From Xanthomonas euroxanthea (GTDB lineage Bacteria > Pseudomonadota > Gammaproteobacteria > Xanthomonadales > Xanthomonadaceae), in contig NZ_UIHB01000002.1 in NCBI RefSeq assembly GCF_900476395.1, forward strand, positions 62,001 to 126,000: a stretch of DNA of 64,000 nt, given 5' to 3'. Every line of letters starts with the position of its first letter. Position 1 is the stretch's first letter. Below are positions 1 to 64,000 of this stretch, piece by piece. The position numbers and the translations under genes were made by a program. The notes under the pieces were generated by a model. It saw nothing but the letters and a program-made list of their open reading frames with translations. It was not told the DNA's origin and ran no database searches.

Positions 1-467
1 GCCACTTCTTCGGCCAGGGCCCGCGCGGCCAGCGCAATGTCCTGGCGGCCGCCATAGCTGGCGGCAATGCTCAGCACCAGGCGCGAATTGGCCGCGGTGA
101 TGCGTTCGGCACCGGCCATGCGCTCGCGCAGCGGCGCCGCGAAGCGGCCGCGATCGCCGATGAAGCGCACTTGCACGCCGCGGCGCTGCAGCTCGTCGAC
201 CTCGCGGTCGAGTGCATGCAGGAACAGTTTCATCAGCGCATCGACTTCCTCCTGCGGGCGCCCCCAGTTTTCACTGGAAAACGCGAACAGGGTGAGCGCC
301 GAGACGCCTTTTTCCAGGCAGAAGTCGATGGTGCGGTTGACCGCGCGCGCGCCGGCGCGATGACCGATCATGCGCGGACGCCGCCGACGCTGCGCCCAAC
401 GCCCATTGCCATCCATGATGATGGCAATGTGGCGCGGCACGGCGGCAGCGGAAGGTGCTGGATGCAT
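1..467 (-). CDS. uppS: Isoprenyl (undecaprenyl) diphosphate synthase, N-terminal part
   Basis: Condenses isopentenyl diphosphate onto farnesyl diphosphate to make the C55 carrier lipid for peptidoglycan and LPS. The visible 155 residues hold the family signature IIMDGNGRWAQ near residue 17, with the Mg-binding Asp, then GHRAGARAVNRTI and the FSSENWGRP motif near residue 72. Translation starts at ATG 467 (MHPAPSAAA), 17 bp after the frr stop, so it is probably cotranscribed with pyrH and frr. The gene runs off the left edge at SYGGRQDI, so the C-terminal third is not seen. Family assignment is firm. Confidence 0.95.
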   Translation of the reverse strand, partial: MHPAPSAAAVPRHIAIIMDGNGRWAQRRRRPRMIGHRAGARAVNRTIDFCLEKGVSALTLFAFSSENWGRPQEEVDALMKLFLHALDREVDELQRRGVQVRFIGDRGRFAAPLRERMAGAERITAANSRLVLSIAASYGGRQDIALAARALAEEV

Positions 468-484
468 GGCAGGCGATGCCACGA

Positions 485-1042
485 TCAGACCGTCATCAGT
501 TCCTGTTCCTTGGCCTTGACGACCTCATCCACATCCTTGATGGCCTTGTCGGTCAGCTTCTGGATGTCGTCCTCGGCGCTGCGCGCCTCGTCTTCGGTGA
601 CCGCCTTGTCCTTGAGCAGATCCTTGACCTGCTGGTTGGCATCGCGACGGATGTTGCGGATGGCCACCTTGCTGTCCTCGCCCTCGCCATGCACGGACTT
701 GCTGAGCTCCTTGCGGCGCTCCTCGGTCAGCGGCGGCAGGTTCAGACGGATCACGGTGCCGACCACGGTCGGGGTCAGGCCCAGATCCGAGGCATAGATC
801 GCCTTCTCGACGTCCTTGATCATGCCCTTGTCGAACAGGCTGATGACCAGCGAGCGGCCTTCGGAGACGCTGATGCTGGCAACCTGGTTGAGGGGGGTGT
901 CGGTGCCGTAGGCCTTGACCTTGATGCCGTCCAGCAGCGCCGGAGAGGCGCGGCCGGTGCGCACCGTGGTCAGGGAATGGCGCAGAGCATCGATGCTCTT
1001 GGTCATGCGCGTCTGCGCGTCTTGTTTGATCTGGTTGAGCAT
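485..1042 (-). CDS. frr: Ribosome recycling factor
   Basis: Works with EF-G to split the post-termination ribosome into subunits. The 185-residue product has the usual family length. It shows the typical N-terminus ([13 protein letters not shown]), the conserved [14 protein letters not shown] segment at about residues 27-40, the [19 protein letters not shown] segment near 95-115, and a long helical C-terminus that forms the three-helix arm. It lies between pyrH and uppS on the same strand, the conserved order in proteobacteria, although dxr is not in between here. Confidence 0.98.
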
Positions 1043-1202
1043 CGCCGGAATCCGTGTGGAGCTGAATCCGGAGATTATAGCCGGGACTGAGGTTTCACGA
1101 CTCGCGGGTCGTCAGGACCCGCGCAGCCGGTTCACTTGCCGGCACTTCACGCCCGGCGCCGCCATCGTGAGCTATCAGCGCAGCCCGGGCGCCGCGCCTT
1201 TG

Positions 1203-1235
1203 CGATTCCCCAATCCCGACTCCCGATTCCCAGCC
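1203..1235 (-). repeat. Degenerate GGGAATC-type element abutting the pyrH stop
   Basis: Read on the minus strand, the bases straight after the pyrH TGA are four or five degenerate 7-bp units of the type GGGAATC (GGGAATC, GGGAGTC, GGGATTG, GGGAATC). Very similar strings follow the stops at 53461 and 6206, so this is a dispersed element and not chance. In the transcript it would give regularly spaced GGG runs. The rest of the 193-bp pyrH-frr spacer shows only small GC-rich hairpins. Confidence 0.7.
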
Positions 1236-1958
1236 TCAGCTGCGGCCCTGCACCAGCGTGCCGATCTGCTCGCCGTGCAGGATGCGCAGCAGCACGCCGG
1301 GCTCGCTCATGCCGAAGATGCGCAGCGGCAGGTCGCTGTCGCGCGCCAGTGCGAAGGCGGCGGTGTCCATCACTTCCAGGCCCTGCAGGATGACCTGGTC
1401 GTAGGTCAGGCTGTCGTAACGCACCGCATCGGTGTGCTTCTTCGGGTCCTTGTCGTAGACGCCGTCGACCTTGGTTGCCTTGAGTAGCAGGTCGGCACCG
1501 ATCTCGATCGCGCGCAGCGCCGCGCCCGAGTCGGTGGTGAAGAACGGATTGCCGGTGCCGGCGGCGAAGATCGCGATGCGGCCCTTTTCCAGGTGGCGGA
1601 TCGCGCGACGGCGGATGAAGTCCTCGCAGACATCGTTGATCTTGATCGCGCTCATCACGCGCACCTTGGCGCCGAGCTTCTCCAGCGCATCCTGCATCGC
1701 CAGCGCGTTGATCACGGTGGCCAGCATGCCCATGTGGTCGCCGGTGACGCGGTCCATGCCGCTGGCGGCCAGGCCGGCGCCGCGGAAGATGTTGCCGCCG
1801 CCGATCACAAGGGCGACCTGCGCGCCGGCCTGCTGGGCTTCGATCACTTCATGGGCGAGGCGGTTGATGACCTTGGGATCGATGCCGTAATCCCCGTCTC
1901 CCATCAGCGCCTCCCCGGAAAGTTTGAGAAGAATGCGGCGATAGGCAAGTTCGGACAT
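1236..1958 (-). CDS. pyrH: Uridylate kinase (UMP kinase)
   Basis: Phosphorylates UMP to UDP in pyrimidine nucleotide synthesis. The 240-residue product matches the bacterial hexameric family. It has [13 protein letters not shown] at the N-terminus, [10 protein letters not shown] near 55-65, [19 protein letters not shown] near 78-97, and the [19 protein letters not shown] nucleotide-binding stretch near 140-158. I start at ATG 1958 (MSELAYRR) because GAGG lies 8 bp upstream; an in-frame ATG at 1988 has no such site. frr follows after 193 bp, and an HDOD-GGDEF gene lies upstream where tsf would be in E. coli. Confidence 0.97.
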
Positions 1959-2064
1959 GGGGGAAACCTCGGTGTGGGGGATCGGCAAACGCCGGCAAGT
2001 CTAGCGGAAGCCTGTCACCGGGCGTGGTAAAAATTCGGTAGTTGGCGATGACGTGACACGTTGC

Positions 2065-3588
2065 TCAGTGCGCGCGCGGCGGCTGCGGTGTCGGCACGTC
2101 GGTCGCATCGTAGGCGGTGACGCGGTTGCGGCCGCGATGTTTGGAGCGGTACAGCGTGCTGTCGGCGGCCTGCAGCAGATGCTCGATGCTCTCGAACTGG
2201 CGGTCGTCGCCGCCGTGGGTGGCCAGCCCCGCCGAGAAGGTGATGTGCAGCGGGCCGCCCTGCAGTTGCGCCATCGGCGTGCGTGCGGTTTCGGCCAGGA
2301 TGCGCTCGACCACCATCAATGCCGCTTCGGCCGCGGTGTTGGGCAGGATCACCAGGAATTCCTCGCCGCCATAGCGGGCGACCAGGTCGCTGGTGCGCAC
2401 CATGCGCTGCAGCGTCTGCGCGAAGTTGCGCAGTACCTCGTCGCCAACCAGGTGACCATGCGCATCGTTGACGCGCTTGAAGTCGTCCAGGTCGATGAAG
2501 GCGATCGACAGCGGCCAGTTCTGGCGCGATGCCAGCTCGAACTCGTGCGCGAGCGCAGTGCCGAGCTGATGGCGATTGAACACGCCGGTCAACGCATCGC
2601 GGCTGGCCTGTTCGGCCAGATGGCGCATGCGGTTTTCCGATTCGTCGGCATGCCGGCGCGCTTCGGCCACGTCCTGCAATTCGCGCAGGCTGCGCAGCAT
2701 CGCCAGTTCGCGCGCCTGCTCGAAGATCATCTGGATGTGCTCGGGCTGCGGCACGCGAATGTCGAACAGGGCTTCCAGTTCGGGCAGCGATTCGGCGATG
2801 CGTTCGATCACCTTCTCGAAGCGTTCGGCGTCCAGGTCCAGCACCTCCTGCGCCTGTTGTTGCGCGCGTTCGGTGGCCGCCACGGCACTGGCCGACAGCC
2901 AGATGTCGGCCAGTCGCCCGGACAGCGCGACACAGGCCATGAACGGCTCCAGGCCGGCGGGCTCTTGCTCGCTTTGCGCGATGGCGTTCTGCAGGTACGG
3001 CGGCAACTGCCATTGATGCGCGAGCCAGGCGCCGACTTCGGCATGGGTGGCGCCCAGCTGCTCGCGTTCGGCCTCGAGCAGCGTGGCGTTGTCGGGCGCC
3101 TGCTCCAGCAGCGGCGCATACAGCTCGGGCGCGCCCTGCAGCAGGGCCAGCTTGCCGATGTCCTGCAGCAGGCCGGCCAGCATGAGTTCTTCGGGTTTGC
3201 GGATGCCGTAGGCCTGCCCGAGGATGCGGCTGGCCAGCGCGCACAGCCCGGCACGGCGCCAGATGCGCTCATGCAGCGGATGCGCGGCGAAGGTGCTGCG
3301 CACGCCGTGCACCATCGAAAACCCCAGTGCCAGGCTCAGGGTCGCGTTGAGGCCGAGCATGGTCAGCGCCTGGCCGAGGTTGTCGATACGGCGGCGGCTG
3401 GCGTACAGCGGCGAATTGGCAACCCGCAGCATGCGCGCGCTCAATGCCATGTCCATGCCGATGACGTTGGCCGTGGTGGTCATGTCCACGTCGGGGTCCT
3501 GCGCCAGCTCGATGACGCGCAGCGCCACACCCGGAGGCGACGGCAGGTTGCGGCAATAGTGCAGGGCGGCCTGTAGATCTGGTTGCAT
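2065..3588 (-). CDS. HDOD-GGDEF signalling protein (probable diguanylate cyclase)
   Basis: A 507-residue cytoplasmic protein with no signal peptide or membrane segment. Residues about 10-210 form an HDOD domain (SPPGVALRVIELAQDPD, LLQDIGKLALL near 141-150, HAEVGAWLAHQW near 182-193). Residues about 240-325 are helical and probably a coiled coil. Residues 330-490 are a GGDEF domain (DALTGVFNRHQL, FIDLDDFKRVND, RYGGEEF with GGEEF at 407-411). The intact GGEEF and an RxxD inhibitory site (R398, D401) five residues before it predict product-inhibited c-di-GMP synthesis. Upstream it is separated from tsf by that gene's terminator. What the HDOD domain senses is unknown. Confidence 0.93.
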   Translation of the reverse strand: MQPDLQAALHYCRNLPSPPGVALRVIELAQDPDVDMTTTANVIGMDMALSARMLRVANSPLYASRRRIDNLGQALTMLGLNATLSLALGFSMVHGVRSTFAAHPLHERIWRRAGLCALASRILGQAYGIRKPEELMLAGLLQDIGKLALLQGAPELYAPLLEQAPDNATLLEAEREQLGATHAEVGAWLAHQWQLPPYLQNAIAQSEQEPAGLEPFMACVALSGRLADIWLSASAVAATERAQQQAQEVLDLDAERFEKVIERIAESLPELEALFDIRVPQPEHIQMIFEQARELAMLRSLRELQDVAEARRHADESENRMRHLAEQASRDALTGVFNRHQLGTALAHEFELASRQNWPLSIAFIDLDDFKRVNDAHGHLVGDEVLRNFAQTLQRMVRTSDLVARYGGEEFLVILPNTAAEAALMVVERILAETARTPMAQLQGGPLHITFSAGLATHGGDDRQFESIEHLLQAADSTLYRSKHRGRNRVTAYDATDVPTPQPPRAH

Positions 3589-3819
3589 GGGTCATCGCCG
3601 ACGGTGAACGCAAGCATACCGCTGCGTTCGTTAATGGGGCACGCCATGCTTGGCCGCCGCCGCGCCGCAGCGCGTGCGTGATGGACGCGGAAAGCCTGGT
3701 CGGCATCCAGCTGTAGCGGCCACCGCCACGACATCTGTAGATGTTGAGGCCGGTTGCGGGCCTGGCGGATGCGTTCGCTTCAGTTTCGCGCGTTGCTGGC
3801 GCGCGCGCCAGCGCCGGGC

Positions 3820-3851
3820 AAAAAAAAAGCCGCGGCAAGCCGCGGCTTTTT
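3820..3851 (-). terminator. Rho-independent terminator after tsf
   Basis: GCCGCGG (3829-3835), a 4-nt loop, then CCGCGGC (3840-3846), flanked by nine A on one side and five T on the other. On the minus strand this is a hairpin followed by nine U, 17 bp past the tsf stop. The A/T flanks make it potentially bidirectional. It ends the rpsB-tsf unit and so separates it from the HDOD-GGDEF and pyrH genes. The rest of 3589-3868 shows no gene. Confidence 0.9.
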
Positions 3852-3868
3852 CTACGGTGCGGCGAGGA

Positions 3869-4747
3869 TCAGGCCAGTCCGGCCTGCTTCATCACTTCGG
3901 CGGCGTAGTCTTCCACCACCTTCTCGATGCCTTCGCCAACGGCCAGGCGCTGGAAGCCGACCACGTCGGCACCGGCGGCCTTGACCGCCTGCTCGACGGT
4001 CTGGTCGGTGTTCAGCACGTACGGCTGGCCGTACAGCGTCACTTCGTTGACGATCTTGCTGATCTTGCCGCTGATGATCTTTTCCAGGATCTCGGCCGGC
4101 TTGGCCTTGTCCTTCTCGGACATCTTGGCCAGTTCGATTTCCTTTTCCTTGGCGATGAACTCGGCCGGGACGTCGGAGGCCTTGACGTGCGGCGGGTTCA
4201 TTGCGGCGATGTGCATGGCGATGCCACGAGCCAGCTCGATGTCGCCACCCTTCAGCTCGACCAGCACGCCGATGCGTCCGCCGTGCACGTAGGCTGCGAC
4301 GTTGTTGGCGCTGTCGATACGCACCAGGCGACGCACTTGCAGGTTCTCGCCGACCTTGGCGATGACCGCGGCGCGACGCTCTTCGATGGTCTCGCCGCTG
4401 TCGAGCTTGACGCTCTTGAGCGCTTCAGCATCGGCTGCGTCTGCGTTCAGCGCGGCGGTGGCCACGGTCTCGGTGAAGGCCAGGAAGTTCTCGTCCTTGG
4501 CGACGAAGTCGGTCTCGGAGTTGACTTCGACCAGCACGGCCTTGCCGCCGGCCTGTGCGGTGGCGATGCGGCCTTCGGCGGCAACGCGGTCAGCCTTCTT
4601 GTCGGCCTTGGCCAGGCCGGACTTGCGCAGCCATTCGGCAGCGGCGTCGATGTCGCCTGCGTTTTCGACGAGTGCCTTCTTGCACTCCATCATGCCGGCG
4701 CCGGTGCGCTCGCGCAGTTCCTTGACCAGGGAAGCAGTGATTTCCAT
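3869..4747 (-). CDS. tsf: Translation elongation factor Ts
   Basis: Nucleotide exchange factor that recycles EF-Tu-GDP. The 292-residue product begins [20 protein letters not shown] and continues with [19 protein letters not shown], the UBA-like N-terminal domain. The core motif [16 protein letters not shown], which contacts EF-Tu, is near residues 73-88. Length and order are typical. It follows rpsB by 169 bp and is closed by a strong terminator, so rpsB-tsf is probably one transcript. Confidence 0.98.
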
Positions 4748-4916
4748 GGAATTACCTCATATGGACGAATGCGTGCGGCGGAATGTTCCGCCAGTAGGAG
4801 ACGACGCAGCCATGCCGGCCGCCCCCGTAGAGATGTTCAGTGGCCTCGGCGACGGGCCGCGGTGGACCCGTCGGGGCTGCGGCCGCACAGCATGGTGCGG
4901 CCGCATTGCAGGCCGA

Positions 4917-5738
4917 TTACTCGGCAGCCGGAGCGGCCGCGTCGGCCGGCGCGTCAGCCTTCTTGTCGCCCTTCTTGGCCGGAGCGCGACGGCCCTTGCC
5001 TTCGTCGGCGGACTCGGCGGAGAACTCTTCCTCGCGCACCGACGCGGAATTCGGCGCAGCGGCCTTGCCTTCCAGCACGGCGTCGGCAGCGGCGCGTGCA
5101 TACAGCTGCACGGCACGGATGGCGTCGTCGTTACCCGGGATGGCGTAGTCGACCAGGGCCGGATCGTAGTTGGTATCGACCACCGCGATCACCGGAATGC
5201 CGAGCTTCTTGGCTTCCTTGATGGCGATGTCTTCATGGCCGATGTCGATCACGAAGATCGCGTCGGGCAGGCGGTTCATTTCCTTGATGCCGCCCAGCGA
5301 GGCGTCCAGCTTCTCGCGCTCGCGACGCAGGCCCAGCACTTCGTGCTTGACCAGCTTGTCGAAGGTGCCGTCGGTCTCGGCCGACTCCAGTTCCTTCAGG
5401 CGGGCAACCGACTGCTTGACGGTACGGAAGTTGGTCAGGGTGCCGCCCAGCCAGCGCTGGGTCATGAACGGCATGCCGCAACGCTCGGCTTCTTCCTTGA
5501 TGGACTCGCGCGCGCTGCGCTTGGTGCCCAGGAACAGCACGGTGCCGCGCTTCTGCGCGATCGAGGAGAGGAAGTTCATCGCGTCATTGAAGAGCGGAAC
5601 GGTCTTCTCGAGGTTGATGATGTGGATCTTGCCGCGCGCGCCGAAGATGTACGGCGCCATCTTGGGGTTCCAGTAGCGGGTCTGGTGACCGAAATGAACG
5701 CCGGCTTCCAGCATCTGACGCATGGTGACTTGGGGCAT
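4917..5738 (-). CDS. rpsB: 30S ribosomal protein S2
   Basis: Small-subunit protein at the head-body junction, needed for S1 binding. The 273-residue product starts at ATG 5738 ([19 protein letters not shown]), preceded by AGGAG at good spacing. The frame stays open upstream, but those residues are not S2-like. It has [21 protein letters not shown], the [10 protein letters not shown] motif and the [19 protein letters not shown] motif. The roughly 40-residue C-terminal tail is rich in Ala, Lys and Glu, longer than in E. coli and probably disordered. A structured leader precedes it. Confidence 0.98.
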
Positions 5739-5995
5739 TGAAGTAACTCCTGATAGCGGAATCACCGTGCGCGGCCTTGACTTTGAGGAGTCCGCACATG
5801 GATGTGCGGGCTGTTGCGAGGGACTCGCATCAAAACGCACATGATTCCGGGGTTGGGCTTCCCTGTCGCCTCCGTGTCGAACCCCCTGGTGGGGGCACCC
5901 CGGCACGGATGGCGGCGGCAGGTGTGAATTCGTCGGTGACGTCCGACGTGAACGACGCACTGCGTGCAATACGCAAAACAGCCGGCGGAGTATAG
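5739..5995 (-). promoter_or_regulatory. rpsB leader: Structured 5-prime leader of rpsB-tsf
   Basis: About 260 bp upstream of rpsB hold no gene but several inverted repeats. A perfect 8-bp repeat CCGCACAT/ATGTGCGG with a 2-nt loop lies at 5792-5809. A CCCCC-TGGT-GGGGG hairpin near 5882-5895 sits inside an outer CCGTG/CACGG pairing. In gammaproteobacteria S2 represses rpsB-tsf through a conserved leader RNA. These hairpins are where such a site would be, but I cannot show that they match it. The transcription start is not identified. Confidence 0.4.
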
Positions 5996-6022
5996 CCGGC
6001 GGGGCGGGGTGGTGCAATCGAC

Positions 6023-6120
6023 GGGAATCGGGAATCGGGAATCGGGAATCGGGAATCGGGAATCGGGAATCGGGAATCGGGAATCGGGAATCGGGAATCG
6101 GGAATCGGGAATCGGGAATC
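6023..6120 (+). repeat. Perfect tandem array, 14 copies of GGGAATC
   Basis: Exactly 98 bp of the 7-mer GGGAATC repeated 14 times without a mismatch. It lies between the rpsB leader and the end of the pilus operon. The plus strand has a GGG run every 7 bases, which fits a G-quadruplex pattern, and perfect short tandem repeats vary in copy number by slippage. A shorter degenerate copy in the opposite orientation (6181-6208) overlaps the stop of the chaperone gene, so the two form an inverted pair around a 60-bp spacer. Confidence 0.97.
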
Positions 6121-6205
6121 GGGAGCCTAGCTGCTTGAGCATCCGCACGCGAAACGATCAGCTATGGCGATGCGCCGTACCGATTCCCCATTCCCGACTC
6201 ACGAT

Positions 6206-6913
6206 TCACGGCTCCAGTGCCAGCGTAGTCTCGGTATCGCTGTTGATGCGAGCCACGAAGCGGCCGTTGCCTGCGGGCAGGTTGGTCGGTAGCGGCCATT
6301 GGCGGGTCTGGCCGGGCAGCACGTAACCGGCCAGGTCGTCGCGGATGCTGCGGCGGGTACCGCCGGCATCGATGTAGGCCAGGTCGGCCAGCCGGGCATG
6401 GCTCGGCCCGGCATTGTGGACCTGCAGGGCGCGGCCGCTGCCGTGGCCGGACACGCTGGCCTGCAGCACCGGGTGCTGTTCGCCGGGCTGGCTGGGCAGG
6501 GCGAATACCGGCGTGGAATACCGCAGCAGCTCGGTATCGCTGCCGGCGGCATGCTGGGTCACCACCAACCGGTAGCTGTCCTCGGCCTGTGCCGGGCTGG
6601 GGCCCAGCCGGATCACCCGCAGCAGCTGCCGGCCTTGCGACGGAATTTCGAACTGCGCCGGGCTGACGGTGGCCGCGGTGGCCGGTTCGAGCAGCTCGCG
6701 GTCGCCGTCCTGGCGCCAGCGGTAGAGTTTGGCTTCGGCGCGCCATGGCAGCGCGGCCTGGTTGTAAAGCCAGACGGCCGCCTGGTCGCTGTCGGCGGGA
6801 ATGCGTGCAGTGGTCGGGGCGATGGCGATCTCGGCGCCAGCGGCGGTGCCGACGATGGCCAGGCCGGCCAGTGCAAGCGCCAGCAGGCAGCAGCGGGAGC
6901 GAGGCGTGGCCAT
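6206..6913 (-). CDS. Periplasmic pilus chaperone (PapD/CsuC type), second copy
   Basis: A 235-residue secreted chaperone of the fimbrial assembly family. A signal peptide (LLALALAGLAIVGTAAGA) is followed by an immunoglobulin-like domain: IAIAPTTARIPAD, VWLYNQAALPWRAEAKLYRW, RQLLRVIRLGP near residues 95-105 with the conserved Arg, and YRLVVTQ. It donates a strand to fold pilin subunits and hands them to the usher. It starts 2 bp after the short pilin-like gene and is the last gene of the cluster. Its TGA (6206-6208) sits inside a degenerate GGGAATC element. A cluster with one usher and two chaperones is unusual. Confidence 0.87.
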   Translation of the reverse strand: MATPRSRCCLLALALAGLAIVGTAAGAEIAIAPTTARIPADSDQAAVWLYNQAALPWRAEAKLYRWRQDGDRELLEPATAATVSPAQFEIPSQGRQLLRVIRLGPSPAQAEDSYRLVVTQHAAGSDTELLRYSTPVFALPSQPGEQHPVLQASVSGHGSGRALQVHNAGPSHARLADLAYIDAGGTRRSIRDDLAGYVLPGQTRQWPLPTNLPAGNGRFVARINSDTETTLALEP

Positions 6914-6915
6914 GC

Positions 6916-7248
6916 TCAGAACGCGATCGTGGTCATGCGCGCACTGCCGGCAGGCGCAGGCCCGGCGAGTGCACTGGCATCCTGCCCGGTGCTGGTGACG
7001 GCGGGATCCTCGGCGGTGCTGGCTGGCGGGGCGATCGCCATCGGCGTGCCTCTGGAACAACTGGCGCGCGGGGGCGCAGTACGCAGCTCGCAGCCGCTGA
7101 GCAGGCGCAATCCGATGTGCAGGGTGAAGTTTTCCGGGCCGCGCGCAGCGGCCGCGTTGGCCGCGGTCGAGGTCGCGGTGCAGACGAGGGCGACCAGCGT
7201 CAGGCGCTTCAGGAGAGTGACCAGCGTCATGAAGGCAATCGTTTGCAT
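6916..7248 (-). CDS. Short secreted pilin-like protein (degenerate spore coat U type)
   Basis: A 110-residue open frame with a signal peptide (LLKRLTLVALVCTATSTAANA). The remainder has features of a spore coat U (SCPU) subunit: two Cys, a GTPMAI segment resembling the GTPLAFG of the neighbouring tip protein, and a C-terminus TTIAF like the terminal strand of these pilins. At about 80 mature residues it lacks most of the beta-sandwich, and the centre is rich in Ala, Pro, Ser and Thr. It may be a reduced minor subunit or a decayed gene. The start (ATG 7248, or 7230) has no clear ribosome site. Function is inferred from position only. Confidence 0.6.
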   Translation of the reverse strand: MQTIAFMTLVTLLKRLTLVALVCTATSTAANAAAARGPENFTLHIGLRLLSGCELRTAPPRASCSRGTPMAIAPPASTAEDPAVTSTGQDASALAGPAPAGSARMTTIAF

Positions 7249-7296
7249 TGGAGACGTAACAGATAGCGACGCCCCCGATGCGAACTTTATTAACTG

Positions 7297-8331
7297 TCAG
7301 TAAGTGATGGAGACTGTCACCGTGTCGTTGTAGGCCCCTGCAATGGGCTGCTGCGGTGCCGGCGCACGCCCATAGACGGTCACCGTCTGCGCGACGCCGT
7401 TGCCGGTGCCGCTGAGCGTATCGACGCCGATGCTGGTGCCCCAGCGGTTGCCGCGGCCGGCGTCCCGATACAGCTCGTAGGCGATGTAGTTGGCACTGCT
7501 GGCATGGCGCATGCGCCGGACGCTGCCGGTGGCATTGATGCCATCGCCCAGCCCGATATTCCAGGCGGTGCGGTTGGTGCACGACAGGCTGATCGTGGAA
7601 GTGCGATCGATGGCGGTATCGATGGTGCCGGCGATGCTGCCGAAATCCAGGTCGGTGGTGACGTAGGTATTGCAGCGTGCCGGCACGTTGGCCGAGGCAG
7701 TGAAGGGGAACGCATTGCTGGCGGTCTTGGCGCCGCTGCCGCCGGCCGTGCAACTGCTCGGCGCCGCCGGGACGCCGATGATGCTCTCGTTGTAGGAGTA
7801 GCGCAGCACGGTGTCGGCGCCGCCGAAACTGCTGGTGTGGTTGCCGACCGACAGGGTCTGGCTGGCCGGAATCCGCCCGTACAGGGTGAGGGTGGTCGTC
7901 TGCGAGCCGCCGGTGATCACCGGAACGCCGTAGGACAGCGTCAGCAGGCGCGGCGAAGGCGTCGTCGATCCGGTGGAGCCCCAGACCTGGGTGCGCGTGG
8001 CCTCGCTGTAGATCTGGAAGTCCAGGCTGTCGCCGGTGGGGTTGAGCATGCGGCGCGGCGCATACAGGCCGTTGCTGGCGCTGCCCGGCCCAAGGTCCAG
8101 GCAAAGACTCACCTGGGCATAGCCCAGCACGCTGAGCGCGGCGGTCGCGCAGGTGACATTGAGCGTCGCCACCGCATCGGTGGTGCCGTTGGCCGCCACA
8201 TTGCCGAATGCCAGCGGGGTGCCGAGGGTGACGCTGCAGGTGGTGTCCGCGCGCGCGTCCTGGCCGGGGGCAAGCCACAACACGGCGATCGCCAGCGCGA
8301 GCAGCAGGCGCCAGGGTGCGGGCAGGCTCAT
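7297..8331 (-). CDS. Two-domain spore coat U protein, probable pilus tip adhesin (CsuE-like)
   Basis: A 344-residue secreted protein made of two SCPU domains. After the signal peptide (LLLALAIAVLWLAPGQDARA), domain 1 runs from TTCSVTLGTPLAFGNVAANG to about residue 180. Domain 2 begins near CNTYVTTDLDFGSIAGTID and ends VTVSITY. Each domain carries the pilin pattern of paired Cys, RRM(R/L), YELY and a Tyr-ending last strand. In Csu (archaic chaperone-usher) pili the two-domain subunit sits at the tip. Its ATG overlaps the usher stop by 4 bp (ATGA), which implies translational coupling. Confidence 0.85.
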   Translation of the reverse strand: MSLPAPWRLLLALAIAVLWLAPGQDARADTTCSVTLGTPLAFGNVAANGTTDAVATLNVTCATAALSVLGYAQVSLCLDLGPGSASNGLYAPRRMLNPTGDSLDFQIYSEATRTQVWGSTGSTTPSPRLLTLSYGVPVITGGSQTTTLTLYGRIPASQTLSVGNHTSSFGGADTVLRYSYNESIIGVPAAPSSCTAGGSGAKTASNAFPFTASANVPARCNTYVTTDLDFGSIAGTIDTAIDRTSTISLSCTNRTAWNIGLGDGINATGSVRRMRHASSANYIAYELYRDAGRGNRWGTSIGVDTLSGTGNGVAQTVTVYGRAPAPQQPIAGAYNDTVTVSITY

Positions 8332-10745
8332 GGGGTCTCCTGCTCGAGCACGCAGGGCAGCGGGCCGACCCGCGGAATGCCGCCGGGGTTGGCCGGGTAG
8401 GTGAACCGAGCGCTGCAGCGGCCAGCGGGCAGCTCGACCAGGATGCGGTTGTCGATTTGCAGGTTGTCCAGATAGGTTTCGCCGTCGTAGCCGACCACCA
8501 CGCGTTCGGCATTGCCTTCGCGCTGCACCACGCTGCCGACCGGCAACGGCACACCCTGGGCGTCGTGCAGCACGATCATGGCCGCGCGTACCCGGGTGAT
8601 GCCGAAGCGCACCGCCACCCCGGACTGCTGGCGCGGTGTCACTGCGGTATCGACGCGGTCCACGCGCAGGTCCGCCGGCAGGTTCAGGGTGTCGATGGAC
8701 AACTGGTTGCGCTGCCACGACTGCAGCGGGGTGACCAGCAGCATCCCGCGGGCGTCGGTGACGCCGATCAGGCGATTCTCCAGCCGCACCGGAATGCCGG
8801 GCTGGCCGTCGGTGGACACCACCGCGAAGGCATCCTGGATGTCGCGCGCGGCAAAGCCGCGGCCGTTCATCCACACCAGGCTGCCGCTGGCACTGGCATA
8901 GCCGAAGTTGTTGCCATCCTGGTTGGCGACGCCCAGGTTGTAGCGGCCGATGCGGTTCAACCACCCCAGTTCGGCCAGGCCGCCGCTGGCATCGTCGCCG
9001 GCCCGCCCCTGCAGGCGCCAGCCGATCCCGCCCAGGTCGCCGTCGCCGGGCAGCGGCTGGCTGAGGTCGGCCACAAAGCCGGTGCGGTTGCCGTTGCGCT
9101 GCATTGATGCGCTGGCCTGGCGCAACTCGCCGAACGTGGTCGACAGCGACAGGTACAGGCTGCGGTCGCTGCGCACATCCAGGTTCTGGTTGCCGGACAG
9201 GTTGGCCGCCCAGTTGCGCCCGAAGTTGCGCGACCAGAACAGGCTCGCGTAACGCGAGGTGTCGCCTTGCGGGTAGCTCAGGCGCACATAGCTGGTGCCC
9301 AGCGAGCCGATCGGATTGACGTTGATGCCGAATGCCACGCGGTCGCTGATGCGCGCCGGCAACGCGCCCTGCAGCGCGCCCAGGTCGCGATAGTCGCCGT
9401 GGGTGCGCTGGGTACCGGCGGTGACGTTGAAGCGACGGTTGTTCCAGGCATAGCCCAGCACGTACTGGCCACCGCGCAGCGCATCCATCCGGCTGTGCGC
9501 ATAGGCGGCGTTGGCCACGCCGCCGACGCCGAGCAGCCACACACCGCCCGCACCGGCATTGACCACGCCGCCGCCGGCCTCGGCGTGCGCCTCGATGGTG
9601 AAGTCTTCGCGCAGGCCTTTGCGCAGCGTGGCGCTGGCAACCGTACGCGAGGCGTAGGAAAACGAGCGCACGCCGTAGTCCTGGCGCAGATGGCCGATGC
9701 CGGCCGACCACTCGGAAATGCCGCGGGCCAGCAGCTGCGGCGTGCCATAGAACGCGAAGTCCAGCCGGCGCACCTGGCCGAACGCATCGGTCACCACGAT
9801 CTGCGCCTGCCCGGTCCCGCTGATGCCTGGTTGCGCGGCCAGCTGGAACGGGCCGGCCGGCACCTGGCCGCTGTACTGGCGCAGGCCATCGACGTAGAGC
9901 TCCACGGTCGAGGGCACCACCGCCTCGCCCAGGAAGCTTGGCGTGGGGGTCAGCACGCGGTACGGCTGCAAGGCGTAATTGCGCCCGATCTGCACCCCGC
10001 CCAGGCGGATCGAGCGGCTCCAGTCGACAAAGCCGCTGTAGAAATCGCCGACCGTCAGGCTGGTGGCGCTGTCGGGGAAGTCCATCTGCCAGGCGCTGTC
10101 CAGGCGCACCGCTTCGCTGCGCCAGCGCTGGTCCTGCGGGCGGTCGTAGGCCAGGAACACCGCGGTGGTATCGACCATGCCGCGGCCGATGCCGAAGCCG
10201 CGCACTTCGGTCGCCAGCGACACGCTGCTGGCCCCGGCATTGCGCGTGGCATAGAAGTCGTAGTTGAGCAGCATGCCCGGCGAGGCGGTGGCGCTGGGCG
10301 GTGCGACCTGTTCGGCCTTCAGCACCGTGGTGGAGAGCGCCAGCTGCGCCAGCGGTACCTGCAGCGCCAGCCGTTGCAGCGCGGCGTCGTAGCGCACTTC
10401 CACGTCGGGCAGGCGATCCAGGTCGACCAGTTCGTTGGCGGCGCGGTCGGCCAGGATGAAGCCCAGCTTGCGCAGCGTGTCGACCGAGCCGCGCAGGTGA
10501 CCGTCCACCAGTTCGAACGGTGCCAGGCCGCGGTCGGCCTGATTGAGGGTGACATCCAGGTACAGCGTCTGCGGCAGGGCCGCCACGCTCTGCGGGGCCT
10601 GATCGGGCAGTGGCGCCATGTCGGCCAGGTCGCCGGAGCCGGCATGCGCCAGGCAGGTGGCGGTCGCAAGCAGCGTCATCGCCAGCCGGCCCGCATCACG
10701 GCGCTGTCGGCGCTGCCAACAAGGTGCGTTCGTCCGCCTCACCAT
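8328..10745 (-). CDS. Outer-membrane usher of a Csu-like pilus
   Basis: A protein of about 805 residues of the FimD/PapC usher family, the outer-membrane pore through which pilin subunits are assembled. After a signal peptide (MTLLATATCLAHA) it has the N-terminal domain (LYLDVTLNQADRGLAPFELVDG), a long barrel region with PSTVELYVDGLRQYSGQVPAGPF and GTGQAQIVVTDAFGQVRRLDF near the plug, and C-terminal domains (VRLENRLIGVTDARGMLLV). Two starts are possible: ATG 10745, overlapping the chaperone by 50 bp and giving an Arg-rich n-region, or ATG 10679 just past the chaperone stop. Confidence 0.9.
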   Translation of the reverse strand: MVRRTNAPCWQRRQRRDAGRLAMTLLATATCLAHAGSGDLADMAPLPDQAPQSVAALPQTLYLDVTLNQADRGLAPFELVDGHLRGSVDTLRKLGFILADRAANELVDLDRLPDVEVRYDAALQRLALQVPLAQLALSTTVLKAEQVAPPSATASPGMLLNYDFYATRNAGASSVSLATEVRGFGIGRGMVDTTAVFLAYDRPQDQRWRSEAVRLDSAWQMDFPDSATSLTVGDFYSGFVDWSRSIRLGGVQIGRNYALQPYRVLTPTPSFLGEAVVPSTVELYVDGLRQYSGQVPAGPFQLAAQPGISGTGQAQIVVTDAFGQVRRLDFAFYGTPQLLARGISEWSAGIGHLRQDYGVRSFSYASRTVASATLRKGLREDFTIEAHAEAGGGVVNAGAGGVWLLGVGGVANAAYAHSRMDALRGGQYVLGYAWNNRRFNVTAGTQRTHGDYRDLGALQGALPARISDRVAFGINVNPIGSLGTSYVRLSYPQGDTSRYASLFWSRNFGRNWAANLSGNQNLDVRSDRSLYLSLSTTFGELRQASASMQRNGNRTGFVADLSQPLPGDGDLGGIGWRLQGRAGDDASGGLAELGWLNRIGRYNLGVANQDGNNFGYASASGSLVWMNGRGFAARDIQDAFAVVSTDGQPGIPVRLENRLIGVTDARGMLLVTPLQSWQRNQLSIDTLNLPADLRVDRVDTAVTPRQQSGVAVRFGITRVRAAMIVLHDAQGVPLPVGSVVQREGNAERVVVGYDGETYLDNLQIDNRILVELPAGRCSARFTYPANPGGIPRVGPLPCVLEQETP

Positions 10746-11466
10746 TGATCCTTGCGATGATGGTGCCGCGGCCGAACTGGGCCAGCGGTGCACCCAGTGA
10801 CCAGCGCATGGTCTGGCCGGGCAGGACATAGCCCACCAGCCCGTTCAATGCGGTCTTGGTCGTGCCGTCGACTCGATGCTGCAGGTCGGCGACCTGGGCG
10901 TGCCCATTGCCGGTGTTGCTGATCTGGATCTGCGCAGTGCCGTCGCTGCCGGCGATCACCTGCGTGTTCAAGGTCGGCGCGGATTCGGTCTTGCCCGGCG
11001 GCAGCAGGAAGATCGGCACCGAGTAGCGCAGCACGAACTGCATGCCCTTGCGATCGGCATCGGCATTGGGCAATTCGTCGACGATGATGCGGTAGCAGGC
11101 TTCCTCGCTGGTGGGCGCGGGCCCGGCGCGAATGACCCGGATCAGCTGGCGCTCGCCGGCGGCCAGCGTGCGCATCGGCGGGCTGATCAGCAGTTCCTGG
11201 GTCGGGTCCAGCTGATCCTTGCCGTCGCGCTGGGTCCAGCGATAGGCCCGGGTCTGTACCTGCACCGGCGCGCTGCCGCTGTTGCTCAGCCACAGCCCGT
11301 CGGCGGACTGCTGCGCGTTCAGCGTCAGCGAGGTCGGTGCCAGCTGCAGGCTGGCCGCATGGGCCGGTTGCAGCGGCCAGCCGCTGCCAAGCGCCAGCAT
11401 CAGTGCCAGCCCGGCCGTGACCAGCCGGCCCGGCATCCGGTAGGACAGGGGGTGGTGCAATGGCAT
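10696..11466 (-). CDS. Periplasmic pilus chaperone (CsuC type), first copy
   Basis: A 256-residue periplasmic chaperone. A signal peptide (LVTAGLALMLALGSGWPLQPAHA) precedes SLQLAPTSLTLNAQQSADGLWLSN, YRWTQRDGKDQL, RQLIRVIRAGP and YRIIVDELP, the hallmarks of the PapD-like fold. Together with the usher and the downstream subunits it forms the core of an archaic chaperone-usher pilus system. It begins 8 bp after the main pilin stop and overlaps the usher start. It is clearly diverged from the second chaperone at 6206-6913, so the two are probably not a recent duplication. Confidence 0.9.
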   Translation of the reverse strand: MPLHHPLSYRMPGRLVTAGLALMLALGSGWPLQPAHAASLQLAPTSLTLNAQQSADGLWLSNSGSAPVQVQTRAYRWTQRDGKDQLDPTQELLISPPMRTLAAGERQLIRVIRAGPAPTSEEACYRIIVDELPNADADRKGMQFVLRYSVPIFLLPPGKTESAPTLNTQVIAGSDGTAQIQISNTGNGHAQVADLQHRVDGTTKTALNGLVGYVLPGQTMRWSLGAPLAQFGRGTIIARINGEADERTLLAAPTAP

Positions 11467-11474
11467 GCGCGCGC

Positions 11475-11999
11475 TCAATAGACGATCGTGGCGGTGATGG
11501 TGTCTTGGTAGGTACCGGTGGCGGGATTGTTGGCCGACGGGTTGGTCACGCGGCCGTAGACCGGATAGACCTGGTTGATGCCGGTGGCGGTGCGGCTCAG
11601 CGTATTGGTGCCGGTGGTGCTGCCCCAGACCGTGCTGCGGCCCAGATCCTGGTACAGCTGGTAGGCGATGAAGTTGTTGGTGGTGACCAGCGCATCGGTG
11701 TTCTTCATGCGGCGGGTGGTGACGTCGTTGGCGGTGCCGGCATTGCTGCCCGCGCTCAACGCAATGTTGTAGGGGGTCAGCGCGGTGCACTGTGCGGTCA
11801 CGCTGCCGTTGGCGTCGGCATTGGCGGTGGAGGTGGACAACACCGAGCCGAAGTCGACGTCCGTCGCGGACGCGGCGGTGATGGTGCAGGCCTTGGTGAC
11901 GGCGATCTTGACGTTGAATGTGGTGGTATCTGCTGCAGTGGCAGCGCCAATGGTCGAGAGCAGGCCAAGGGACAGCAGGACAGGGCGGACAGTACGCAT
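11475..11999 (-). CDS. Major spore coat U pilin (CsuA/B-like)
   Basis: A 174-residue secreted pilin. A signal peptide (VLLSLGLLSTIGAATA) is followed by DTTTFNVKIAVTKACTITAASATDVDFGS, one SCPU domain with paired Cys, RRMKN, FIAYQLYQD and the terminal TITATIVY. As the first gene of the cluster with the canonical single-domain form it is the likely shaft subunit. ATG 11999 is preferred because AAGGA lies 7 bp upstream; an ATG two codons earlier sits too close to it. Such pili mediate surface attachment and biofilm formation in other bacteria. Confidence 0.88.
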   Translation of the reverse strand: MRTVRPVLLSLGLLSTIGAATAADTTTFNVKIAVTKACTITAASATDVDFGSVLSTSTANADANGSVTAQCTALTPYNIALSAGSNAGTANDVTTRRMKNTDALVTTNNFIAYQLYQDLGRSTVWGSTTGTNTLSRTATGINQVYPVYGRVTNPSANNPATGTYQDTITATIVY

Positions 12000-12317
12000 G
12001 GACATTTCCTTGACCGGTCTGGTCATTGGTGACGCGACGACTCGTCGCCCCTGACCAAATGCATCAGCCATGCCAAAGATTACCCTGAATGATTTGGCTA
12101 TCTCACTGTTTAACCTCAGGGTTTTTCCCGAAAGTGCGATGTCTTTCGGATGACTCCGCTGACAGGCTTTTTGACGCGCGCGGTAGTGCGTCACACATGA
12201 ATACGTGGCGCCGCCAGTTTCCTGCTGCCCCGTCCGTTTCTGCGGTTCTGCCTCCGCAACGCAAAAACGCGCGCGCAGGCCGTTCAGATTCAGCCCGAAT
12301 CGGCGATAATCGTGGCC
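12000..12317 (+). promoter_or_regulatory. Divergent intergenic region between pilus operon and map
   Basis: 318 bp without a gene. It must carry the promoters for the pilus operon (leftward) and the map-glnD operon (rightward). The stretch 12070-12130 is noticeably richer in A and T than its surroundings, including CTATCTCACTGTTTAACC near 12099, which is where I would expect the pilus promoter. No sigma-70 or sigma-54 consensus is convincing by eye. Confidence 0.35.
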
Positions 12318-13094
12318 ATGAGCGTCAATCTGAAAACCAAAGAAGAAATCGAACTGATGCGCGTCGCCGGCCGTCTGGCCGCCGAGGTGCTCGATGTCGT
12401 GGCTCCGTACGTGCAGGCGGGCGTGACCACGGCCGAGCTGGACCGCATCTGCCATGACCACATCGTCAACGTGCAGGGCACCATTCCTGCCAATGTCGGC
12501 TATCGCGGCTTTCCCAAGAGCGTGTGCACCTCGGTCAACAACGTGATCTGTCACGGCATCCCGAGCGCGGCCAAGGTCCTGAAGGACGGCGACATCGTCA
12601 ATATCGATGTCACCGTCATCAAGGATGGCTGGCACGGCGACACCAGCCGCATGTACTACGTCGGCACGCCATCGGTGATGGCCAAGCGGCTGGTGGAAAC
12701 CACCTACGAAGCGATGTGGCGCGGCATCCGCGCGGTCAAGCCGGGCGCGACGCTGGGCGATGTCGGTCACGCGATCCAGAAGTTTGCCGAGGCCGAGCGC
12801 TTCAGCGTGGTGCGCGACTACTGCGGCCACGGCATCGGCAAGGTCTACCACGACGAGCCGCAGGTGATGCATTACGGCCGCCCCGGCGAAGGTCTGGTGC
12901 TCAAGCCCGGCATGACCTTCACCATCGAACCGATGATCAACGAAGGCACCTACCACCATAAGACCCTGCCGGACGGCTGGACCGTGGTGACCAAGGACCG
13001 CAAGTTGTCCGCCCAGTGGGAACACATGGTCGCGGTGACCGAAGACGGCGTGGATGTGCTGACGCTGTCGCCGAACGCTCCCGCGCCGGTATGA
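12318..13094 (+). CDS. map: Methionine aminopeptidase, type I
   Basis: Removes the initiator Met from nascent proteins. The 258-residue product shows the pita-bread fold motifs: VAPYVQAGVTTAELDRI, CHGIPSAAKVLKDGDIVNIDV with the first metal-binding Asp, HGDTSRMYYVG with the second Asp, CGHGIGKVYHDEPQVMHY with a metal His and the substrate His, and FTIEPMIN plus WEHMVAVTEDG with the Glu ligands. ATG 12318 gives the usual length; an in-frame GTG six bases earlier is the alternative. The stop overlaps the glnD start (ATGA). Confidence 0.97.
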   Translation: MSVNLKTKEEIELMRVAGRLAAEVLDVVAPYVQAGVTTAELDRICHDHIVNVQGTIPANVGYRGFPKSVCTSVNNVICHGIPSAAKVLKDGDIVNIDVTVIKDGWHGDTSRMYYVGTPSVMAKRLVETTYEAMWRGIRAVKPGATLGDVGHAIQKFAEAERFSVVRDYCGHGIGKVYHDEPQVMHYGRPGEGLVLKPGMTFTIEPMINEGTYHHKTLPDGWTVVTKDRKLSAQWEHMVAVTEDGVDVLTLSPNAPAPV

Positions 13095-15700
13095 CGGCCA
13101 CGCCGGCGGACCGACCCGACCCGGGTGCCGCCGGCGATGCCGAGTGGGCCGCGCAGGCGCGCCCGCTGCTGGTGCACGCCGACATGCGGCTGTGCAAGCG
13201 CTTCGACCAGGGCGAGCCGATCGAGCGCCTGGTGGCCTTGCGCGCACGCGCGGTCGATCAATTGATGCGCAATGCGTGGACGCGCTGCATCCCGGCCGAT
13301 GCCGAACTGTCGTTGCATGCGGTCGGTGGCTACGGGCGCGGCGAACTGTTCCCGCGGTCGGACGTGGATGTGCTGGTGCTGGGCGAGACCGGCGTGCAGC
13401 AACAGCACGAGCAGGCCCTGGCGCGGTTGTTTGCCTTGCTGTGGGATGTGGGCCTGCCGATCAGCCACGCGGTGCGCTCGCCGGCGCAATGCACCGCCGC
13501 GGCCGCCGACCAGACAGTGCTGACCGCCTTGATCGAGTCGCGCCCGCTGGTGGCCGGCAGCCAGGCGCGTGCGGCCCTGGCGGCCGCGATTTCGCCGCAA
13601 CAGGTCTGGCCGGCGCGCGAATTCTTCCAGGCCAAGCGCGAAGAGCTGCTGGCGCGGCACCAGCGCTTCGGCGATACCGCCGACAATCTCGAACCGGATA
13701 TCAAGGACGGCCCCGGTGGTCTGCGCGACCTGCAGACACTGGGCTGGATGGCGCTGCGCGCGTTCGGGGTCAAGGATCTGGAAGCGCTGGTCGGGCTCGG
13801 CCATGTCGGCTTCGACGAAGCCGCAGCGCTGCGGCGCGAACGCGAGGAGCTGGCGCGCTTGCGCTTCGGCCTGCATCTGGTCGCCAAACGGCCGGAAGAG
13901 CGGCTGGGGTTCGATTACCAGAAGACGCTTGCCCAGCGGCTGGGCTTTGCCGACGACCCGGAGAGCCTGGGCGTGGAAAAGATGATGCAGCGCTTCTACC
14001 GCAGCGCTGCGTTGATCCGCCGCATCAGTGACCGCTTGCTGCAGCGCTTCGAAGAACAATTCGATGGCGAAGCGGTGCCGGAGCCGCTCGGCGAGGGCTT
14101 CAGTCTGCGTCGCGGCTATCTGGCCGCGGATGCGGTGGACTGGCCGGCCGGCGATGTGCTGCAGGTCTTTGCGCTGTTTGCGCAGTGGGCGGCGCACCGC
14201 GAGGTGCGTGGGCTGCATTCGCTGACGGCGCGCGCGCTGGCCGAGGTGCTGCGCGAGTTGCCGGCCTACGACGTGGCCGGTGCGACTGCGCGCGACCGCT
14301 TCATGGCGTTGCTGCGCGGCCCGCGGGCGGTGGAGTCGCTCAACCGCATGGCGCGCCTGGGCGTGCTGGGCCAGTGGATCCCGGCATTCGCCAGCGTGTC
14401 CGGGCGCATGCAGTTCGACCTGTTCCATGTCTACACGGTGGACCAGCACACCTTGATGGTGCTGCGGAACATCGCGTTATTCGCCGCCGGTCGCGCCGAC
14501 GAGCGTTTTTCGATCACCCACGAAGTCTGGCCGCGCCTGCGCAAGCCGGAATTGCTGCTGCTGGCCGGGCTGTTCCACGATATCGCCAAGGGCCGTGGCG
14601 GCGACCATTCCGAGCTGGGCGCGGTGGATGCGCGCGCGTTCTGCCAGGCGCACCGGCTCAGCGACGGCGATACCGCGCTGGTGGCCTGGCTGGTGGAGCA
14701 GCACCTGCGCATGTCGGTGACCGCGCAGAAGCAGGACATCTCCGACCCGGAGGTGATCCACCGTTTCGCCACCCTGGTCGGCACGCGCGAGCGCCTGGAC
14801 TACCTGTACCTGCTGACCTGCGCCGACATCGCCGGCACCAGCCCCAAGCTGTGGAACGCGTGGAAGGACCGCCTGCTGGCCGACCTGTACTTCGCCGCGC
14901 GGCGCGCGCTGCGCGAGGGCCTGGAACATCCGCCGCCGCGCGAAGAGCGCCTGCGCGAAGCGCGCGAGTCCGCACGCGCGTTGATGCAGGCGCAAGGCCA
15001 CGACGATGCCACCATCGACCGCCAGTTTGCCGGCATGCCGGATGAAAACTTCCTGCGCTTCCGTCCCGAGCAACTGGCCTGGCAGGCGGTCTCGCTGATC
15101 GAAGTGCAGATCGGGCAGACCCTGGTCAAGGCGCGTCGCGCGGTGCCGGACAACGACGCGCTGGAAGTGTTCGTGTATTCGCCCGATCGCGATGGCCTGT
15201 TCTCGGCGATCGTCGCCACGCTGGATCGCAAGGGCTATGGCATCCATCGCGCCCGCGTGCTGGATGCGCCGCACGATGCGATCCTCGACGTGTTCGAGGT
15301 GCTGCCGCAGGACAGCTCCGCCGATGGCGACCCGCAGCGTCTGGCTGCGGCCTTGCGCCAGGTGCTGGCCGGCGACCTGCACAAGGTGCGGCCCTCGCGG
15401 CGGGCGGTGCCGCGCCAGCTGCGCCACTTCCGCTTTGCGCCGCGCGTGGAATTCAGCGAAAGCGCCGGTGGCCGCCGTACCCGCATCAGCCTGGTGGCGC
15501 CTGATCGCCCCGGCTTGCTGGCCGATGTGGCCAATGTGCTGCGCCTGCAACACCTGCGTGTGCACGATGCGCGCATCGCCACCTTCGGCGAGCGTGCCGA
15601 AGACCAGTTCCAGATCACCGACGAGCACGACCGCCCGTTGCCCGAATCCGCACGGCAGGCGCTGCGCGATGCGCTGTGCGCCTGCCTCGATCCCACCTAA
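13091..15700 (+). CDS. glnD: PII uridylyltransferase / uridylyl-removing enzyme
   Basis: Senses glutamine and adds or removes UMP on PII proteins (GlnB/GlnK), so it sets the nitrogen status of the cell. The 869-residue product has all domains in order. The nucleotidyltransferase motif [19 protein letters not shown] is near residues 78-96, the HD domain [16 protein letters not shown] near 495-510, and two C-terminal ACT domains ([19 protein letters not shown] and [19 protein letters not shown]). ATG 13091 overlaps the map stop, so the two are coupled. Confidence 0.97.
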
Positions 15701-15729
15701 GTAGTCCGTCAGTCCGTTCGGAGACCCCC

Positions 15730-16899
15730 ATGGCCACCAGCAAGAAGACCGCGCGCAAGCAGGGCGCGACCACCACCAGCGCAGCGCCCAAGCGCGCCAC
15801 GCGCGACAGCGGCAAGGCGCGTCAGGCACCGGCTGTCGACAAGACCAAGGTCACCGCGGCGGCCGGCAAGGCCGTTGGCGCCGGCAAACGTGTCGTCAAG
15901 AAAAGCGTTGCCAAGAAAAGCGCGGCCAAGCCGGCCGCCAGTGCGGCCCCGCGCGTGGCCAAGCAGCCGACCAGCGTGGTGTCGGCACCAGCTGCCAAGA
16001 AGGCTGCCGCTGCAAAGAAACTGCCGATCGCCGAAAAGGCGGTGCAGGGTGCTGCAACGCAGGTGGGCAATGACGAACTCAGGTTCGGCATCGAGAATGC
16101 GTTCGAGCGCCGCGCCAGCCTGACCGTCGATGAGATCGACGGCTCCACCCGCGCCATCGTCACCCGCGTCATCGACGGCCTGGAGCGCGGCGAGTTCCGC
16201 GTTGCCGAGCCGGACGGGAAGGGCGGCTGGACCGTCAACGAATGGTTGAAGAAAGCCGTGCTGCTGTATTTCCGCGTCAACGAGATGGCGGTGATCGACG
16301 CGCAGCCGGCGCCGTTCTGGGACAAGGTGGAGTCGCGTTTTGCCGGCTTCGGCGAGGCCGAGTTCCGCAAGGCCGGCGTGCGCGTGGTGCCGGGCGCGGT
16401 GGCGCGGCGCGGCAGCTACTTCGGCAAGGACGTGGTGCTGATGCCGAGCTTCACCAACATCGGCGCCTATGTGGGCGAAGGCACCATGGTCGATACCTGG
16501 GCCACGGTGGGGTCGTGCGCGCAGATCGGCGCGCATTGCCACCTGTCCGGTGGCGCCGGCATCGGCGGCGTGCTCGAACCGCTGCAGGCCAGCCCGACCA
16601 TCATCGAAGATCATTGCTTCATCGGTGCGCGTTCGGAAGTGGTCGAAGGCGTGGTGATCGGTCACCACAGCGTGATCGGCATGGGCGTGTTCATTGGCCA
16701 GAGCACGCGCATCTACAACCGCGCCACCGGCGAGATTTCCTACGGTTACGTGCCGCCTTACAGCGTGGTGGTGTCCGGCCAGCTGCCGTCGAAGGACGGC
16801 TCGCACTCGCTGTATTGCGCGGTGATCGTCAAGCAGGTGGATGCCAAGACGCGCAGCAAGACCAGCGTCAACGAGCTGCTGCGCGGTCTGGCCGATTGA
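15730..16899 (+). CDS. dapD: Tetrahydrodipicolinate N-succinyltransferase with histone-H1-like N-terminal tail
   Basis: Catalyses the succinylation step of the lysine/meso-DAP pathway. From about residue 115 the sequence is Dap[38 protein letters not shown], and the left-handed beta-helix ([47 protein letters not shown]). Typical DapD is about 275 residues; this one is 389. The first 110 or so residues are almost only Ala, Lys, Thr, Val and Pro with KK pairs, like bacterial histone H1 tails. ATG 15730 is the first start after glnD, and no start with a better site is obvious nearer the enzyme domain. Confidence 0.93.
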
Positions 16900-17369
16900 G
16901 TAGCGCGCAGCCGGTGCTCGGCGCCACGGTGTCGCGTCCGGCCAGTGGCTGGATCCGTTGGGGCATCCCGGCCATGTGGTTGGGATGGGTAGCGCTCTAC
17001 GTGGCCGGCGCGCTGGTGCGCGATGGCGTGCCGCAGCAGCTGGAGGTCCTGCGTTGGCTGGCGCCTGCACTGGTGGTGCTGATGACGCTGCGTCTGGCAT
17101 GGGTATCCACCCGCTGGGCGCAGGTCCGCGATGCGGGCGATGCACTGGTGATCGTCCAGCATGGACGATCGCAGCGCGTGGATCTTGCCGAGTTGCGCTC
17201 GGTCGATGCCGCATGGCTGATTCCGCCACGGCGGATGGCGCTGAGATTCCACGGTACACGCGCCGATGTGGTGTTCCTGCCCGCACACGGGCAGGAACAC
17301 GATCAACTGGTAACCACCCTGTTGGCGCGTGCAAACGCGCGCCGCGGGGTCGAGAAGGAGACGAGATGA
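16896..17369 (+). CDS. Small membrane protein of unknown function
   Basis: About 157 residues, not recognised. The TTG at 16896 overlaps the dapD stop (TTGA), and GTG 16914 is an alternative start. Two hydrophobic stretches ([16 protein letters not shown] and [19 protein letters not shown]) suggest two membrane segments, followed by a soluble part of about 85 residues with [20 protein letters not shown], resembling PH-like domains seen after paired membrane helices. The end overlaps the next start (ATGA), so it belongs to the dapD-to-ArsC transcript. No catalytic motif is visible. Confidence 0.7.
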
Positions 17370-17722
17370 CCACGCTCTACGGATTGAAGAACTGCGACAC
17401 CTGCAAGAAGGCGACCAAGTGGCTGGACCGCTTCGGCGTGGCCTACACCTTCGTCGACTACCGCGAGCACCTACCCGCGCCGGAGACGCTGCTGGATTGG
17501 GCCGGCAAGGCCGGCGGATTCGAGGCGATGATCAACAAGTCCTCGACCACCTGGCGGCAGCTGCCCGACAACAAGAAGACGCCGGGTTCGGACGCCGAAT
17601 GGAAGCTGCTGCTGCGCGAATACCCGCAATTGATCCGCCGCCCGGTGGTGGTGAGCGACGATGGTGCGTTCAGTCAGGGCTTCTCCGACAACGGCTTCAA
17701 GGCCAGGTTCAACATCGCCTGA
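17366..17722 (+). CDS. ArsC/Spx-family thioredoxin-fold protein (YffB-like)
   Basis: A 118-residue protein beginning [20 protein letters not shown], with a CxxC pair at residues 10 and 13 near the N-terminus as in the YffB/ArsC/Spx family. The middle WRQLPDNKKTPGSD and the end IRRPVVVSDDGAFSQGFSDN match the family pattern of a cis-Pro after RRP. AAGGAG lies just upstream of ATG 17366. E. coli YffB sits beside dapE, and the same pairing here supports that subgroup over true arsenate reductase. The substrate is unknown, possibly glutathione-linked. Confidence 0.85.
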   Translation: MTTLYGLKNCDTCKKATKWLDRFGVAYTFVDYREHLPAPETLLDWAGKAGGFEAMINKSSTTWRQLPDNKKTPGSDAEWKLLLREYPQLIRRPVVVSDDGAFSQGFSDNGFKARFNIA

Positions 17723-17833
17723 TGGCGCCATCGCGTCATCGGCTCGCGCATATGTGTGCGTGGCGGGCGCGTGGAAGGCCAGCTGCCTGCTGCTGCGGCG
17801 GCCCGGGTGCATCTTTTTATCGGAAGGACGAGC

Positions 17834-18967
17834 ATGACCAGTGACGTACTGCAACTGACCTGTGAGCTGATCGCACGCGCCTCGGTGACACCGGACGATG
17901 CCGGCTGCCAGGCGCTGATTGCGCAACGCCTGGAGGCCGCCGGATTCACCTGCGAGCACCTGCGCCTGGGCGAGGTCGACAATCTGTGGGCCACGCATGG
18001 CAGCGGTGCGCCGGTGCTGGTGCTGCTCGGGCACACCGATGTGGTGCCGCCGGGACCGCGCGAGGCGTGGACCAGCGATCCGTTCGATCCGCAGATCCGC
18101 GATGGTGTGCTGTACGGGCGCGGCACGGCCGACATGAAGGGCAGCGTGGCCGCCTTCGCGATCGCTGCCGAACAGGTCGCCGCCGCCCATCCGCAGCATG
18201 CCGGCACGCTGGCGGTGTTGCTGACTTCCGATGAGGAAGGCGATGCCATCGATGGCGTGCGGCGCGTGGCCGAGCTGTTGCGCACGCGCGGGCAGGCGAT
18301 CGACTGGTGCATCACCGGCGAGCCCTCGTCCACCGAGCGGCTGGGCGACCTGCTGCGCGTGGGCCGTCGCGGCAGTCTGTCCGGCACGCTGACGGTGAAA
18401 GGCGTGCAGGGGCATGTGGCGTATCCGCACAAGGCGCGCAATCCGATCCATCTGGCCGCGCCGGCATTGGCCGAGCTGGTGGCACGGCAGTGGGACGAGG
18501 GTTTCGAGAGTTTTCCGCCGACCAGTCTGCAAATTTCCAACATCCATGCCGGCACCGGCGCCAATAACGTGATTCCGGGCGAGCTGCAGGTGGCCTTCAA
18601 TCTGCGCTACACCCCGCTGTGGGATGCGCCGCGGCTGGAAGCGGAGATCGTCGCATTGCTGGATCGCCACGGGCTGGACTATGCGCTGCGCTGGCATCGC
18701 AGCGGCGAGCCGTTCTATACCCCGGAAGGGCGCCTGCGCAGCGTCGCACGCGAGGTGCTGGGCCAGTTTGCCGGCGCGCCCCCGGAAGAAAGCACCGGCG
18801 GCGGCACCTCCGATGCACGCTTCATCGCACCGTTGGGCGCGCAGTGCATCGAAGTCGGCCCGGTCAACGCCAGCATCCATCAGGTCGACGAGCATGTACG
18901 CGTGGCCGATCTGCAGGCCTTGCCGGCGCTGTACCGCAGCCTGATCGAGCGGCTGCTGGTCGACTGA
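17834..18967 (+). CDS. dapE: Succinyl-diaminopimelate desuccinylase
   Basis: A zinc peptidase-fold enzyme (M20) that removes succinate in the lysine/meso-DAP pathway, two steps after DapD. The 377-residue product has [12 protein letters not shown] with a metal His near residue 68, [15 protein letters not shown] with the bridging Asp, [13 protein letters not shown] with the catalytic Glu pair near 133, and the dimerisation segment [14 protein letters not shown]. The C-terminal HQVDEHVRV supplies a further ligand. ATG 17834 follows GGAAGGA. It is 111 bp downstream of the ArsC-like gene. Confidence 0.97.
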
Positions 18968-19039
18968 ACTGCCTGGCTGCCGCCCTTGTTGCCGCTGAAA
19001 CAGTTGCGCCCGCGAAAACGAACGGTTAGCGTCGGCCAC

Positions 19040-19129
19040 ATGGTCTTCCAGCGCGCCAACCTCAATAACGCCAACCGCAACAATCTGCGCGCGAACAATC
19101 GTGCGCGGCCGATGCGGGTCTGCGACTAG
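19040..19129 (+). CDS. Asparagine-rich leader peptide of asnB
   Basis: A 29-codon frame, ATG 19040 to TAG 19127-19129, too short for routine gene calling. Eight of its 29 residues are Asn, clustered as N, NN, N, NN, NN between residues 7 and 20, with AAC and AAT both used; most of the others are Arg and Ala. It ends RPMRVCD. It lies 133 bp upstream of asparagine synthetase and immediately before a terminator hairpin. In the his, leu, trp and phe operons this arrangement marks ribosome-mediated attenuation. No Shine-Dalgarno sequence is evident, so translation may be leaderless or weak. Confidence 0.8.
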   Translation: MVFQRANLNNANRNNLRANNRARPMRVCD

Positions 19130-19189
19130 GCGACGTCCACCAAACGCCCAGGAATCAGAGAACCCGCATCGGCCGATGCGGGTTTTTTT
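19107..19189 (+). promoter_or_regulatory. Terminator/antiterminator attenuator of asnB
   Basis: A terminator stem AACCCGCATCGG (19161-19172) with CCGATGCGGGTT (19173-19184) is a perfect 12-bp inverted repeat running into seven T (19183-19189). The 3-prime arm string GGCCGATGCGGGT (19171-19183) occurs identically at 19107-19119, at the end of the leader-peptide frame. The upstream copy can therefore pair with the same 5-prime arm and block the terminator. A smaller hairpin, GCGCGC (19087-19092) with GTGCGC (19101-19106), encloses the last two Asn codons. A ribosome stalled on Asn codons leaves 19107-19119 free (read-through); one reaching the stop covers it (termination). Confidence 0.82.
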
Positions 19190-19261
19190 ATGGGTGTCAT
19201 TCTCGTGCAGCACGCTTTCCACCGGCCGCCAACCCCCGCAGTTTCATCCAGGAGTGTTTCC

Positions 19262-20956
19262 ATGTGTTCCATCTTCGGTATTTTCGGCCTGCAACCCGGT
19301 GACGATCTGCAGGCCTTGCGCCGGCAGGCACTGGAATGTTCGCAGCGGCAGCGCCATCGCGGACCCGACTGGAGCGGGGTGTATGTCGACACCGGCGCGA
19401 TCCTGGTGCACGAGCGCCTGGCCATCGTCGACCCGGCCGGCGGCTCGCAGCCCTTGTTGTCCGACGATGGCGCGCTTGCGCTGGCGGTGAATGGCGAGAT
19501 CTACAACCATCGCGAGCTCAGGCAGGAACTGGTGCAGCCGTACGCCTTCCAGACCGGCTCCGATTGCGAGGTGATCAACGCGCTGTACCGCGAGGATGCG
19601 CCGGCGTCCTACCTCAACCGCCTCAACGGCATCTTCGCGTTCGCGCTATGGGACAAGGCCGCCGGGCGGGTGATCATCGCGCGCGATCCGATCGGCGTGG
19701 TGCCGCTGTACTGGGGCCACGATCGCGAGGGCCGGCTGCGGGTGGCCTCGGAGCTGAAGTCGCTGGTGGACGATTGCGCCGATGCGGCGCAGTTCCCGCC
19801 GGGTCACTGGTACGACAGCGCCACCGGCGCATTGAGTCGCTATTACGAGCGTGCCTGGCGTGAATACGCCGAGGTGGAAGGCGTGCAGGTGCAGTTGCAG
19901 GAATTGCGCGAGGCCTTCGAGCGCGCGGTGCATCGTCAGTTGATGACCGATGTGCCGTATGGCGTGCTGCTGTCCGGTGGGCTGGATTCGTCGTTGGTCG
20001 CCGCGGTTGCCGCACGCTACGCGCGCCATCGCATCGAAGAGAACGACACCACCGAAGCCTGGTGGCCGCGCCTGCATTCGTTCGCGATCGGCTTGAAAGG
20101 CTCGCCGGACCTGGCCGCTGCAAAAGTCGCCGCCGCCGCACTGGGCACCGTGCATCACGGCTTCGAGTACAGCTTCGAAGAAGGCCTGGATGCGCTGCCC
20201 GAGGTGATCCGCCATATCGAGACCTACGACGTCACCACCATTCGCGCCTCCACGCCGATGTTCCTGCTGGCGCGCCGCATCAAGGCGATGGGCGTGAAGA
20301 TGGTGCTGTCGGGCGAAGGCAGCGACGAGATCTTCGGTGGCTATCTGTATTTCCACAAGGCACCGAACGCGCGCGAATTCCACGAGGAACTGGTACGCAA
20401 GCTGGATGCGCTCAACAACTACGATTGCCTGCGCGCCAACAAGTCGATGATGGCCTGGGGCGTGGAGCCGCGCGTGCCGTTCCTGGATCGCGAGTTCCTG
20501 GACGTGGCCATGCGCATGGACGCCAGCTTCAAGATGATCGACAAGACCAGCAGCGGCGCCACGCGGATGGAAAAAGGCGTGTTGCGCGAGGCGTTTGCCG
20601 GGTATCTGCCCGAATCCATCCTGTGGCGGCAGAAGGAGCAGTTCAGCGATGGCGTGGGCTATGGCTGGATCGATGGACTCAAGGCACATGCCGCCGCGCA
20701 GGTGAGCGACCGCGAGCTGGCTGCCGCTTCCAGGCGTTTTCCGGTCAATCCGCCGCAGACCAAGGAAGCGTATTTCTATCGCACGCTGTTCGAACAGTTC
20801 TTCCCCAGCCAGGCGGCCGCGGAGACGGTGCCGGGCGGCAAGTCGATCGCGTGTTCGTCGCCGACCGCGATCGCCTGGGATGCCAGCTTCGCCGCGATGG
20901 CCGATCCCTCCGGCCGTGCGATTGCCGGCGTGCACGAACAGGCGTTGGCGTCGTAA
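19262..20956 (+). CDS. asnB: Asparagine synthetase, glutamine-hydrolysing
   Basis: Makes Asn from Asp, ATP and glutamine amide. The 564-residue product begins MCSIFGIFG, so Cys2 is the glutaminase nucleophile after Met removal. The N-terminal domain carries QRHRGPDWSG, HERLAIVDPAGGSQPL and NGEIYNH. The synthetase domain starts near 200 with YGVLLSGGLDSSLVAAVA, the SGGLDSS pyrophosphate loop, and has LSGEGSDEIFGGYLYFH. Length and motifs match E. coli AsnB. ATG 19262 has AGGAG 7 bp upstream. An in-frame ATG at 19190 sits on the terminator U-tract and is unlikely. Expression is probably controlled by the Asn-rich leader upstream. Confidence 0.97.
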   Translation: MCSIFGIFGLQPGDDLQALRRQALECSQRQRHRGPDWSGVYVDTGAILVHERLAIVDPAGGSQPLLSDDGALALAVNGEIYNHRELRQELVQPYAFQTGSDCEVINALYREDAPASYLNRLNGIFAFALWDKAAGRVIIARDPIGVVPLYWGHDREGRLRVASELKSLVDDCADAAQFPPGHWYDSATGALSRYYERAWREYAEVEGVQVQLQELREAFERAVHRQLMTDVPYGVLLSGGLDSSLVAAVAARYARHRIEENDTTEAWWPRLHSFAIGLKGSPDLAAAKVAAAALGTVHHGFEYSFEEGLDALPEVIRHIETYDVTTIRASTPMFLLARRIKAMGVKMVLSGEGSDEIFGGYLYFHKAPNAREFHEELVRKLDALNNYDCLRANKSMMAWGVEPRVPFLDREFLDVAMRMDASFKMIDKTSSGATRMEKGVLREAFAGYLPESILWRQKEQFSDGVGYGWIDGLKAHAAAQVSDRELAAASRRFPVNPPQTKEAYFYRTLFEQFFPSQAAAETVPGGKSIACSSPTAIAWDASFAAMADPSGRAIAGVHEQALAS

Positions 20957-20981
20957 CGCTGCTGCATCCCAAGTTGCAACT

Positions 20982-21020
20982 GCAGCGGCCGGCATGCGCG
21001 CACGCGCTGCCGGCCGCTGC
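20982..21020. terminator. Hairpin between convergent asnB and beta-helix gene
   Basis: GCAGCGGCCGGC (20982-20993) and GCCGGCCGCTGC (21009-21020) form a perfect 12-bp stem with a 15-nt loop in the 69-bp gap between two converging genes. There is no T-run on either side, so it may stop RNA polymerase poorly by itself but could protect both 3-prime ends. Confidence 0.6.
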
Positions 21021-21025
21021 TGCGC

Positions 21026-22075
21026 TCACTCGTGGCGCACGCAGTAGCCGTAGCGCTGCGGCTCGATATCCACACCGGCCACATCGGCCTGGTTGTTGCG
21101 CCACAGGTTCGGCTTGAAGTCGGCCGCAGTGCAGTTGGCGGCGCGGTCCACGCCGATGGTGTAGGTGAACGGCGTGTTGGAGAAGCGGTTGTTCTCGAAC
21201 ACGTTGTCCTGGCTCATGCTGTTGTCCCAGCACAGGATTTCCGGCGTGCGATAGCGGATGGCGCAGGCCAGGAAGACGCCGGCGACCTTGTTGCCGTCGA
21301 ACTGATTGTTGCTGAAGCGGTTGCGGCGCGCGTCGGACAGATAGATGCCCTGGCTGCCGTTGCGCTCGAAGCGGTTGTTGCGGATCTCGCTGTCTTCCAG
21401 ATGTTCGGTGGTCAGGCCTGCGGCCACGTTGTCGTGGATGTAGTTGTTGACCATCGTGACCTTGGCGGTGCGGTTGAACGACACCCCGTCCCAGATCGCG
21501 CCGGAGACATCATTGTTTTCGATGGTGATCTCGCGCGTGTCGTACTCGCTCAGCAGGCAGGCGCTGCGGCACTTGTTGACCTGCAGGCCGGCCAGGCGAA
21601 TCCCCTGGCCGGAACGCACGACCACCGCGCTATTGCTCAGGTACGGGCGCTCGGGCATGAATTCCTTGTCGCCGGTGCTGGCGACGATCTGCATGTCCTC
21701 GATGCTGACATTGCGGATCACGCCGGTAGGCTGCTGGTTTTCGTAGTCGCCGACCACCAGCGCCGGTTGCTGCACGCCATCGGCCATGCGCAGCACCGTG
21801 GTCGGACCCGTGCCACGCAAGGTGAGATTGCCGCGGTGGATCGAGACCAGGCCATTGAGCGGAAATTCGCCTTTTTCCAGGCACAACACCGCACGCGTAT
21901 CGCTTTGCGGAAGCTTGTCGATGGCTTTTTGCAGATCCTGCCCGGGGCGCAGCTTGGCGGTGCAGGCCGCGACCGGCGCGTCCGGTGGGCCGGACTTGGC
22001 GGGCGGCGCTGCCGAGCAGGCAGTGGCAACGAGCAGGGGCAACAGGGCGGAAACGGAGCGGGCAAGCTGAGGCAT
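21026..22075 (-). CDS. Secreted right-handed parallel beta-helix lipoprotein
   Basis: A 349-residue protein starting at ATG 22075 with a lipoprotein signal ending LLVATACS (Cys20). The body is a right-handed parallel beta-helix of the pectate-lyase-like/NosD type: repeated turns such as NVSIEDMQIV, ITIENNDVSGAIWDGVSF, VTMVNNYIHDNVAAGL, SEIRNNRFERNGSQGIYLS and NRFSNNQFDGNKVAGVFL. The N-terminal CTAKLRPGQDLQKAIDKLP is the usual capping helix. It carries extra Cys in later turns. This fold binds or cleaves polysaccharide, but I see no recognisable catalytic triad. It converges on asnB. Confidence 0.8.
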   Translation of the reverse strand: MPQLARSVSALLPLLVATACSAAPPAKSGPPDAPVAACTAKLRPGQDLQKAIDKLPQSDTRAVLCLEKGEFPLNGLVSIHRGNLTLRGTGPTTVLRMADGVQQPALVVGDYENQQPTGVIRNVSIEDMQIVASTGDKEFMPERPYLSNSAVVVRSGQGIRLAGLQVNKCRSACLLSEYDTREITIENNDVSGAIWDGVSFNRTAKVTMVNNYIHDNVAAGLTTEHLEDSEIRNNRFERNGSQGIYLSDARRNRFSNNQFDGNKVAGVFLACAIRYRTPEILCWDNSMSQDNVFENNRFSNTPFTYTIGVDRAANCTAADFKPNLWRNNQADVAGVDIEPQRYGYCVRHE

Positions 22076-22305
22076 GCGGATTCCGGTCAGTGGGGGGAAG
22101 AGGGCGATCGTGTGGAAACACTTCCAGATCGCGACGGCCTCTAGTGTGTCCCACCGGACGTTAAAGTCTGGCTGATTCCGGCCGGCCTGATTCGGCGCAG
22201 GTTCATTGCACTGTCGTGGTCGAGGCCGCAATCGTGCATGCGGTGGCCGACGAACGTCACACTTGAGCAACGTTCGAGACCTGCACAGACGCGTGCTCGC
22301 CCTGC

Positions 22306-24450
22306 TCAGAAATCGTAAGCCAGCTGCGCGTAAATGCGGCGCGGTTCGCCAGGAAAGTGGCCGGTGCGCTCAGTGAACCCGCTGACGGCGTACACCTTGT
22401 CGAACAGGTTCTTGACGTTGACCTGCAGCTTCCAGGCATCCCATTGCGTCTGCCAGCTGATGTCGAAGATGGCATACGGCTTGACGCGCTGGCCTTCCAG
22501 GCTGACCCGCTCGCCCACATAGTCGGCACCGAAGGCAATTGCCGAGTTCCAGGCCGGCAGGTCGTAGCGCGTCCACAGGCCGAAGGTGTTGCGCGGTGCA
22601 TTGGCGAAGCGGTCGCCGGACGCGTTGGTGATGCCGTTGGTGCCCGCATCCAGCACGCGCGCATCGTTGTAGGCATAGGTCAGGTTGAGCACCCAACGCT
22701 CGGTGAGGTCGGCCAGCAGATCCACTTCCAGGCCTTCGCTGCGCACCAGGCCGAGCGCGGCGAGTTGATTGACCCCAGCGACGATGCTGCCGTCGGCCTG
22801 CACGATGTTGCTGCGTTCGATGCGATACAGCGCGGTGTTGAGCGTCAGCCCGCCGTCGTTGAGCGCGGTCTTCAGGCCTACTTCCCACTGCGTGCTGCGC
22901 TCGGGATCGAACGGGCCACCGACGCTGCTGTCCTGATTGGCCGCATCCTGCGGCAGGAAGCCGCTGGCATAACTGGCGTACGCGTTGACGCCATCGCGCA
23001 GCACGAAGGTGCTGCCCACACGCCAGCTGAGATCGTTGCCGGTGACGCGCGAGCCGTCCAGCCGGTTGTCGTCCTTGAAGCCGTCCCAACGCAGTCCGGC
23101 CATCGCAAACCAGCGCGGCGTCAGCGTGAGTTCGTCCTGCAGATACGCGCCGTAGCGCTGGCTGCGCGTGCTGGTGGCGCGCCAGGGCAGGCTGTCCAGA
23201 CCGTAGTCGTAAAAGCCGCTGCGCCCGTACACCGGGTTGAACAGATCGATACCCGGCACCGGCCCGCGCACGCGGCCGGTGTCGGCGGTGTTGGCGGTCT
23301 GCGCGCGGAAATCCGCATCCAGCCGATAGTAGTCCGCGCCCATCAGCAGCTTGTGCTCGATCGCGCCGATGCGGGTGCGGAACACGGCGTTGACGTTGCT
23401 GGAGATCGCATCGTTGTCGCGGAACTGGTTGCGCAACTGCCGCGTCATCCATTCGGCGGTGCCGTCGCCATCGCGGTCGATCAGGCCCATCGGCTCGTGA
23501 TAGATCTGATGCTCGTCGTTCTTGAACCAGCGCAGCGCCATGTCCACGTCCCACGCATCCGACGGCGCAAAGCGGTACTGCGCGAATGCGACCTTGGCGC
23601 GCATGTCGAGGAAATCGGTGGGTTCGTTGTGGTTCCAGCGCCGGTCGGTGAGGAAGTTGCCGTCGTCATCCACCGGCACGCCACGCAGGCGATTGCCGCC
23701 CAGGTTCTGGGTGATGTCGGTGTACTGCAAGGTGAGCTCGCCGGTCTGGCCGATATCGAACGCCACCGACGCATCGCCGATCTGGCTCTGGCTATCGGTG
23801 TTGCGGCGAAAACCGTCCTCGCCATCGGCATAGGCGCCGACGCGGTAGCGAATGCGTCCGTCGTCGCGTGCCGGCCCGGTGGCCTCGAACGAGGCGGCTC
23901 CGAAGGATTGATTGCCCGCCTGCAGCTCCACCCGACGCGCGGCCTGATGGCCGGGCTTGCGGGTGACGTAATTGATGACGCCGCCGGGTTCGCCGCCGCC
24001 GTACAGCGCACCGGCCGGACCCTTGAGCACTTCCACGCGTTCGATATTGAACAACTGCGGCACCGAGAAGCCGGCATACGGATCGCCGCGCAATCCGTCG
24101 TACAGCACGTTTTCCTGGCGGAATCCGCGCAGGGTGACGCCGGCATAGCTGAAGAAGCTGATGCCGCTGATGCTGCGATACAGGTCGGTGATCTGGCGTG
24201 CGGCCTGGTCGTCGATCAGTTCGCGCGGCAGTACCTGGACCGACTGCGGAACCAGCGCCAACGGCGTGTCGGTGCGTGTGGCCACTGCGGCGTCGTCGGA
24301 TTTGTACAGCGTCTGCGCACGGCCCACGACCTGGACGCCATCCAGGTCGGTGACGGTTGCCGAGGTGCTGCCGTGTTGTTGAGCGAAGGCGCGGGGCGAA
24401 GGCAGAGCGAAGGCGGCGGCGAGCGCGGTGACAAGGAGCGTGGGGCGCAT
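22306..24450 (-). CDS. TonB-dependent outer-membrane receptor, siderophore type
   Basis: A 714-residue beta-barrel receptor. The signal peptide ends PRAFA. The plug has TPLALVPQSVQVLPRELIDDQ, GFRQENVLYDGLRGDP and IERVEVLKGPAGALYGGGEPGGVINYVTR, typical of ferric-siderophore receptors (FhuA/FpvA group), so transport of Fe-siderophore powered by TonB is the likely role. The barrel ends YAQLAYDF with a terminal Phe. A TonB box is not obvious; GVQVVGR near residue 38 is a candidate. A Fur-box-like sequence overlaps the start region. The ligand cannot be deduced. Confidence 0.92.
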   Translation of the reverse strand: MRPTLLVTALAAAFALPSPRAFAQQHGSTSATVTDLDGVQVVGRAQTLYKSDDAAVATRTDTPLALVPQSVQVLPRELIDDQAARQITDLYRSISGISFFSYAGVTLRGFRQENVLYDGLRGDPYAGFSVPQLFNIERVEVLKGPAGALYGGGEPGGVINYVTRKPGHQAARRVELQAGNQSFGAASFEATGPARDDGRIRYRVGAYADGEDGFRRNTDSQSQIGDASVAFDIGQTGELTLQYTDITQNLGGNRLRGVPVDDDGNFLTDRRWNHNEPTDFLDMRAKVAFAQYRFAPSDAWDVDMALRWFKNDEHQIYHEPMGLIDRDGDGTAEWMTRQLRNQFRDNDAISSNVNAVFRTRIGAIEHKLLMGADYYRLDADFRAQTANTADTGRVRGPVPGIDLFNPVYGRSGFYDYGLDSLPWRATSTRSQRYGAYLQDELTLTPRWFAMAGLRWDGFKDDNRLDGSRVTGNDLSWRVGSTFVLRDGVNAYASYASGFLPQDAANQDSSVGGPFDPERSTQWEVGLKTALNDGGLTLNTALYRIERSNIVQADGSIVAGVNQLAALGLVRSEGLEVDLLADLTERWVLNLTYAYNDARVLDAGTNGITNASGDRFANAPRNTFGLWTRYDLPAWNSAIAFGADYVGERVSLEGQRVKPYAIFDISWQTQWDAWKLQVNVKNLFDKVYAVSGFTERTGHFPGEPRRIYAQLAYDF

Positions 24451-24455
24451 TGGTC

Positions 24456-24474
24456 ACTAATGGGAATGGTTATC
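24456..24474 (-). promoter_or_regulatory. Fur-box-like site upstream of the TonB receptor
   Basis: On the minus strand GATAACCATTCCCATTAGT lies 6 bp before the receptor ATG. I count 12 of 19 matches to the Fur consensus GATAATGATAATCATTATC, with both outer GATAA/CATTA halves kept. Its position over the likely transcription start fits iron-dependent repression. Supported by eye only. Confidence 0.5.
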
Positions 24475-24560
24475 AAATGCATCTTAGCATGTTGTGCTCG
24501 CTTGATTGCGCAGGTCGGCGGGTGGGCGTTGCGGCACAGACTGCCGCGTGCGCGTGCGCA

Positions 24561-24624
24561 TGCGAGGTGCGAGGTGCGAGGTGCGAGGTGCGAGGTGCGA
24601 GGGTGCGAGGTGCGAGGGTGCGAG
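24561..24624 (+). repeat. Tandem 7-bp repeat TGCGAGG
   Basis: About nine copies of TGCGAGG in a row, two of them lengthened by one G, in the 571-bp gap between the acylase and TonB receptor genes. It has the same 7-bp period as the GGGAATC array but an unrelated sequence. The flanks are also rich in related TGCG/GCAT words. No gene is visible here. Confidence 0.85.
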
Positions 24625-24734
24625 ACGCCGCATGCGGCATGCGAGGCGCGAGCTGCGGTCTGAGATCTGCAAGTACCGGGACGCGCAATGCCCCCGGTCG
24701 CACGGTGTGTGCCCGTACCCTCACGCCAATCCCT

Positions 24735-25000
24735 TTCCCGACGAGAGAGGGTTCGCGGCTGTCCTACTCCCTCCCGGAGAGGTGCTCGCGGCTGACCTTC
24801 TCCCCCCCGGAGAGGTGCTCGTGGCCGTCCTTCTCCCTTCCCTGAGAGGCGCTCGCGGCTGTCCTTCTCCCCCTCCAGGTGCTCGCGGTCGTCCTTCTCC
24901 CCTCCCGGAGAGGTGCTCGTGGCCGTCCTTCTCCCCTCCCGGAGAGGTGCTCGTCGCTGTCCTTCTCCCTCTGGGAGAAGGTGCCCGAAGGGCGGATGAG
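24735..25000 (+). repeat. Tandem 30-34-bp repeat downstream of the acylase gene
   Basis: Roughly seven imperfect units of about 34 bp, each of the form CCTTCTCCCCTCCCGGAGAG followed by GTGCTCGTGGCCGT, run up to the acylase stop. Units differ by a few bases, and one is shorter (30 bp). Each contains a CTCCC/GGGAG hairpin. The last copy is followed by GGTGCCCGAAGGGCGGATGA, a string that looks like the tail of a dispersed intergenic element. They are contiguous with no unique spacers, so this is not a CRISPR array. Confidence 0.85.
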
Positions 25001-25021
25001 GGCCCGCGCGAAGCCTCGTGC

Positions 25022-27445
25022 CTACTTCGGCTGCAGTCGCAGCGTGTAGCGGGTAGCGGTCGGCAGGAAGGGGGTCGGCCGGCCGTGCACCCAATCCTCG
25101 TGCCCCGCGCCCCAGAACGGCGACAACGGATGTCCGCTCTGGCCGCCCGGCATGTGCACGATGCCGTCCTGCTCGTGGCCGGGCGACACCACCATGCGTT
25201 CGGAGGCGCCGAAGGCCGGGCCTTGCACGCGCGGCATGTCGCGATCGCCGGGCAGCTGGTCGGGCGGCATGCACAGCCAGCGCTTGGCGAGCGCTGGCAA
25301 TGCCCGCGCGATCGGGTGACAGATGGCAGCGGTGTTGCGTTCGCCCCAGCTGCGTTCACTCACGGGGCTATCCGGCGAGGCGCCGTCCTGCGTAGCGAGC
25401 TCCGCCTGCGCGTTGCGTGCCGCTTCGGCAAGCAACTGGTCCCAGTTCGCATAGGTCGGCGGCAGCAGATGCGCCGGGCGTTGCTGCAGCAATGGCCAGA
25501 CGATGCCTTCCAGTTGCGCGCGACGCGGCGGTAAAAAGTCCTTGCCAAGCGCGGCTTTTGCCGGGGCCAGCAGGCCGGCTTCCACTGCGTCGATGGTCAT
25601 GCCGCGAAAGCCGCGCACGATGCGATAGCTGGCAGAGCGGGTGGAGGCGTGCCCGTCCCACTGCCGCGTGGCGGCTTCGATCTGCTGCAAGGCCGGGTCC
25701 TGGCTGTGTTCGACCACGCTGCGCAACAACTGCCACCAGCGCGTGAGCAGCACGGCGCGATCGTCGAGCTGGATGGCGAGCAGATCCAGTTCGTTGAAAC
25801 GCTGCCTGGCGAACAAGTCGTCGCGGATCTGCTGCGCTCGCGCGCCCAGGTCGTAGCCGGCATTGCCGAGCGTGGCCAATTGCTGCACATCGACGACGCG
25901 GCTGTTGGCGGTCCAGAGCCGGTGCGAGGGGGGATCGATCAGCGCAGGGGCGGCGTCGCTGCGCACCGGCCAGGGCAGGCAGCCGGTCGGCGCGGGTGCC
26001 GAGGCTGTGGTGACCGCAGCCGACGGCAATGCCGCGTCCGCGTGCTGCGCCGAACCCGCCAGTTCGGCGATGCCGCTCGGGCCACACCCGGCATTGCGCA
26101 CCGGGCGCGCACCGATCAACCGCCAGGCGATGCGCCCGCTGCGATCGGCCAGCAACAGATTCTGTGCCGGAATGCCCGAACGATCCGCCACGGCAAAGGC
26201 GGCCTGCAGATCGGCCGCGGTGCTCATCTGCGCAAAGTCCAGGCGGATCGCGCCGGGCAGCTGCGCGGCCCAGCGAAGCGCCAGCACGCTGCCATCGGGG
26301 TTGTCGTGCAGGATCGGTCCCCACGCACTCTCGCGGACCGCAAAACGCACCGGTGCGGCGCCGGCCACGCGAATCGTTTCGACATGGGTGGTGAGCGCCT
26401 GCGGATGGCCCGGCGTGGCCGGCGCAATCCGCGCAAAGTCGGCGGTGTCGATATAGCTGTTGGTGAAGGCCCAGGCCACATGCCCATTGCTGCCGACGAC
26501 CACCGCCGGCAAACCGGGCAGGGTGAAGCCGGTGACATCCACCTTGCCGTTGGGCGCGCCGGTGTCCGGGTAACGCAGGCGTGCACGGAACCAGATGTTG
26601 GGCGCGCGCAGGCCCAGGTGCATGTCATCGGCGACGATGGCGCGGCCGTCGCTGGTGAGGCTGCCGTCCACGGCGAAGTTGTTGCTGCCCGGCGTCGGCG
26701 GCTCGGCGCCGGGCGCGGCGGCCGGATGCGGCAGGCGGCGCAGGTCCAGTGCGGCGGCGTCGGGCAGCACGGCATCGCCTTGCGCGGCGCCGAGCAGCGG
26801 GGCATCCCAGCTGGAACCTTGATGATCGAGCAAGGCCGCCAGCGCCGCCGGCACCACCGCCCGGATGCGTGCGGCTGCCAGTTCGGTCTGGTTGTCGTTG
26901 TCCTGCAGGTCGGCATACATCGCCATGCCGGTGAGGATGGAGTCGTCCAGCGTCCACGGCCGCGGCGTCTGCCGCAGCAACAGGTACGGCCACGGGCGCA
27001 CGCGCAGGGCGGCCAGCCCGGCATTGACGCCCTCGGTATAGGCCTGCAGCGCCGCGCGCTGGCTACCGGCGGCGACATCCAGGCTGGCCTGCACGCGGGC
27101 GCGCAGCCGGTGCACGCGATTGCGCTTGTCCAGGTCCAGCGCCGCGGCGCCGAACAGCTCGGACAACTCGCCGGCCGGTGCGCGGCGCATCAGGTCCATC
27201 TCGAAGTAGCGCTCCTGCGCATGCACATAGCCGAGTGCGCGCATGGCATCGACCTGGCTGGCCGCATCGATGGTGACCACGCCGCGCCGGTCGCGTTGCA
27301 CGCTGACCGGTGCCGCCAGGCCCGTCAGTGCGCTGTTGCCGTCCAGCTGCGGCAGGCTGCCACGCATCAGCAGGTACACGGCCAACAGGGCCGCCACGGC
27401 CAATACCACGATTGCCAGCAGCAGCCGGCCCAGCCATTTGCGCAT
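25022..27445 (-). CDS. Penicillin-acylase family N-terminal-nucleophile hydrolase
   Basis: About 807 residues. One N-terminal membrane anchor (LLLAIVVLAVAALLAVYLL) puts the enzyme in the periplasm. The alpha chain has RDRRGVVTIDAASQVDAMRALGYVHAQERYFEMDLMRR. The self-processing site GSNNF gives the catalytic Ser254 at the start of the beta chain, followed by DDMHLGLRAPNIWF. These enzymes cleave N-acyl bonds; in gram-negatives many act on acyl-homoserine lactones, though substrate cannot be read from sequence. ATG 27445 is chosen because AAGGA lies about 11 bp upstream; ATG 27490 has no site. Confidence 0.9.
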   Translation of the reverse strand: MRKWLGRLLLAIVVLAVAALLAVYLLMRGSLPQLDGNSALTGLAAPVSVQRDRRGVVTIDAASQVDAMRALGYVHAQERYFEMDLMRRAPAGELSELFGAAALDLDKRNRVHRLRARVQASLDVAAGSQRAALQAYTEGVNAGLAALRVRPWPYLLLRQTPRPWTLDDSILTGMAMYADLQDNDNQTELAAARIRAVVPAALAALLDHQGSSWDAPLLGAAQGDAVLPDAAALDLRRLPHPAAAPGAEPPTPGSNNFAVDGSLTSDGRAIVADDMHLGLRAPNIWFRARLRYPDTGAPNGKVDVTGFTLPGLPAVVVGSNGHVAWAFTNSYIDTADFARIAPATPGHPQALTTHVETIRVAGAAPVRFAVRESAWGPILHDNPDGSVLALRWAAQLPGAIRLDFAQMSTAADLQAAFAVADRSGIPAQNLLLADRSGRIAWRLIGARPVRNAGCGPSGIAELAGSAQHADAALPSAAVTTASAPAPTGCLPWPVRSDAAPALIDPPSHRLWTANSRVVDVQQLATLGNAGYDLGARAQQIRDDLFARQRFNELDLLAIQLDDRAVLLTRWWQLLRSVVEHSQDPALQQIEAATRQWDGHASTRSASYRIVRGFRGMTIDAVEAGLLAPAKAALGKDFLPPRRAQLEGIVWPLLQQRPAHLLPPTYANWDQLLAEAARNAQAELATQDGASPDSPVSERSWGERNTAAICHPIARALPALAKRWLCMPPDQLPGDRDMPRVQGPAFGASERMVVSPGHEQDGIVHMPGGQSGHPLSPFWGAGHEDWVHGRPTPFLPTATRYTLRLQPK

Positions 27446-27594
27446 TGTTGTCGGGTCCTTGAGTTCGGTCACAGTGTGGCCGCCGGTCATGACCGTGGCG
27501 GGTCTGGCCGCAAGCGCAACTGAAAGTGATTCCGATTAGATCATTGCCCGGCGGGTTAGGGCACCATGCGCGCATTGCGTCGCTGGAGCACATC

Positions 27595-28080
27595 ATGAAA
27601 GGCCATCCCGAAGTCGTCGACTACCTCAAACAGCTGCTGCGCGGCGAACTGGCGGCACGCGACCAGTATTTCCTGCACTCGCGCCGTTACGAGGACCAGG
27701 GCCTGATGGCGCTGTACGAGCGCATCAACCACGAAATGGAAGAGGAGACCGAGCACGCCGACGCGTTGCTGCGGCGCATCCTGTTCCTGGAAGGCGACCC
27801 GGACATGCGGCCGGCCGAGTTTGCGCCCGGCAAGACCGTGGTGGAAATGCTCGAGCGCGATCTGGTCGTGGAATACGAAGTGCGCGCCAATCTCGCCGCC
27901 GGCATGAAGCTGTGCGAAGAGCACGGCGATTACGTCAGCCGCGACATCCTGCTCAAGCAGCTGCAGGACACCGAGGAAGACCACGCCTGGTGGCTGGAGC
28001 AGCAGCTCGGCCTGATCAAGCGCATCGGTCTGGAGCTGTATCAGACCTCGAAAATCGACAAGGGGCATGTCGCCGGCTGA
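27595..28080 (+). CDS. bfr: Bacterioferritin-like protein lacking the haem Met ligand
   Basis: A 161-residue ferritin-fold iron-storage protein. Aligned without gaps to E. coli Bfr over the first 56 residues (MKG..V..YL..LL..EL, QYFLH, HAD) it keeps the ferroxidase ligands Glu18, Glu51 and His54, and later a Glu at 93 and ExxH in the TEEDHAWW stretch. At position 52, where Bfr has the haem-binding Met, this protein has Thr (EETEHAD against DEMKHAD). Met48 is nearby but one helical turn off. It therefore probably stores iron without binding haem, or partners a second Bfr. It is divergent from the acylase gene. Confidence 0.9.
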
Positions 28081-28365
28081 GCCCGGTGACCTGCGCTGCG
28101 CAGCCGCCGAGCGGGCGCAGCGCAGGTTTGCAGCCGCGGGTGCCGGGTTGTGCTGTGCATTGCCATCGCCGCGTGGTCTGGGCCGGCTGCCGGCTGTCTA
28201 CTGCAGCATGCCGCCTGGCGCGTCACACCGTTCGGCAACACCGCTGCGTGGCGCAATGCCGCGCGGTTGGTGATCGGCTCGCAAGGCGCCGATCGTGCGG
28301 CGCATGCGGCGGCCGACTGCCGTGACGGCATGGTCCGGCTACGACGGAGCGTTTGCCAGGGACAA
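28081..28365. other. Intergenic region between convergent bfr and tpm
   Basis: 285 bp between two converging genes. I see no open frame with gene character and no strong terminator hairpin with a T-run. Confidence 0.5.
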
Positions 28366-29022
28366 TCAGTTGCGCTGCAGGCGATACACGCCGGTCGACA
28401 GGGCAGTGACGCCATCGGCACGGAAGCGCGGCTCCTGGTCGAGGATGTCGCGGTGTTCCAGTTGCTGCACCTGCCATTGCGTGCCGAACAGGGTGTGCAC
28501 CTCGGCAGCGTCCACCGAAAACGGCGGGCCGGCCTTTTCGGCCTGCGGATAGTCCAGGGTGATCAACAGGCCGCGGCATCCCGCAGGCAGCTGCGCGTAC
28601 ACGCTGTGCAGATAGCGTTGGCGCAGGCCGGCAGGCAGGGCGATCAATGCGGCGCGGTCGTAGACGGCGCTGCAACCGGCCAGCATGCCTGGCTCCAGTG
28701 CAAATGCGTCGCCGCAGATGATTTCGATCGGGCCGGCGATGAAGTGCTCGCCCGCGCGGCTGGTGTGTCGCTGCGGTTGCAGGCCGGCGTCATCGAAGAA
28801 GTGCGTCACCGCCAGCGGCGACAGCTCCACACCAAGCACACGATGCCCCTGGGCGGCCAACCAGTGCAGGTCCAGCGTCTTGCCGCACAACGGCACCAGC
28901 ACGCGGGCAGCCGTCGGCAATTGCAAGGCCGGCCAATGTTTTTGCAGCAGCGGCATCACCTCGTCCTGATGGAAGCCGGTCTGACCGTTCTGCCAGCGTT
29001 GCAACCAGAATGCTGTGTCCAT
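28366..29022 (-). CDS. tpm: Thiopurine S-methyltransferase
   Basis: A 218-residue SAM-dependent methyltransferase of the TPMT family. The N-terminus MDTAFWLQRWQNGQTGFHQ carries the family signature FWxxRWxxGxxGFHQ. It continues VLVPLCGKTLDLHWLAAQGHRVLGVELS, the SAM-binding glycine motif with its acidic end, and VYDRAALIALPAGLRQRY. Bacterial homologues methylate thiopurines and also selenite and tellurite; the natural substrate is uncertain. Length and motifs are typical. Confidence 0.95.
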   Translation of the reverse strand: MDTAFWLQRWQNGQTGFHQDEVMPLLQKHWPALQLPTAARVLVPLCGKTLDLHWLAAQGHRVLGVELSPLAVTHFFDDAGLQPQRHTSRAGEHFIAGPIEIICGDAFALEPGMLAGCSAVYDRAALIALPAGLRQRYLHSVYAQLPAGCRGLLITLDYPQAEKAGPPFSVDAAEVHTLFGTQWQVQQLEHRDILDQEPRFRADGVTALSTGVYRLQRN

Positions 29023-29150
29023 GATGGTGTCTTGCCGGTTTGCGTTGACGAGTGACGTGTTGTCGGAATGACAGTGGCAGTGCAGATCGAAATGAGCCGC
29101 TCAGACCATACCGCACCGCCGCGCGACATTTACTGCGCTTACCATGCACA

Positions 29151-29305
29151 CCGACCCTCTCGACTGGTCCTTGCCCGCCCAGCGTCGCGGGACCTTACGC
29201 GACATGGATGCCACGTAAGAGCTTACAAGGACGTACTCGCAGCGTGTCCCGCGATGGTGGGCGGACAAGGGCACTGCAGCCAAGCCGCAGATCAGCCGCT
29301 CCACA
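29151..29305 (+). repeat. Dispersed ~155-bp palindromic element, copy A
   Basis: Nearly the same sequence recurs in reverse orientation at 37673-37830. The core is framed by imperfect 24-bp inverted ends (29170-29193 and 29246-29269, CTTGCCCGCCC... and ...GGGCGGACAAG). It holds an inner inverted repeat CTTACGCGACAT/ATGCCACGTAAG. Homology to copy B extends about 20 bp to the left and 35 bp to the right of the inverted ends. No open frame is convincing. It lies between parC and tpm. Confidence 0.85.
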
Positions 29306-29499
29306 ACCGACGCATCTGCATCGTTCGGTTACCTCTCAAGGCGATGCAGAGCCTGAGCCTCAGCGTAGCCTCGCCGTTGCAAACCAACCCGGCCGAGGTC
29401 GCGATGCCCTAAAGCCGGCAGCGTCCAGCTGGCGGTAGTTTTGTGGGTCGCCCAAGACCGCACGGCCAACGCGCCATCGCGCGGCGCGTCAGCGCATCA

Positions 29500-29545
29500 C
29501 CGTTGCACTCCAACCCGTCGACCTTCTGCCGCGCCTCAGTAAATC
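29500..29545 (-). pseudogene. Partial duplicate of the parC 3-prime end
   Basis: About 80 bp past the parC stop the sequence CAACCCGTCGACCTTCTGCC (29512-29531) closely repeats CAACCCGTCCACCTTTTGCC at the end of parC, with similar flanking bases. Read on the minus strand it encodes RQKVDGLEC, against WQKVDGLEV at the true ParC terminus. It looks like the relic of an earlier or duplicated gene end. The homologous stretch I can follow is only about 40 bp. The remaining parts of 29023-29587 hold the dispersed element and nothing else I recognise. Confidence 0.55.
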
Positions 29546-29587
29546 GAGGCAGCGGCAGCGTCGAACGCGCGCGTCGGTGAACAGCCG

Positions 29588-31831
29588 TTACTGCACTTCC
29601 AACCCGTCCACCTTTTGCCAGCCACGCGGCAACAACGCCCCGCGACTCGCGCGCGCGCCCACATACACATCCAGATCCTTGAACGACAGGCTCATGGTGC
29701 GTGCGCCGCTGCGCACCAGCAGCGTGTTGCCCGGTGCCACCGCCACCACCGCGACCACGCGCTCGGTGCCAAGCTTGGCCTTGGGGATGTCGATGATCTT
29801 GTTGCCTTTGCCCTTGTCCAGTTCGGGCACATCGCTGGCCGTCACCGCCAGCAGATTGCCGGCGCTGGTGACGGCCACGATGCGGTCGCTCTGCGGGTTG
29901 GTCACCTGCGCAGGCGTCAGCACATGCGCGCCGGTGGTCAGGTTGAGCATCGCCTTGCCGGCCTTGTTGCGACCGGTGAGGTTTTCGAAGCGGGTGACGA
30001 AGCCGTAGCCATGCGAGGACGCCAGCACGAAGCGGGTGGCGTTGTCGGCACTGGCCATGACCTGGAATGCCGCGCCCGAGGCCGGCGAGAAACGGCCGGT
30101 CAACGGTTCGCCGTTGCCGCGTGCCGAGGGCAGGGTGTGCACCGCAGTCGAATAGGCGCGGCCTTCCGAATCCAGGAAGGCCACCTGATGCGTGCTGCGG
30201 CTGCGCACCGCCGCCAGCAGGCTGTCGCCTTCGCGATACGACATGCCGGCCGGATCGACCTCGTGGCCCTTGGCCGCGCGTACCCAGCCCTTTTCCGACA
30301 GCACCACGGTCATCGGTTCGCTGGCGACCATCTCGGTTTCATCGATCGCCTGGGCGGCGCCACGCTGCACCAGCGGCGAGCGACGCGCGTCGCCGAACTT
30401 CTTGGCGTCGGCGGTCAGTTCGTCCTTGATCAGCTTCTTCAGCTTGGTCTTGCTTTCCAGGATGGCCAGGATCTGTGCGCGTTCCTTGGCCAGTGCTTCC
30501 TGCTCGCCGCGGATCTTCATTTCTTCCAGGCGCGCCAGCTGGCGCAGCTTGGTTTCCAGGATGTATTCGGCCTGCTCTTCGCTGAGCGCGAAGCGCGCGA
30601 TCAGGACCGGCTTGGGCTCGTCCTCGCTGCGGACGATACGGATCACTTCATCCAGGTTGAGGAAGGCGGTCAACAAGCCTTCCAACAGGTGCAGGCGGCG
30701 CTCGACCTTCTGCAGGCGATGGTTGAGGCGGCGGGTGACGGTGTCGCTGCGGAAGGTCAGCCACTCGCTCAGCAACTGGCGCAGGTTCTTTACCTGCGGG
30801 CGGCCGTCCAGGCCGATCACATTGAGGTTGACGCGGTAACTGCGCTCAAGATCGGTGGTGACGAACAGGTGGCCCATCAACTGTTCGGCGTCGACACGGT
30901 TGGAGCGCGGCACCAGCACCACCCGCACCGGGCTGGTGTGGTCGGACTCGTCGCGGATGTCTTCCAGCCACGGCAGTTTCTTGGCGCGCATCTGCTGGGC
31001 GATCTGCTCGATCACCTTGGACGGCGAGACCTGGTACGGCAGCGCGTCGATGACGATGTTGGCGTGTTCTTTCTTGTAGGTGGCACGTGCGCGCACGCTG
31101 CCGTGGCCGGTCTCGTAGATTGCGCGCAGGTCGGCCACCGGGGTGATGATTTCGGCGGTGGTCGGGTAGTCCGGGCCGAGCACGTGTTCGCACAGTTCGG
31201 CAACCGTGGCATCGGGATTGTCGAGCAGGCGCAGCAGCGCGCTGACGATCTCGTTGAGGTTGTGCGGCGGCACATCGGTGGCCATGCCGACGGCAATGCC
31301 GGTGGTGCCGTTGAGCAACAGGTGCGGCAGGCGCGCCGGCAGCCAGGTCGGCTCCTCCAGCGTGCCGTCGAAGTTGGGCGCCCAATCGGTGGTGCCCTGG
31401 CTGATCTCGCCCAGCAGCACCTCGGCGATCGGGGTCAGCTTGGATTCGGTGTAACGCATCGCCGCGAACGACTTGGGGTCGTCGGTGGAGCCGAAGTTGC
31501 CCTGGCCCTCGATCAGCGGGTAACGGTAGGAGAACGGCTGCGCCATCAGCACCAGCGCTTCGTAGCAGGCGCTGTCGCCGTGCGGATGGTACTTACCGAT
31601 CACATCGCCCACGGTGCGCGCGGATTTCTTCGGCTTGGCCGCGGCATTCAGGCCCAGCTCGCTCATCGCGAAGATGATGCGCCGCTGCACCGGCTTCAGG
31701 CCGTCACCCAGGAACGGCAGGGCGCGGTCGAGCACCACGTACATCGAATAGTCGAGATAGGCGCGTTCGGCGTACTCGCGCAGCGGCAGCTGCTCGAAGC
31801 CGTGGAAGGTGGGGCGGGTCAGATCGGTCAT
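29588..31831 (-). CDS. parC: DNA topoisomerase IV subunit A
   Basis: Decatenates daughter chromosomes together with ParE. The 747-residue product matches E. coli ParC in length. It has [20 protein letters not shown], the quinolone region [12 protein letters not shown] with Ser and Glu at the positions equivalent to Ser80 and Glu84 (the susceptible form), the catalytic Tyr in [11 protein letters not shown], and the GyrA-box-like C-terminal blades ([23 protein letters not shown]). No frameshift is seen. A partial copy of its 3-prime end lies just downstream. Confidence 0.97.
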
Positions 31832-31891
31832 GTAAAGCCAGGTCCTACGAAAGAGGAGCCCGCGCCGTGGCGCGCGCTCGAAGAGCGCCGA

Positions 31892-32743
31892 TTATCCGGA
31901 TGCGGCGGGGGATGCCAAGCCGCGCGCATGCGTGCCGGCCAGATAACGCGTGGGTGGGGCGCCGAAATGGCGGTGAAACACACTGACGAAGGCGCTGGGG
32001 CTGCTGTATCCGAGCTGGTCGGCGACCTGGGCGACCGGGCTGCCCTGGCCGAGCCGCCGCAGTGCTTCCGCCAGCCGGGCCTGCTGCCGCCATTGCGCGA
32101 AACTCAACCCGGTCTCGCTGCGGAAATGCCGGCTCAGGCTGCGCGCCGACAGCCCGCCCCAGTCGGCCCAGGCATCCAGCGGGCGCGGGTCGGCCGGCGT
32201 CTCCAGCAACTGCCGGGCGATGCGCAGCAGCCGGCGGTCGGCCGGCATCGGCAGGTGCAGGTGGTCGATCTGCACCTGCCGCAGCTCGTCCAGCAGCACC
32301 GCGGCCAGGCGTTGCCGCGCGGGGTCCAATGGCTGACCCAGGGGCCAGTCGGCTGCGCGCATGATCACCTCGCGGGCGAGTGCAGTCAGGCGGATCACCC
32401 CGCCTTGCGCGGGCAGCGCAGCGCAGGCATCCGGCCGGACCACCACGCCCCAGCCGCGCAGCGGCCCGGCCAGCTCCACGGTGTGCTGCTGCCCGGGCGG
32501 CATCCAGCCGGCGCAGCCCGGCGGCAGCGACAGGGTCCCCTGCTCGGTATGCACCGTCAGCACGCCGTGCTCCACGTACATCAATTGCCCGCGGACATGG
32601 GCGTGCCGGACCGCCTCCGGCGCCCATACCGCGCGCAGATTGGCCAGGAACGCGATCACCTCCGGTCCGTCGGCCCACTCGAAGCTGTCCCGCACACCGG
32701 GCGGCAGCGCATCGACCGTGGTTGGCGGGTTTTCGACAGTCAT
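31892..32743 (-). CDS. AraC-family transcriptional regulator
   Basis: A 283-residue regulator. The N-terminal half is a cupin-like sensor (HAHVRGQLMYVEHGVLTVHTEQGTLSLPPGCAGWMPPGQQH). The C-terminal half, from about residue 180, is the AraC helix-turn-helix pair: LSARSLSRHFRSETGLSFAQWRQQARLAEALRRL and VADQLGYSSPSAFVSVFHRHFG. It is divergent from emrR with a 123-bp gap, so it may act on the efflux operon or only on itself. The inducer is unknown. Confidence 0.92.
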   Translation of the reverse strand: MTVENPPTTVDALPPGVRDSFEWADGPEVIAFLANLRAVWAPEAVRHAHVRGQLMYVEHGVLTVHTEQGTLSLPPGCAGWMPPGQQHTVELAGPLRGWGVVVRPDACAALPAQGGVIRLTALAREVIMRAADWPLGQPLDPARQRLAAVLLDELRQVQIDHLHLPMPADRRLLRIARQLLETPADPRPLDAWADWGGLSARSLSRHFRSETGLSFAQWRQQARLAEALRRLGQGSPVAQVADQLGYSSPSAFVSVFHRHFGAPPTRYLAGTHARGLASPAASG

Positions 32744-32809
32744 TGGCGCAATTGTATTACCAGGCCAGGCGTTCAGCCGCGTAAGGTGGCGATCCTTGCT
32801 GGCGGTTTA

Positions 32810-32858
32810 ATCCCTTCCGGGATATTTGCGTTGACAAATATATTTTTCGGAAGAAAAT
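32810..32858 (+). promoter_or_regulatory. Promoter and operator candidates of the emrRCAB operon
   Basis: TTGACA at 32831-32836, a perfect -35 box, is followed 16 bp later by GAAAAT (32853-32858) as -10. The palindrome AAATATATTT (32836-32845) sits between them in an otherwise GC-rich region and is a likely MarR operator. A second inverted repeat, ATCCC-TTCC-GGGAT, is at 32810-32823. The -10 is only 8 bp from the emrR ATG, so the transcript would start at or next to the start codon. Confidence 0.6.
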
Positions 32859-32866
32859 AGCCCGCC

Positions 32867-33307
32867 ATGAATGACCTCACCACCACCTCGCCGTCGTTCG
32901 GGCTGCTGTTGCGCCAGGTGCGTGACGCGCTGATGCGCCAGCTCGATGCCGAAATGAAGGGCGAGCTGCCGGACTTCGGCTTCAGCCACTACGTCGGCCT
33001 GAAGATCCTGGCGGTGCGCTCGCCCTGCACGGCCAACGAGCTGGCGCTGGCGCTGGACCAGACCCCGAGCGCGGTCACCCGCCTGCTCGACAAGCTCGAA
33101 GCGCTCGGTGCGGTGCGACGCGAGCCGCATGCGCAGGACCGGCGTGCGCTGCAGATCGTCATGACCGAACAGGGCGTGGCGCTGTGGGAGCGCCTGAAGC
33201 TGCGCGGCGAACGCGCCATCGAGCATGGCCTGCGCGATCTGGCCCCGCCCGAGCGCGAGCAACTCACCTCTCTCCTCATCCGTGTCCGCGATGCACTCAA
33301 CTCATGA
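32867..33307 (+). CDS. emrR: MarR-family repressor of the efflux operon (EmrR-like)
   Basis: A 146-residue winged-helix regulator: SHYVGLKILAVRSPCTANELALALDQTPSAVTRLLDKLEALGAVRRE is the helix-turn-helix, and PHAQDRRALQIVMTEQG is the wing with the conserved DxRxxxLxLT-like motif. Homologues repress multidrug efflux genes and release DNA on binding hydrophobic phenolic compounds. Its stop overlaps the outer-membrane gene start (ATGA). The order regulator, outer-membrane protein, adaptor, transporter is that of EmrRCAB in Stenotrophomonas. Confidence 0.92.
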   Translation: MNDLTTTSPSFGLLLRQVRDALMRQLDAEMKGELPDFGFSHYVGLKILAVRSPCTANELALALDQTPSAVTRLLDKLEALGAVRREPHAQDRRALQIVMTEQGVALWERLKLRGERAIEHGLRDLAPPEREQLTSLLIRVRDALNS

Positions 33308-34818
33308 ACGCTGCTAGTTCCCCGATTCAGATGCTGCGCCTGCGGTCCACGCAGCTTGCGCGGCCGCTCGTCCTCACTGCGCTGACGCTGGCGCTGGCCG
33401 CCTGCGCCAGCAGCCGCGGGCTTGCCCCGCAGGGCACCGTGCTGGAGCCGGGCGCGCTGCATGCCGAGCGCACCCTCGCCCAGGCCAACCTGAGCCCGGC
33501 CGCCTGGCCGACCAGCGACTGGTGGCGCGCCTTGGGCGATGCGCAATTGAATGCGCTGATTGCCGAAGGCCTGCAGCACAGCCCCAGCCTGGCCGCGGCC
33601 GACGCACGCCTGCGCCAGGCGCAGGCACGCATCGGTACCGCCCAGGCCGATCGCGGCCCCAGCCTGTCGGTCTCCGGCGGCTACACCGGCCTGCAGTTGC
33701 CCGAATCGATGGTGGGCGAGGAGCGCGGCGGCAGCTATGCCGGCAGCGCGCAGGTGGTGCTGGACTTCCGCTACGGCGTGGACCTGTGGGGCGGCAAGCG
33801 CGCCACCTGGGAAGCGGCGGTTGACCAGGCGCATGCGGCCGACGTGGATGCACAGGCGGCACGCCTGAACCTGTCGGCGGCGATTGCCGAGGCCTATGCG
33901 CAGCTCGACTATGCATGGCGCCTGCACGACGTGGCCAACGATGAATTGACCCGCGCGCAGAAGACCCTGGACCTCACCCGGCAACGCCGCAGCGCCGGCA
34001 TCGACAGCGATCTGCAGGTGCGCCAGGCGCAGGCCCGCGTGCCGTCGGCGCAGCAGCAGCTGCAGTCGGCGCAGCAGCAGATCGACCAGGCGCGCAACGC
34101 GCTGGCCGCCCTGGTCGGGCAGGGCCCGGATCGCGGGCTGGAGATCGCTCGCCCGACGCTGGGCGCGGCCATCGCCGCGCAGCTGCCCAGCAACCTGCCG
34201 GCCGACCTGCTGGGCCGCCGTCCCGATGTGGTCGCCGCGCGCTGGCGCGTGGAGGCGGCCAATCAGGACATCGCCGCGGCCAAGACCCGCTTCTACCCCA
34301 GCTTCAACATCACTGCACTGGGCGGGGTGGTGAATCGCGACGTCGGCCAGTTGCTGGAAAGCGCCTCGGTACTTGGCGTGGTTGCGCCGGCGCTGAGCCT
34401 GCCGATCTTCGATGGCGGCAAGCTGCGCGCCAATCTGGCCGGCAGCGATGCGCAGTACGACCTGGCGGTGGCCGATTACAACCAGAAGGTGATCGACGCC
34501 CTGCGCGAGGTGGCCGACCAGGTCAACGCGGTGCGTTCGCTGGAGCAGCGCACACGCGCGCAGGACGACGCCGTGCAGACCGTGTTGGCCGCCTTCGCGC
34601 TTGCCCAACAGCGCTACCACGCCGGCATCGGCAGCTATCTGGAAGTGCTCAGCGTGCAGGAGCAATTGCTCACCGCGCGCGAGCGCATGGCCAGCCTGCA
34701 ATCGCAACAACTGTTGGCCTCGGTGAGGTTGCAGCGTGCCCTGGGCGGCGGATTCACGCCGGAACCTTCGCGCGATACCGCACACGCCGAGACCACTTCC
34801 GCACAACCGAATTCCTGA
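33304..34818 (+). CDS. emrC: Outer-membrane efflux lipoprotein (NodT/OprM type, EmrC-like)
   Basis: A 504-residue TolC-fold channel. The signal ends LTLALAACASS with the lipobox Cys. After DWWRALGDAQLNALIAEGLQHSPSLAAADARL come two repeats of the outer-membrane efflux domain, with SGGYTGL, VDLWGGKRATWEAA near residue 160, ARWRVEAANQDIAAAKTRFYPSFN, and PIFDGGKLRANLAGSDAQYD. The long helices are rich in Ala, Gln and Arg. It provides the exit duct for the EmrA-EmrB pump encoded directly downstream. Confidence 0.93.
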   Translation: MNAASSPIQMLRLRSTQLARPLVLTALTLALAACASSRGLAPQGTVLEPGALHAERTLAQANLSPAAWPTSDWWRALGDAQLNALIAEGLQHSPSLAAADARLRQAQARIGTAQADRGPSLSVSGGYTGLQLPESMVGEERGGSYAGSAQVVLDFRYGVDLWGGKRATWEAAVDQAHAADVDAQAARLNLSAAIAEAYAQLDYAWRLHDVANDELTRAQKTLDLTRQRRSAGIDSDLQVRQAQARVPSAQQQLQSAQQQIDQARNALAALVGQGPDRGLEIARPTLGAAIAAQLPSNLPADLLGRRPDVVAARWRVEAANQDIAAAKTRFYPSFNITALGGVVNRDVGQLLESASVLGVVAPALSLPIFDGGKLRANLAGSDAQYDLAVADYNQKVIDALREVADQVNAVRSLEQRTRAQDDAVQTVLAAFALAQQRYHAGIGSYLEVLSVQEQLLTARERMASLQSQQLLASVRLQRALGGGFTPEPSRDTAHAETTSAQPNS

Positions 34819-34828
34819 GACAGCGACG

Positions 34829-36022
34829 ATGAGCCAGACGACTCCAACTTCTTCCCAACCTGCGCCGGCCGCGCCCAGCAAGCGCCGCGCGGCGCTGCGC
34901 ATCGTGGCCATTGTGGTGATCCTGGCGATCATCGGTCTTGTGGTGTGGTACCTGCTGGTCGGCCGCTGGCACGAAGACACCGACGACGCCTACGTGCAGG
35001 GCAACCAGGTGCAGATCACCCCGATGGTCGGCGGCACCGTGGTCAGCATCGGCGCCGAAGACGGCATGCGCGTGGAGCGCGGCCAGTTGCTGGTGCAGCT
35101 GGACCCGGCCGACACCGCGGTCGCGTTGCAGCAGGCCGAGGCCAACCTGGCCAAGACCGTGCGCCAGGTGCGTGGTCTGTACCGCAGCGTGGAAGGCGCG
35201 CAGGCCGACCTGTCTTCGCGCGAGGTGAGCCTGCGCAGCGCGCGTGCCGACTTCGCGCGCCGCAAGGATCTGGCCGCCAGCGGCGCGATCTCCAGCGAAG
35301 AACTGGCGCATGCCCGCGAAGAGCTGGCCGCTGCCGAAGCGGCAGTGAGCGGTTCGCGCGAGAGCTTCGAACGCAACCGCGCGCTGGTGGACGATAGCGC
35401 GGTGGCCAACCAGCCCGACGTGCAGACCGCCGCCGCACAGCTGCGCCAGGCCTATCTCAACCATGCCCGCACCGGGGTGATTGCGCCGGTGTCCGGCTAC
35501 GTGGCGCGCCGTTCGGCGCAGCTGGGCCAGCGCGTGCAGCCCGGCAGCGTGCTGATGGCGGTGGTGCCGCTGGAACAGGTGTGGGTGGAAGCCAACTTCA
35601 AGGAAACCCAGCTCAAGCACATGCGCCTGGGCCAGGAAGTGGAACTGCATTCGGATCTGTACGGCGGCGGCGTGAACTACACCGGCCGCATCGAGAGCCT
35701 GGGCCTGGGCACCGGCAGCGCGTTCTCGTTGTTGCCGGCGCAAAACGCCAGCGGCAACTGGATCAAGATCGTGCAGCGCGTGCCGGTGCGCATCGCGGTG
35801 GATGCCAAGCAACTGGCCGGCAATCCGCTGCGCATCGGCTTGTCGATGAAGGTCGACGTCAACCTGCACGACCAGCAGGGCAGCGTGCTGCCGACCAAGT
35901 TCGCCAATGGCGCGGTGTTCTCCACCGACGTGTATGCGCAGCAGTTGCAGGCCGCCGACGCGGACATCCAACGCATCATCCAGGACAACCTGCCTGCGCA
36001 GGCTGCGTCCAAGGCGGGCTGA
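34829..36022 (+). CDS. emrA: Membrane-fusion protein of the EmrAB pump
   Basis: A 397-residue periplasmic adaptor with one N-terminal membrane anchor (ALRIVAIVVILAIIGLVVWYLLV). Then come WHEDTDDAYVQGNQVQITPMVGGTVVSI, the first half of the lipoyl domain, a long alpha-hairpin, and GVIAPVSGYVARRSAQLGQRVQPG, the second half. NPLRIGLSMKVDVNLHD closes the beta-barrel. It bridges EmrB in the inner membrane and the outer-membrane channel. ATG 34829 is 10 bp after the channel gene stop. Confidence 0.95.
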   Translation: MSQTTPTSSQPAPAAPSKRRAALRIVAIVVILAIIGLVVWYLLVGRWHEDTDDAYVQGNQVQITPMVGGTVVSIGAEDGMRVERGQLLVQLDPADTAVALQQAEANLAKTVRQVRGLYRSVEGAQADLSSREVSLRSARADFARRKDLAASGAISSEELAHAREELAAAEAAVSGSRESFERNRALVDDSAVANQPDVQTAAAQLRQAYLNHARTGVIAPVSGYVARRSAQLGQRVQPGSVLMAVVPLEQVWVEANFKETQLKHMRLGQEVELHSDLYGGGVNYTGRIESLGLGTGSAFSLLPAQNASGNWIKIVQRVPVRIAVDAKQLAGNPLRIGLSMKVDVNLHDQQGSVLPTKFANGAVFSTDVYAQQLQAADADIQRIIQDNLPAQAASKAG

Positions 36023-36028
36023 GCCAGC

Positions 36029-37609
36029 ATGTCTTCGCAAGCTCCCACCGCGCCAGGCGGTCCCTCGGCACCCGCGCCCGCCGCCGGCTTTCGCCCGGCG
36101 AGCGTGGCGCTGTGCACCGTGGGCCTGGCGATGGCCTCGTTCATGCAGGTGCTGGACACCACCATCGCCAACGTCTCGTTGCCGACCATCGCCGGCAATC
36201 TCGGCGCCAGCTCGCAGCAGGCGACCTGGGTCATCACCTCGTTCGCGGTCAGCACCGCGATCGCCCTGCCGCTGACCGGCTGGCTGAGCCGCCGCTTCGG
36301 TGAGACCAAGCTGTTCGTGTGGTCGACGCTGGCCTTCACCATTGCCTCGTTGCTGTGCGGCCTGGCCCAGAGCATGGGCATGCTGGTGGTGTCGCGTGCG
36401 CTGCAGGGGTTTGTTGCCGGACCGATGTACCCGATCACCCAGAGCCTGCTGGTGTCGATCTACCCGCGCGAAAAACGCGGGCAGGCGCTCGCCCTGCTGG
36501 CAATGATCACCGTGGTGGCACCGATTGCCGGGCCGATCCTGGGCGGCTGGATCACCGACAACTACAGCTGGGAATGGATCTTCCTGATCAACGTGCCGCT
36601 GGGCATCATCGCCAGCAGCATCGTCGGCTCGCAGCTGCGGCATCGTCCCGAGCAGCTGGAAAAACCGCGCATGGACTACATCGGCCTGATCCTGCTGGTG
36701 GTCGGCGTCGGTGCGCTGCAGCTGGTGCTGGACCTGGGCAACGACGAGGACTGGTTCTCCTCCGACAAGATCGTGGTGCTGGCCTGCGTTGCCGCGGTAG
36801 CGCTGGTGGTGTTCGTGATCTGGGAGCTCACCGACAAGGACCCCATCGTCGATCTCAAGCTGTTCCGGCACCGCAACTTCCGCGCCGGCACCCTGGCGAT
36901 GGTGGTGGCGTATGCGGCGTTCTTCAGCGTGAGCCTGCTGATCCCGCAATGGCTGCAACGCGACATGGGCTACACCGCGATCTGGGCCGGCCTTGCCACT
37001 GCGCCGATCGGCATCCTGCCGGTGTTGATGACGCCGTTCGTGGGCAAGTACGCGCTGCGGTTCGACCTGCGCATGCTCGCCACCGTTGCCTTCATCTTCC
37101 TGTCGTTCACCAGCTTCCTGCGCTCCAACTTCAACCTGCAGGTGGACTTCGGCCATGTGGCCACGGTCCAGTTGGTGATGGGCGTGGGCGTGGCCCTGTT
37201 CTTCATGCCGGTGCTGCAGATTCTGCTCTCGGACCTGGACGGTCGCGAGATCGCGGCAGGGTCAGGCCTGGCCACCTTCCTGCGCACCCTGGGCGGCAGT
37301 TTTGCCGCATCGTTGACCACCTATCTATGGGCACGTCGCACCCAGGTGCACCACGCGCACATCACCGAACACATCTCGGTGTATACGCCGGGGATGCAGG
37401 AGCAGGTCACCGCGATGGGGCAGGGCGACCTGCAACGCGGCGCAGCATCGCTGAACAACATGATCAATCACCAGGCCTCGCAGATGGGCTTCAACGACAT
37501 CTTCTACCTGCTCGGCTGGACGTTCCTGGCGATCATCTTCTTCCTGTGGCTGGCCAAGCCGCCGTTCGGTGCAGGTGCGGGCGGCGCAGCGGCGGCCGGG
37601 GGGCATTAG
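36029..37609 (+). CDS. emrB: Multidrug MFS exporter, DHA2 family (EmrB)
   Basis: A 526-residue proton-driven drug exporter with about 14 membrane segments. It shows the DHA2 motifs MQVLDTTIANVSLPTIAGNLG near residues 31-51, SQQATWVITSFAVSTAIALPLTGWLSRRFG, and GPILGGWITDNYSWEWIFLINVPLG near 170-192. It ends in a short Gly/Ala-rich tail. It starts 6 bp after emrA. With EmrR, EmrC and EmrA it forms a complete tripartite pump for hydrophobic toxic compounds, judged from homologues. Confidence 0.96.
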   Translation: MSSQAPTAPGGPSAPAPAAGFRPASVALCTVGLAMASFMQVLDTTIANVSLPTIAGNLGASSQQATWVITSFAVSTAIALPLTGWLSRRFGETKLFVWSTLAFTIASLLCGLAQSMGMLVVSRALQGFVAGPMYPITQSLLVSIYPREKRGQALALLAMITVVAPIAGPILGGWITDNYSWEWIFLINVPLGIIASSIVGSQLRHRPEQLEKPRMDYIGLILLVVGVGALQLVLDLGNDEDWFSSDKIVVLACVAAVALVVFVIWELTDKDPIVDLKLFRHRNFRAGTLAMVVAYAAFFSVSLLIPQWLQRDMGYTAIWAGLATAPIGILPVLMTPFVGKYALRFDLRMLATVAFIFLSFTSFLRSNFNLQVDFGHVATVQLVMGVGVALFFMPVLQILLSDLDGREIAAGSGLATFLRTLGGSFAASLTTYLWARRTQVHHAHITEHISVYTPGMQEQVTAMGQGDLQRGAASLNNMINHQASQMGFNDIFYLLGWTFLAIIFFLWLAKPPFGAGAGGAAAAGGH

Positions 37610-37672
37610 GCGCCGGCTGACAAGGCGCTTGGCCGTTCTGACATCGGCTAAGACAACGACCTCACGTCGGTC

Positions 37673-37830
37673 CAGTGCAGAGCGAATGATCTGCGACTTG
37701 GCTGCGGGGCCCTTGCCCGCCCACCATCGCGGGACACGCCGCAAGTACGTCCGTGTAGGCGCTTACGCGGCATCCATGCCGCGTAAGGTCCCGCGACGGT
37801 GGGCGGGCAAGAGCCAGTCGGGATGGTCGG
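37673..37830 (-). repeat. Dispersed ~155-bp palindromic element, copy B
   Basis: Reverse complement of the element at 29151-29305. The inverted ends (37712-37735 and 37788-37811) read CTTGCCCGCCCACC... and ...GGTGGGCGGGCAAG, and the inner repeat CTTACGCGGCAT/ATGCCGCGTAAG is perfect in this copy. It lies in the 458-bp gap after emrB. The rest of this gap (37831-38067) contains no gene that I can support. Confidence 0.85.
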
Positions 37831-38067
37831 TTGCGTAGCGCTTCGCAAAGCAACCAACGAACCGTTTGGGGCGGTGAGGGCCCTGCAGCCTTGACCGACG
37901 CAGTATTTGACGTGGGATTCTGACTGCATCCAAAAAAGGCAGCTGACAAAACCCCTGCGCTCACCCCCACCAGTCGGGTGCTCGCTACGGTTTGTGAGCC
38001 GCTCTAACAATCGTGCTGTGCTTGTCAACAGGCTCTAGACTGACGCTCTCCAAGTGGGAGCAGTTCA

Positions 38068-39633
38068 ATGGCAGTGACGCCTTCAGCGACCGGTTTACCG
38101 CAGTCTTTCTGCCTCATGCATACGATGCAGCGCCAAGGCCGGCTCACGCTGAATCAAGAGGCCCAGCGTCATCGTGAGTTACCGCATGTAGCGCCGGCAA
38201 TTGGGCGTCTGCTGCAGACTGTGCTTCTTCTGTCGCTGTGGTTGCCGTTGATCGCCTTGGCCGATGAATCGAGCGACAAGGTGACACAGCAGATGCAGCT
38301 TAATCGGCAGCGCTACGGCATCGTAGGGCAGGCTGCGTACGTCTCCCACAATGGCAAGGTGCTGTTTCGCGGTGGCGATGGACTTGCCGACCTCGACAGT
38401 CAGCAGCCGGTGATGCCTGAGCAGATATTTCCTGTGTTTTCGGTGAGCAAGCTGCTGGTGAGCACCTTGATCATGCAGTTGGTCGAGGCCAGGCAAATCG
38501 ATCTGGACCGACCCGCCCGGGTCTACCTGCCAGATCTGCCCCAGCGCTGGCACAAGGTCACGGTGCGTCAGCTGCTCAACCACACCTCCGGGTTGCCAGA
38601 ATATTTCACCGAGGCGCAGATGAGCGGCGCGCCTGGGACAAACGCATCGTTTCCTGCCACTGCGCAGGCCGTCTTTGCTGTGCTTGGCAACCAACCTCTG
38701 CTGTTTTCGCCGGGTAGCAGCACCCGCTACATCAACACCAACTATCTGGTGCTGTCGCAACTGCTCCAGGCGCATTACCGCAAGCCGTATTCGCAGATCG
38801 TCTCCGAGCGGATCCTCGAGCCGTTAAAGCTGGCGCATACCTTTCTCGGACGCTCCCGATTGCCGGCTGATGCGGTCGTCAGTGCCTACATTGGCAAGGA
38901 CGAAAAACTGCAGAAAGAGCCGGAGATCGCCTGGCCCGATTACGCCCTCGGGCATGCCGAGCTGTACGCCAGCATCGACGATCTGGCGACGTTCATCGAA
39001 GCGATGCGAGATGGAAAGTTGGTCGGCAAGCCAGCCCTGCGGCAGCTCTGGCAACCGCAGCTGCTGACCAATGGGCAGCGCGGCTGGTTTGCCGGCGGCT
39101 GGGAGGTTGGCGCAAGTGGTGCCTATCGGCACGTCGGTCATGATGGCGGCGCGCGGGTGAGGGTGCGCCTGCTGTTCGCCGATGCCCTGGATGGCGATAG
39201 CTACACCATCGTTTACCTGACCAATGGCAGCACGCGCGGGGTGTGGTCCCGGGTGCTGGTCGACAGCATCATGGCCGCCATCGCGCCACAGACGTTTCCC
39301 GCCGAAGCCGTGTCGGAGACACTCATCGCCTTCGCGCTGCAGTCGCCTGTCGATCACGACACGCAGCTGTTGGCCGATGCACTGCGTGCCGACAGGAGCA
39401 TCCCCCTCGATCAACTCGAGGCTGTGGTCAACACGACGGGCTACACCGCTGTGTCCAATCTCGGCGCAGATGCGGCGATTCGTGTGTTCGCGCTCAACGT
39501 GTTGCTATTTCCGGCGTCCAGTAATGCGCTGGACAGCCTTGCCGAGGCGTATGAGGCAAGCGGAGATCTCGCCCGTTCGAGCGCCATCCGGCAGCGCATC
39601 AAGGACATGCCCGCGCCACCTGGGAAACAGTGA
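38068..39633 (+). CDS. Secreted serine beta-lactamase-like / penicillin-binding-family hydrolase
   Basis: A 521-residue protein with an internal hydrophobic segment near 48-64 (LLQTVLLLSLWLPLIALA) that looks like a signal or anchor after an unusually long n-region. ATG 38068 has GGGAG at good distance, but MQRQGRL at residue 20 is also possible. The class C/esterase fold is clear: FSVSK with nucleophile Ser125 and Lys128, LLNHTSGLPEYF, a Tyr-x-Asn motif in RYINTNY near 221, and HVGHDGG. The last 90 residues look helical (NALDSLAEAYEASGD, TPR-like). Substrate is unknown. Its base composition seems less GC-rich than its neighbours. Confidence 0.88.
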   Translation: MAVTPSATGLPQSFCLMHTMQRQGRLTLNQEAQRHRELPHVAPAIGRLLQTVLLLSLWLPLIALADESSDKVTQQMQLNRQRYGIVGQAAYVSHNGKVLFRGGDGLADLDSQQPVMPEQIFPVFSVSKLLVSTLIMQLVEARQIDLDRPARVYLPDLPQRWHKVTVRQLLNHTSGLPEYFTEAQMSGAPGTNASFPATAQAVFAVLGNQPLLFSPGSSTRYINTNYLVLSQLLQAHYRKPYSQIVSERILEPLKLAHTFLGRSRLPADAVVSAYIGKDEKLQKEPEIAWPDYALGHAELYASIDDLATFIEAMRDGKLVGKPALRQLWQPQLLTNGQRGWFAGGWEVGASGAYRHVGHDGGARVRVRLLFADALDGDSYTIVYLTNGSTRGVWSRVLVDSIMAAIAPQTFPAEAVSETLIAFALQSPVDHDTQLLADALRADRSIPLDQLEAVVNTTGYTAVSNLGADAAIRVFALNVLLFPASSNALDSLAEAYEASGDLARSSAIRQRIKDMPAPPGKQ

Positions 39634-39911
39634 TCTGGCATGAAGTTGTGAGACCTCATCTGTTTGTTTCTGGTGCTTCCACCTGGCTGTAACGCAGATT
39701 GGCATTGGCCTTGATCGTGGACGTTTGGCGTCAAGCCTTGCATCCAGCGGGCCTTCCATCGGCATCTGTCGTGCAGGCGTCGAACATGGTCGCCACAGCC
39801 GCAACACGTGGTCGCGTGTCGAAAGTCACGCGCGGCGCACGCTTGCAGCGCAGCCGATCGGCATGCGCGCCACCACCGACAGTCCTTCGTCCCATCGCAT
39901 GGCCCAGACGC

Positions 39912-39939
39912 AAAAAACCCCGCCTGAGCGGGGTTTTTT
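39912..39939 (-). terminator. Terminator of tRNA-Leu
   Basis: AAAAAACCCCGC and GCGGGGTTTTTT form a strong stem with a CTGA loop, 18 bp beyond the 3-prime end of the tRNA on the minus strand. The A/T flanks on both sides make it bidirectional, so it may also stop transcription from the beta-lactamase-like gene. Confidence 0.9.
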
Positions 39940-39957
39940 ACGATCTACCGTGAGTCG

Positions 39958-40044
39958 TGGTGCCCAGGAGAGGACTCGAACCTCCACGAAGTTGCCCCCG
40001 CTAGCACCTGAAGCTAGTGCGTCTACCAATTCCGCCACCTGGGC
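39958..40044 (-). tRNA. tRNA-Leu (anticodon CAG)
   Basis: Minus strand, 87 nt including an encoded CCA. Acceptor GCCCAGG pairs with CCTGGGC. The D-loop has TTGGTAGACGC. The anticodon stem CTAGC/GCTAG holds the loop TTCAGGT with CAG in the anticodon position. A long variable arm typical of class II tRNAs (Leu) follows, and the T-loop reads GGTTCGAGTCC. The next gene, bglX, ends 142 bp upstream on the same strand. Confidence 0.97.
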
Positions 40045-40186
40045 GACTCAGGAGGCGAATTGTGCAAGTTACGCGCGGCGCTGTCAACGCATCTGGCACA
40101 AATTCTTCGTGGTGGCGGGTGCATGCCGTCCACGGGAGAAGACGGCGCGACGGACACGCGCACTGCATGCCCGCCGCGGCACGCAA

Positions 40187-42424
40187 TTACGGCAGCTGCG
40201 CCGCCTGCAAGGTGACCTCCGCACTCTGCACTGGTTCGCCTGCCGAACGCGCCAGCTGCACGCGATAGGTGCCGGCGGCAATCGTCCAGTGGCGTGCCTT
40301 GGCATCGAAGTCGGCCAGCGTCTTGGGTTCGGCGATCACCTGCACGTTGCGCTTTTCGCCCGGCTTGAGCGTGAGTTTCTGCCAGCCGATCAGGCGCAGC
40401 GGGGTGGCGTGGCCGTCGGGCAGGGTGACGTAGAGCTGCGGCACGGCGGCGCCTTCGCGCGGGCCGATGTTTTCCACCTCGAAGTTCGCCGTGAGCTGGT
40501 TGCCGTCGGCGTCCACGCGCAGCCCGCCCATGCGGAACTGGGTGTACGACAGGCCATGGCCAAACGGGTAGCGCGGGGTCAGCTTGCGCGCGGCGAACCA
40601 TTTGTAGCCGACGTTGGCGCCTTCGATGGCGTAGTCGATCGTGTCTTCGCCCGGCTTGGCCGGCTTGAAGCCCAGGCCCGGAATCGACGGGCGCGGCAGC
40701 TGCGACTCGTCCACCGGCCAGGTCACCGGCAGATGGCCGGAGGGATTGACCTTGCCGGTCAGCAGGTTGGCGATGGCTTCGCCGCCGCCGATGCCCGGAT
40801 ACCACGCCTGCAGCACCGCCGGCACGCGCTCGGCCCAGGGCATGCGCACCGGGCCGTTGGTTTCCAGCACCACGGTGGTCCTGGGGTTGGCCTTGGCCAC
40901 CGCCTCGATCAGGGCGTCCTGGTTGTCGGGCAATTGCATGTCCGGCAGGTCCACCGATTCGGCCGACCATTGGGTGGCGAACACGATCGCCACATCGGCG
41001 GCCTTGGCCGCGCGTGCCGCGGCAGCGCGGTCCTTGCCGTCGACATAATCGATCTGCACGTTCGGCAACGCGGCGCGCAGTGCCTGCAGCGGCGAGGACG
41101 GATGGATGATCACCGGGCCCGGCCAGGTGGTCGGGGTGATGCCGGGCACGGCGTTGCCGCCGTTGATGGTGTAGTCCACCCGCGAGGAACCGCCGCCGGA
41201 CATCACGCCCTTGTCGGCGTAGCCACCGATCACCGCGATGCGGCGCACGTCCGTGGACAGTGGCAAGGTGGCCTGCTCGTTACGCAGCAGCACGCTGCCT
41301 TCTTCGGCGACATGCTGCGCCGACAGCAGCCCGGCCTTGCCATCGATCGGCTGGCGCTGGGTCGGATGATCGAACGCGCCATGCGCGAACAGGCTGCGCA
41401 GCACGCGCTTGACCATGTCGTCGAAACGCGCGCGCGGCACCACGCCGGCCGACACCGCCATGCGCAACGGCGCGTCGAAGAACACCGCCGCATCGAACAC
41501 TTCGCCTGCCGATTGCTGATCCAGTCCGGCCAAGGCCGCCTTGGAGCCGCTGTGCACGCCACCCCAGTCGGACATCACATAGCCGGGGTATTTCCATTCC
41601 TGCTTGAGCACCTGGTTGAGCAGGTAATCGTGCTCGCAGCCGTAGATGCCGTTGATCTTGTTGTAGGAGCACATCACCGAGGCGGGGTCGCCGATCTTCA
41701 GCGCAATCTCGAACGCCAGCAGATCCGATTCGTACATCGCCTGCTCGCCGATCTCCGCGCTATGGAAATTGCGGCGCGTCTCCATGTCGTTGAGCGCGTA
41801 GTGCTTCATCGTCGACAGCACGTGCTCGCTCTGCACGCCGCGGATCGACTCGCCCACCATGGTGCCGGCCAGCAGCGGGTCTTCGCCGGCATATTCGAAA
41901 TTGCGCCCGTTGCGCGGGTCGCGCTGCAGGTTGACGCTGCCGGCCAGCAGCACATTGAAGCCCTGTTGCCAGGATTCGCGGCCCATGGTCTTGCCGCCGG
42001 CATACGCCAGCTGCGGATTCCAGCTCGATGCCGTGGACGGGCCGGACGGCATGGCGGTGGCGAAGTCGCCCTTGCGGATGCCGCCGGGATTGGTCACGCC
42101 CACGCCGGCATCAGCCAGTTGCTGCGCCGGGACGCCCAGGCGCGGGATGCCGGGGACATAGCCGGCCGAGCCCAGCGCGCCTTCGGGCTTGGGAATCTTG
42201 TCGGTGCCCAGGCCGAAGTAGCTGCGCAGCATCTGGAATTTTTCGTCTTCGCTCATCTGCGCGAGCAGGCGGTCGGCACGCTGGTCCGCGGTCAGGGCGG
42301 TGTCCATCCACGGCTGCGCTGCAGCGGCGGTCTGTGCGCCGAGCGGGGCGGCAAACGCGACGCTGGCGCCAACGGCGATGGCGAGCGCGAGACGGCGTGG
42401 CCGGGAATTTGTAAACGGTTTCAT
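40187..42424 (-). CDS. bglX: Exported GH3 beta-glucosidase
   Basis: A 745-residue glycoside hydrolase family 3 enzyme. The signal peptide ends FAAPLGAQ. The (beta/alpha)8 domain has the nucleophile Asp286 in YPGYVMSDWGG, plus MCSYNKING. The second domain has SVLLRNEQATLPLS and MSGGGSSRVDY, followed by a fibronectin III-like C-terminal domain (QLYVTLPDG). It releases glucose from beta-linked oligosaccharides, as expected of a plant-associated organism. ATG 42424 gives the signal peptide directly. It lies 118 bp after the M14 peptidase gene and may be cotranscribed. Confidence 0.94.
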   Translation of the reverse strand: MKPFTNSRPRRLALAIAVGASVAFAAPLGAQTAAAAQPWMDTALTADQRADRLLAQMSEDEKFQMLRSYFGLGTDKIPKPEGALGSAGYVPGIPRLGVPAQQLADAGVGVTNPGGIRKGDFATAMPSGPSTASSWNPQLAYAGGKTMGRESWQQGFNVLLAGSVNLQRDPRNGRNFEYAGEDPLLAGTMVGESIRGVQSEHVLSTMKHYALNDMETRRNFHSAEIGEQAMYESDLLAFEIALKIGDPASVMCSYNKINGIYGCEHDYLLNQVLKQEWKYPGYVMSDWGGVHSGSKAALAGLDQQSAGEVFDAAVFFDAPLRMAVSAGVVPRARFDDMVKRVLRSLFAHGAFDHPTQRQPIDGKAGLLSAQHVAEEGSVLLRNEQATLPLSTDVRRIAVIGGYADKGVMSGGGSSRVDYTINGGNAVPGITPTTWPGPVIIHPSSPLQALRAALPNVQIDYVDGKDRAAAARAAKAADVAIVFATQWSAESVDLPDMQLPDNQDALIEAVAKANPRTTVVLETNGPVRMPWAERVPAVLQAWYPGIGGGEAIANLLTGKVNPSGHLPVTWPVDESQLPRPSIPGLGFKPAKPGEDTIDYAIEGANVGYKWFAARKLTPRYPFGHGLSYTQFRMGGLRVDADGNQLTANFEVENIGPREGAAVPQLYVTLPDGHATPLRLIGWQKLTLKPGEKRNVQVIAEPKTLADFDAKARHWTIAAGTYRVQLARSAGEPVQSAEVTLQAAQLP

Positions 42425-42542
42425 ATCGGGATGTGGCACGAGTGGTCCTTGTGGTGCGGTTGCAATCAGGGGAGGGCAGCGCACTGCCCGTGTTCGAAGG
42501 GCGCGCGTGCGCGCCGAGGTGTTGGCCGGAATCGGTGCCGCG

Positions 42543-44309
42543 TCAGAACTGCGTCTGCGCGGTGCGTAACACCGGATACAGGCGGTAGCGCTCGTCCCAG
42601 GAGGCATGCAGGCGAGCGAAGAATTCCAGGCGTGCCTTCGGGTCGGCCGCGAAGGCCGCGTCGCTGGCCAGGCGCTGTTCGAATTGCGCCTTCACTGCCG
42701 GGTCGCGTTCGAGCATGTCGCGCGCGACCTCTTCAGCTACGTAATCCTCCATGTATTCCTTGCGCTCGAACGCGGTGTTGAACTGGCCCCATTGCAGCAG
42801 CGAATCCGGCGCCTGCGGTTCCAGCATTGCCATCACCAGGCGCGACCTGGGCTGGGCGATCGGCACGAACAAGGAGCCGGCCGGCACGGTGCGGGTGTCA
42901 TCGCGCCACTGCCCGGTGATTGCCAGGTTCTGGTGGCCTTCGTTGGAGCGCGCGGCAAACGTGGCGGTGTCGGCACGGAAGCTCTGTACCGGATGGGTGC
43001 CGGCGGTGGCGATGGTGTCGAAGGCGATGCCGTGCAGGCGCAGTTTCTCCGCCACCAGGGCCGCTTGCGCGGCAGGCACCAGGTAGCCGCCGCGTGGCGC
43101 GTCGACCACCACGTCGGGTTTGATCTGGTCGCGTAACGGCACCTTCCAGAGCTGTGGCCTGGTCTCGTCGTAGCGCGTCATCAACGCGCCGGAAATCGGC
43201 GAGGGCGTGCGCGTGTAGGCGTAGCCACGGAAGGCCACGGTGCGTGCGGCGGGGCCGGCAGCGAAGCTCAACGGCTCCATCTCGCCAGCCAATTTGGTTG
43301 CACGCTGATCGGCCGCCAGTGCATCGGCGCGCCATCTGGCACCGTTGCGCGCGGCCTGCTGCAGCACCGACACGATCGCGTTGCGGGTGACGCGCACACG
43401 TACCGGGTAGGTCTTCCACGAATGCGTTTCCACCAGCATGCCGAAGCGGTTGCGCAGCAGGAAATAGCCATGCGAAAAACGCGGCGGCGACACGTCGTCG
43501 GCAAAGCCTGAGGTCGGGTCGTCCTCGTGCACGAACGAGGGGTAATACGGCAGCGGCAGCGAGCCCTGCTTGGCCAGGTCGGCAATCACCGCATCGCGCC
43601 AGCGCGTGCCGTCGCGTTGCAGCGTGGCATCGCCGGCGTGCACGGGCTCCACCTGCACAGACACGTCGTGTTCGAACTTGGCGCCATCGGTGACGTGCAG
43701 GTCCACATACATCAGCGGATCCCATTGCTGCACCAGCCGCAGCATCGCCTGCATTTCCGGTGCGTCGGCCTTGAGGTAGTCGCGATTGAGGTTGAGGTTC
43801 TGCGCGGTGGTGCGCCAGCCCATCTGTGCGGGGCCGCGCTGATTGGGCCGGTTCCAGGCGCCGAAGCGCTCGTGGCCGTCGACGTTGAACACCGGCACGA
43901 ACACCCAGACCAGTTTGTCGAGCACGCCTTTGCCGATCTTGCCGTCCAGCAATTCGCGCAGGGCCAGAAACCCCGCGTCCTTGCCGTCGATCTCGCCGGC
44001 ATGGATGCCGCCTTGCACCAGCACCACCGGCAACGTGCGTTGCGCAGCGCTGCCTGCATCCAGTGCCCCGCTGGTGGAGACGACCAGCGCCTTCATCGGC
44101 CGGCCTTCCGGGGTGGTGCCGAATTCGATGCAGCGCACCGCCTGCGGGTAGCGCTGTGCAAAGGCATCGCAGAGCGCGATGACTTCGTCGTAGCGTCCGG
44201 TTTGTGCGAACCCGCTACGCTCGGCCTGGGTGGTCAACGGTTCGGCGGCCAGTGCGGCGGGGCAGGTGGTCAGCAGCAGGCTCAGGGCCAGGCGGGTGAA
44301 GCGGGGCAT
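42543..44309 (-). CDS. Secreted M14-family zinc carboxypeptidase
   Basis: A 588-residue enzyme with a signal peptide (LALSLLLTTCPAALA). The metallo-carboxypeptidase core is intact: the zinc ligands His103 and Glu106 in GGIHAGEIDGKD and His205 in YVDLHVTDG, and the catalytic Glu294 in MLVETHSWKTYP. A C-terminal region of nearly 300 residues has no motif I recognise. It probably trims C-terminal residues from peptides or proteins in the periplasm or outside. It is divergent from the POT peptide transporter, which fits a peptide-use theme. Confidence 0.9.
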   Translation of the reverse strand: MPRFTRLALSLLLTTCPAALAAEPLTTQAERSGFAQTGRYDEVIALCDAFAQRYPQAVRCIEFGTTPEGRPMKALVVSTSGALDAGSAAQRTLPVVLVQGGIHAGEIDGKDAGFLALRELLDGKIGKGVLDKLVWVFVPVFNVDGHERFGAWNRPNQRGPAQMGWRTTAQNLNLNRDYLKADAPEMQAMLRLVQQWDPLMYVDLHVTDGAKFEHDVSVQVEPVHAGDATLQRDGTRWRDAVIADLAKQGSLPLPYYPSFVHEDDPTSGFADDVSPPRFSHGYFLLRNRFGMLVETHSWKTYPVRVRVTRNAIVSVLQQAARNGARWRADALAADQRATKLAGEMEPLSFAAGPAARTVAFRGYAYTRTPSPISGALMTRYDETRPQLWKVPLRDQIKPDVVVDAPRGGYLVPAAQAALVAEKLRLHGIAFDTIATAGTHPVQSFRADTATFAARSNEGHQNLAITGQWRDDTRTVPAGSLFVPIAQPRSRLVMAMLEPQAPDSLLQWGQFNTAFERKEYMEDYVAEEVARDMLERDPAVKAQFEQRLASDAAFAADPKARLEFFARLHASWDERYRLYPVLRTAQTQF

Positions 44310-44630
44310 CCAGCGGTCCAGTGTTCCAGGAAAACGTTTGCAATGTAGCCGAGCCGGCGCAGCAGGCCAATCTGCACTGCGTCATGACTTGCGTGTGATC
44401 GGCGTGGTTGCGGTGCATCGACGGCGGGACGGCACGCCTGGGCCGAGTCACTGGCCAGGTGTGCCGCAACGGCAGCAACCCGCCCGCCGGGTCCGCACTC
44501 AACGCCTGCCAGGCGCGGTGCTCGACGCATGCGGCGGCGCGCCCGTGGCCTTATCCCATGGTCGCGATGGCGGCCAACCGGCAGCCGCCGGTACGATAGC
44601 GCGTGTTTTTTTCGCTCGACCGGACTGCCC
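44310..44630. promoter_or_regulatory. Divergent intergenic region, M14 peptidase and POT transporter
   Basis: 321 bp without a gene. A TACGAT box at about 44592 could be the -10 of the transporter promoter. Near the peptidase start the palindrome AAACGTTT (about 44333) stands out in the GC-rich sequence but is too short to call an operator. No other structure is seen. Confidence 0.35.
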
Positions 44631-46196
44631 TTGACCACTTCCACCTTGCCGGGCCCCACTGCCGGTGCGCGGCTGCCGCGCCAGATTCCCTTCATCATCG
44701 GCAACGAAGCCTGCGAGCGTTTCAGCTTCTACGGGATGCGCAACATCCTGGTGCAGTTCCTGATCACCTCGCTGCTGTTGCAGGAAGTCAGCGGGCCCGG
44801 CCGTGAGGCCGAGGCCAAGCACATCCTGCACAGTTTCATGATCGGGGTGTTTTTCTTCCCGCTACTCGGCGGTTGGCTGGCCGATCGCTTCTTCGGCAAA
44901 TACAACACCATCCTGTGGTTCAGCCTGGTGTATTGCGCCGGCCATGCCTGCCTGGCGCTGTTCGAAGGCAGCCGCAGCGGATTCTTCCTCGGGCTGGGCT
45001 TGATTGCGCTGGGTGCGGGCGGCATCAAGCCGCTGGTGGCCTCGTTCATGGGCGACCAGTTCGACCAATCCAACAAGCACCTGGCCAAGGTGGTGTTCGA
45101 CGGCTTCTACTGGATCATCAACTTCGGCTCGTTGTTTGCCTCCTTGTTGATCCCGCTGGCGCTGAAGCATCTCGGCCCGGCGTGGGCGTTCGGCATTCCC
45201 GGCATCCTGATGTTCGTGGCCACGCTGGTGTTCTGGCTGGGCCGCAGGCGCTATGTGCGGGTGCCGTTGCCGCCGAAGGATCCGCACGGCTTCGGTACGG
45301 TGGTGCGCACTGCATTGCTGGCCCAGGCGCCGGGGCAGGGCCGTCCGGGCCTGATGCTGGCAATCGTCTCGGTGCTGCTGGCGCTGGCCTGCGTCGCGCT
45401 GGTCGACCAGCTCGGCATCGTCATCTGCCTGTGCATGGCGCTGGTGCTGTTGCTGGCCGGCATCGGTGGCGGCACCTGGTGGCAGCTGGAGCGTGCGCGT
45501 GGCGTCCATCCCGATACCGCGGTCGAAGGCGTGCGCGCGCTGCTGCGGGTGCTGGTGATCTTCGCGCTGGTGACGCCGTTCTTCTCGCTGTTCGACCAGA
45601 AGGCCTCCACCTGGGTGCTGCAGGGGCGCGAGATGACGATGCCGGCCTGGTTCACCGCCTCGCAGATGCAGGCGCTCAATCCGCTGCTGGTGATGCTGCT
45701 GATCCCGTTCAACAATCTGGTGCTGTATCCGCTGCTGCGGCGTGGCGGCTGGGAGCCGACCGCGCTGCGTCGCATGACTTGCGGCATCGCCTTCGGCGGC
45801 CTGGCCTGGATCACGGTCGGTGCCATCCAGATCAGCATGGACGGCGGCGAGCCGATGCATATCGCCTGGCAGATCCTGCCCTATGCGCTGCTGACCTTCG
45901 GCGAGGTGCTGGTGTCGGCCACCGGGATCGAGTTCGCCTACAGCCAGGCACCGCCGTCGATGAAGGGCGTGGTGATGAGCTTCTGGTACCTGACCACCAC
46001 GGTGGGCAATCTATGGGTGCTGCTGTCGAACGTGGCGGTACGCAATGCGACGGTGACCTCCCACATCGCCGATACTGGACTCAGTGAGGCGGCATTTCTG
46101 ATGTTCTTCTTCGCGGCCTTCGCGTTTCTGGCGGCACTGGCCTTCGGCCTGTACGCGCGCCGGTATCGCATGGTCGACAATTACCGTTCTGCCTGA
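44631..46196 (+). CDS. Proton-dependent oligopeptide transporter (POT family)
   Basis: A 521-residue inner-membrane symporter for di- and tripeptides with 12-14 membrane segments. The PTR2 signature IIGNEACERFSFYGMRNIL is near residues 17-35, carrying the ExxER proton motif, and GTGGIKP-like GAGGIKPLVASFMGDQFD is near 124-142. The only suitable start is TTG 44631 (LTTSTLPGP); no in-frame ATG precedes the signature. It is followed 7 bp later by the rhomboid gene, so the two are likely cotranscribed. Confidence 0.92.
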   Translation: MTTSTLPGPTAGARLPRQIPFIIGNEACERFSFYGMRNILVQFLITSLLLQEVSGPGREAEAKHILHSFMIGVFFFPLLGGWLADRFFGKYNTILWFSLVYCAGHACLALFEGSRSGFFLGLGLIALGAGGIKPLVASFMGDQFDQSNKHLAKVVFDGFYWIINFGSLFASLLIPLALKHLGPAWAFGIPGILMFVATLVFWLGRRRYVRVPLPPKDPHGFGTVVRTALLAQAPGQGRPGLMLAIVSVLLALACVALVDQLGIVICLCMALVLLLAGIGGGTWWQLERARGVHPDTAVEGVRALLRVLVIFALVTPFFSLFDQKASTWVLQGREMTMPAWFTASQMQALNPLLVMLLIPFNNLVLYPLLRRGGWEPTALRRMTCGIAFGGLAWITVGAIQISMDGGEPMHIAWQILPYALLTFGEVLVSATGIEFAYSQAPPSMKGVVMSFWYLTTTVGNLWVLLSNVAVRNATVTSHIADTGLSEAAFLMFFFAAFAFLAALAFGLYARRYRMVDNYRSA

Positions 46197-46203
46197 GGTC
46201 CGC

Positions 46204-46812
46204 ATGATTACCCTGATCCTGATCGCCGTCACCGGCATCGTCTCGTGGATGGCGTTCAACAACCGCAAGTTGGCCGACCGGCTGGTGCTGTGGCCGCCGG
46301 CGCTGGACAAGCACAAGCAGTACGACCGCCTGGTCACCTACGGCTTCATCCATGCCGACCTGGGCCACCTGGTCTTCAACATGATCACGCTGTTCTTCTT
46401 CGGCCGGGTGATCGAAAACGTGATGACCCAGCTGACCGGCAGCGTGCTGACCTATCCGCTGTTCTATCTGGCGGCGCTGGTGGTCTCGATCCTGCCCAGC
46501 TATCTGAAGAACCAGAACAACCCGAACTATCTCAGCCTGGGCGCCTCCGGCGCGGTGTCGGCGGTGTTGTTCGCCTTCATCCTGCTGCAGCCGTGGACCA
46601 TCATCCTGGTGCTGTTCATTCCGGCGCCGGCGATCATCTACGCGGTGTTCTACGTCGGCTACAGCCTGTGGATGGACCGCCGCGGCGGCGACCGCATCAA
46701 CCACAGCGCGCACCTGGCCGGTGCCGCGTTCGGCGTGATGTTCATGCTGATCATGGAGCCGCGCGTGCTGCAGGTATTCCTGGAGCAGCTGTCCAACCCG
46801 CGTTTCGGCTGA
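46204..46812 (+). CDS. Rhomboid-family intramembrane serine protease
   Basis: A 202-residue membrane protein with about six hydrophobic segments. The catalytic Ser115 is in YLSLGASGAVSA and the catalytic His170 in HSAHLAGA. HADLGHLVFNM near residues 50-60 is the conserved HxxxN part of helix 2. All residues required for activity are present. Rhomboids cleave membrane proteins inside the bilayer; no substrate is suggested by the surroundings. It starts 7 bp after the transporter stop. Confidence 0.93.
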   Translation: MITLILIAVTGIVSWMAFNNRKLADRLVLWPPALDKHKQYDRLVTYGFIHADLGHLVFNMITLFFFGRVIENVMTQLTGSVLTYPLFYLAALVVSILPSYLKNQNNPNYLSLGASGAVSAVLFAFILLQPWTIILVLFIPAPAIIYAVFYVGYSLWMDRRGGDRINHSAHLAGAAFGVMFMLIMEPRVLQVFLEQLSNPRFG

Positions 46813-46953
46813 TAGCGGCGGGCACGCGCGCCGCTGGCCGCAGGCGGGCATGCGCGGTAGGTCGAAGTGGTGGCAATAGCGGGTCGCCTTGGGCGACCGG
46901 GCCAGGACCAGCGCCAACGCGCGATGGGTCCTGGCGAGTGATGCGATGCCGGC

Positions 46954-47154
46954 TCAGGCCGCGTCGCGCTTCTGCCCGTTACCGACGCTGCTGGTGGGCA
47001 CCGCGCCGTAGGCCTGCTGCAGGCGCTGGTACACCGTGTCGTTGAGCTGCGCGAAGTCGGGGTTGTGGGTGTCGCCCTTGATGGCGAACTGGAACAAGCC
47101 TTCCAGCAGCGAGCTATCGCTGTCTGCGCTGTGTCCTGCCGAATCGTTGTGCAT
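46954..47154 (-). CDS. Small hypothetical protein, 66 residues
   Basis: A 66-residue soluble protein from ATG 47154 with GAGGAG 8 bp upstream, which supports real translation. It has Ser/Asp-rich ends around SLLEGLFQFAIKGDTHNPDFAQLNDTVYQRLQQAYG, probably helical. No Cys, no membrane segment, no motif known to me. It stands alone between the rhomboid gene and a GNAT-like gene on the other strand. Confidence 0.6.
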   Translation of the reverse strand: MHNDSAGHSADSDSSLLEGLFQFAIKGDTHNPDFAQLNDTVYQRLQQAYGAVPTSSVGNGQKRDAA

Positions 47155-47371
47155 GCGGTGACTCCTCGTAGGTAAGGCGAAGGCCTTGGCAGGTCGTACC
47201 GCCCCCAGTGGCAACGGGCGCCTTCGGCTGAGCTATCGGCGCGGCGCGAGCGAACTTAAGTGCCTGCTCGGCAGGCTGCGCGGGCAGTCACGGCATCGAT
47301 TCATTTTCACGCAGGCGCGGCGCCGCGCTGGTCACACTGATCGTCATCGTCACTGCCTCGTGCAGACCACC

Positions 47372-47656
47372 ATGGAGGCAGCGAAAGTGCAGGCAGATCA
47401 CGATTCCGCGCAGCAGCTTTTCAGCGTAGACACCGATGGACAACATGCCGAGCTGGCCTACCGCCTTGAAGGCGAGCGCATGACCATCACCCACACGCAG
47501 GTGCCGGACGCGATCGCCGGGCGCGGCATTGCCGCAGCGCTGGTCGAGGCGGCCCTGGCCCATGCACGCCAGCAGGGCTACAAGGTCGTGCCTGCCTGCA
47601 GTTACGCGCAGGCGTATATCCGGCGGCACCAACAGTTTCAGGATCTGCTGGCCTGA
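47372..47656 (+). CDS. Small GNAT-like acetyltransferase (YjdJ type)
   Basis: A 94-residue protein of the short GNAT group. AELAYRLEGERMTITHTQVPDAIAGRGIAAALVEAALAHARQQGYKVVPACSYAQAYI contains the acetyl-CoA motif (V/I)xxxxxGRGIAxxLV and the downstream VxPxCxxAxxY typical of YjdJ/Gtl1-like proteins. These are about half the size of normal GNATs and their substrate is not established. ATG 47372 is chosen; a GTG five codons later is possible. Confidence 0.85.
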   Translation: MEAAKVQADHDSAQQLFSVDTDGQHAELAYRLEGERMTITHTQVPDAIAGRGIAAALVEAALAHARQQGYKVVPACSYAQAYIRRHQQFQDLLA

Positions 47657-47706
47657 GCGGCGGCAGCGTGTCTTTGCAGATGATGTATCGAAGGGAGCAG
47701 GCGGGA

Positions 47707-48552
47707 ATGGGGCGGTTGTCAGGAGTGAACGCAGTCCGGGGCTTGCTGATGCTGGCGGTGCTGGCAGGCTGTAGCCAGCGCGCGCCGACGACGGCCGAAT
47801 CGGCAGAGCCGGCCGCCGAGGCGAGCGTTGCGACGGCACCGCCGGCAGAGCCTGTGCTTGTGCAAAGCGGCCCGCTGGAAGACGTGATCGAGCACGCGCC
47901 CGCCTATATGGTAGGTATCAGTTATCCGCGCGGGCTGGACGCATTTCCCGAACTGAGCGCGCTGATCCGCAGCTATGCGCAGGCAGCGCGTGCCGAACTC
48001 ATGCAGGCGGTGTCCGGGCTCGGCAACGACAAGCCGGCTGCGCCCTACGAATTGTCGCTGGCGTTCGAGACCGTGTTGCAGACCCCGGACCTGATCGTCG
48101 TGTCCGCCGACGGCAGCCGCTACACCGGTGGTGCGCATGGCGAACCGTTGGTGGCGCGCTTCGTTTGGCTGGCCAAAGAGCGCAGGCAATTGACCGCGCA
48201 GGCCCTGATTCCGGACCCGGCAGGCTGGGAAGCGATCGGGCGCGAGGTCGCAGTGCAATTGCACAACGCCGCCGCCCAACGCGTGGAAGCCGAGCGTGTG
48301 CCGGTCGAAGAGCAGGCCGCGCAGGTGGCCTCGGCCGATCGCATGATTGCCGAAGGCACTGCGGCGCAGGTCGACAACTTTGCCCAGTTCGTGCCGGTGC
48401 TCAATGCTGCCGGGCAGATCACCGCGCTTCGGTTCGTGTTTCCGCCGTACCAGGTGGGGCCGTACTCGGATGGCACGCAGACGGCCGAGGTCGCTGCCTC
48501 GACGTTGTTGGCGTGGGTCGCGCCGGAATATGTACATCTCTTCGCACGCTGA
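47707..48552 (+). CDS. Lipoprotein with DUF3298/RsiV-like domain
   Basis: A 281-residue lipoprotein. MGRLSGVNAVRGLLMLAVLAGCSQ ends in a lipobox, followed by an Ala/Glu-rich linker to about residue 55. The C-terminal part has FETVLQTPDLIVVSADGSRYTGGAHGEPLVARFVW and PPYQVGPYSDGTQTAEV, the pattern of the DUF3298/DUF4163 domain of RsiV-type and lysozyme-binding or inhibitor-like proteins. ATG 47707 has GGAG 9 bp upstream. Function unproven. Confidence 0.78.
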   Translation: MGRLSGVNAVRGLLMLAVLAGCSQRAPTTAESAEPAAEASVATAPPAEPVLVQSGPLEDVIEHAPAYMVGISYPRGLDAFPELSALIRSYAQAARAELMQAVSGLGNDKPAAPYELSLAFETVLQTPDLIVVSADGSRYTGGAHGEPLVARFVWLAKERRQLTAQALIPDPAGWEAIGREVAVQLHNAAAQRVEAERVPVEEQAAQVASADRMIAEGTAAQVDNFAQFVPVLNAAGQITALRFVFPPYQVGPYSDGTQTAEVAASTLLAWVAPEYVHLFAR

Positions 48553-48577
48553 GGTGTCACCCGGCAGACGATGTGAT

Positions 48578-48596
48578 TGAATGGCTTGGCCATTCA
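48578..48596. promoter_or_regulatory. Palindromic operator candidate before the MarR gene
   Basis: TGAATGGC-TTG-GCCATTCA is a perfect 8-bp inverted repeat with a 3-bp spacer, 22 bp before the MarR-type gene. It sits inside an outer TGATT (48574-48578)/AATCA pair. Size and position fit a MarR dimer site for autoregulation. Confidence 0.6.
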
Positions 48597-48618
48597 GTAA
48601 TGTAATCAAACGGGTGAT

Positions 48619-49119
48619 ATGAGTAGTTTCGATCCAACCGCACGTCGCGTGGACCACACCTGTGTGCGCTATCCGGCGTTTCCGCGGGAACCGGCCGTCC
48701 TGGTGAGGCTGATCAAGCATCTCTACAAGCGGCTGCACACGCAAGGGTGTGTGCGGTTGAAGCCCTACGGCATCAGCCCGCCGGAGTACGAGATTCTGAT
48801 GATGCTCTACGGCACCCCGGAGCAGGCGATCACGCCCACCGAGGTGGCCGAGGCTGCCAGCGAGAAGCCGGCCAACATCACCCGCCTCACCGATCAGTTG
48901 TGCGAGAAGGGATTGATCGCGCGGGGCAGCAGTCCGGACGATCGACGCAAGATCATGCTGACCTTGCAGCCTGCGGGGTTGGCGTTGATCAACAGTCTGC
49001 TGCCCGATGCCTGCACGCTGCTCAATGCAGAGACGTCCGGCATCAGCGATGCCGAGCAGGTGCGGCTGGAAAAGCTGTTGAGGAAACTGCTCGACGGCGT
49101 GGATTCGGTCGAGCTCTGA
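48619..49119 (+). CDS. MarR-family transcriptional regulator (possibly HpaR)
   Basis: A 166-residue winged-helix regulator: GISPPEYEILMMLYGTPEQAITPTEVAEAASEKPANITRLTDQLCEKGLIAR is the DNA-binding part and GSSPDDRRKIMLTLQPAG the wing with the DxRxxxLxLT motif. It is longer at the N-terminus than EmrR, with two Cys (residues 15 and 44) that could be redox-active. Xanthomonas campestris has a MarR regulator called HpaR that controls extracellular protease and virulence. Chromosomal context makes this a candidate, but I cannot confirm identity. A palindrome lies just upstream. Confidence 0.85.
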   Translation: MSSFDPTARRVDHTCVRYPAFPREPAVLVRLIKHLYKRLHTQGCVRLKPYGISPPEYEILMMLYGTPEQAITPTEVAEAASEKPANITRLTDQLCEKGLIARGSSPDDRRKIMLTLQPAGLALINSLLPDACTLLNAETSGISDAEQVRLEKLLRKLLDGVDSVEL

Positions 49120-49170
49120 GCGCGGCGTTTGCGCCGACTGCAGCAGGTCTTCTGATGGCGACCAACAAAA

Positions 49171-49198
49171 ACGCCGCCCGGATCGCTCCGGGCGGCGT
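49171..49198. terminator. Hairpin terminator between convergent marR and M3 peptidase genes
   Basis: ACGCCGCCCGGA (49171-49182), loop TCGC, TCCGGGCGGCGT (49187-49198): a perfect 12-bp stem with AACAAAAA on one side and CTTCATTTC on the other. It serves both converging genes. Confidence 0.85.
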
Positions 49199-49219
49199 CT
49201 TCATTTCACTGTATTGCGA

Positions 49220-51418
49220 TTACGGCTTGGACTGCGGCGCTTCCGGTGTGGCGCCATCGCCGCCTTGCGCGCTCAGGCCGCGCTTCTCGAGCAGCGGCTC
49301 GATCTGCGGCGCATGGCCGGCAAAGTTCTGGAACAGCTGCATCGCATCGACGCTGCCGCCGCGCGAGAGCAGGGTCTGACGGAACCGGTCGCCGTTGGCG
49401 CGGCTCAACCCGCCGTGCTGCTTGAACCACTGCTGGGTGTTGGCGTCGAGCACTTCCGACCAGATGTAGGCGTAGTAGCCGGCCGCGTAACCGCCCATGA
49501 TGTGGCTGAAATACGGGGTCTTGTAGCGTGGCGGCACCGGCGCGTAGGCGATGCCGTCCTGCTGCAGGGCCTTGGCCTCGAAGGCCATCACGCCGGCGGC
49601 GTCGGGCACCTGGCTGGCGCTGATCTGGTGCCAGTTCTGATCGAGCATGGCCGCACCCAGGTACTCGGTGGTGGCAAAGCCCTGGTTGAACTTGGACGCG
49701 GCAATCACCTTGTCCAGCAGGGCCTGCGGCATCGGCGTGCCGTTCTGGTAATGCTTGGCGTAGTTCTTCAGGATCGACGGCTCGTCGGCCCACATCTCGT
49801 TGACCTGCGAGGGGAACTCGACGAAGTCGCGCGGCACGCTGGTGCCGGAGAAATACGGGTATTTGACGTCCGAGAACATGCCGTGCAGCGCATGGCCGAA
49901 CTCATGGAACATGGTGGTCACTTCATCCCAGGTCAGCAGCGTCGGCTGGCCGGCCGGCGGCTTGGGGATGTTGAGGTGGTTGGCGACCACCGGCTTGAAA
50001 CCGGTCAGCGCCGACTGCGACACGTAGGAGTTCATCCAGGCGCCGCCGCGCTTGGATTCGCGTGCGTACATGTCGGCGATGAAGATCGCCAGCTGCTTGC
50101 CGTCGGCGTCGAACACGTCATAGACGGTGATGTCGTCGCGGTAGGTCGGCAGGTCGGTGCGCTGCTTGAAGGTCAGGCCATATTCCTGGTTGGCCGCGTA
50201 GAACACGCCGTTTTCCAGCACGTTCTTCAGCTCGAAGTACGGCTTGAGCTGGGATTCGTCGAAGTTGTACTTGGCCTGGCGCACCTTCTCGCTGTAGTAG
50301 GCCCAGTCCCAGGCCTCGAGCTTGAAGCTCGGCTTGCCTGCGGCCTTCTGTTCCTTGTCGATCATCGCCTGCAGGTCGGCCGCCTCGCGCTTGGCGTTGG
50401 CCACCGCCGCCGGTGCCAGCTTGCCCAGCATCGCGTTGACCGCTTCGGGCGTCTTGGCGGTCTGGTTTTCCAGCGAATAGGCCGCGTAGGTCGGGAAGCC
50501 GAGCAGCTTGGCCTTGTCGGCGCGCAGCTTCATGATGCGCGACACCAGCGCGGTGTTGTCGTACTGGCCACCGTGGCTGCCACGCGAAACCGAGGCGTCG
50601 TAGATCTTCTTGCGCAGTTCGCGATTCTTCAACTGTGTCAGCGGCGGCTGGCCGGTGGTGTTGAGCAGCGCGATCACGTACTTGCCGTCGAGCTTGCGCG
50701 CCTTGGCGGCTTCGGCGGCGGCGGCGATCTGCTCCTCGGACAGGCCATCGAGCTGCTTGACGTCATCGACGACGACGGCAGCGGCATTGACTTCGGCCAG
50801 CACGTTCTGGCTGAAGGTGGTGCCCAGGTTGGCCAGCTCGGCATTCATCGCCTTGAGCGTGGTCTTGTCGGCATCGGAGAGCTTGGCGCCGTCGCGGACG
50901 AAATCGCTGTAGTACTTCTCGACCAGGCGCACGCCTTGCGCGTCCAGGCCCAGCTGGTTGCGTTGGTCGTACAGCGTCTGGATGCGCGCGAACAGCTTGC
51001 CGTTGAGCGAGATCGCGTCACGGTGCGCGGCGAACTTCGCCGAGTAGTCGGCCTGCAGTTTCTTGCGCGCGTCGTTGGTGTCGGCACCGACCAGGTTGAA
51101 GAACACCGTGGTGGCGCGATCGAGCGTGGCGCCGCTTTTTTCCAGCGCGATGAGGGTGTTGTCGAAGCTCGGCTTGGCTTTCTGGTTGGCGATCTTGTCC
51201 ACTTCCTTCAACTGCTCGGCCATGCCGGCGTCGAAGGCGGGTGCGAAGTCGCTGTCGGTGATCTTGTCGAACTGCGGGTAGTGCAGCGGCAGCGTGCTGT
51301 CTGCGAAGAACGGATTGGCGTGGGTGGCGGCCTGCGTGGTGGCAGGTGCGGCGATGCTGTAGGACGGCATGGCAAGTCCCAGGGAAGCGGCCAGGGCAAA
51401 GGCGAGACGGGTGGTCAA
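49220..51418 (-). CDS. dcp: M3-family zinc oligopeptidase (Dcp-like dipeptidyl carboxypeptidase)
   Basis: A protein of about 732 residues. The N-terminal LAFALAASLGLAMPSYSIAA is a signal peptide, so the enzyme is periplasmic. The zinc site HEFGHALHGM lies in TWDEVTTMFHEFGHALHG, with the third ligand in the downstream VEFPSQVNEMW stretch. These place it in M3 near Dcp, which removes C-terminal dipeptides. I start at TTG 51418 because GGAG lies 8 bp upstream and the signal peptide follows directly; no ATG is well placed. It complements the M14 peptidase and POT transporter in peptide use. Confidence 0.92.
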   Translation of the reverse strand: MTTRLAFALAASLGLAMPSYSIAAPATTQAATHANPFFADSTLPLHYPQFDKITDSDFAPAFDAGMAEQLKEVDKIANQKAKPSFDNTLIALEKSGATLDRATTVFFNLVGADTNDARKKLQADYSAKFAAHRDAISLNGKLFARIQTLYDQRNQLGLDAQGVRLVEKYYSDFVRDGAKLSDADKTTLKAMNAELANLGTTFSQNVLAEVNAAAVVVDDVKQLDGLSEEQIAAAAEAAKARKLDGKYVIALLNTTGQPPLTQLKNRELRKKIYDASVSRGSHGGQYDNTALVSRIMKLRADKAKLLGFPTYAAYSLENQTAKTPEAVNAMLGKLAPAAVANAKREAADLQAMIDKEQKAAGKPSFKLEAWDWAYYSEKVRQAKYNFDESQLKPYFELKNVLENGVFYAANQEYGLTFKQRTDLPTYRDDITVYDVFDADGKQLAIFIADMYARESKRGGAWMNSYVSQSALTGFKPVVANHLNIPKPPAGQPTLLTWDEVTTMFHEFGHALHGMFSDVKYPYFSGTSVPRDFVEFPSQVNEMWADEPSILKNYAKHYQNGTPMPQALLDKVIAASKFNQGFATTEYLGAAMLDQNWHQISASQVPDAAGVMAFEAKALQQDGIAYAPVPPRYKTPYFSHIMGGYAAGYYAYIWSEVLDANTQQWFKQHGGLSRANGDRFRQTLLSRGGSVDAMQLFQNFAGHAPQIEPLLEKRGLSAQGGDGATPEAPQSKP

Positions 51419-51854
51419 GAGGGTTGCTCCAAAGTGCGAACCGCCGAGGCTACCCCAGCCGGGCCGGACAGGCGTGTGACAAAAGGCATGGCTGCAAGGT
51501 CCTCGCCTTGCCATCAGGCGGACGCGAGCGGTGCGCGCCTTGCGGGCCCAGGACTGCTGACGCCGTGCGTGCGCCGCCGCCGGACGGGCGCTGCCGATAC
51601 GCGCTGCGGCACGTTTTCCATTTGGCTGCATGCCGGCTGCCCGGCGAGCTGCCGATCTGCCTGCCTGGCCGATGCTGGCCGCTAGCGCGCAGTGCCAGCG
51701 GCCGGCCACGGTCGGGATCATCGGGTAGGGCCAGGTGGCTGCGGCAACGGGTCCGTCGAAAACCGCCTTTTCCCCGGCTGACACGCTTGCGATCGCGATG
51801 CCGCGCTGCGGGCCGTTGCGTTACGCTGCCCTGCTTGCACACAGCGGGGCGGCC
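51419..51854. other. Divergent intergenic region, M3 peptidase and glutathione peroxidase
   Basis: 436 bp. Frames stay open here on both strands because of the high GC content, but none shows a conserved protein or a ribosome site. I identify no repeat or clear promoter. Confidence 0.5.
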
Positions 51855-52343
51855 ATGAGCGACATCTCAACGTTTGAATTCACCGACCTGGACGGTCGTA
51901 CACAGTCGATGCGCGATTACGCCGGCAAGGTGGTGCTGGTGGTCAATGTCGCCTCGAAATGCGGCTTTACCCCGCAATACGCAGGCCTGCAGGCGCTGTG
52001 GCAGCGCTATCGCGAGCGTGGTCTGGTGGTGATCGGGTTTCCCTGCGACCAGTTCGGTCACCAGGAGCCGGGCGATGCCGCGCAGATCCGCCAGTTCTGC
52101 TCGCTCGATTATGCCGTGGATTTTCCGCTGGCCGAGAAGGTCGAGGTCAACGGCAGCGGCGCGCATCCGCTGTGGCGGTGGCTCAAGCACGAACAGCGTG
52201 GCGTGCTGGGATCGGAAGCGATCAAGTGGAACTTCACCAAGTTCCTGATCGGCCGCGATGGCACGGTGCTGGAGCGTTACGCGCCGACGACAAAACCCGA
52301 AGCGCTGGCAGCGGATATCGAGCGCGCGTTAGTTGAATCGTAG
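51855..52343 (+). CDS. Glutathione peroxidase family thiol peroxidase
   Basis: A 162-residue peroxidase. The catalytic Cys36 is in VNVASKCGFTPQY, the Gln in FPCDQFGHQEPG (Gln70) and the Trp in IKWNFTKFLIG. The enzyme uses Cys, not selenocysteine. Cys64 in FPCDQF is in the position of many bacterial homologues; whether the reductant is thioredoxin or glutathione is unclear. It reduces organic hydroperoxides. The TAG stop is part of a REP-like palindrome. Confidence 0.93.
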   Translation: MSDISTFEFTDLDGRTQSMRDYAGKVVLVVNVASKCGFTPQYAGLQALWQRYRERGLVVIGFPCDQFGHQEPGDAAQIRQFCSLDYAVDFPLAEKVEVNGSGAHPLWRWLKHEQRGVLGSEAIKWNFTKFLIGRDGTVLERYAPTTKPEALAADIERALVES

Positions 52344-52406
52344 GAGCGCACCTGGGCGCGATGAGGCATTACCGGGAACGCTTCATCGCGCCCGGGTGCG
52401 CTCCTA
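52341..52406. repeat. REP-like inverted repeat overlapping the gpx stop codon
   Basis: Arms 52341-52364 (TAGGAGCGCACCTGGGCGCG and ATGA) and 52383-52406 (TCATCGCGCCCGGGTGCGCT and CCTA) are inverted repeats with one mismatch and an 18-nt loop. The first three bases are the stop codon of the peroxidase gene. The GTAGGAGCGC head resembles REP elements of pseudomonads and xanthomonads. In RNA it would make a very stable 3-prime hairpin. Confidence 0.85.
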
Positions 52407-52464
52407 CGGCGGTTGGTTCCGCACAGGAAACGCCGCATCGCGCTGACGTCTCACGCGCGCCGCA

Positions 52465-53244
52465 TCATTTCTCGACGAAGGCGCGCTCGAACACGTAATG
52501 CCCCGGCGTGCCGATGCGTGGCGAGGTCTGGAAGCCACGCGCGTCCAGCAGGGTGCGCAGGTCGGCCAGCATCTGCGGGCTGCCGCAGATCATGAAGCGG
52601 TCGTTGGCCGGATCCAGCGGCGGCAAGCCCAGCGTGTGCTGCATGCGGCCATCGGCCATCAGTTCGGTCAGGCGGCCCTGATTGGCGAACGCCTCGCGCG
52701 TCACCGCCGGGTAATACAGCAACTTCTCGCGCAGCAGGTCGCCGAGGAATTCGTGCTGCGGCAGCTCGCGCTCGAAGTAGTCGCGGTAGGCCAGATCCTG
52801 CACGAAGCGCACGCCCTGGGTCAGGATCACCTTGTCGAAACGCTCGTAGGTTTCCGGATCCTTGATCACCGACAACCACGGCGCCAGGCCGGTGCCGGTG
52901 CCCAGCAGGTACAGATTGCGGCCCGGGTGCAGGTCGCTGATCAGCAGCGTGCCGGTGGGCTTCTTGCCGACCAGCACCTTGTCACCGGGCTGGATGTGCT
53001 GCAGCCGCGAGGTCAGCGGGCCATCCGGCACCTTGATGCTGAAGAACTCCAGATGTTCTTCCCAATTAGCACTGGCGATCGAGTACGCCCGCAGCAGCGG
53101 GCGGGTCTCGGTCTCCAGGCCGATCATCACGAACTGCCCGTTCTCGAAGCGGAAACCGGCATCGCGGGTGGTGGTGAAGCTGAAGTAGGCATCGGTCCAG
53201 TGGCGGACCTCAAGCACCGTTTCGGCGCCGAAAGCGGAAGACAT
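52465..53244 (-). CDS. fpr: Ferredoxin/flavodoxin-NADP reductase
   Basis: A 259-residue FAD enzyme that exchanges electrons between NADPH and ferredoxin or flavodoxin. It shows FRFENGQFVMIGLE, the FAD motif RAYSIAS near residues 53-59, LYLLGTGTGLAPWLSVI for NADP binding near 110-125, MICGSPQML, and a C-terminal HYVFERAFVEK typical of the bacterial subclass I enzymes. ATG 53244 gives the usual length. In relatives it is induced by oxidative stress; a long inverted repeat lies 46 bp upstream. Confidence 0.95.
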   Translation of the reverse strand: MSSAFGAETVLEVRHWTDAYFSFTTTRDAGFRFENGQFVMIGLETETRPLLRAYSIASANWEEHLEFFSIKVPDGPLTSRLQHIQPGDKVLVGKKPTGTLLISDLHPGRNLYLLGTGTGLAPWLSVIKDPETYERFDKVILTQGVRFVQDLAYRDYFERELPQHEFLGDLLREKLLYYPAVTREAFANQGRLTELMADGRMQHTLGLPPLDPANDRFMICGSPQMLADLRTLLDARGFQTSPRIGTPGHYVFERAFVEK

Positions 53245-53289
53245 ACCGGTAAGTGTCGTGGGAAGAGTACCGGCCAATTCTACCTCAAG

Positions 53290-53322
53290 CCGGCCAAATG
53301 AGATGAACTCTCATTTGGCTGG
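53290..53322. promoter_or_regulatory. Inverted repeat upstream of fpr
   Basis: CCAAATGAGA-TGAAC-TCTCATTTGG (53294-53318) is a perfect 10-bp inverted repeat, extended on both sides to 14 bp with one G-T pair. It lies 46 bp upstream of the fpr start on the minus strand. There is no T-run on the minus side, so an operator is as likely as a terminator of the preceding ABC gene. Confidence 0.55.
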
Positions 53323-53323
53323 G

Positions 53324-53460
53324 AATGGAGAATCGGGAATCGGGAATGGAGTGCAGCGCCGAAAGATCTGGGCCCCTTCAGGATCGGGAGGTTGAGTGCC
53401 TGTCAGCAGCCGCGAAGCCGCCTCTAACGATTCCCCATTCCCGACTCCCCATTCCCAGCC
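53324..53460. repeat. Inverted pair of GGGAATC-type elements
   Basis: Plus-strand degenerate units (GAATGGAGAATCGGGAATCG and on to 53350) and a minus-strand set (53427-53460) flank an 80-bp spacer. The second set starts at the ABC transporter stop and closely matches the element after pyrH. The same inverted arrangement occurs at 6023-6208. Confidence 0.75.
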
Positions 53461-55341
53461 TCACCGATACCCCGCCGCCTGCAACTCGAACAGTTCCGCA
53501 TAGCGCCCGCCCTGCGCCATCAGTTCGGCGTGGGTGCCGTTGGCCTCGATGCGGCCGGCGGCCAGCACCAGGATGCGGTCGGCCATGCGCACGCTGGAGA
53601 AGCGGTGCGAGATCAGCACCGCGGTGCGGTTGTCCGACAGCTCCTTGAAGCGCTGGAACACCTCGAACTCGCTGCGCGCATCCAGTGCGGCGGTGGGTTC
53701 GTCCAGGATCATCAGCTGTGCATCGCGCATGTAGGCGCGCGCGATGGCGATCTTCTGCCATTGCCCGCCGGACAGGTCCACGCTGTTCTTGAAACGACGC
53801 CCGACCAACTGGTCGTAGCCATCGGGCAGGCTGTCGATCAGCTCGCCGGCCATCGCACGCTGCGCAGCGGCGCGGATGCGCGGCGCATCGTCCATCGCAT
53901 CGACCTGGCCGACGCCGATGTTCTCGCCCACGCTCAGGTGATAGCGCACGAAGTCCTGGAAGATCACGCCCAGGTTGGCGCGCACATCGTCCAGGTCGTA
54001 ATCGCGCAGGTCCTGGCCATCGAGCAGGATGCGGCCTTCGTCCGGGTCGTACAGCCGCGCCAGCAGCTTGACCAGGGTGGTCTTGCCGGCGCCGTTTTCG
54101 CCGACCAGCGCCAGCACTTCGCCGGCGCGTAGTTCGAAATCCAGATGCCGCACCGTCCACTGCTCGGCATCCGGGTAGCGGAAGCCCACGTCCTCGAACA
54201 CGAAGCCCTGGCGGATCGGGCGCGGCACCGGCAGCGCATTCGGGCGCGAGCGGATCTCCGGCACGATGTTGAAGAACGAATACAGATCGTCCAGATACAA
54301 GGCCTGGCCGGCGACTTGCGAAAACCCGATCAGCAGGCCTTCCAGCAACTGGCGCAGGCGCAGGAAACTGCCGGCCAGGAAGGTCAGGTCACCGATGCTG
54401 AAATCGCCGCGCACCGTGCGCCAGGCGATGTAGCCATAGGCCATGTAGTAGCCCAGCGTGCCCAGTGCAGCCAGCAACGCGCCCCACAACGCACGCTTGC
54501 GCGCCAGTGCGCGGTTGGCCTGGAAGAACTTGTCGGCCAGCCGGCGGTAGCGCGTGATCAGGAACCGGTGCAGGTTGAGGATCTTGACTTCCTTGGCGGT
54601 CTCGACGCTGGCGCCGACCTGGCGCAGGTAGTCGAGCTGGCGCCGCTCCGGCGTCCACTGGAAGTTGAGCGAATAGCCCAATGCGTTGAAATGCGCCTCG
54701 CCGATGAAGGCCGGGATCAGCGCGATCGCCAGCAGCAGGATCAACCACGGCGCATACACCACCAGGCCCACCGCCAGGCTGACCACGGTGATGGCGTCCT
54801 GCACCTGGCCGAACAGCTGGCTCATCAGGTTCATGCGGTTCATGGTCTGGCGCCGCGCGCGATCCAGCTTGTCCTGCCGGTCGGGGTCTTCGAAATCCTC
54901 CAGATCCAGCTGTGCGGCGTGTTCCATCAGGCGCACGCTGGCGGCGTTGTTGAACAGTTCCGACAGCAATGCATCGGCATAGCCGACCAGCCGGCCGAGC
55001 AGGTCCGACCCGATCGCCAGGGCCAGTTCCAGCGCCAGCAGTTCCAGCAGCCGGTTCAGGCGCCCGCTGCCCAGCGCCTGGGCCAGCGAGTCGAAGGCCG
55101 GTGGTTGGCCGACCAGGTGGATCGCCTCGTCGATGATCAGTTTGCCGATATACAGCGACGCCACCGGCATCAACGCGCGCAGCACGCGCAGGCCGATGCT
55201 GCTGGCGCTCAGCCAGCGGCTGGTCTGCCAGATCTGGCGGAGGAACGGGGGCAGGTTGCGCAGCGCATCCAGGCGCTCGCGCAGGGTGGGGCCGGGACGG
55301 GGAACGGTGGGCGCGGTGGCGCCGGAACGGGAAGCTGACAT
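53461..55341 (-). CDS. ABC exporter, fused permease and ATPase
   Basis: A 626-residue half-transporter. Residues about 40-330 form the membrane domain (RALMPVASLYIGKLIIDEAI, AITVVSLAVGLVVYAPWLILLLAIALIPAFI, GALLAALGTLGYYMAYGYIAW). Then comes the nucleotide-binding domain: Walker A GENGAGKTT, Q-loop FQDF, signature DLSGGQWQKIAIARA, Walker B LMILDEP, H-loop ISHR. The signature SGGQ is intact. Such homodimeric exporters move lipids, peptides or drugs; the substrate is unknown. The start at ATG 55341 is uncertain because the frame is open further upstream. Confidence 0.9.
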   Translation of the reverse strand: MSASRSGATAPTVPRPGPTLRERLDALRNLPPFLRQIWQTSRWLSASSIGLRVLRALMPVASLYIGKLIIDEAIHLVGQPPAFDSLAQALGSGRLNRLLELLALELALAIGSDLLGRLVGYADALLSELFNNAASVRLMEHAAQLDLEDFEDPDRQDKLDRARRQTMNRMNLMSQLFGQVQDAITVVSLAVGLVVYAPWLILLLAIALIPAFIGEAHFNALGYSLNFQWTPERRQLDYLRQVGASVETAKEVKILNLHRFLITRYRRLADKFFQANRALARKRALWGALLAALGTLGYYMAYGYIAWRTVRGDFSIGDLTFLAGSFLRLRQLLEGLLIGFSQVAGQALYLDDLYSFFNIVPEIRSRPNALPVPRPIRQGFVFEDVGFRYPDAEQWTVRHLDFELRAGEVLALVGENGAGKTTLVKLLARLYDPDEGRILLDGQDLRDYDLDDVRANLGVIFQDFVRYHLSVGENIGVGQVDAMDDAPRIRAAAQRAMAGELIDSLPDGYDQLVGRRFKNSVDLSGGQWQKIAIARAYMRDAQLMILDEPTAALDARSEFEVFQRFKELSDNRTAVLISHRFSSVRMADRILVLAAGRIEANGTHAELMAQGGRYAELFELQAAGYR

Positions 55342-55568
55342 CGCATCAGTGTGCAGCGCTTTGCGTGGGCGCGGGGTGTTGGAGCGCAGCAGTGCGCATT
55401 GCGGCAGTGGCGCGCGATCGCTGCTGCGGCGCTGGCTGCAGGCTTGCACGGCAACGCGATCGGTGTCTGGCGGCGCGCCCGTGCCGCGGCCCGACTCTGC
55501 GCGATCGATGGCCCGATCAATCGCCTCGATTGACGCAACGCCCGGACGCGCCGGAAGTTTCGACTAAA

Positions 55569-57122
55569 ATGGCCGGATCGCCCCCGCCAGCCGTAGAGCC
55601 AGCCGTGACCTCGATCAAGCAGGAAGACCTCATCCAGTCCGTCGCCGACGCGTTGCAGTACATCAGCTACTACCACCCGGTCGACTACATCAGGAATCTG
55701 TCCGCTGCCTACGAGCGCGAAGAGTCGCCGGCGGCCAAGGACGCCATCGCGCAGATCCTGATCAACTCGCGCATGTGCGCCGAAGGCCATCGCCCGATCT
55801 GCCAGGACACCGGCATCGTCACCGTGTTCCTCGAGATCGGAATGAACGTGCGCTGGGACGACGCCACGATGGGCGTGGAGGACATGGTCAACGAAGGCGT
55901 GCGCCGCGCCTACAACCACCCCGACAACAAGCTGCGCGCCAGCGTGCTGGCCGACCCGGCCGGCAAGCGCACCAACACCCGCGACAACACTCCGGCGGTG
56001 GTCAACACCAAGATCGTGCCCGGCCACCATGTCGAGGTGATCGTCGCGGCCAAGGGCGGCGGCTCGGAGGCCAAGAGCAAGTTCGCCATGCTCAACCCGT
56101 CCGACTCCATCGTCGACTGGGTGCTCAAGACCGTGCCGACCATGGGCGCGGGCTGGTGCCCGCCGGGCATGCTCGGCATCGGCATCGGCGGCACTGCGGA
56201 AAAGGCCATGCTGCTGGCCAAGGAAGCGCTGATGGAGCCGATCGACATCGTCGACCTGCAGGCGCGCGGCGCCTCCAACCGCGCCGAGGAACTGCGGCTT
56301 GAACTGTACGAAAAGGTCAACGCGCTCGGCATCGGCGCGCAGGGCCTGGGCGGACTGACCACGGTGCTGGACATCAAGGTCAAGGATTACCCGACCCACG
56401 CCGCCAACCTGCCGGTGGCGTTGATCCCCAACTGCGCGGCCACCCGGCACGCGCACTTCACCCTGGACGGCAGCGGCCCGGTGATGCTGGATCCGCCGTC
56501 GCTGGAGGACTGGCCCAAACTCACCTACAACCCGACCAATGCGCGCCGGGTCAACCTGGACACCATCACCCGCGAGGACGTGGTCAGCTTCAAGCCGGGC
56601 GAGGTGGTGCTGCTCAACGGCAAGCTGCTGACCGGCCGCGACGCCGCGCACAAGCGCATGATCGACATGCTCAACCGCGGCGAAACCCTGCCGGTCGACT
56701 TCACCAACCGCTTCATCTACTACGTCGGCCCGGTCGATCCGGTGCGCGACGAAGTGGTCGGCCCGGCCGGCCCGACCACCGCCACGCGCATGGACAAGTT
56801 CACCCGCCAGATGCTCGAGCAGACCGGCCTGTTGGGCATGGTCGGCAAGTCCGAGCGCGGCGATGCCGCCATCGATGCGATCCGCGACAACAAGGCCGTC
56901 TACCTGATGGCGGTCGGCGGCTCGGCTTATCTGGTCTCCAAGGCGATCAAGGCCGCACGCGTGCTGGCCTTCGAAGATCTGGGCATGGAGGCGATCTACG
57001 AATTCGAGGTCAAGGACATGCCGGTGACGGTGGCGGTGGATGCCACCGGCGAGTCGGTGCACAAGACCGGCCCGCGCCAGTGGCAATCGCGCATCGGCAA
57101 GATTCCGGTGGTGGTGGAGTAA
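55569..57122 (+). CDS. Class I fumarate hydratase (Fe-S type)
   Basis: Interconverts fumarate and malate in the TCA cycle. The product of about 517 residues is of the oxygen-sensitive [4Fe-4S] class. It contains the alpha part (RPICQDTGIVTVFLEIG, TNTRDNTPAVVN, GAGWCPPGMLGIGIGGTAEKAM) and the beta part (VKDMPVTVAVDATGESVH, GPVDPVRDEVVGPAGPTTATRMD). The cluster Cys are in PICQDTG, GWCPPG and IPNCAATRHAH. ATG 55569 is used; GTG 55605 is an alternative, and TAAAAT overlapping the ATG looks like a -10 box that would favour it. Confidence 0.94.
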   Translation: MAGSPPPAVEPAVTSIKQEDLIQSVADALQYISYYHPVDYIRNLSAAYEREESPAAKDAIAQILINSRMCAEGHRPICQDTGIVTVFLEIGMNVRWDDATMGVEDMVNEGVRRAYNHPDNKLRASVLADPAGKRTNTRDNTPAVVNTKIVPGHHVEVIVAAKGGGSEAKSKFAMLNPSDSIVDWVLKTVPTMGAGWCPPGMLGIGIGGTAEKAMLLAKEALMEPIDIVDLQARGASNRAEELRLELYEKVNALGIGAQGLGGLTTVLDIKVKDYPTHAANLPVALIPNCAATRHAHFTLDGSGPVMLDPPSLEDWPKLTYNPTNARRVNLDTITREDVVSFKPGEVVLLNGKLLTGRDAAHKRMIDMLNRGETLPVDFTNRFIYYVGPVDPVRDEVVGPAGPTTATRMDKFTRQMLEQTGLLGMVGKSERGDAAIDAIRDNKAVYLMAVGGSAYLVSKAIKAARVLAFEDLGMEAIYEFEVKDMPVTVAVDATGESVHKTGPRQWQSRIGKIPVVVE

Positions 57123-57133
57123 GTAAACCTGGA

Positions 57134-57165
57134 ACGGCGACGCACGTGCACTGCGTCGCCGTTTT
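57134..57165 (+). terminator. Terminator after fumarase gene
   Basis: ACGGCGACGCA (57134-57144) and TGCGTCGCCGT (57152-57162) form a perfect 11-bp stem with a CGTGCAC loop and a TTTT run, 11 bp beyond the stop. Confidence 0.85.
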
Positions 57166-57316
57166 CGGTTTGGGCGCTGCGCGTGCCTGCTGTTCGCACG
57201 CGGTGCCTGGGTCCTGGAAAAAACGCCTGCATGCGTGTCTCACGTCGGTGGCGGACGGCCCGGCAGGAACGGGCTATGCTCGGGGCCTACATGCCGGCAC
57301 CCTCAGGAGAACAGGA

Positions 57317-57742
57317 ATGCTCCGTCTCATCTGCCTTGCCGTCCTGGTGTGCGCCAGCCTGCCGCTGGCAGCGCAACAAAGGACCCCGCCCACCGTGCTG
57401 TTTCCGTCCGGCAACTATGCGCCGCACCCCACCGCGCCAGTACCGTTTGCCGAGAAAAAGCCGCTCAAGCCCAGCGACACCGCAACGCGCTTCGACGGCC
57501 CCTCGGCGATGGAGCGCTGCCTTGCGCAGTGCAACCGCCGCGCCGCGCAGTGCGCCGCCGACCGGCCCAGCGAAAGCAGCTGCCGCATGGCGGTGGCACC
57601 ACGCGGAAAGAGCTGCGACGCCACCCAGAATCCGGCGCAGCGGGCCAATTGCATGGCCCAGGTGTTCGATTGCACCCAGCAGAGCGATGTCAATCGCTGT
57701 GAACCGCACAAGCTCGCCTGCTTGCGTTCCTGTACCAACTAG
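57317..57742 (+). CDS. Small secreted Cys-rich protein of unknown function
   Basis: A 141-residue protein with a signal peptide (LRLICLAVLVCASLPLAAQ). A Pro-rich linker (TPPTVLFPSGNYAPHPTAPVP) is followed by a C-terminal domain of about 75 residues with nine or more Cys: CLAQCNRRAAQC, SCRM, CDATQ, NCMAQVFDC, RCEPHKLACLRSC. Repeated CxxxC pairs suggest two disulphide-linked helical hairpins, as in CHCH-like folds, but I recognise no family. GGAG precedes ATG 57317. It is 28 bp upstream of the GST gene, so possibly cotranscribed. Confidence 0.75.
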   Translation: MLRLICLAVLVCASLPLAAQQRTPPTVLFPSGNYAPHPTAPVPFAEKKPLKPSDTATRFDGPSAMERCLAQCNRRAAQCAADRPSESSCRMAVAPRGKSCDATQNPAQRANCMAQVFDCTQQSDVNRCEPHKLACLRSCTN

Positions 57743-57770
57743 TCCTGCACCAACTAACGAGGGAGTCTGC

Positions 57771-58406
57771 ATGACCACGACGCTGTACCACGCCCCGAGC
57801 ACTGCCGCACTGGTCGTGCATTGGCTGCTGATCGAACTCGATGTGCCGCACATGCTGCATCCGCTGGATTTCGAGCGCGCCGAGCAGAAATCCCCCGCGT
57901 ATCTCGCACTCAACCCGGCCGGCGTGGTGCCGACGCTGGTGCTGGATGGGCAGGTGCTGACCGAAGCGGCGGCCATCGTGCTGCACCTGGCCGACCTGCA
58001 TCCGCAGGCTGGCTTGGCACCGCCGCCGGGGACGCCGGCACGGGCGGCGTACTACCGGTGGATGTTCTTCTGCGCCAACACCTTGCAGCCGGCCTACCGG
58101 GCCTGGTTCTATCCGGACGAGCCGGCCGGCGCCGCGCATGCCGATGCCGTGCAGGCCCAGGCACGCGCCAGGCTCGAAGCGGCCTGGGCCCAGGTCGACG
58201 CGCACCTGCAGGCCAATGGTCCGTATCTGCTGGGCCAGACCCTGTCCGCGGCCGATTTCATGCTGACCATGCTGATGCGTTGGTCGCGCAACATGCCCCG
58301 GCCCAGCGACACCTGGCCGGCCCTGCAGGCGCATGCGCAGCGAATGAAAGTCCGCCCGGCATTTCAGGAAACCTATCGCCGCGAGGGTCTGACGGACTGG
58401 ACCTGA
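57771..58406 (+). CDS. Glutathione S-transferase family protein
   Basis: A 211-residue GST: an N-terminal thioredoxin-fold domain (TLYHAPSTAALVVHWLLIELDVPH, NPAGVVPTLVLDGQVLTEAAAIVLHLADLHP with the cis-Pro and glutathione-binding EAAAI) and an all-helical C-terminal domain (GPYLLGQTLSAADFMLTMLMRW with the N-capping box). GAGGGAG stands just before ATG 57771. Residue Ser8 or Thr9 may activate glutathione. Substrate unknown. Confidence 0.93.
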   Translation: MTTTLYHAPSTAALVVHWLLIELDVPHMLHPLDFERAEQKSPAYLALNPAGVVPTLVLDGQVLTEAAAIVLHLADLHPQAGLAPPPGTPARAAYYRWMFFCANTLQPAYRAWFYPDEPAGAAHADAVQAQARARLEAAWAQVDAHLQANGPYLLGQTLSAADFMLTMLMRWSRNMPRPSDTWPALQAHAQRMKVRPAFQETYRREGLTDWT

Positions 58407-58517
58407 ACCCGGGGGCGCGGGTTGCGAAATCGTGTCGACATAAGCCCGCGCCGGGCCATGGTGCCGCGCCTGGCCCGGTGTACGATCGCGAGACAACCAG
58501 AGAGCAGGGGCTCGTCC

Positions 58518-59231
58518 ATGTCGCATTCCGCATCCCGTCGAAAACTGCTGCAATGCGCCTGTTGTGCGCCGATTGCCGCCGCCGCCGCGTCACTGCCGTT
58601 TGCCGCGGGCGCGGCGCCGTCGAAGAAGACCGATCTCAATGCCGAGCAGGCCTTGCAGATCCTGCGTGACGGCAATGCCGCGTTCGTGGAAAACCGCCCC
58701 AAAAAGGTCATTTCCGACAGCAAGCGCCGTCTGGAACTGGCGCTGGGGCAGACCCCGTTCGTGATCCTGGTGTCGTGCTCGGATTCGCGGGTACCCCCGG
58801 AGTTGCTGTTCGGGCGTGGCCTGGGCGAGATGTTCATCGTCCGCAATGCCGGCAATACCGTCGACACCACCGCGTTGGGATCGATCGAATACGCGGTCAG
58901 CCAGCTCGGCGTGCCGCTGGTGGTGGTGATGGGCCACGAAAGCTGTGGCGCGGTCGCTGCGGCGGTGTCGGTGGTGGAGCAGAACGCCTTCTTCCCCGGT
59001 GCGATCGGCGCGATGATCGAGCCCATCGTCCCGGCCGTGCTGACCGCCAAGAGCAAGGGCGGCGACGACCTGCTGGCGGCCTCGGTCAAGGCCAACGTCA
59101 AGCGCACCGTGGACCGCCTGCGGGGCGCGTCCGAACCGGCGCTGCTCGAACCGCTGCGTGCAGGCAATGTCCGCGTGGTCGGTGCGTACTACACCTTGAA
59201 AGATGGCAAGGTCGATTTCTTCGACGTCTGA
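58518..59231 (+). CDS. Periplasmic beta-carbonic anhydrase with Tat-type signal
   Basis: A 237-residue beta-class carbonic anhydrase. The zinc ligands are Cys87 and Asp89 in LVSCSDSRVPPE, His140 and Cys143 in VMGHESCGAVAAA; RNAGNTVD is also typical. The N-terminus MSHSASRRKLLQCACCAPIAAAAAS has the twin-arginine pattern SRRKLLQ followed by a hydrophobic stretch and AGAAP, so the folded zinc enzyme is probably exported by Tat. It hydrates CO2 to bicarbonate outside the cytoplasm. ATG 58518 is chosen because the signal begins there. Confidence 0.92.
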   Translation: MSHSASRRKLLQCACCAPIAAAAASLPFAAGAAPSKKTDLNAEQALQILRDGNAAFVENRPKKVISDSKRRLELALGQTPFVILVSCSDSRVPPELLFGRGLGEMFIVRNAGNTVDTTALGSIEYAVSQLGVPLVVVMGHESCGAVAAAVSVVEQNAFFPGAIGAMIEPIVPAVLTAKSKGGDDLLAASVKANVKRTVDRLRGASEPALLEPLRAGNVRVVGAYYTLKDGKVDFFDV

Positions 59232-59325
59232 TCGCCGCCAACACCGCGTCATCCAGCAAAGCCGTTTCATGGACATGGCGCAGGGTGGTCTGCTGCGCTG
59301 TTGTCTACCCGCAATCGCATAAGTA

Positions 59326-59355
59326 AAAAGCCGGCATGCGCGCATGCCGGCTTTT
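59326..59355. terminator. Bidirectional terminator, carbonic anhydrase and pldA
   Basis: AAAAGCCGGCATGCG (59326-59340) and CGCATGCCGGCTTTT (59341-59355) are a perfect 15-bp inverted repeat with T-runs on both strands, between converging genes. Confidence 0.92.
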
Positions 59356-59396
59356 CAATGAGGCTGGACGTTGCTCACTGCAGCAACGCGACCTGT

Positions 59397-60530
59397 TTAG
59401 AACCACTCCAGCAACGACACGCCCAGGCCGATGTAGGTGGCCTTGTGGTTGTAGTCGATCAGGCTTTCGCCGTAGCCGTCGAACACCTGCACGTGACCGC
59501 GCAGCAGGTTGGTGATCGGGAAGCCGTAATCCAGCTGCACCGAGCCGTGCGAGCGGTCGCCGCCGCGCAGCGAATGCCGCGCGATCAACGCCACTTCGTG
59601 CCCGTCCTTGTTGTAGACCAGCGTGGCATCGCCACGGCCCATGTAATCCTCGATATCGGGATTGTTGTCATCGGCACGGTCTTCCTTGATGCGGAACCAC
59701 GGGCGCAACGTCAGCGCCCAGTTCTCGCGATCCAGGCCGATGTTGAGGATGACCCGGTTCCAGGAGCGCGACAGCGGATCTTCGCGGCCATTGGACATGT
59801 GGTTGATGCTGATGCCGCTCATGCGGCCCTTCCAGCCGAACAGGCTGTAGTTGTTGCGGAACACCAGCATCGCTTCCGGCTCGTAATTGGTTTCGCGGAA
59901 CGGGCGCGAGGCATCGCTGTTGTAGGCCTGCCAGCGCGAGCTCTGGGTGTAGCCCATCCAGATGTCGCCGTTGTCGCCGAACAGATCTTCGACCACCTTG
60001 GTCTTGAAGCTGAGCTGGAACTTCAGTTCGGTACTGTCCAGTTGCTGCGGGGTGGACACCGAGTTGGCCGGATTCGGCGACTGCGGGGTGCGGTTGGAAT
60101 CGCTTGTCCAGAACGCCGGCAACAGGTAGACCGGCTTGTAACCGCGCAGCTGGAAGGTGCCCAGCTTGGAATCCTTGGCCAGCTCCCAGCGGCGATCCAG
60201 CAACGAGCCGCGGCCGGCATTGGCAACTGCCTCCGCCTTGGGCTGGTCCTGGCCATCGGCGCGGAAGAAATCGCCAACGCGGCTGATGGCGCGCTCATCC
60301 TGCGGCTTGGACTCCTTCTGCTTGGCGATCTGCGCGGCGGCGTCGGCCTCGGCGGTCAATTGCGGCGTGTAGCCCAGCGCCTGGTCGTAACAGGCCAGCC
60401 GCGCCGCATCCGAGGTGACGGAGGTGCAGGCCTGCGGCGAAGCCGGAGTGGGGGCGATTTCCTGGGCGTGCGCCAGCGGCGCGGCCGCCAGGGCGATCAG
60501 CATCAGGGGACGGGTGCGGTGCTTGGACAT
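59397..60530 (-). CDS. pldA: Outer-membrane phospholipase A
   Basis: A 377-residue outer-membrane enzyme. After the signal peptide (LMLIALAAAPLAHA) comes a soluble extension of about 100 residues with CTSVTSDAARLACYDQALG and a charged segment. The phospholipase barrel then has GWKGRMSGISINHMSNGREDPLSRSWNRV with the catalytic His and Ser (ISINHxSNG and SRSWNR), and the chain ends LLEWF with the terminal Phe of barrel proteins. It hydrolyses phospholipids that reach the outer leaflet. The N-terminal extension is absent from E. coli PldA. Confidence 0.93.
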   Translation of the reverse strand: MSKHRTRPLMLIALAAAPLAHAQEIAPTPASPQACTSVTSDAARLACYDQALGYTPQLTAEADAAAQIAKQKESKPQDERAISRVGDFFRADGQDQPKAEAVANAGRGSLLDRRWELAKDSKLGTFQLRGYKPVYLLPAFWTSDSNRTPQSPNPANSVSTPQQLDSTELKFQLSFKTKVVEDLFGDNGDIWMGYTQSSRWQAYNSDASRPFRETNYEPEAMLVFRNNYSLFGWKGRMSGISINHMSNGREDPLSRSWNRVILNIGLDRENWALTLRPWFRIKEDRADDNNPDIEDYMGRGDATLVYNKDGHEVALIARHSLRGGDRSHGSVQLDYGFPITNLLRGHVQVFDGYGESLIDYNHKATYIGLGVSLLEWF

Positions 60531-60737
60531 GGGCAGTCTGGCCGAAGAAGGCGCCAGGCAGGCGCGTCAGATGCGAAGCTTAACGGTCGCGCCTGCATAC
60601 GCGATGTGTACACGGTGGCATAACATCCTGGCGATGCTGCAATTGAAGGAGGTCGGCAGCCGACGAACGCTTGCGCCGTCCTCGTCAGGACGAGCCTGCA
60701 CGCAAACAAGTGCTCGTTGTCGGGCCGTCGCGAGCCG

Positions 60738-61223
60738 CTAGAAGAACCAGGCGATGGCGAACACGCCCAGCATGCACAGGCCGAGCGCCAGCTTGGTCGC
60801 GGTGCCGAACACGATGCCCAGCCAGGTGCCGATGCCGACCTTGGTGGCCTGGTCGGACTTGCGGGTCTGCCAGTATTCGCCGAGCCACGCGCCGGCGAAC
60901 GGGCCGACGAACAGGCCGATCGGCATGAAGAAGATGCCGGCGACCGAGCCGATCACCGATCCCCACAATGCCGCCTTGCTGGCACCCACCCGCTGGGCGC
61001 CGTACACCGTGGCGAGGAAGTCGATCGCAAACGACAACGCGGTCATCAGGCCCAGGATCACCAGCGCCACCCAGCCGACATGGGCGAAGCCATCGGCCCA
61101 GGCGGCCACCAGCAGTCCTGCGAACACCAGCGGCAGGCCCGGGAGCGCTGGCAGGACGACCCCGGCAAGGCCGATCAGTACCAGCACGCCAGCCAGGATG
61201 TAGTAGACGACGGTCGTATCCAT
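60738..61223 (-). CDS. DUF456 membrane protein
   Basis: A 161-residue integral membrane protein with about five hydrophobic helices: VYYILAGVLVLIGLAGVVLPALPGLPLVFAGLLVAAW, VALVILGLMTALSFAIDFLATVYGA and GSVIGSVAGIFFMPIGLFVGPFAGAWLGE. The GLPLVFAG and GPFAGAxxGE patterns define DUF456. Function unknown. ATG 61223 (MDTTVV) is chosen; TTG 61232 would add three residues. It is divergent from the cold-shock gene. Confidence 0.88.
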   Translation of the reverse strand: MDTTVVYYILAGVLVLIGLAGVVLPALPGLPLVFAGLLVAAWADGFAHVGWVALVILGLMTALSFAIDFLATVYGAQRVGASKAALWGSVIGSVAGIFFMPIGLFVGPFAGAWLGEYWQTRKSDQATKVGIGTWLGIVFGTATKLALGLCMLGVFAIAWFF

Positions 61224-61274
61224 GAGGTTCAAAAATGTCCTGTTTCAGGCTTGACAAAATTGTGCAAGGCCTGC

Positions 61275-61450
61275 TTGAAAATTCGTTTTGTGCGGGTTAA
61301 GTTGCCAGCGCTGCTGTTTGCAACGGTCACCGTGAATCGTGGCCTGATGCGGTAGATCGTTCGATCCGCTACATCCTTGTACCTCGCTTCCTCCTTGCAA
61401 TCACAGCCACCACCGTCAGTCCATCACAGTGTCGTAGGGAGTCAGTCGAG
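61275..61450 (+). promoter_or_regulatory. Promoter and long leader of the cold-shock gene
   Basis: TTGAAA (61275-61280) and TAAGTT (61298-61303) with a 17-bp spacer make a good sigma-70 promoter. It predicts a 5-prime leader of roughly 140 nt before the coding region. Long leaders are typical of cold-shock mRNAs such as cspA, where the leader changes structure with temperature. A TTGACA box at 61250 is a second possible -35. Confidence 0.55.
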
Positions 61451-61666
61451 ATGTCCAATATCGAACGCGAGAATGGTGTCGTGAAGTGGTTCAACGATGC
61501 CAAGGGCTTTGGCTTCATCAGTCGCGAAAACGGCGAGGACGTCTTCGTCCATTTCCGTGCGATCCAGATCCAGGGCTTCAAAAGCCTCAAGGAAGGCCAG
61601 AAGGTCAGCTTCACCGTCGTGCAGGGACAGAAGGGCCTGCAGGCCGACGCGGTGCAGGTGGTCTGA
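61451..61666 (+). CDS. Cold-shock domain protein (CspA family)
   Basis: A 71-residue single CSD protein. [43 protein letters not shown] carries RNP1 (KGFGFI) and RNP2 (VFVHF), which bind single-stranded RNA and DNA. It probably melts RNA structure in the cold or during rapid growth. It is translated from ATG 61451; GGGAG lies 10 bp before it. A terminator follows 36 bp after the stop. Confidence 0.96.
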
Positions 61667-61701
61667 GCGAGGCGCGACACGCCAGGCCATCGTGCAGACA
61701 G

Positions 61702-61729
61702 CAGAAAGGCCCGTTGCCGGGCCTTTCTG
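61702..61729 (+). terminator. Terminator after the cold-shock gene
   Basis: CAGAAAGGCCCG (61702-61713), loop TTGC, CGGGCCTTTCTG (61718-61729): a perfect 12-bp stem with TTTCTGTC on its 3-prime side. Confidence 0.88.
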
Positions 61730-61889
61730 TCGTCTCGCCGACGCTGGCGAATCGAATGTAGCGAGCAGTTGTCAGGCAGGTGCGGAGCAATCGCATTGCA
61801 CGCGTGGTCCATGCCGGTTCCGGCGGCCAACCGCGCCCACCTGACGATGAGCGCCGTCGTTGTGCTGGCGCTCCGGCTGCCTGCGTCGA

Positions 61890-62372
61890 TCAGCGCAGCA
61901 CGACCTTGCCGTTGACCACACGCACATAGGCGTTTTCGCGCACGCCGGCCAGATCGCGCTGGTTCACCACGATGACGCGGCCATCGTCCATGCGCACCTG
62001 CACATCGAAGCTCTCGCTGGTGACGTTGTTCTGGATCGCATTGCCCGCCACCGCGCCGGCGGCGGCACCGGCCACGGCCGAGACGTTCTTGTTGCCCTTG
62101 CTGCCACCGGTCTCCTTGGAGATCTGGCGCCCGGCCACCGCGCCGACGATGCCGCCGAGCACCGCGCCGGTGCCGGTGGGAGCGCTGCGGGTTGGGCCGA
62201 CTTCATCGATGCGGGTCACGATGCCGCAATCCACACAGCGTGCCTGCGGCTGCGAGTAGCCCTGGTCATAGCCGCGGTCGCCGCGGTAGCTGCCGTACTG
62301 GGGCTGGGAGGTGGCGCAGCCAACCAGCGTCGCGGTTGCAGCCAGGCCAATGACGAGCAGTCGGGTCTTCAT
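61890..62372 (-). CDS. Outer-membrane glycine-zipper lipoprotein (SlyB/17-kDa antigen type)
   Basis: A 160-residue lipoprotein. LLVIGLAATATLVGCATSQ has the lipobox. A Tyr/Gly-rich linker is followed by CVDCGIVTRIDEV. The glycine-zipper segment GTGAVLGGIVGAVAGRQISKETG plus AVAGAAAGAVAGNAIQ forms two short membrane-inserting helices. The C-terminal DVQVRMDDGRVIVVNQRDLAGVRENAYVRVVNGKVVLR is a small beta domain. Homologues stabilise the outer membrane. Confidence 0.88.
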   Translation of the reverse strand: MKTRLLVIGLAATATLVGCATSQPQYGSYRGDRGYDQGYSQPQARCVDCGIVTRIDEVGPTRSAPTGTGAVLGGIVGAVAGRQISKETGGSKGNKNVSAVAGAAAGAVAGNAIQNNVTSESFDVQVRMDDGRVIVVNQRDLAGVRENAYVRVVNGKVVLR

Positions 62373-62537
62373 GAGGTCTCTCCGGGGTGGTTCGAAAAAG
62401 CGGTCAGGGCCGCGGCGACGTCATCCTGTGTTGGTCCGGGTGAACGGTCTGCCAACTGCATCACTCCAGGCTTAACGAAACCCGAGCGTCCTGTTCACCA
62501 CCGCGGCAATGCGTAGCGCCTGGGCGCGCGCTGGCGG

Positions 62538-62993
62538 TCAGCGGAAGTCGCGATGACAGGCCTCGCAGGCGTCATTGATCTGTGGCCTGACTGCGGCAAG
62601 CGCGGCGCAATCGGCTGGCGGCGTGCGCTGTGCCTGGTCCAGGACGGTGCGCAGGGCGCTGGCATGCTCGCCGAAGCGGCGGTCCTCGCCGATGTCTGGA
62701 AAGGCCGGCTCCAGTTCGTCGGCAAGCAGGCGCAACGATTGCAGTCGCGCTCGCTGCCTTGTGAGATTGCAGCCACCATCGGTATCGGGTTGCAGGCCGC
62801 GCAGCTGGTAAGCCATCACCTGCATCAGGCTGTCCGGCACCGGGTTGCGCCTGGCCTGCAGCGCGCGCGCCACCATCACCGTGCATACCAGCCCGATCAG
62901 GATGCCCAGCACCAGCAGGAAGGCATAGCGGGACGCGCGCGATTGTTCGGTGGGCGGGGCGGGCATGGACGGAACTCCGGTGGACGCGGACAT
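62538..62993 (-). CDS. Membrane-anchored cytochrome c'-like protein
   Basis: A 151-residue protein with an N-terminal membrane segment (YAFLLVLGILIGLVCTVMVA) and a helical periplasmic domain. The single haem motif is at the extreme C-terminus, NDACEACHRDF, as in four-helix cytochromes c'. LMQVMAYQLRGLQ and LRLLADELEPAFPD are the earlier helices. Covalent haem binding is implied; the partner is unknown. Start ATG 62993 or 62966. It is divergent from tcdA with a 47-bp gap. Confidence 0.78.
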   Translation of the reverse strand: MSASTGVPSMPAPPTEQSRASRYAFLLVLGILIGLVCTVMVARALQARRNPVPDSLMQVMAYQLRGLQPDTDGGCNLTRQRARLQSLRLLADELEPAFPDIGEDRRFGEHASALRTVLDQAQRTPPADCAALAAVRPQINDACEACHRDFR

Positions 62994-63040
62994 CAGTATG
63001 TCGATGGGCGCGCGTTGAGCGGCGCGCGTAAAATAGGCCG

Positions 63041-63871
63041 ATGAAAGCACAATGGCGTGAACGCTTTGCCGGTATCGACCGGCTGTACGGAGTCGGCACG
63101 GTGGAGCGGCTGGCCGCCTGCCGCGTGGCGGTGGTGGGGATGGGCGGCGTGGGCTCGTGGGTGGTCGAGGCGCTGGCGCGTACCGGCGTCGGCCATATCC
63201 GCCTGATCGATGCCGACGACCTGTGCGTGTCCAACACCAACCGGCAGCTGCCGGCGCTGGCCGGGCAGTACGGACGCAACAAGGCGCGCGCAATGGCCGA
63301 ACGCTGCGTGGCGATCAACCCGGAAATCGACGCCGACGCGGTGGAGTCGTTCCTCACCGCCGGCAATATCGAACAGCTGCTCGGCGATGCGTTCGACCTG
63401 GTGATCGATGCCTGCGACAGCTTCCGGGTGAAGGTGGAAACCATCGCCTGGTGCCGCCGACGCAAGTTGCCCTTGCTGACGGTGGGCGCCGCCGGCGGAC
63501 GCACCGATCCCACCCTGGTGCGGGTACGCGATGTCTCGCGCACCGAACACGACGCGATGCTGGCGCTGATCCGCAAGAAGCTGCGCAGCGAGTTCAACTT
63601 CCCCAAGAATCCGCAGCGCTATTTCGGCGTGCCGGCGGTGTACTCGCTGGAGAACGTCAAATACCCGCAGGCCGATGGCAGCGTCTGCGGCATCCGCCCG
63701 CAGCTGGATGCCGACGCCACGCTCAAGCTGGATTGCGGAGCCGGGCTGGGCGCAGCCACGCATATCACCGGCACCTTTGCGTTTGTCGCGGTGGGTAAGG
63801 CGCTGGAGATGTTGCTCAAGCCGAAGGTGGCTGCTGCCAGGCCTGTTGCCGAGGCTGCCTCGGCGGGGTGA
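63041..63871 (+). CDS. tcdA: tRNA threonylcarbamoyladenosine dehydratase
   Basis: A 276-residue E1-like enzyme that cyclises t6A37 in tRNA to ct6A, using ATP. It has FAGIDRLYGVGTVERLAACRVAVVGMGGVGSWVVEALARTGVG, the nucleotide-binding Gly motif, then RLIDADDLCVSNTNRQLPAL, the typical DxDxVxxxNxxRQ pattern, and DLVIDACDSFRVKV. The C-terminal half contains VPAVYSLENVKYP and the predicted active Cys in LDCGAGLGAATHITGTFA. Length is typical (E. coli 268). Confidence 0.95.
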   Translation: MKAQWRERFAGIDRLYGVGTVERLAACRVAVVGMGGVGSWVVEALARTGVGHIRLIDADDLCVSNTNRQLPALAGQYGRNKARAMAERCVAINPEIDADAVESFLTAGNIEQLLGDAFDLVIDACDSFRVKVETIAWCRRRKLPLLTVGAAGGRTDPTLVRVRDVSRTEHDAMLALIRKKLRSEFNFPKNPQRYFGVPAVYSLENVKYPQADGSVCGIRPQLDADATLKLDCGAGLGAATHITGTFAFVAVGKALEMLLKPKVAAARPVAEAASAG

Positions 63872-63878
63872 GTGCGCG

Positions 63879-63901
63879 CGTTGCCGTGTCATGCGGCAAC
63901 G
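63879..63901. terminator. Small hairpin between convergent tcdA and the TatD-type gene
   Basis: CGTTGCCG (63879-63886) and CGGCAACG (63894-63901) form an 8-bp stem with a 7-nt loop, 8 bp beyond the tcdA stop. There is no T-run, so it is a weak candidate. Confidence 0.4.
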
Positions 63902-63911
63902 GGCAGTGCAA

Positions 63912-64000
63912 TCAGGCCGGCAACCCGAACAACCGCCGTGCGTTGGCGGTGGTCTGCGCGGCGATGTGCTCGGCCGCCTCGCCGCGTAGCTGTGCGATGC
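63912..64000 (-). CDS. TatD-family metal-dependent hydrolase, C-terminal end only
   Basis: Only the last 28 codons are in the window. They read IAQLRGEAAEHIAAQTTANA followed by RRLFGLPA and a TGA at 63912-63914. The TTANARRLFGLP ending, with Asn in that position, is typical of TatD/YcfH DNases, 3-prime exonucleases with a TIM-barrel fold. The start lies beyond the right edge. The call rests on a short stretch. Confidence 0.7.
   Translation of the reverse strand, partial: IAQLRGEAAEHIAAQTTANARRLFGLPA

Follow-up and report, generated by a model that had tools for sequence, protein, structure and literature searches.

An asparagine-codon leader upstream of asnB in Xanthomonas euroxanthea and its relatives: a probable ribosome-mediated attenuator

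The stretch of 64,000 nucleotides of Xanthomonas euroxanthea analysed here is called the window, and all positions given below refer to its forward strand, on which all the features of the locus lie. At the downstream end of the locus is asnB (19262-20956, 564 aa), which encodes a glutamine-hydrolysing asparagine synthase B according to NF006949 (868.5 bits against a cut-off of 499) and TIGR01536, which was also above its cut-off. Its start was taken as 19262 (MCSIFGIF), with the likely ribosome-binding site AGGAG at 19250-19254, 7 nt upstream; an ATG at 19190 is in frame with this start, with no stop in between. The gene seems to stand alone, as the next gene-like long frame downstream (21026-22270) is on the other strand. 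On the upstream side, dapE (named by eye) ends at 18967, just before the leader that is the subject of this work. An asparaginyl-tRNA synthetase is encoded in the genome (627.8 bits, cut-off 342.6), and so the level of asparagine should set that of Asn-tRNA directly.

Between dapE and asnB, a leader frame of 29 codons runs from ATG 19040 to TAG 19127-19129 and specifies the peptide MVFQRANLNNANRNNLRANNRARPMRVCD. It contains eight AAC or AAT codons, at 19058, 19064, 19067, 19073, 19079, 19082, 19094 and 19097, and we regard the segment 19058-19099 as the control codons on the basis of the sequence and its conservation in 29 leaders of the genus. On the two strands of the window, where frames of 15 to 60 codons end at 728 distinct stop codons, no other such frame has eight Asn codons. 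From base composition, the probability of at least eight Asn in 28 codons is 1.9e-9.

The leader frame is followed by AACCCGCATCGG at 19161-19172 and, directly after it, by CCGATGCGGG with seven T at 19173-19189. We call the former arm 3; by sequence and folds it would be shared, being the 5' arm of the terminator as well as the partner in the antiterminator. The latter is arm 4 with its T run (seven T at 19183-19189), the 3' arm of an intrinsic terminator as judged from sequence, fold and scan. The hairpin is a perfect 24-nt palindrome with a folding energy of -20.9 kcal/mol including its flanks (z of -4.0 against shuffles). Since the centre of such a palindrome cannot pair, it folds with a 4-nt loop instead of a 12-bp stem, and two of the seven T lie inside the palindrome. 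The perfect 12-bp stem with seven T described in the earlier note thus stands as regards the palindrome and the T run, but not as regards a stem paired through its centre. Arm 2, GGCCGATGCGGGT at 19107-19119, lies within the leader frame and recurs exactly at 19171-19183, so that it is a 13-nt copy of the terminator 3' arm; the exact copy and the covariation described below mark it as the putative 5' strand of the antiterminator. Both the 29-codon frame with eight Asn codons and the exact 13-bp copy at the leader end had been claimed before, and both were borne out at these positions.

A terminator with an upstream copy of its 3' arm was found at this one site in the window and in none of 40 block-shuffled windows, and the pattern of arm 2, spacer and arm 3 has a single occurrence in the 4.9-Mb genome. 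A simple consensus scan of the window called neither a promoter nor a terminator at this locus. A third copy of CCGATGCGGGT was seen at window position 23366, inside a long frame far from asnB, and is probably due to chance. When the leader was folded alone, a 10-bp hairpin was obtained at 19085-19108, at whose loop the last two Asn codons lie (sequences of relatives were compared by eye), together with a candidate arm 1, CCGCA at 19075-19079, which pairs with TGCGG at 19113-19117 in arm 2. This 1:2 pairing, of 5 bp plus the local hairpin, might act as a weak protector; the z value of the leader-alone fold is -1.6, and 14 of 200 shuffles were as good.

Upstream of the leader ATG, a -35 box TTGCGC (19004-19009) is separated by 17 nt from a -10 box TAGCGT (19027-19032), which ends 7 nt before the start codon, and the predicted transcription start is at about 19039-19040. 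With a -10 box ending 6-7 nt before a start codon, transcription is expected to begin at the AUG or right next to it, and so the leader mRNA should be leaderless; judged from sequence, it probably is. The geometry is conserved: the motif TTG-17/18-nAnnnT-6/7-start was found in 99 of 131 distinct leaders, compared with 0.6% for each anchor shifted by 3-60 nt and a mean of 2.7 of 131 for common shifts. At six shifts between 35 and 54 nt the motif appeared in 15 to 47 loci. We account for this by alternative start codons in the same frame, located 36 and 51 nt further upstream in the genus, from which these shifts land on the true start. Of the 32 leaders lacking the motif, 21 belong to named Rhodanobacteraceae genera or to f12, an order family inferred to be Rhodanobacteraceae from its leaders, and three leaders (L117, L122, L191) have TCTAGT in the same place (by eye). 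The lack of a transcription start upstream of 19040 had been named as grounds for rejecting attenuation; the conserved promoter is predicted directly there.

Overlapping the -35 box, the element GTTGCC-N9-GTTGCG (18988-19008) forms a consensus over 33 loci of the genus and is a putative operator or promoter element. Several relatives read GTTGC-N4-6-GCAAC and then GTTGC in its place, and the GTTGC/GCAAC repeat was also noticed by eye in Stenotrophomonas, Pseudoxanthomonas and others. This repeat may bind a regulator.

For the comparison, we searched for AsnB in 35 genomes of the genus (35 of 35 matched), 297 of the family (280 matched), 160 of the order (97 matched at E 1e-150) and a class sample in which 4 of 185 matched at E 1e-150, three from Xanthomonadaceae and the fourth from outside the order. 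We examined 87 loci from the genus and the 280 matching family genomes, mostly the best-scoring ones plus picks across genera, 40 loci from the 97 order genomes, and the best 80 of 589 confirmed stretches from a collection of named genomes, which overlaps the genome set described above (L088 with L027, L089 with L040). An automatic caller asked for at least 3 Asn in 12 codons, a hairpin with T, and a leader-arm pairing of -11 kcal/mol or better. Two partial matches elsewhere in the same genome (L002, L003) were dropped throughout, and L187 was not aligned to the normal AsnB start. Identical sequences were merged to give the 131 distinct leaders, from which L145, L153, L155 and L164 were removed by hand; L213 and L214 are not included there, nor in the codon conservation and DapE-neighbour counts. 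Choosing the leader start by Asn density was tried and given up, as an internal GTG was picked in many Lysobacter and Rhodanobacter leaders. The start with a promoter was used where available, and the choice is doubtful in a few loci, e.g. L022 and L050.

All 35 Xanthomonas genomes carry the leader, the terminator and the arm. The caller passed 82 of 87 Xanthomonadaceae loci, and it passed only 3 of 848 control stretches, two of which were the locus itself. Leader, hairpin and arm are visible in three of the five misses, L038, L047 and L064, which seem to fail on the T count, and also in L069, where the leader ends 269 nt before asnB and is beyond the range of the caller. The remaining miss, L084, keeps an Asn-codon leader and the terminator and has lost the leader arm, so that this variant might terminate constitutively. 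Among the best 80 of 589 named stretches, 36 of the first 41 passed and 3 of the remaining 39 (L149, L150, L165). Two of the named misses, L097 (T count) and L111 (leader end 283 nt away), have a visible leader and hairpin, and no leader with hairpin was found upstream of asnB in L102, L112 and L127, titled as a Holophagales MAG, Rhodococcus and a Deltaproteobacteria MAG. The AsnB of these three is 74-81% identical to the query, as would be seen with misnamed bins or gene transfer.

Within the same best 80 of 589, the named carriers include Xanthomonas cannabis, Pseudoxanthomonas, Stenotrophomonas, Luteimonas, Thermomonas, Lysobacter, Arenimonas, Rhodanobacter, Dyella, Fulvimonas and Frateuria, of which Dyella and Rhodanobacter belong to the Rhodanobacteraceae, and the loci of Shewanella, Colwellia, Vibrio and Aeromonas in this set fail the caller. 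In the wider order 17 of 40 loci passed, distributed by family as f1 4/5, f12 9/10, f2 3/3 and f7 1/9, with no passes in f9 (0/10) or in f4, f5 and f10 (0/1 each). The arrangement is present in most of the sampled Xanthomonadaceae and Rhodanobacteraceae loci and rare beyond them. Outside these main families, L175 (order, f7) and L165 (titled a Rubrivirga MAG) have Asn-containing frames and terminators, possibly as separate or transferred asnB leaders. The earlier note had taken loss of the Asn codons or of the alternative pairing in close relatives as evidence against its reading; both are kept in all 35 Xanthomonas genomes and also in distant relatives. Of the three genera it had singled out for alignment, Xanthomonas and Stenotrophomonas carry the leader and Xylella was not identified among the loci examined, while the spread is wider than those genera and reaches Rhodanobacteraceae.

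Across the 131 distinct leaders, the number of Asn per leader has a median of 6 and is at least 5 in 118, with 448 AAC and 389 AAT codons in use. A codon-by-codon comparison was performed on 29 of 33 genus leaders, the other four being dropped as they are not 29 codons long. Codons 12, 19 and 20 encode Asn in all 29 leaders of equal length, and codons 14, 9, 10 and 7 do so in 28, 27, 26 and 25 of them, respectively; the region of arm 1 holds Asn 12 and Asn 14 from this series with Arg 13 (29 of 29) between them. Codons 2-5, 8 and 15 are variable, and AAC and AAT are exchanged at codons 7, 10, 14, 15 and 19. Asn is thus kept while its neighbours drift, with both codons used, and this pattern is consistent, at the level of sequence, with selection acting on Asn as an amino acid.

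The leader arm and the terminator 5' arm change together. Xanthomonas and Stenotrophomonas share ACCCGCATC as the terminator 5' arm, several Lysobacter have GCCCGCGC and others GGCCTGCACT, and Rhodanobacter and Dyella have GGCCCGC. Over 70 distinct combinations, position -1 is A-T in 13, G-C in 37, G-T in 8 and unpaired in 12, and pairing at position -2 is limited to 35. A T replaces C in arm 3 at position 2 in four combinations and at position 4 in one; there the leader arm has A and arm 4 keeps G, giving a G-T pair. An A at position 3 of arm 3 in L074 is unmatched by the leader arm. This column-wise pairing, from which L165 was left out, is biased to own pairs, because the placement was optimised on them. 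The permutation test re-optimises the placement for every permuted pair, and when the leader ends were permuted among the arms, 0 of 2000 permutations reached the observed pairing (104 distinct items, z of 7.0). The median z falls to 2.2 when each distinct arm core is represented by a single leader; as there are only 8 such cores, the independent events are modest in number. The covarying stem arms that the earlier note had suggested looking for in relatives are thus present. Duplex energy against shuffled leaders (51 of 115 leaders with at most 1 of 100 shuffles as good) and arm swaps (own arm 3 better than arms of other classes in 4150 of 6175) were also tried, and were set aside in favour of column-wise pairing and permutation as being too blunt in GC-rich sequence. 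In GC-rich leaders, pairing energy alone is weak evidence.

We propose that ribosome-mediated attenuation at this leader couples the transcription of asnB to the supply of charged tRNA-Asn, a reading to which we assign a probability of about 0.92. Transcription would begin at or next to the leader AUG, and a ribosome would follow the RNA polymerase through the leader. When Asn-tRNA is scarce, the ribosome would stall on an Asn codon, leaving arm 2 just ahead free to pair with arm 3 as the latter emerges; no terminator would form, and asnB would be transcribed. When Asn-tRNA is plentiful, the ribosome would reach TAG 19127 and cover arm 2, arm 3 would pair with arm 4, and termination would follow at about 19189. 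The proposal is supported by sequence and comparison, namely by the frame, its Asn codons, the terminator, the covarying leader arm, conservation and the promoter geometry; from these we infer the stalling, the folding order, the asparagine response and the leaderless initiation. It was found that an Asn-rich short frame stands before an asparagine synthase gene, that by sequence and fold an intrinsic terminator lies between them, that a putative antiterminator arm exclusive with the terminator sits at the frame end, and that in truncated folds arm 2 would be free with the ribosome at a stall and, in most loci, covered with it at the stop. That the downstream gene makes the very amino acid of the leader codons also counts for an attenuator.

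The switch was evaluated by folding. When the transcript ends at 19189, arm 3 belongs to the antiterminator in the structure of minimum free energy with the ribosome at 8 of 8 Asn codons, and to the terminator with the ribosome at the stop codon. When the transcript extends to 6 nt past arm 4, the equilibrium fold has the terminator with the ribosome at the stop codon in 129 of 129 loci (L165 and L175 were left out of these tests), but with the ribosome at the last Asn codon the antiterminator prevails in just 12 of the 129, and just 27 of the 129 have it at 70% or more of their Asn codons; the leader in the window scores 2 of 8. With the transcript stopped after arm 3, on the assumption of a ribosome footprint of 13 nt from the first base of the A-site codon, 804 of 829 Asn codons leave at least 5 of the arm-3 core paired upstream, and at the last Asn codon this holds in 110 of 129 loci. 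With the ribosome at the stop, fewer than 5 are paired upstream in 109 of 129, and 20 of 129 still have at least 5. Since folding at equilibrium mostly favours the terminator once the leader is complete, the switch would have to rely on the order of events during transcription, and it is the order of folding that sets the switch in classical attenuators. The bias to termination at equilibrium genuinely restricts what can be learnt from folding. The stalled-ribosome model of the earlier note, which had suggested folding the RNA, is thus backed by anatomy, conservation, arm covariation and the truncated folds, with the asparagine response as its conditional part; the fold up to 19189 agrees with it at every Asn codon, and the equilibrium folds of most relatives do not favour the antiterminator.

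Other readings of the locus can be weighed against these data. The hairpin could be a mere terminator of the upstream dapE operon with an incidental Asn-rich frame beside it, as the end of dapE at 18967 adjoins the leader and the scan saw no terminator between the two. However, a DapE match was present within the fetched stretch in 10 of the 80 named loci (best 80 of 589), several of them more than 1 kb before the leader, and nevertheless the leader is found in 36 of the first 41 loci of that set, so that it stays with asnB where dapE is elsewhere. Given also that the leader has its own conserved promoter and that its arm covaries with arm 3, we give the dapE-terminator reading next to no credence. 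A different signal could be sensed, such as arginyl-tRNA or the general speed of translation, since six Arg codons are present in the leader in the window, and codons 13, 17, 21 and 26 encode Arg in 29, 28, 27 and 29 of the 29 genus leaders. The late Arg codons, however, are located within or beside the hairpin and arm 2, and their sequence is under constraint from RNA pairing; in Dyella, leaders like L104 and L122 have one to three Arg but 6-8 Asn, and it is Asn that is abundant throughout and is made by the controlled gene. We consider such a signal very improbable.

Finally, the leader could act on translation, or in trans as a small peptide or small RNA, with termination being secondary. 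The predicted termination product is a 150-nt RNA starting with AUG, for which Sinorhizobium meliloti trpL offers a precedent (PMC7298713). Against this, codons 2-5 near the N-terminus of the peptide drift, conservation falls on the parts required for attenuation, and the likely asnB ribosome-binding site is 60 nt past the T run; this reading, too, has a very slim chance of being right. Alongside attenuation of asnB, which we prefer, it is unlikely that the 150-nt leaderless RNA left by termination also acts in trans on other messages.

Ribosome-mediated attenuators of the E. coli type control the his, trp, leu, ilv, thr and phe operons. The asnB leader resembles them in being rich in codons for the product amino acid and in its antiterminator arm near the frame end, its shared arm and its terminator, and it differs in the amino acid asparagine, the single gene, the probable leaderless start and the weak candidate protector pairing of 5 bp. 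Mycobacterial cysteine attenuators with leaderless poly-Cys frames were reportedly described by Canestrari and colleagues in 2020, a work cited in PMC13236596. Compared by title, they share a leaderless short frame and a run of one codon controlling downstream genes, and differ in the amino acid, cysteine, and in the mycobacterial host. The Asn T-box leaders of Firmicutes sense tRNA-Asn before asparagine genes and bind the tRNA directly, needing no leader peptide; both they and, presumably, the asnB leader sense the asparagine supply through tRNA-Asn, the latter by way of a leader peptide. The S. meliloti trpL attenuator RNA starts with its ATG and acts in trans, according to PMC7298713. It is alike in beginning at the leader ATG and differs in that it concerns tryptophan and an alphaproteobacterium, and in that its 5' end is stated in that paper, while the one of the asnB leader is predicted. 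Together with the mycobacterial case, it provides a precedent for leaderless attenuators.

In the Rfam covariance models run on the window, no family reached its gathering threshold (Leu_leader 18.9 bits against 50, Thr_leader 17.9 against 55), and the T-box model had no match at the locus or elsewhere in the window. The earlier note knew of no established asparagine attenuator, and likewise no report of one was found in searches of the open-licence literature. In a word search of the main texts of two surveys (PMC2965389 and PMC1262725), the word asparagine was absent; the main text of the former mentions Xanthomonas once, for an rpsL leader. A Xanthomonas small-RNA study (PMC3771888) gives an AsnB2 gene, which may or may not be the asnB described here, with ratios of 1.0, and this has no bearing on attenuation. 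The proposed mechanism is that of a classical attenuator; with no Rfam fit and no literature report, its presumed amino-acid specificity is new as far as these searches go, and its start is probably leaderless. We think it fairly likely that this is the first asparagine-specific ribosome-mediated attenuator, that it is leaderless, and that it dates back to the common ancestor of Xanthomonadaceae and Rhodanobacteraceae and has persisted while its arms were rewritten.

The predicted leaderless start raises the question of how initiation at a 5'-terminal AUG couples to RNA polymerase fast enough for attenuation. If the proposal is true, asparagine would join the amino acids that are controlled by ribosome stalling in a leader, the control would span a whole branch of the Gammaproteobacteria including crop pathogens, and charged tRNA-Asn could be read out directly in these bacteria.
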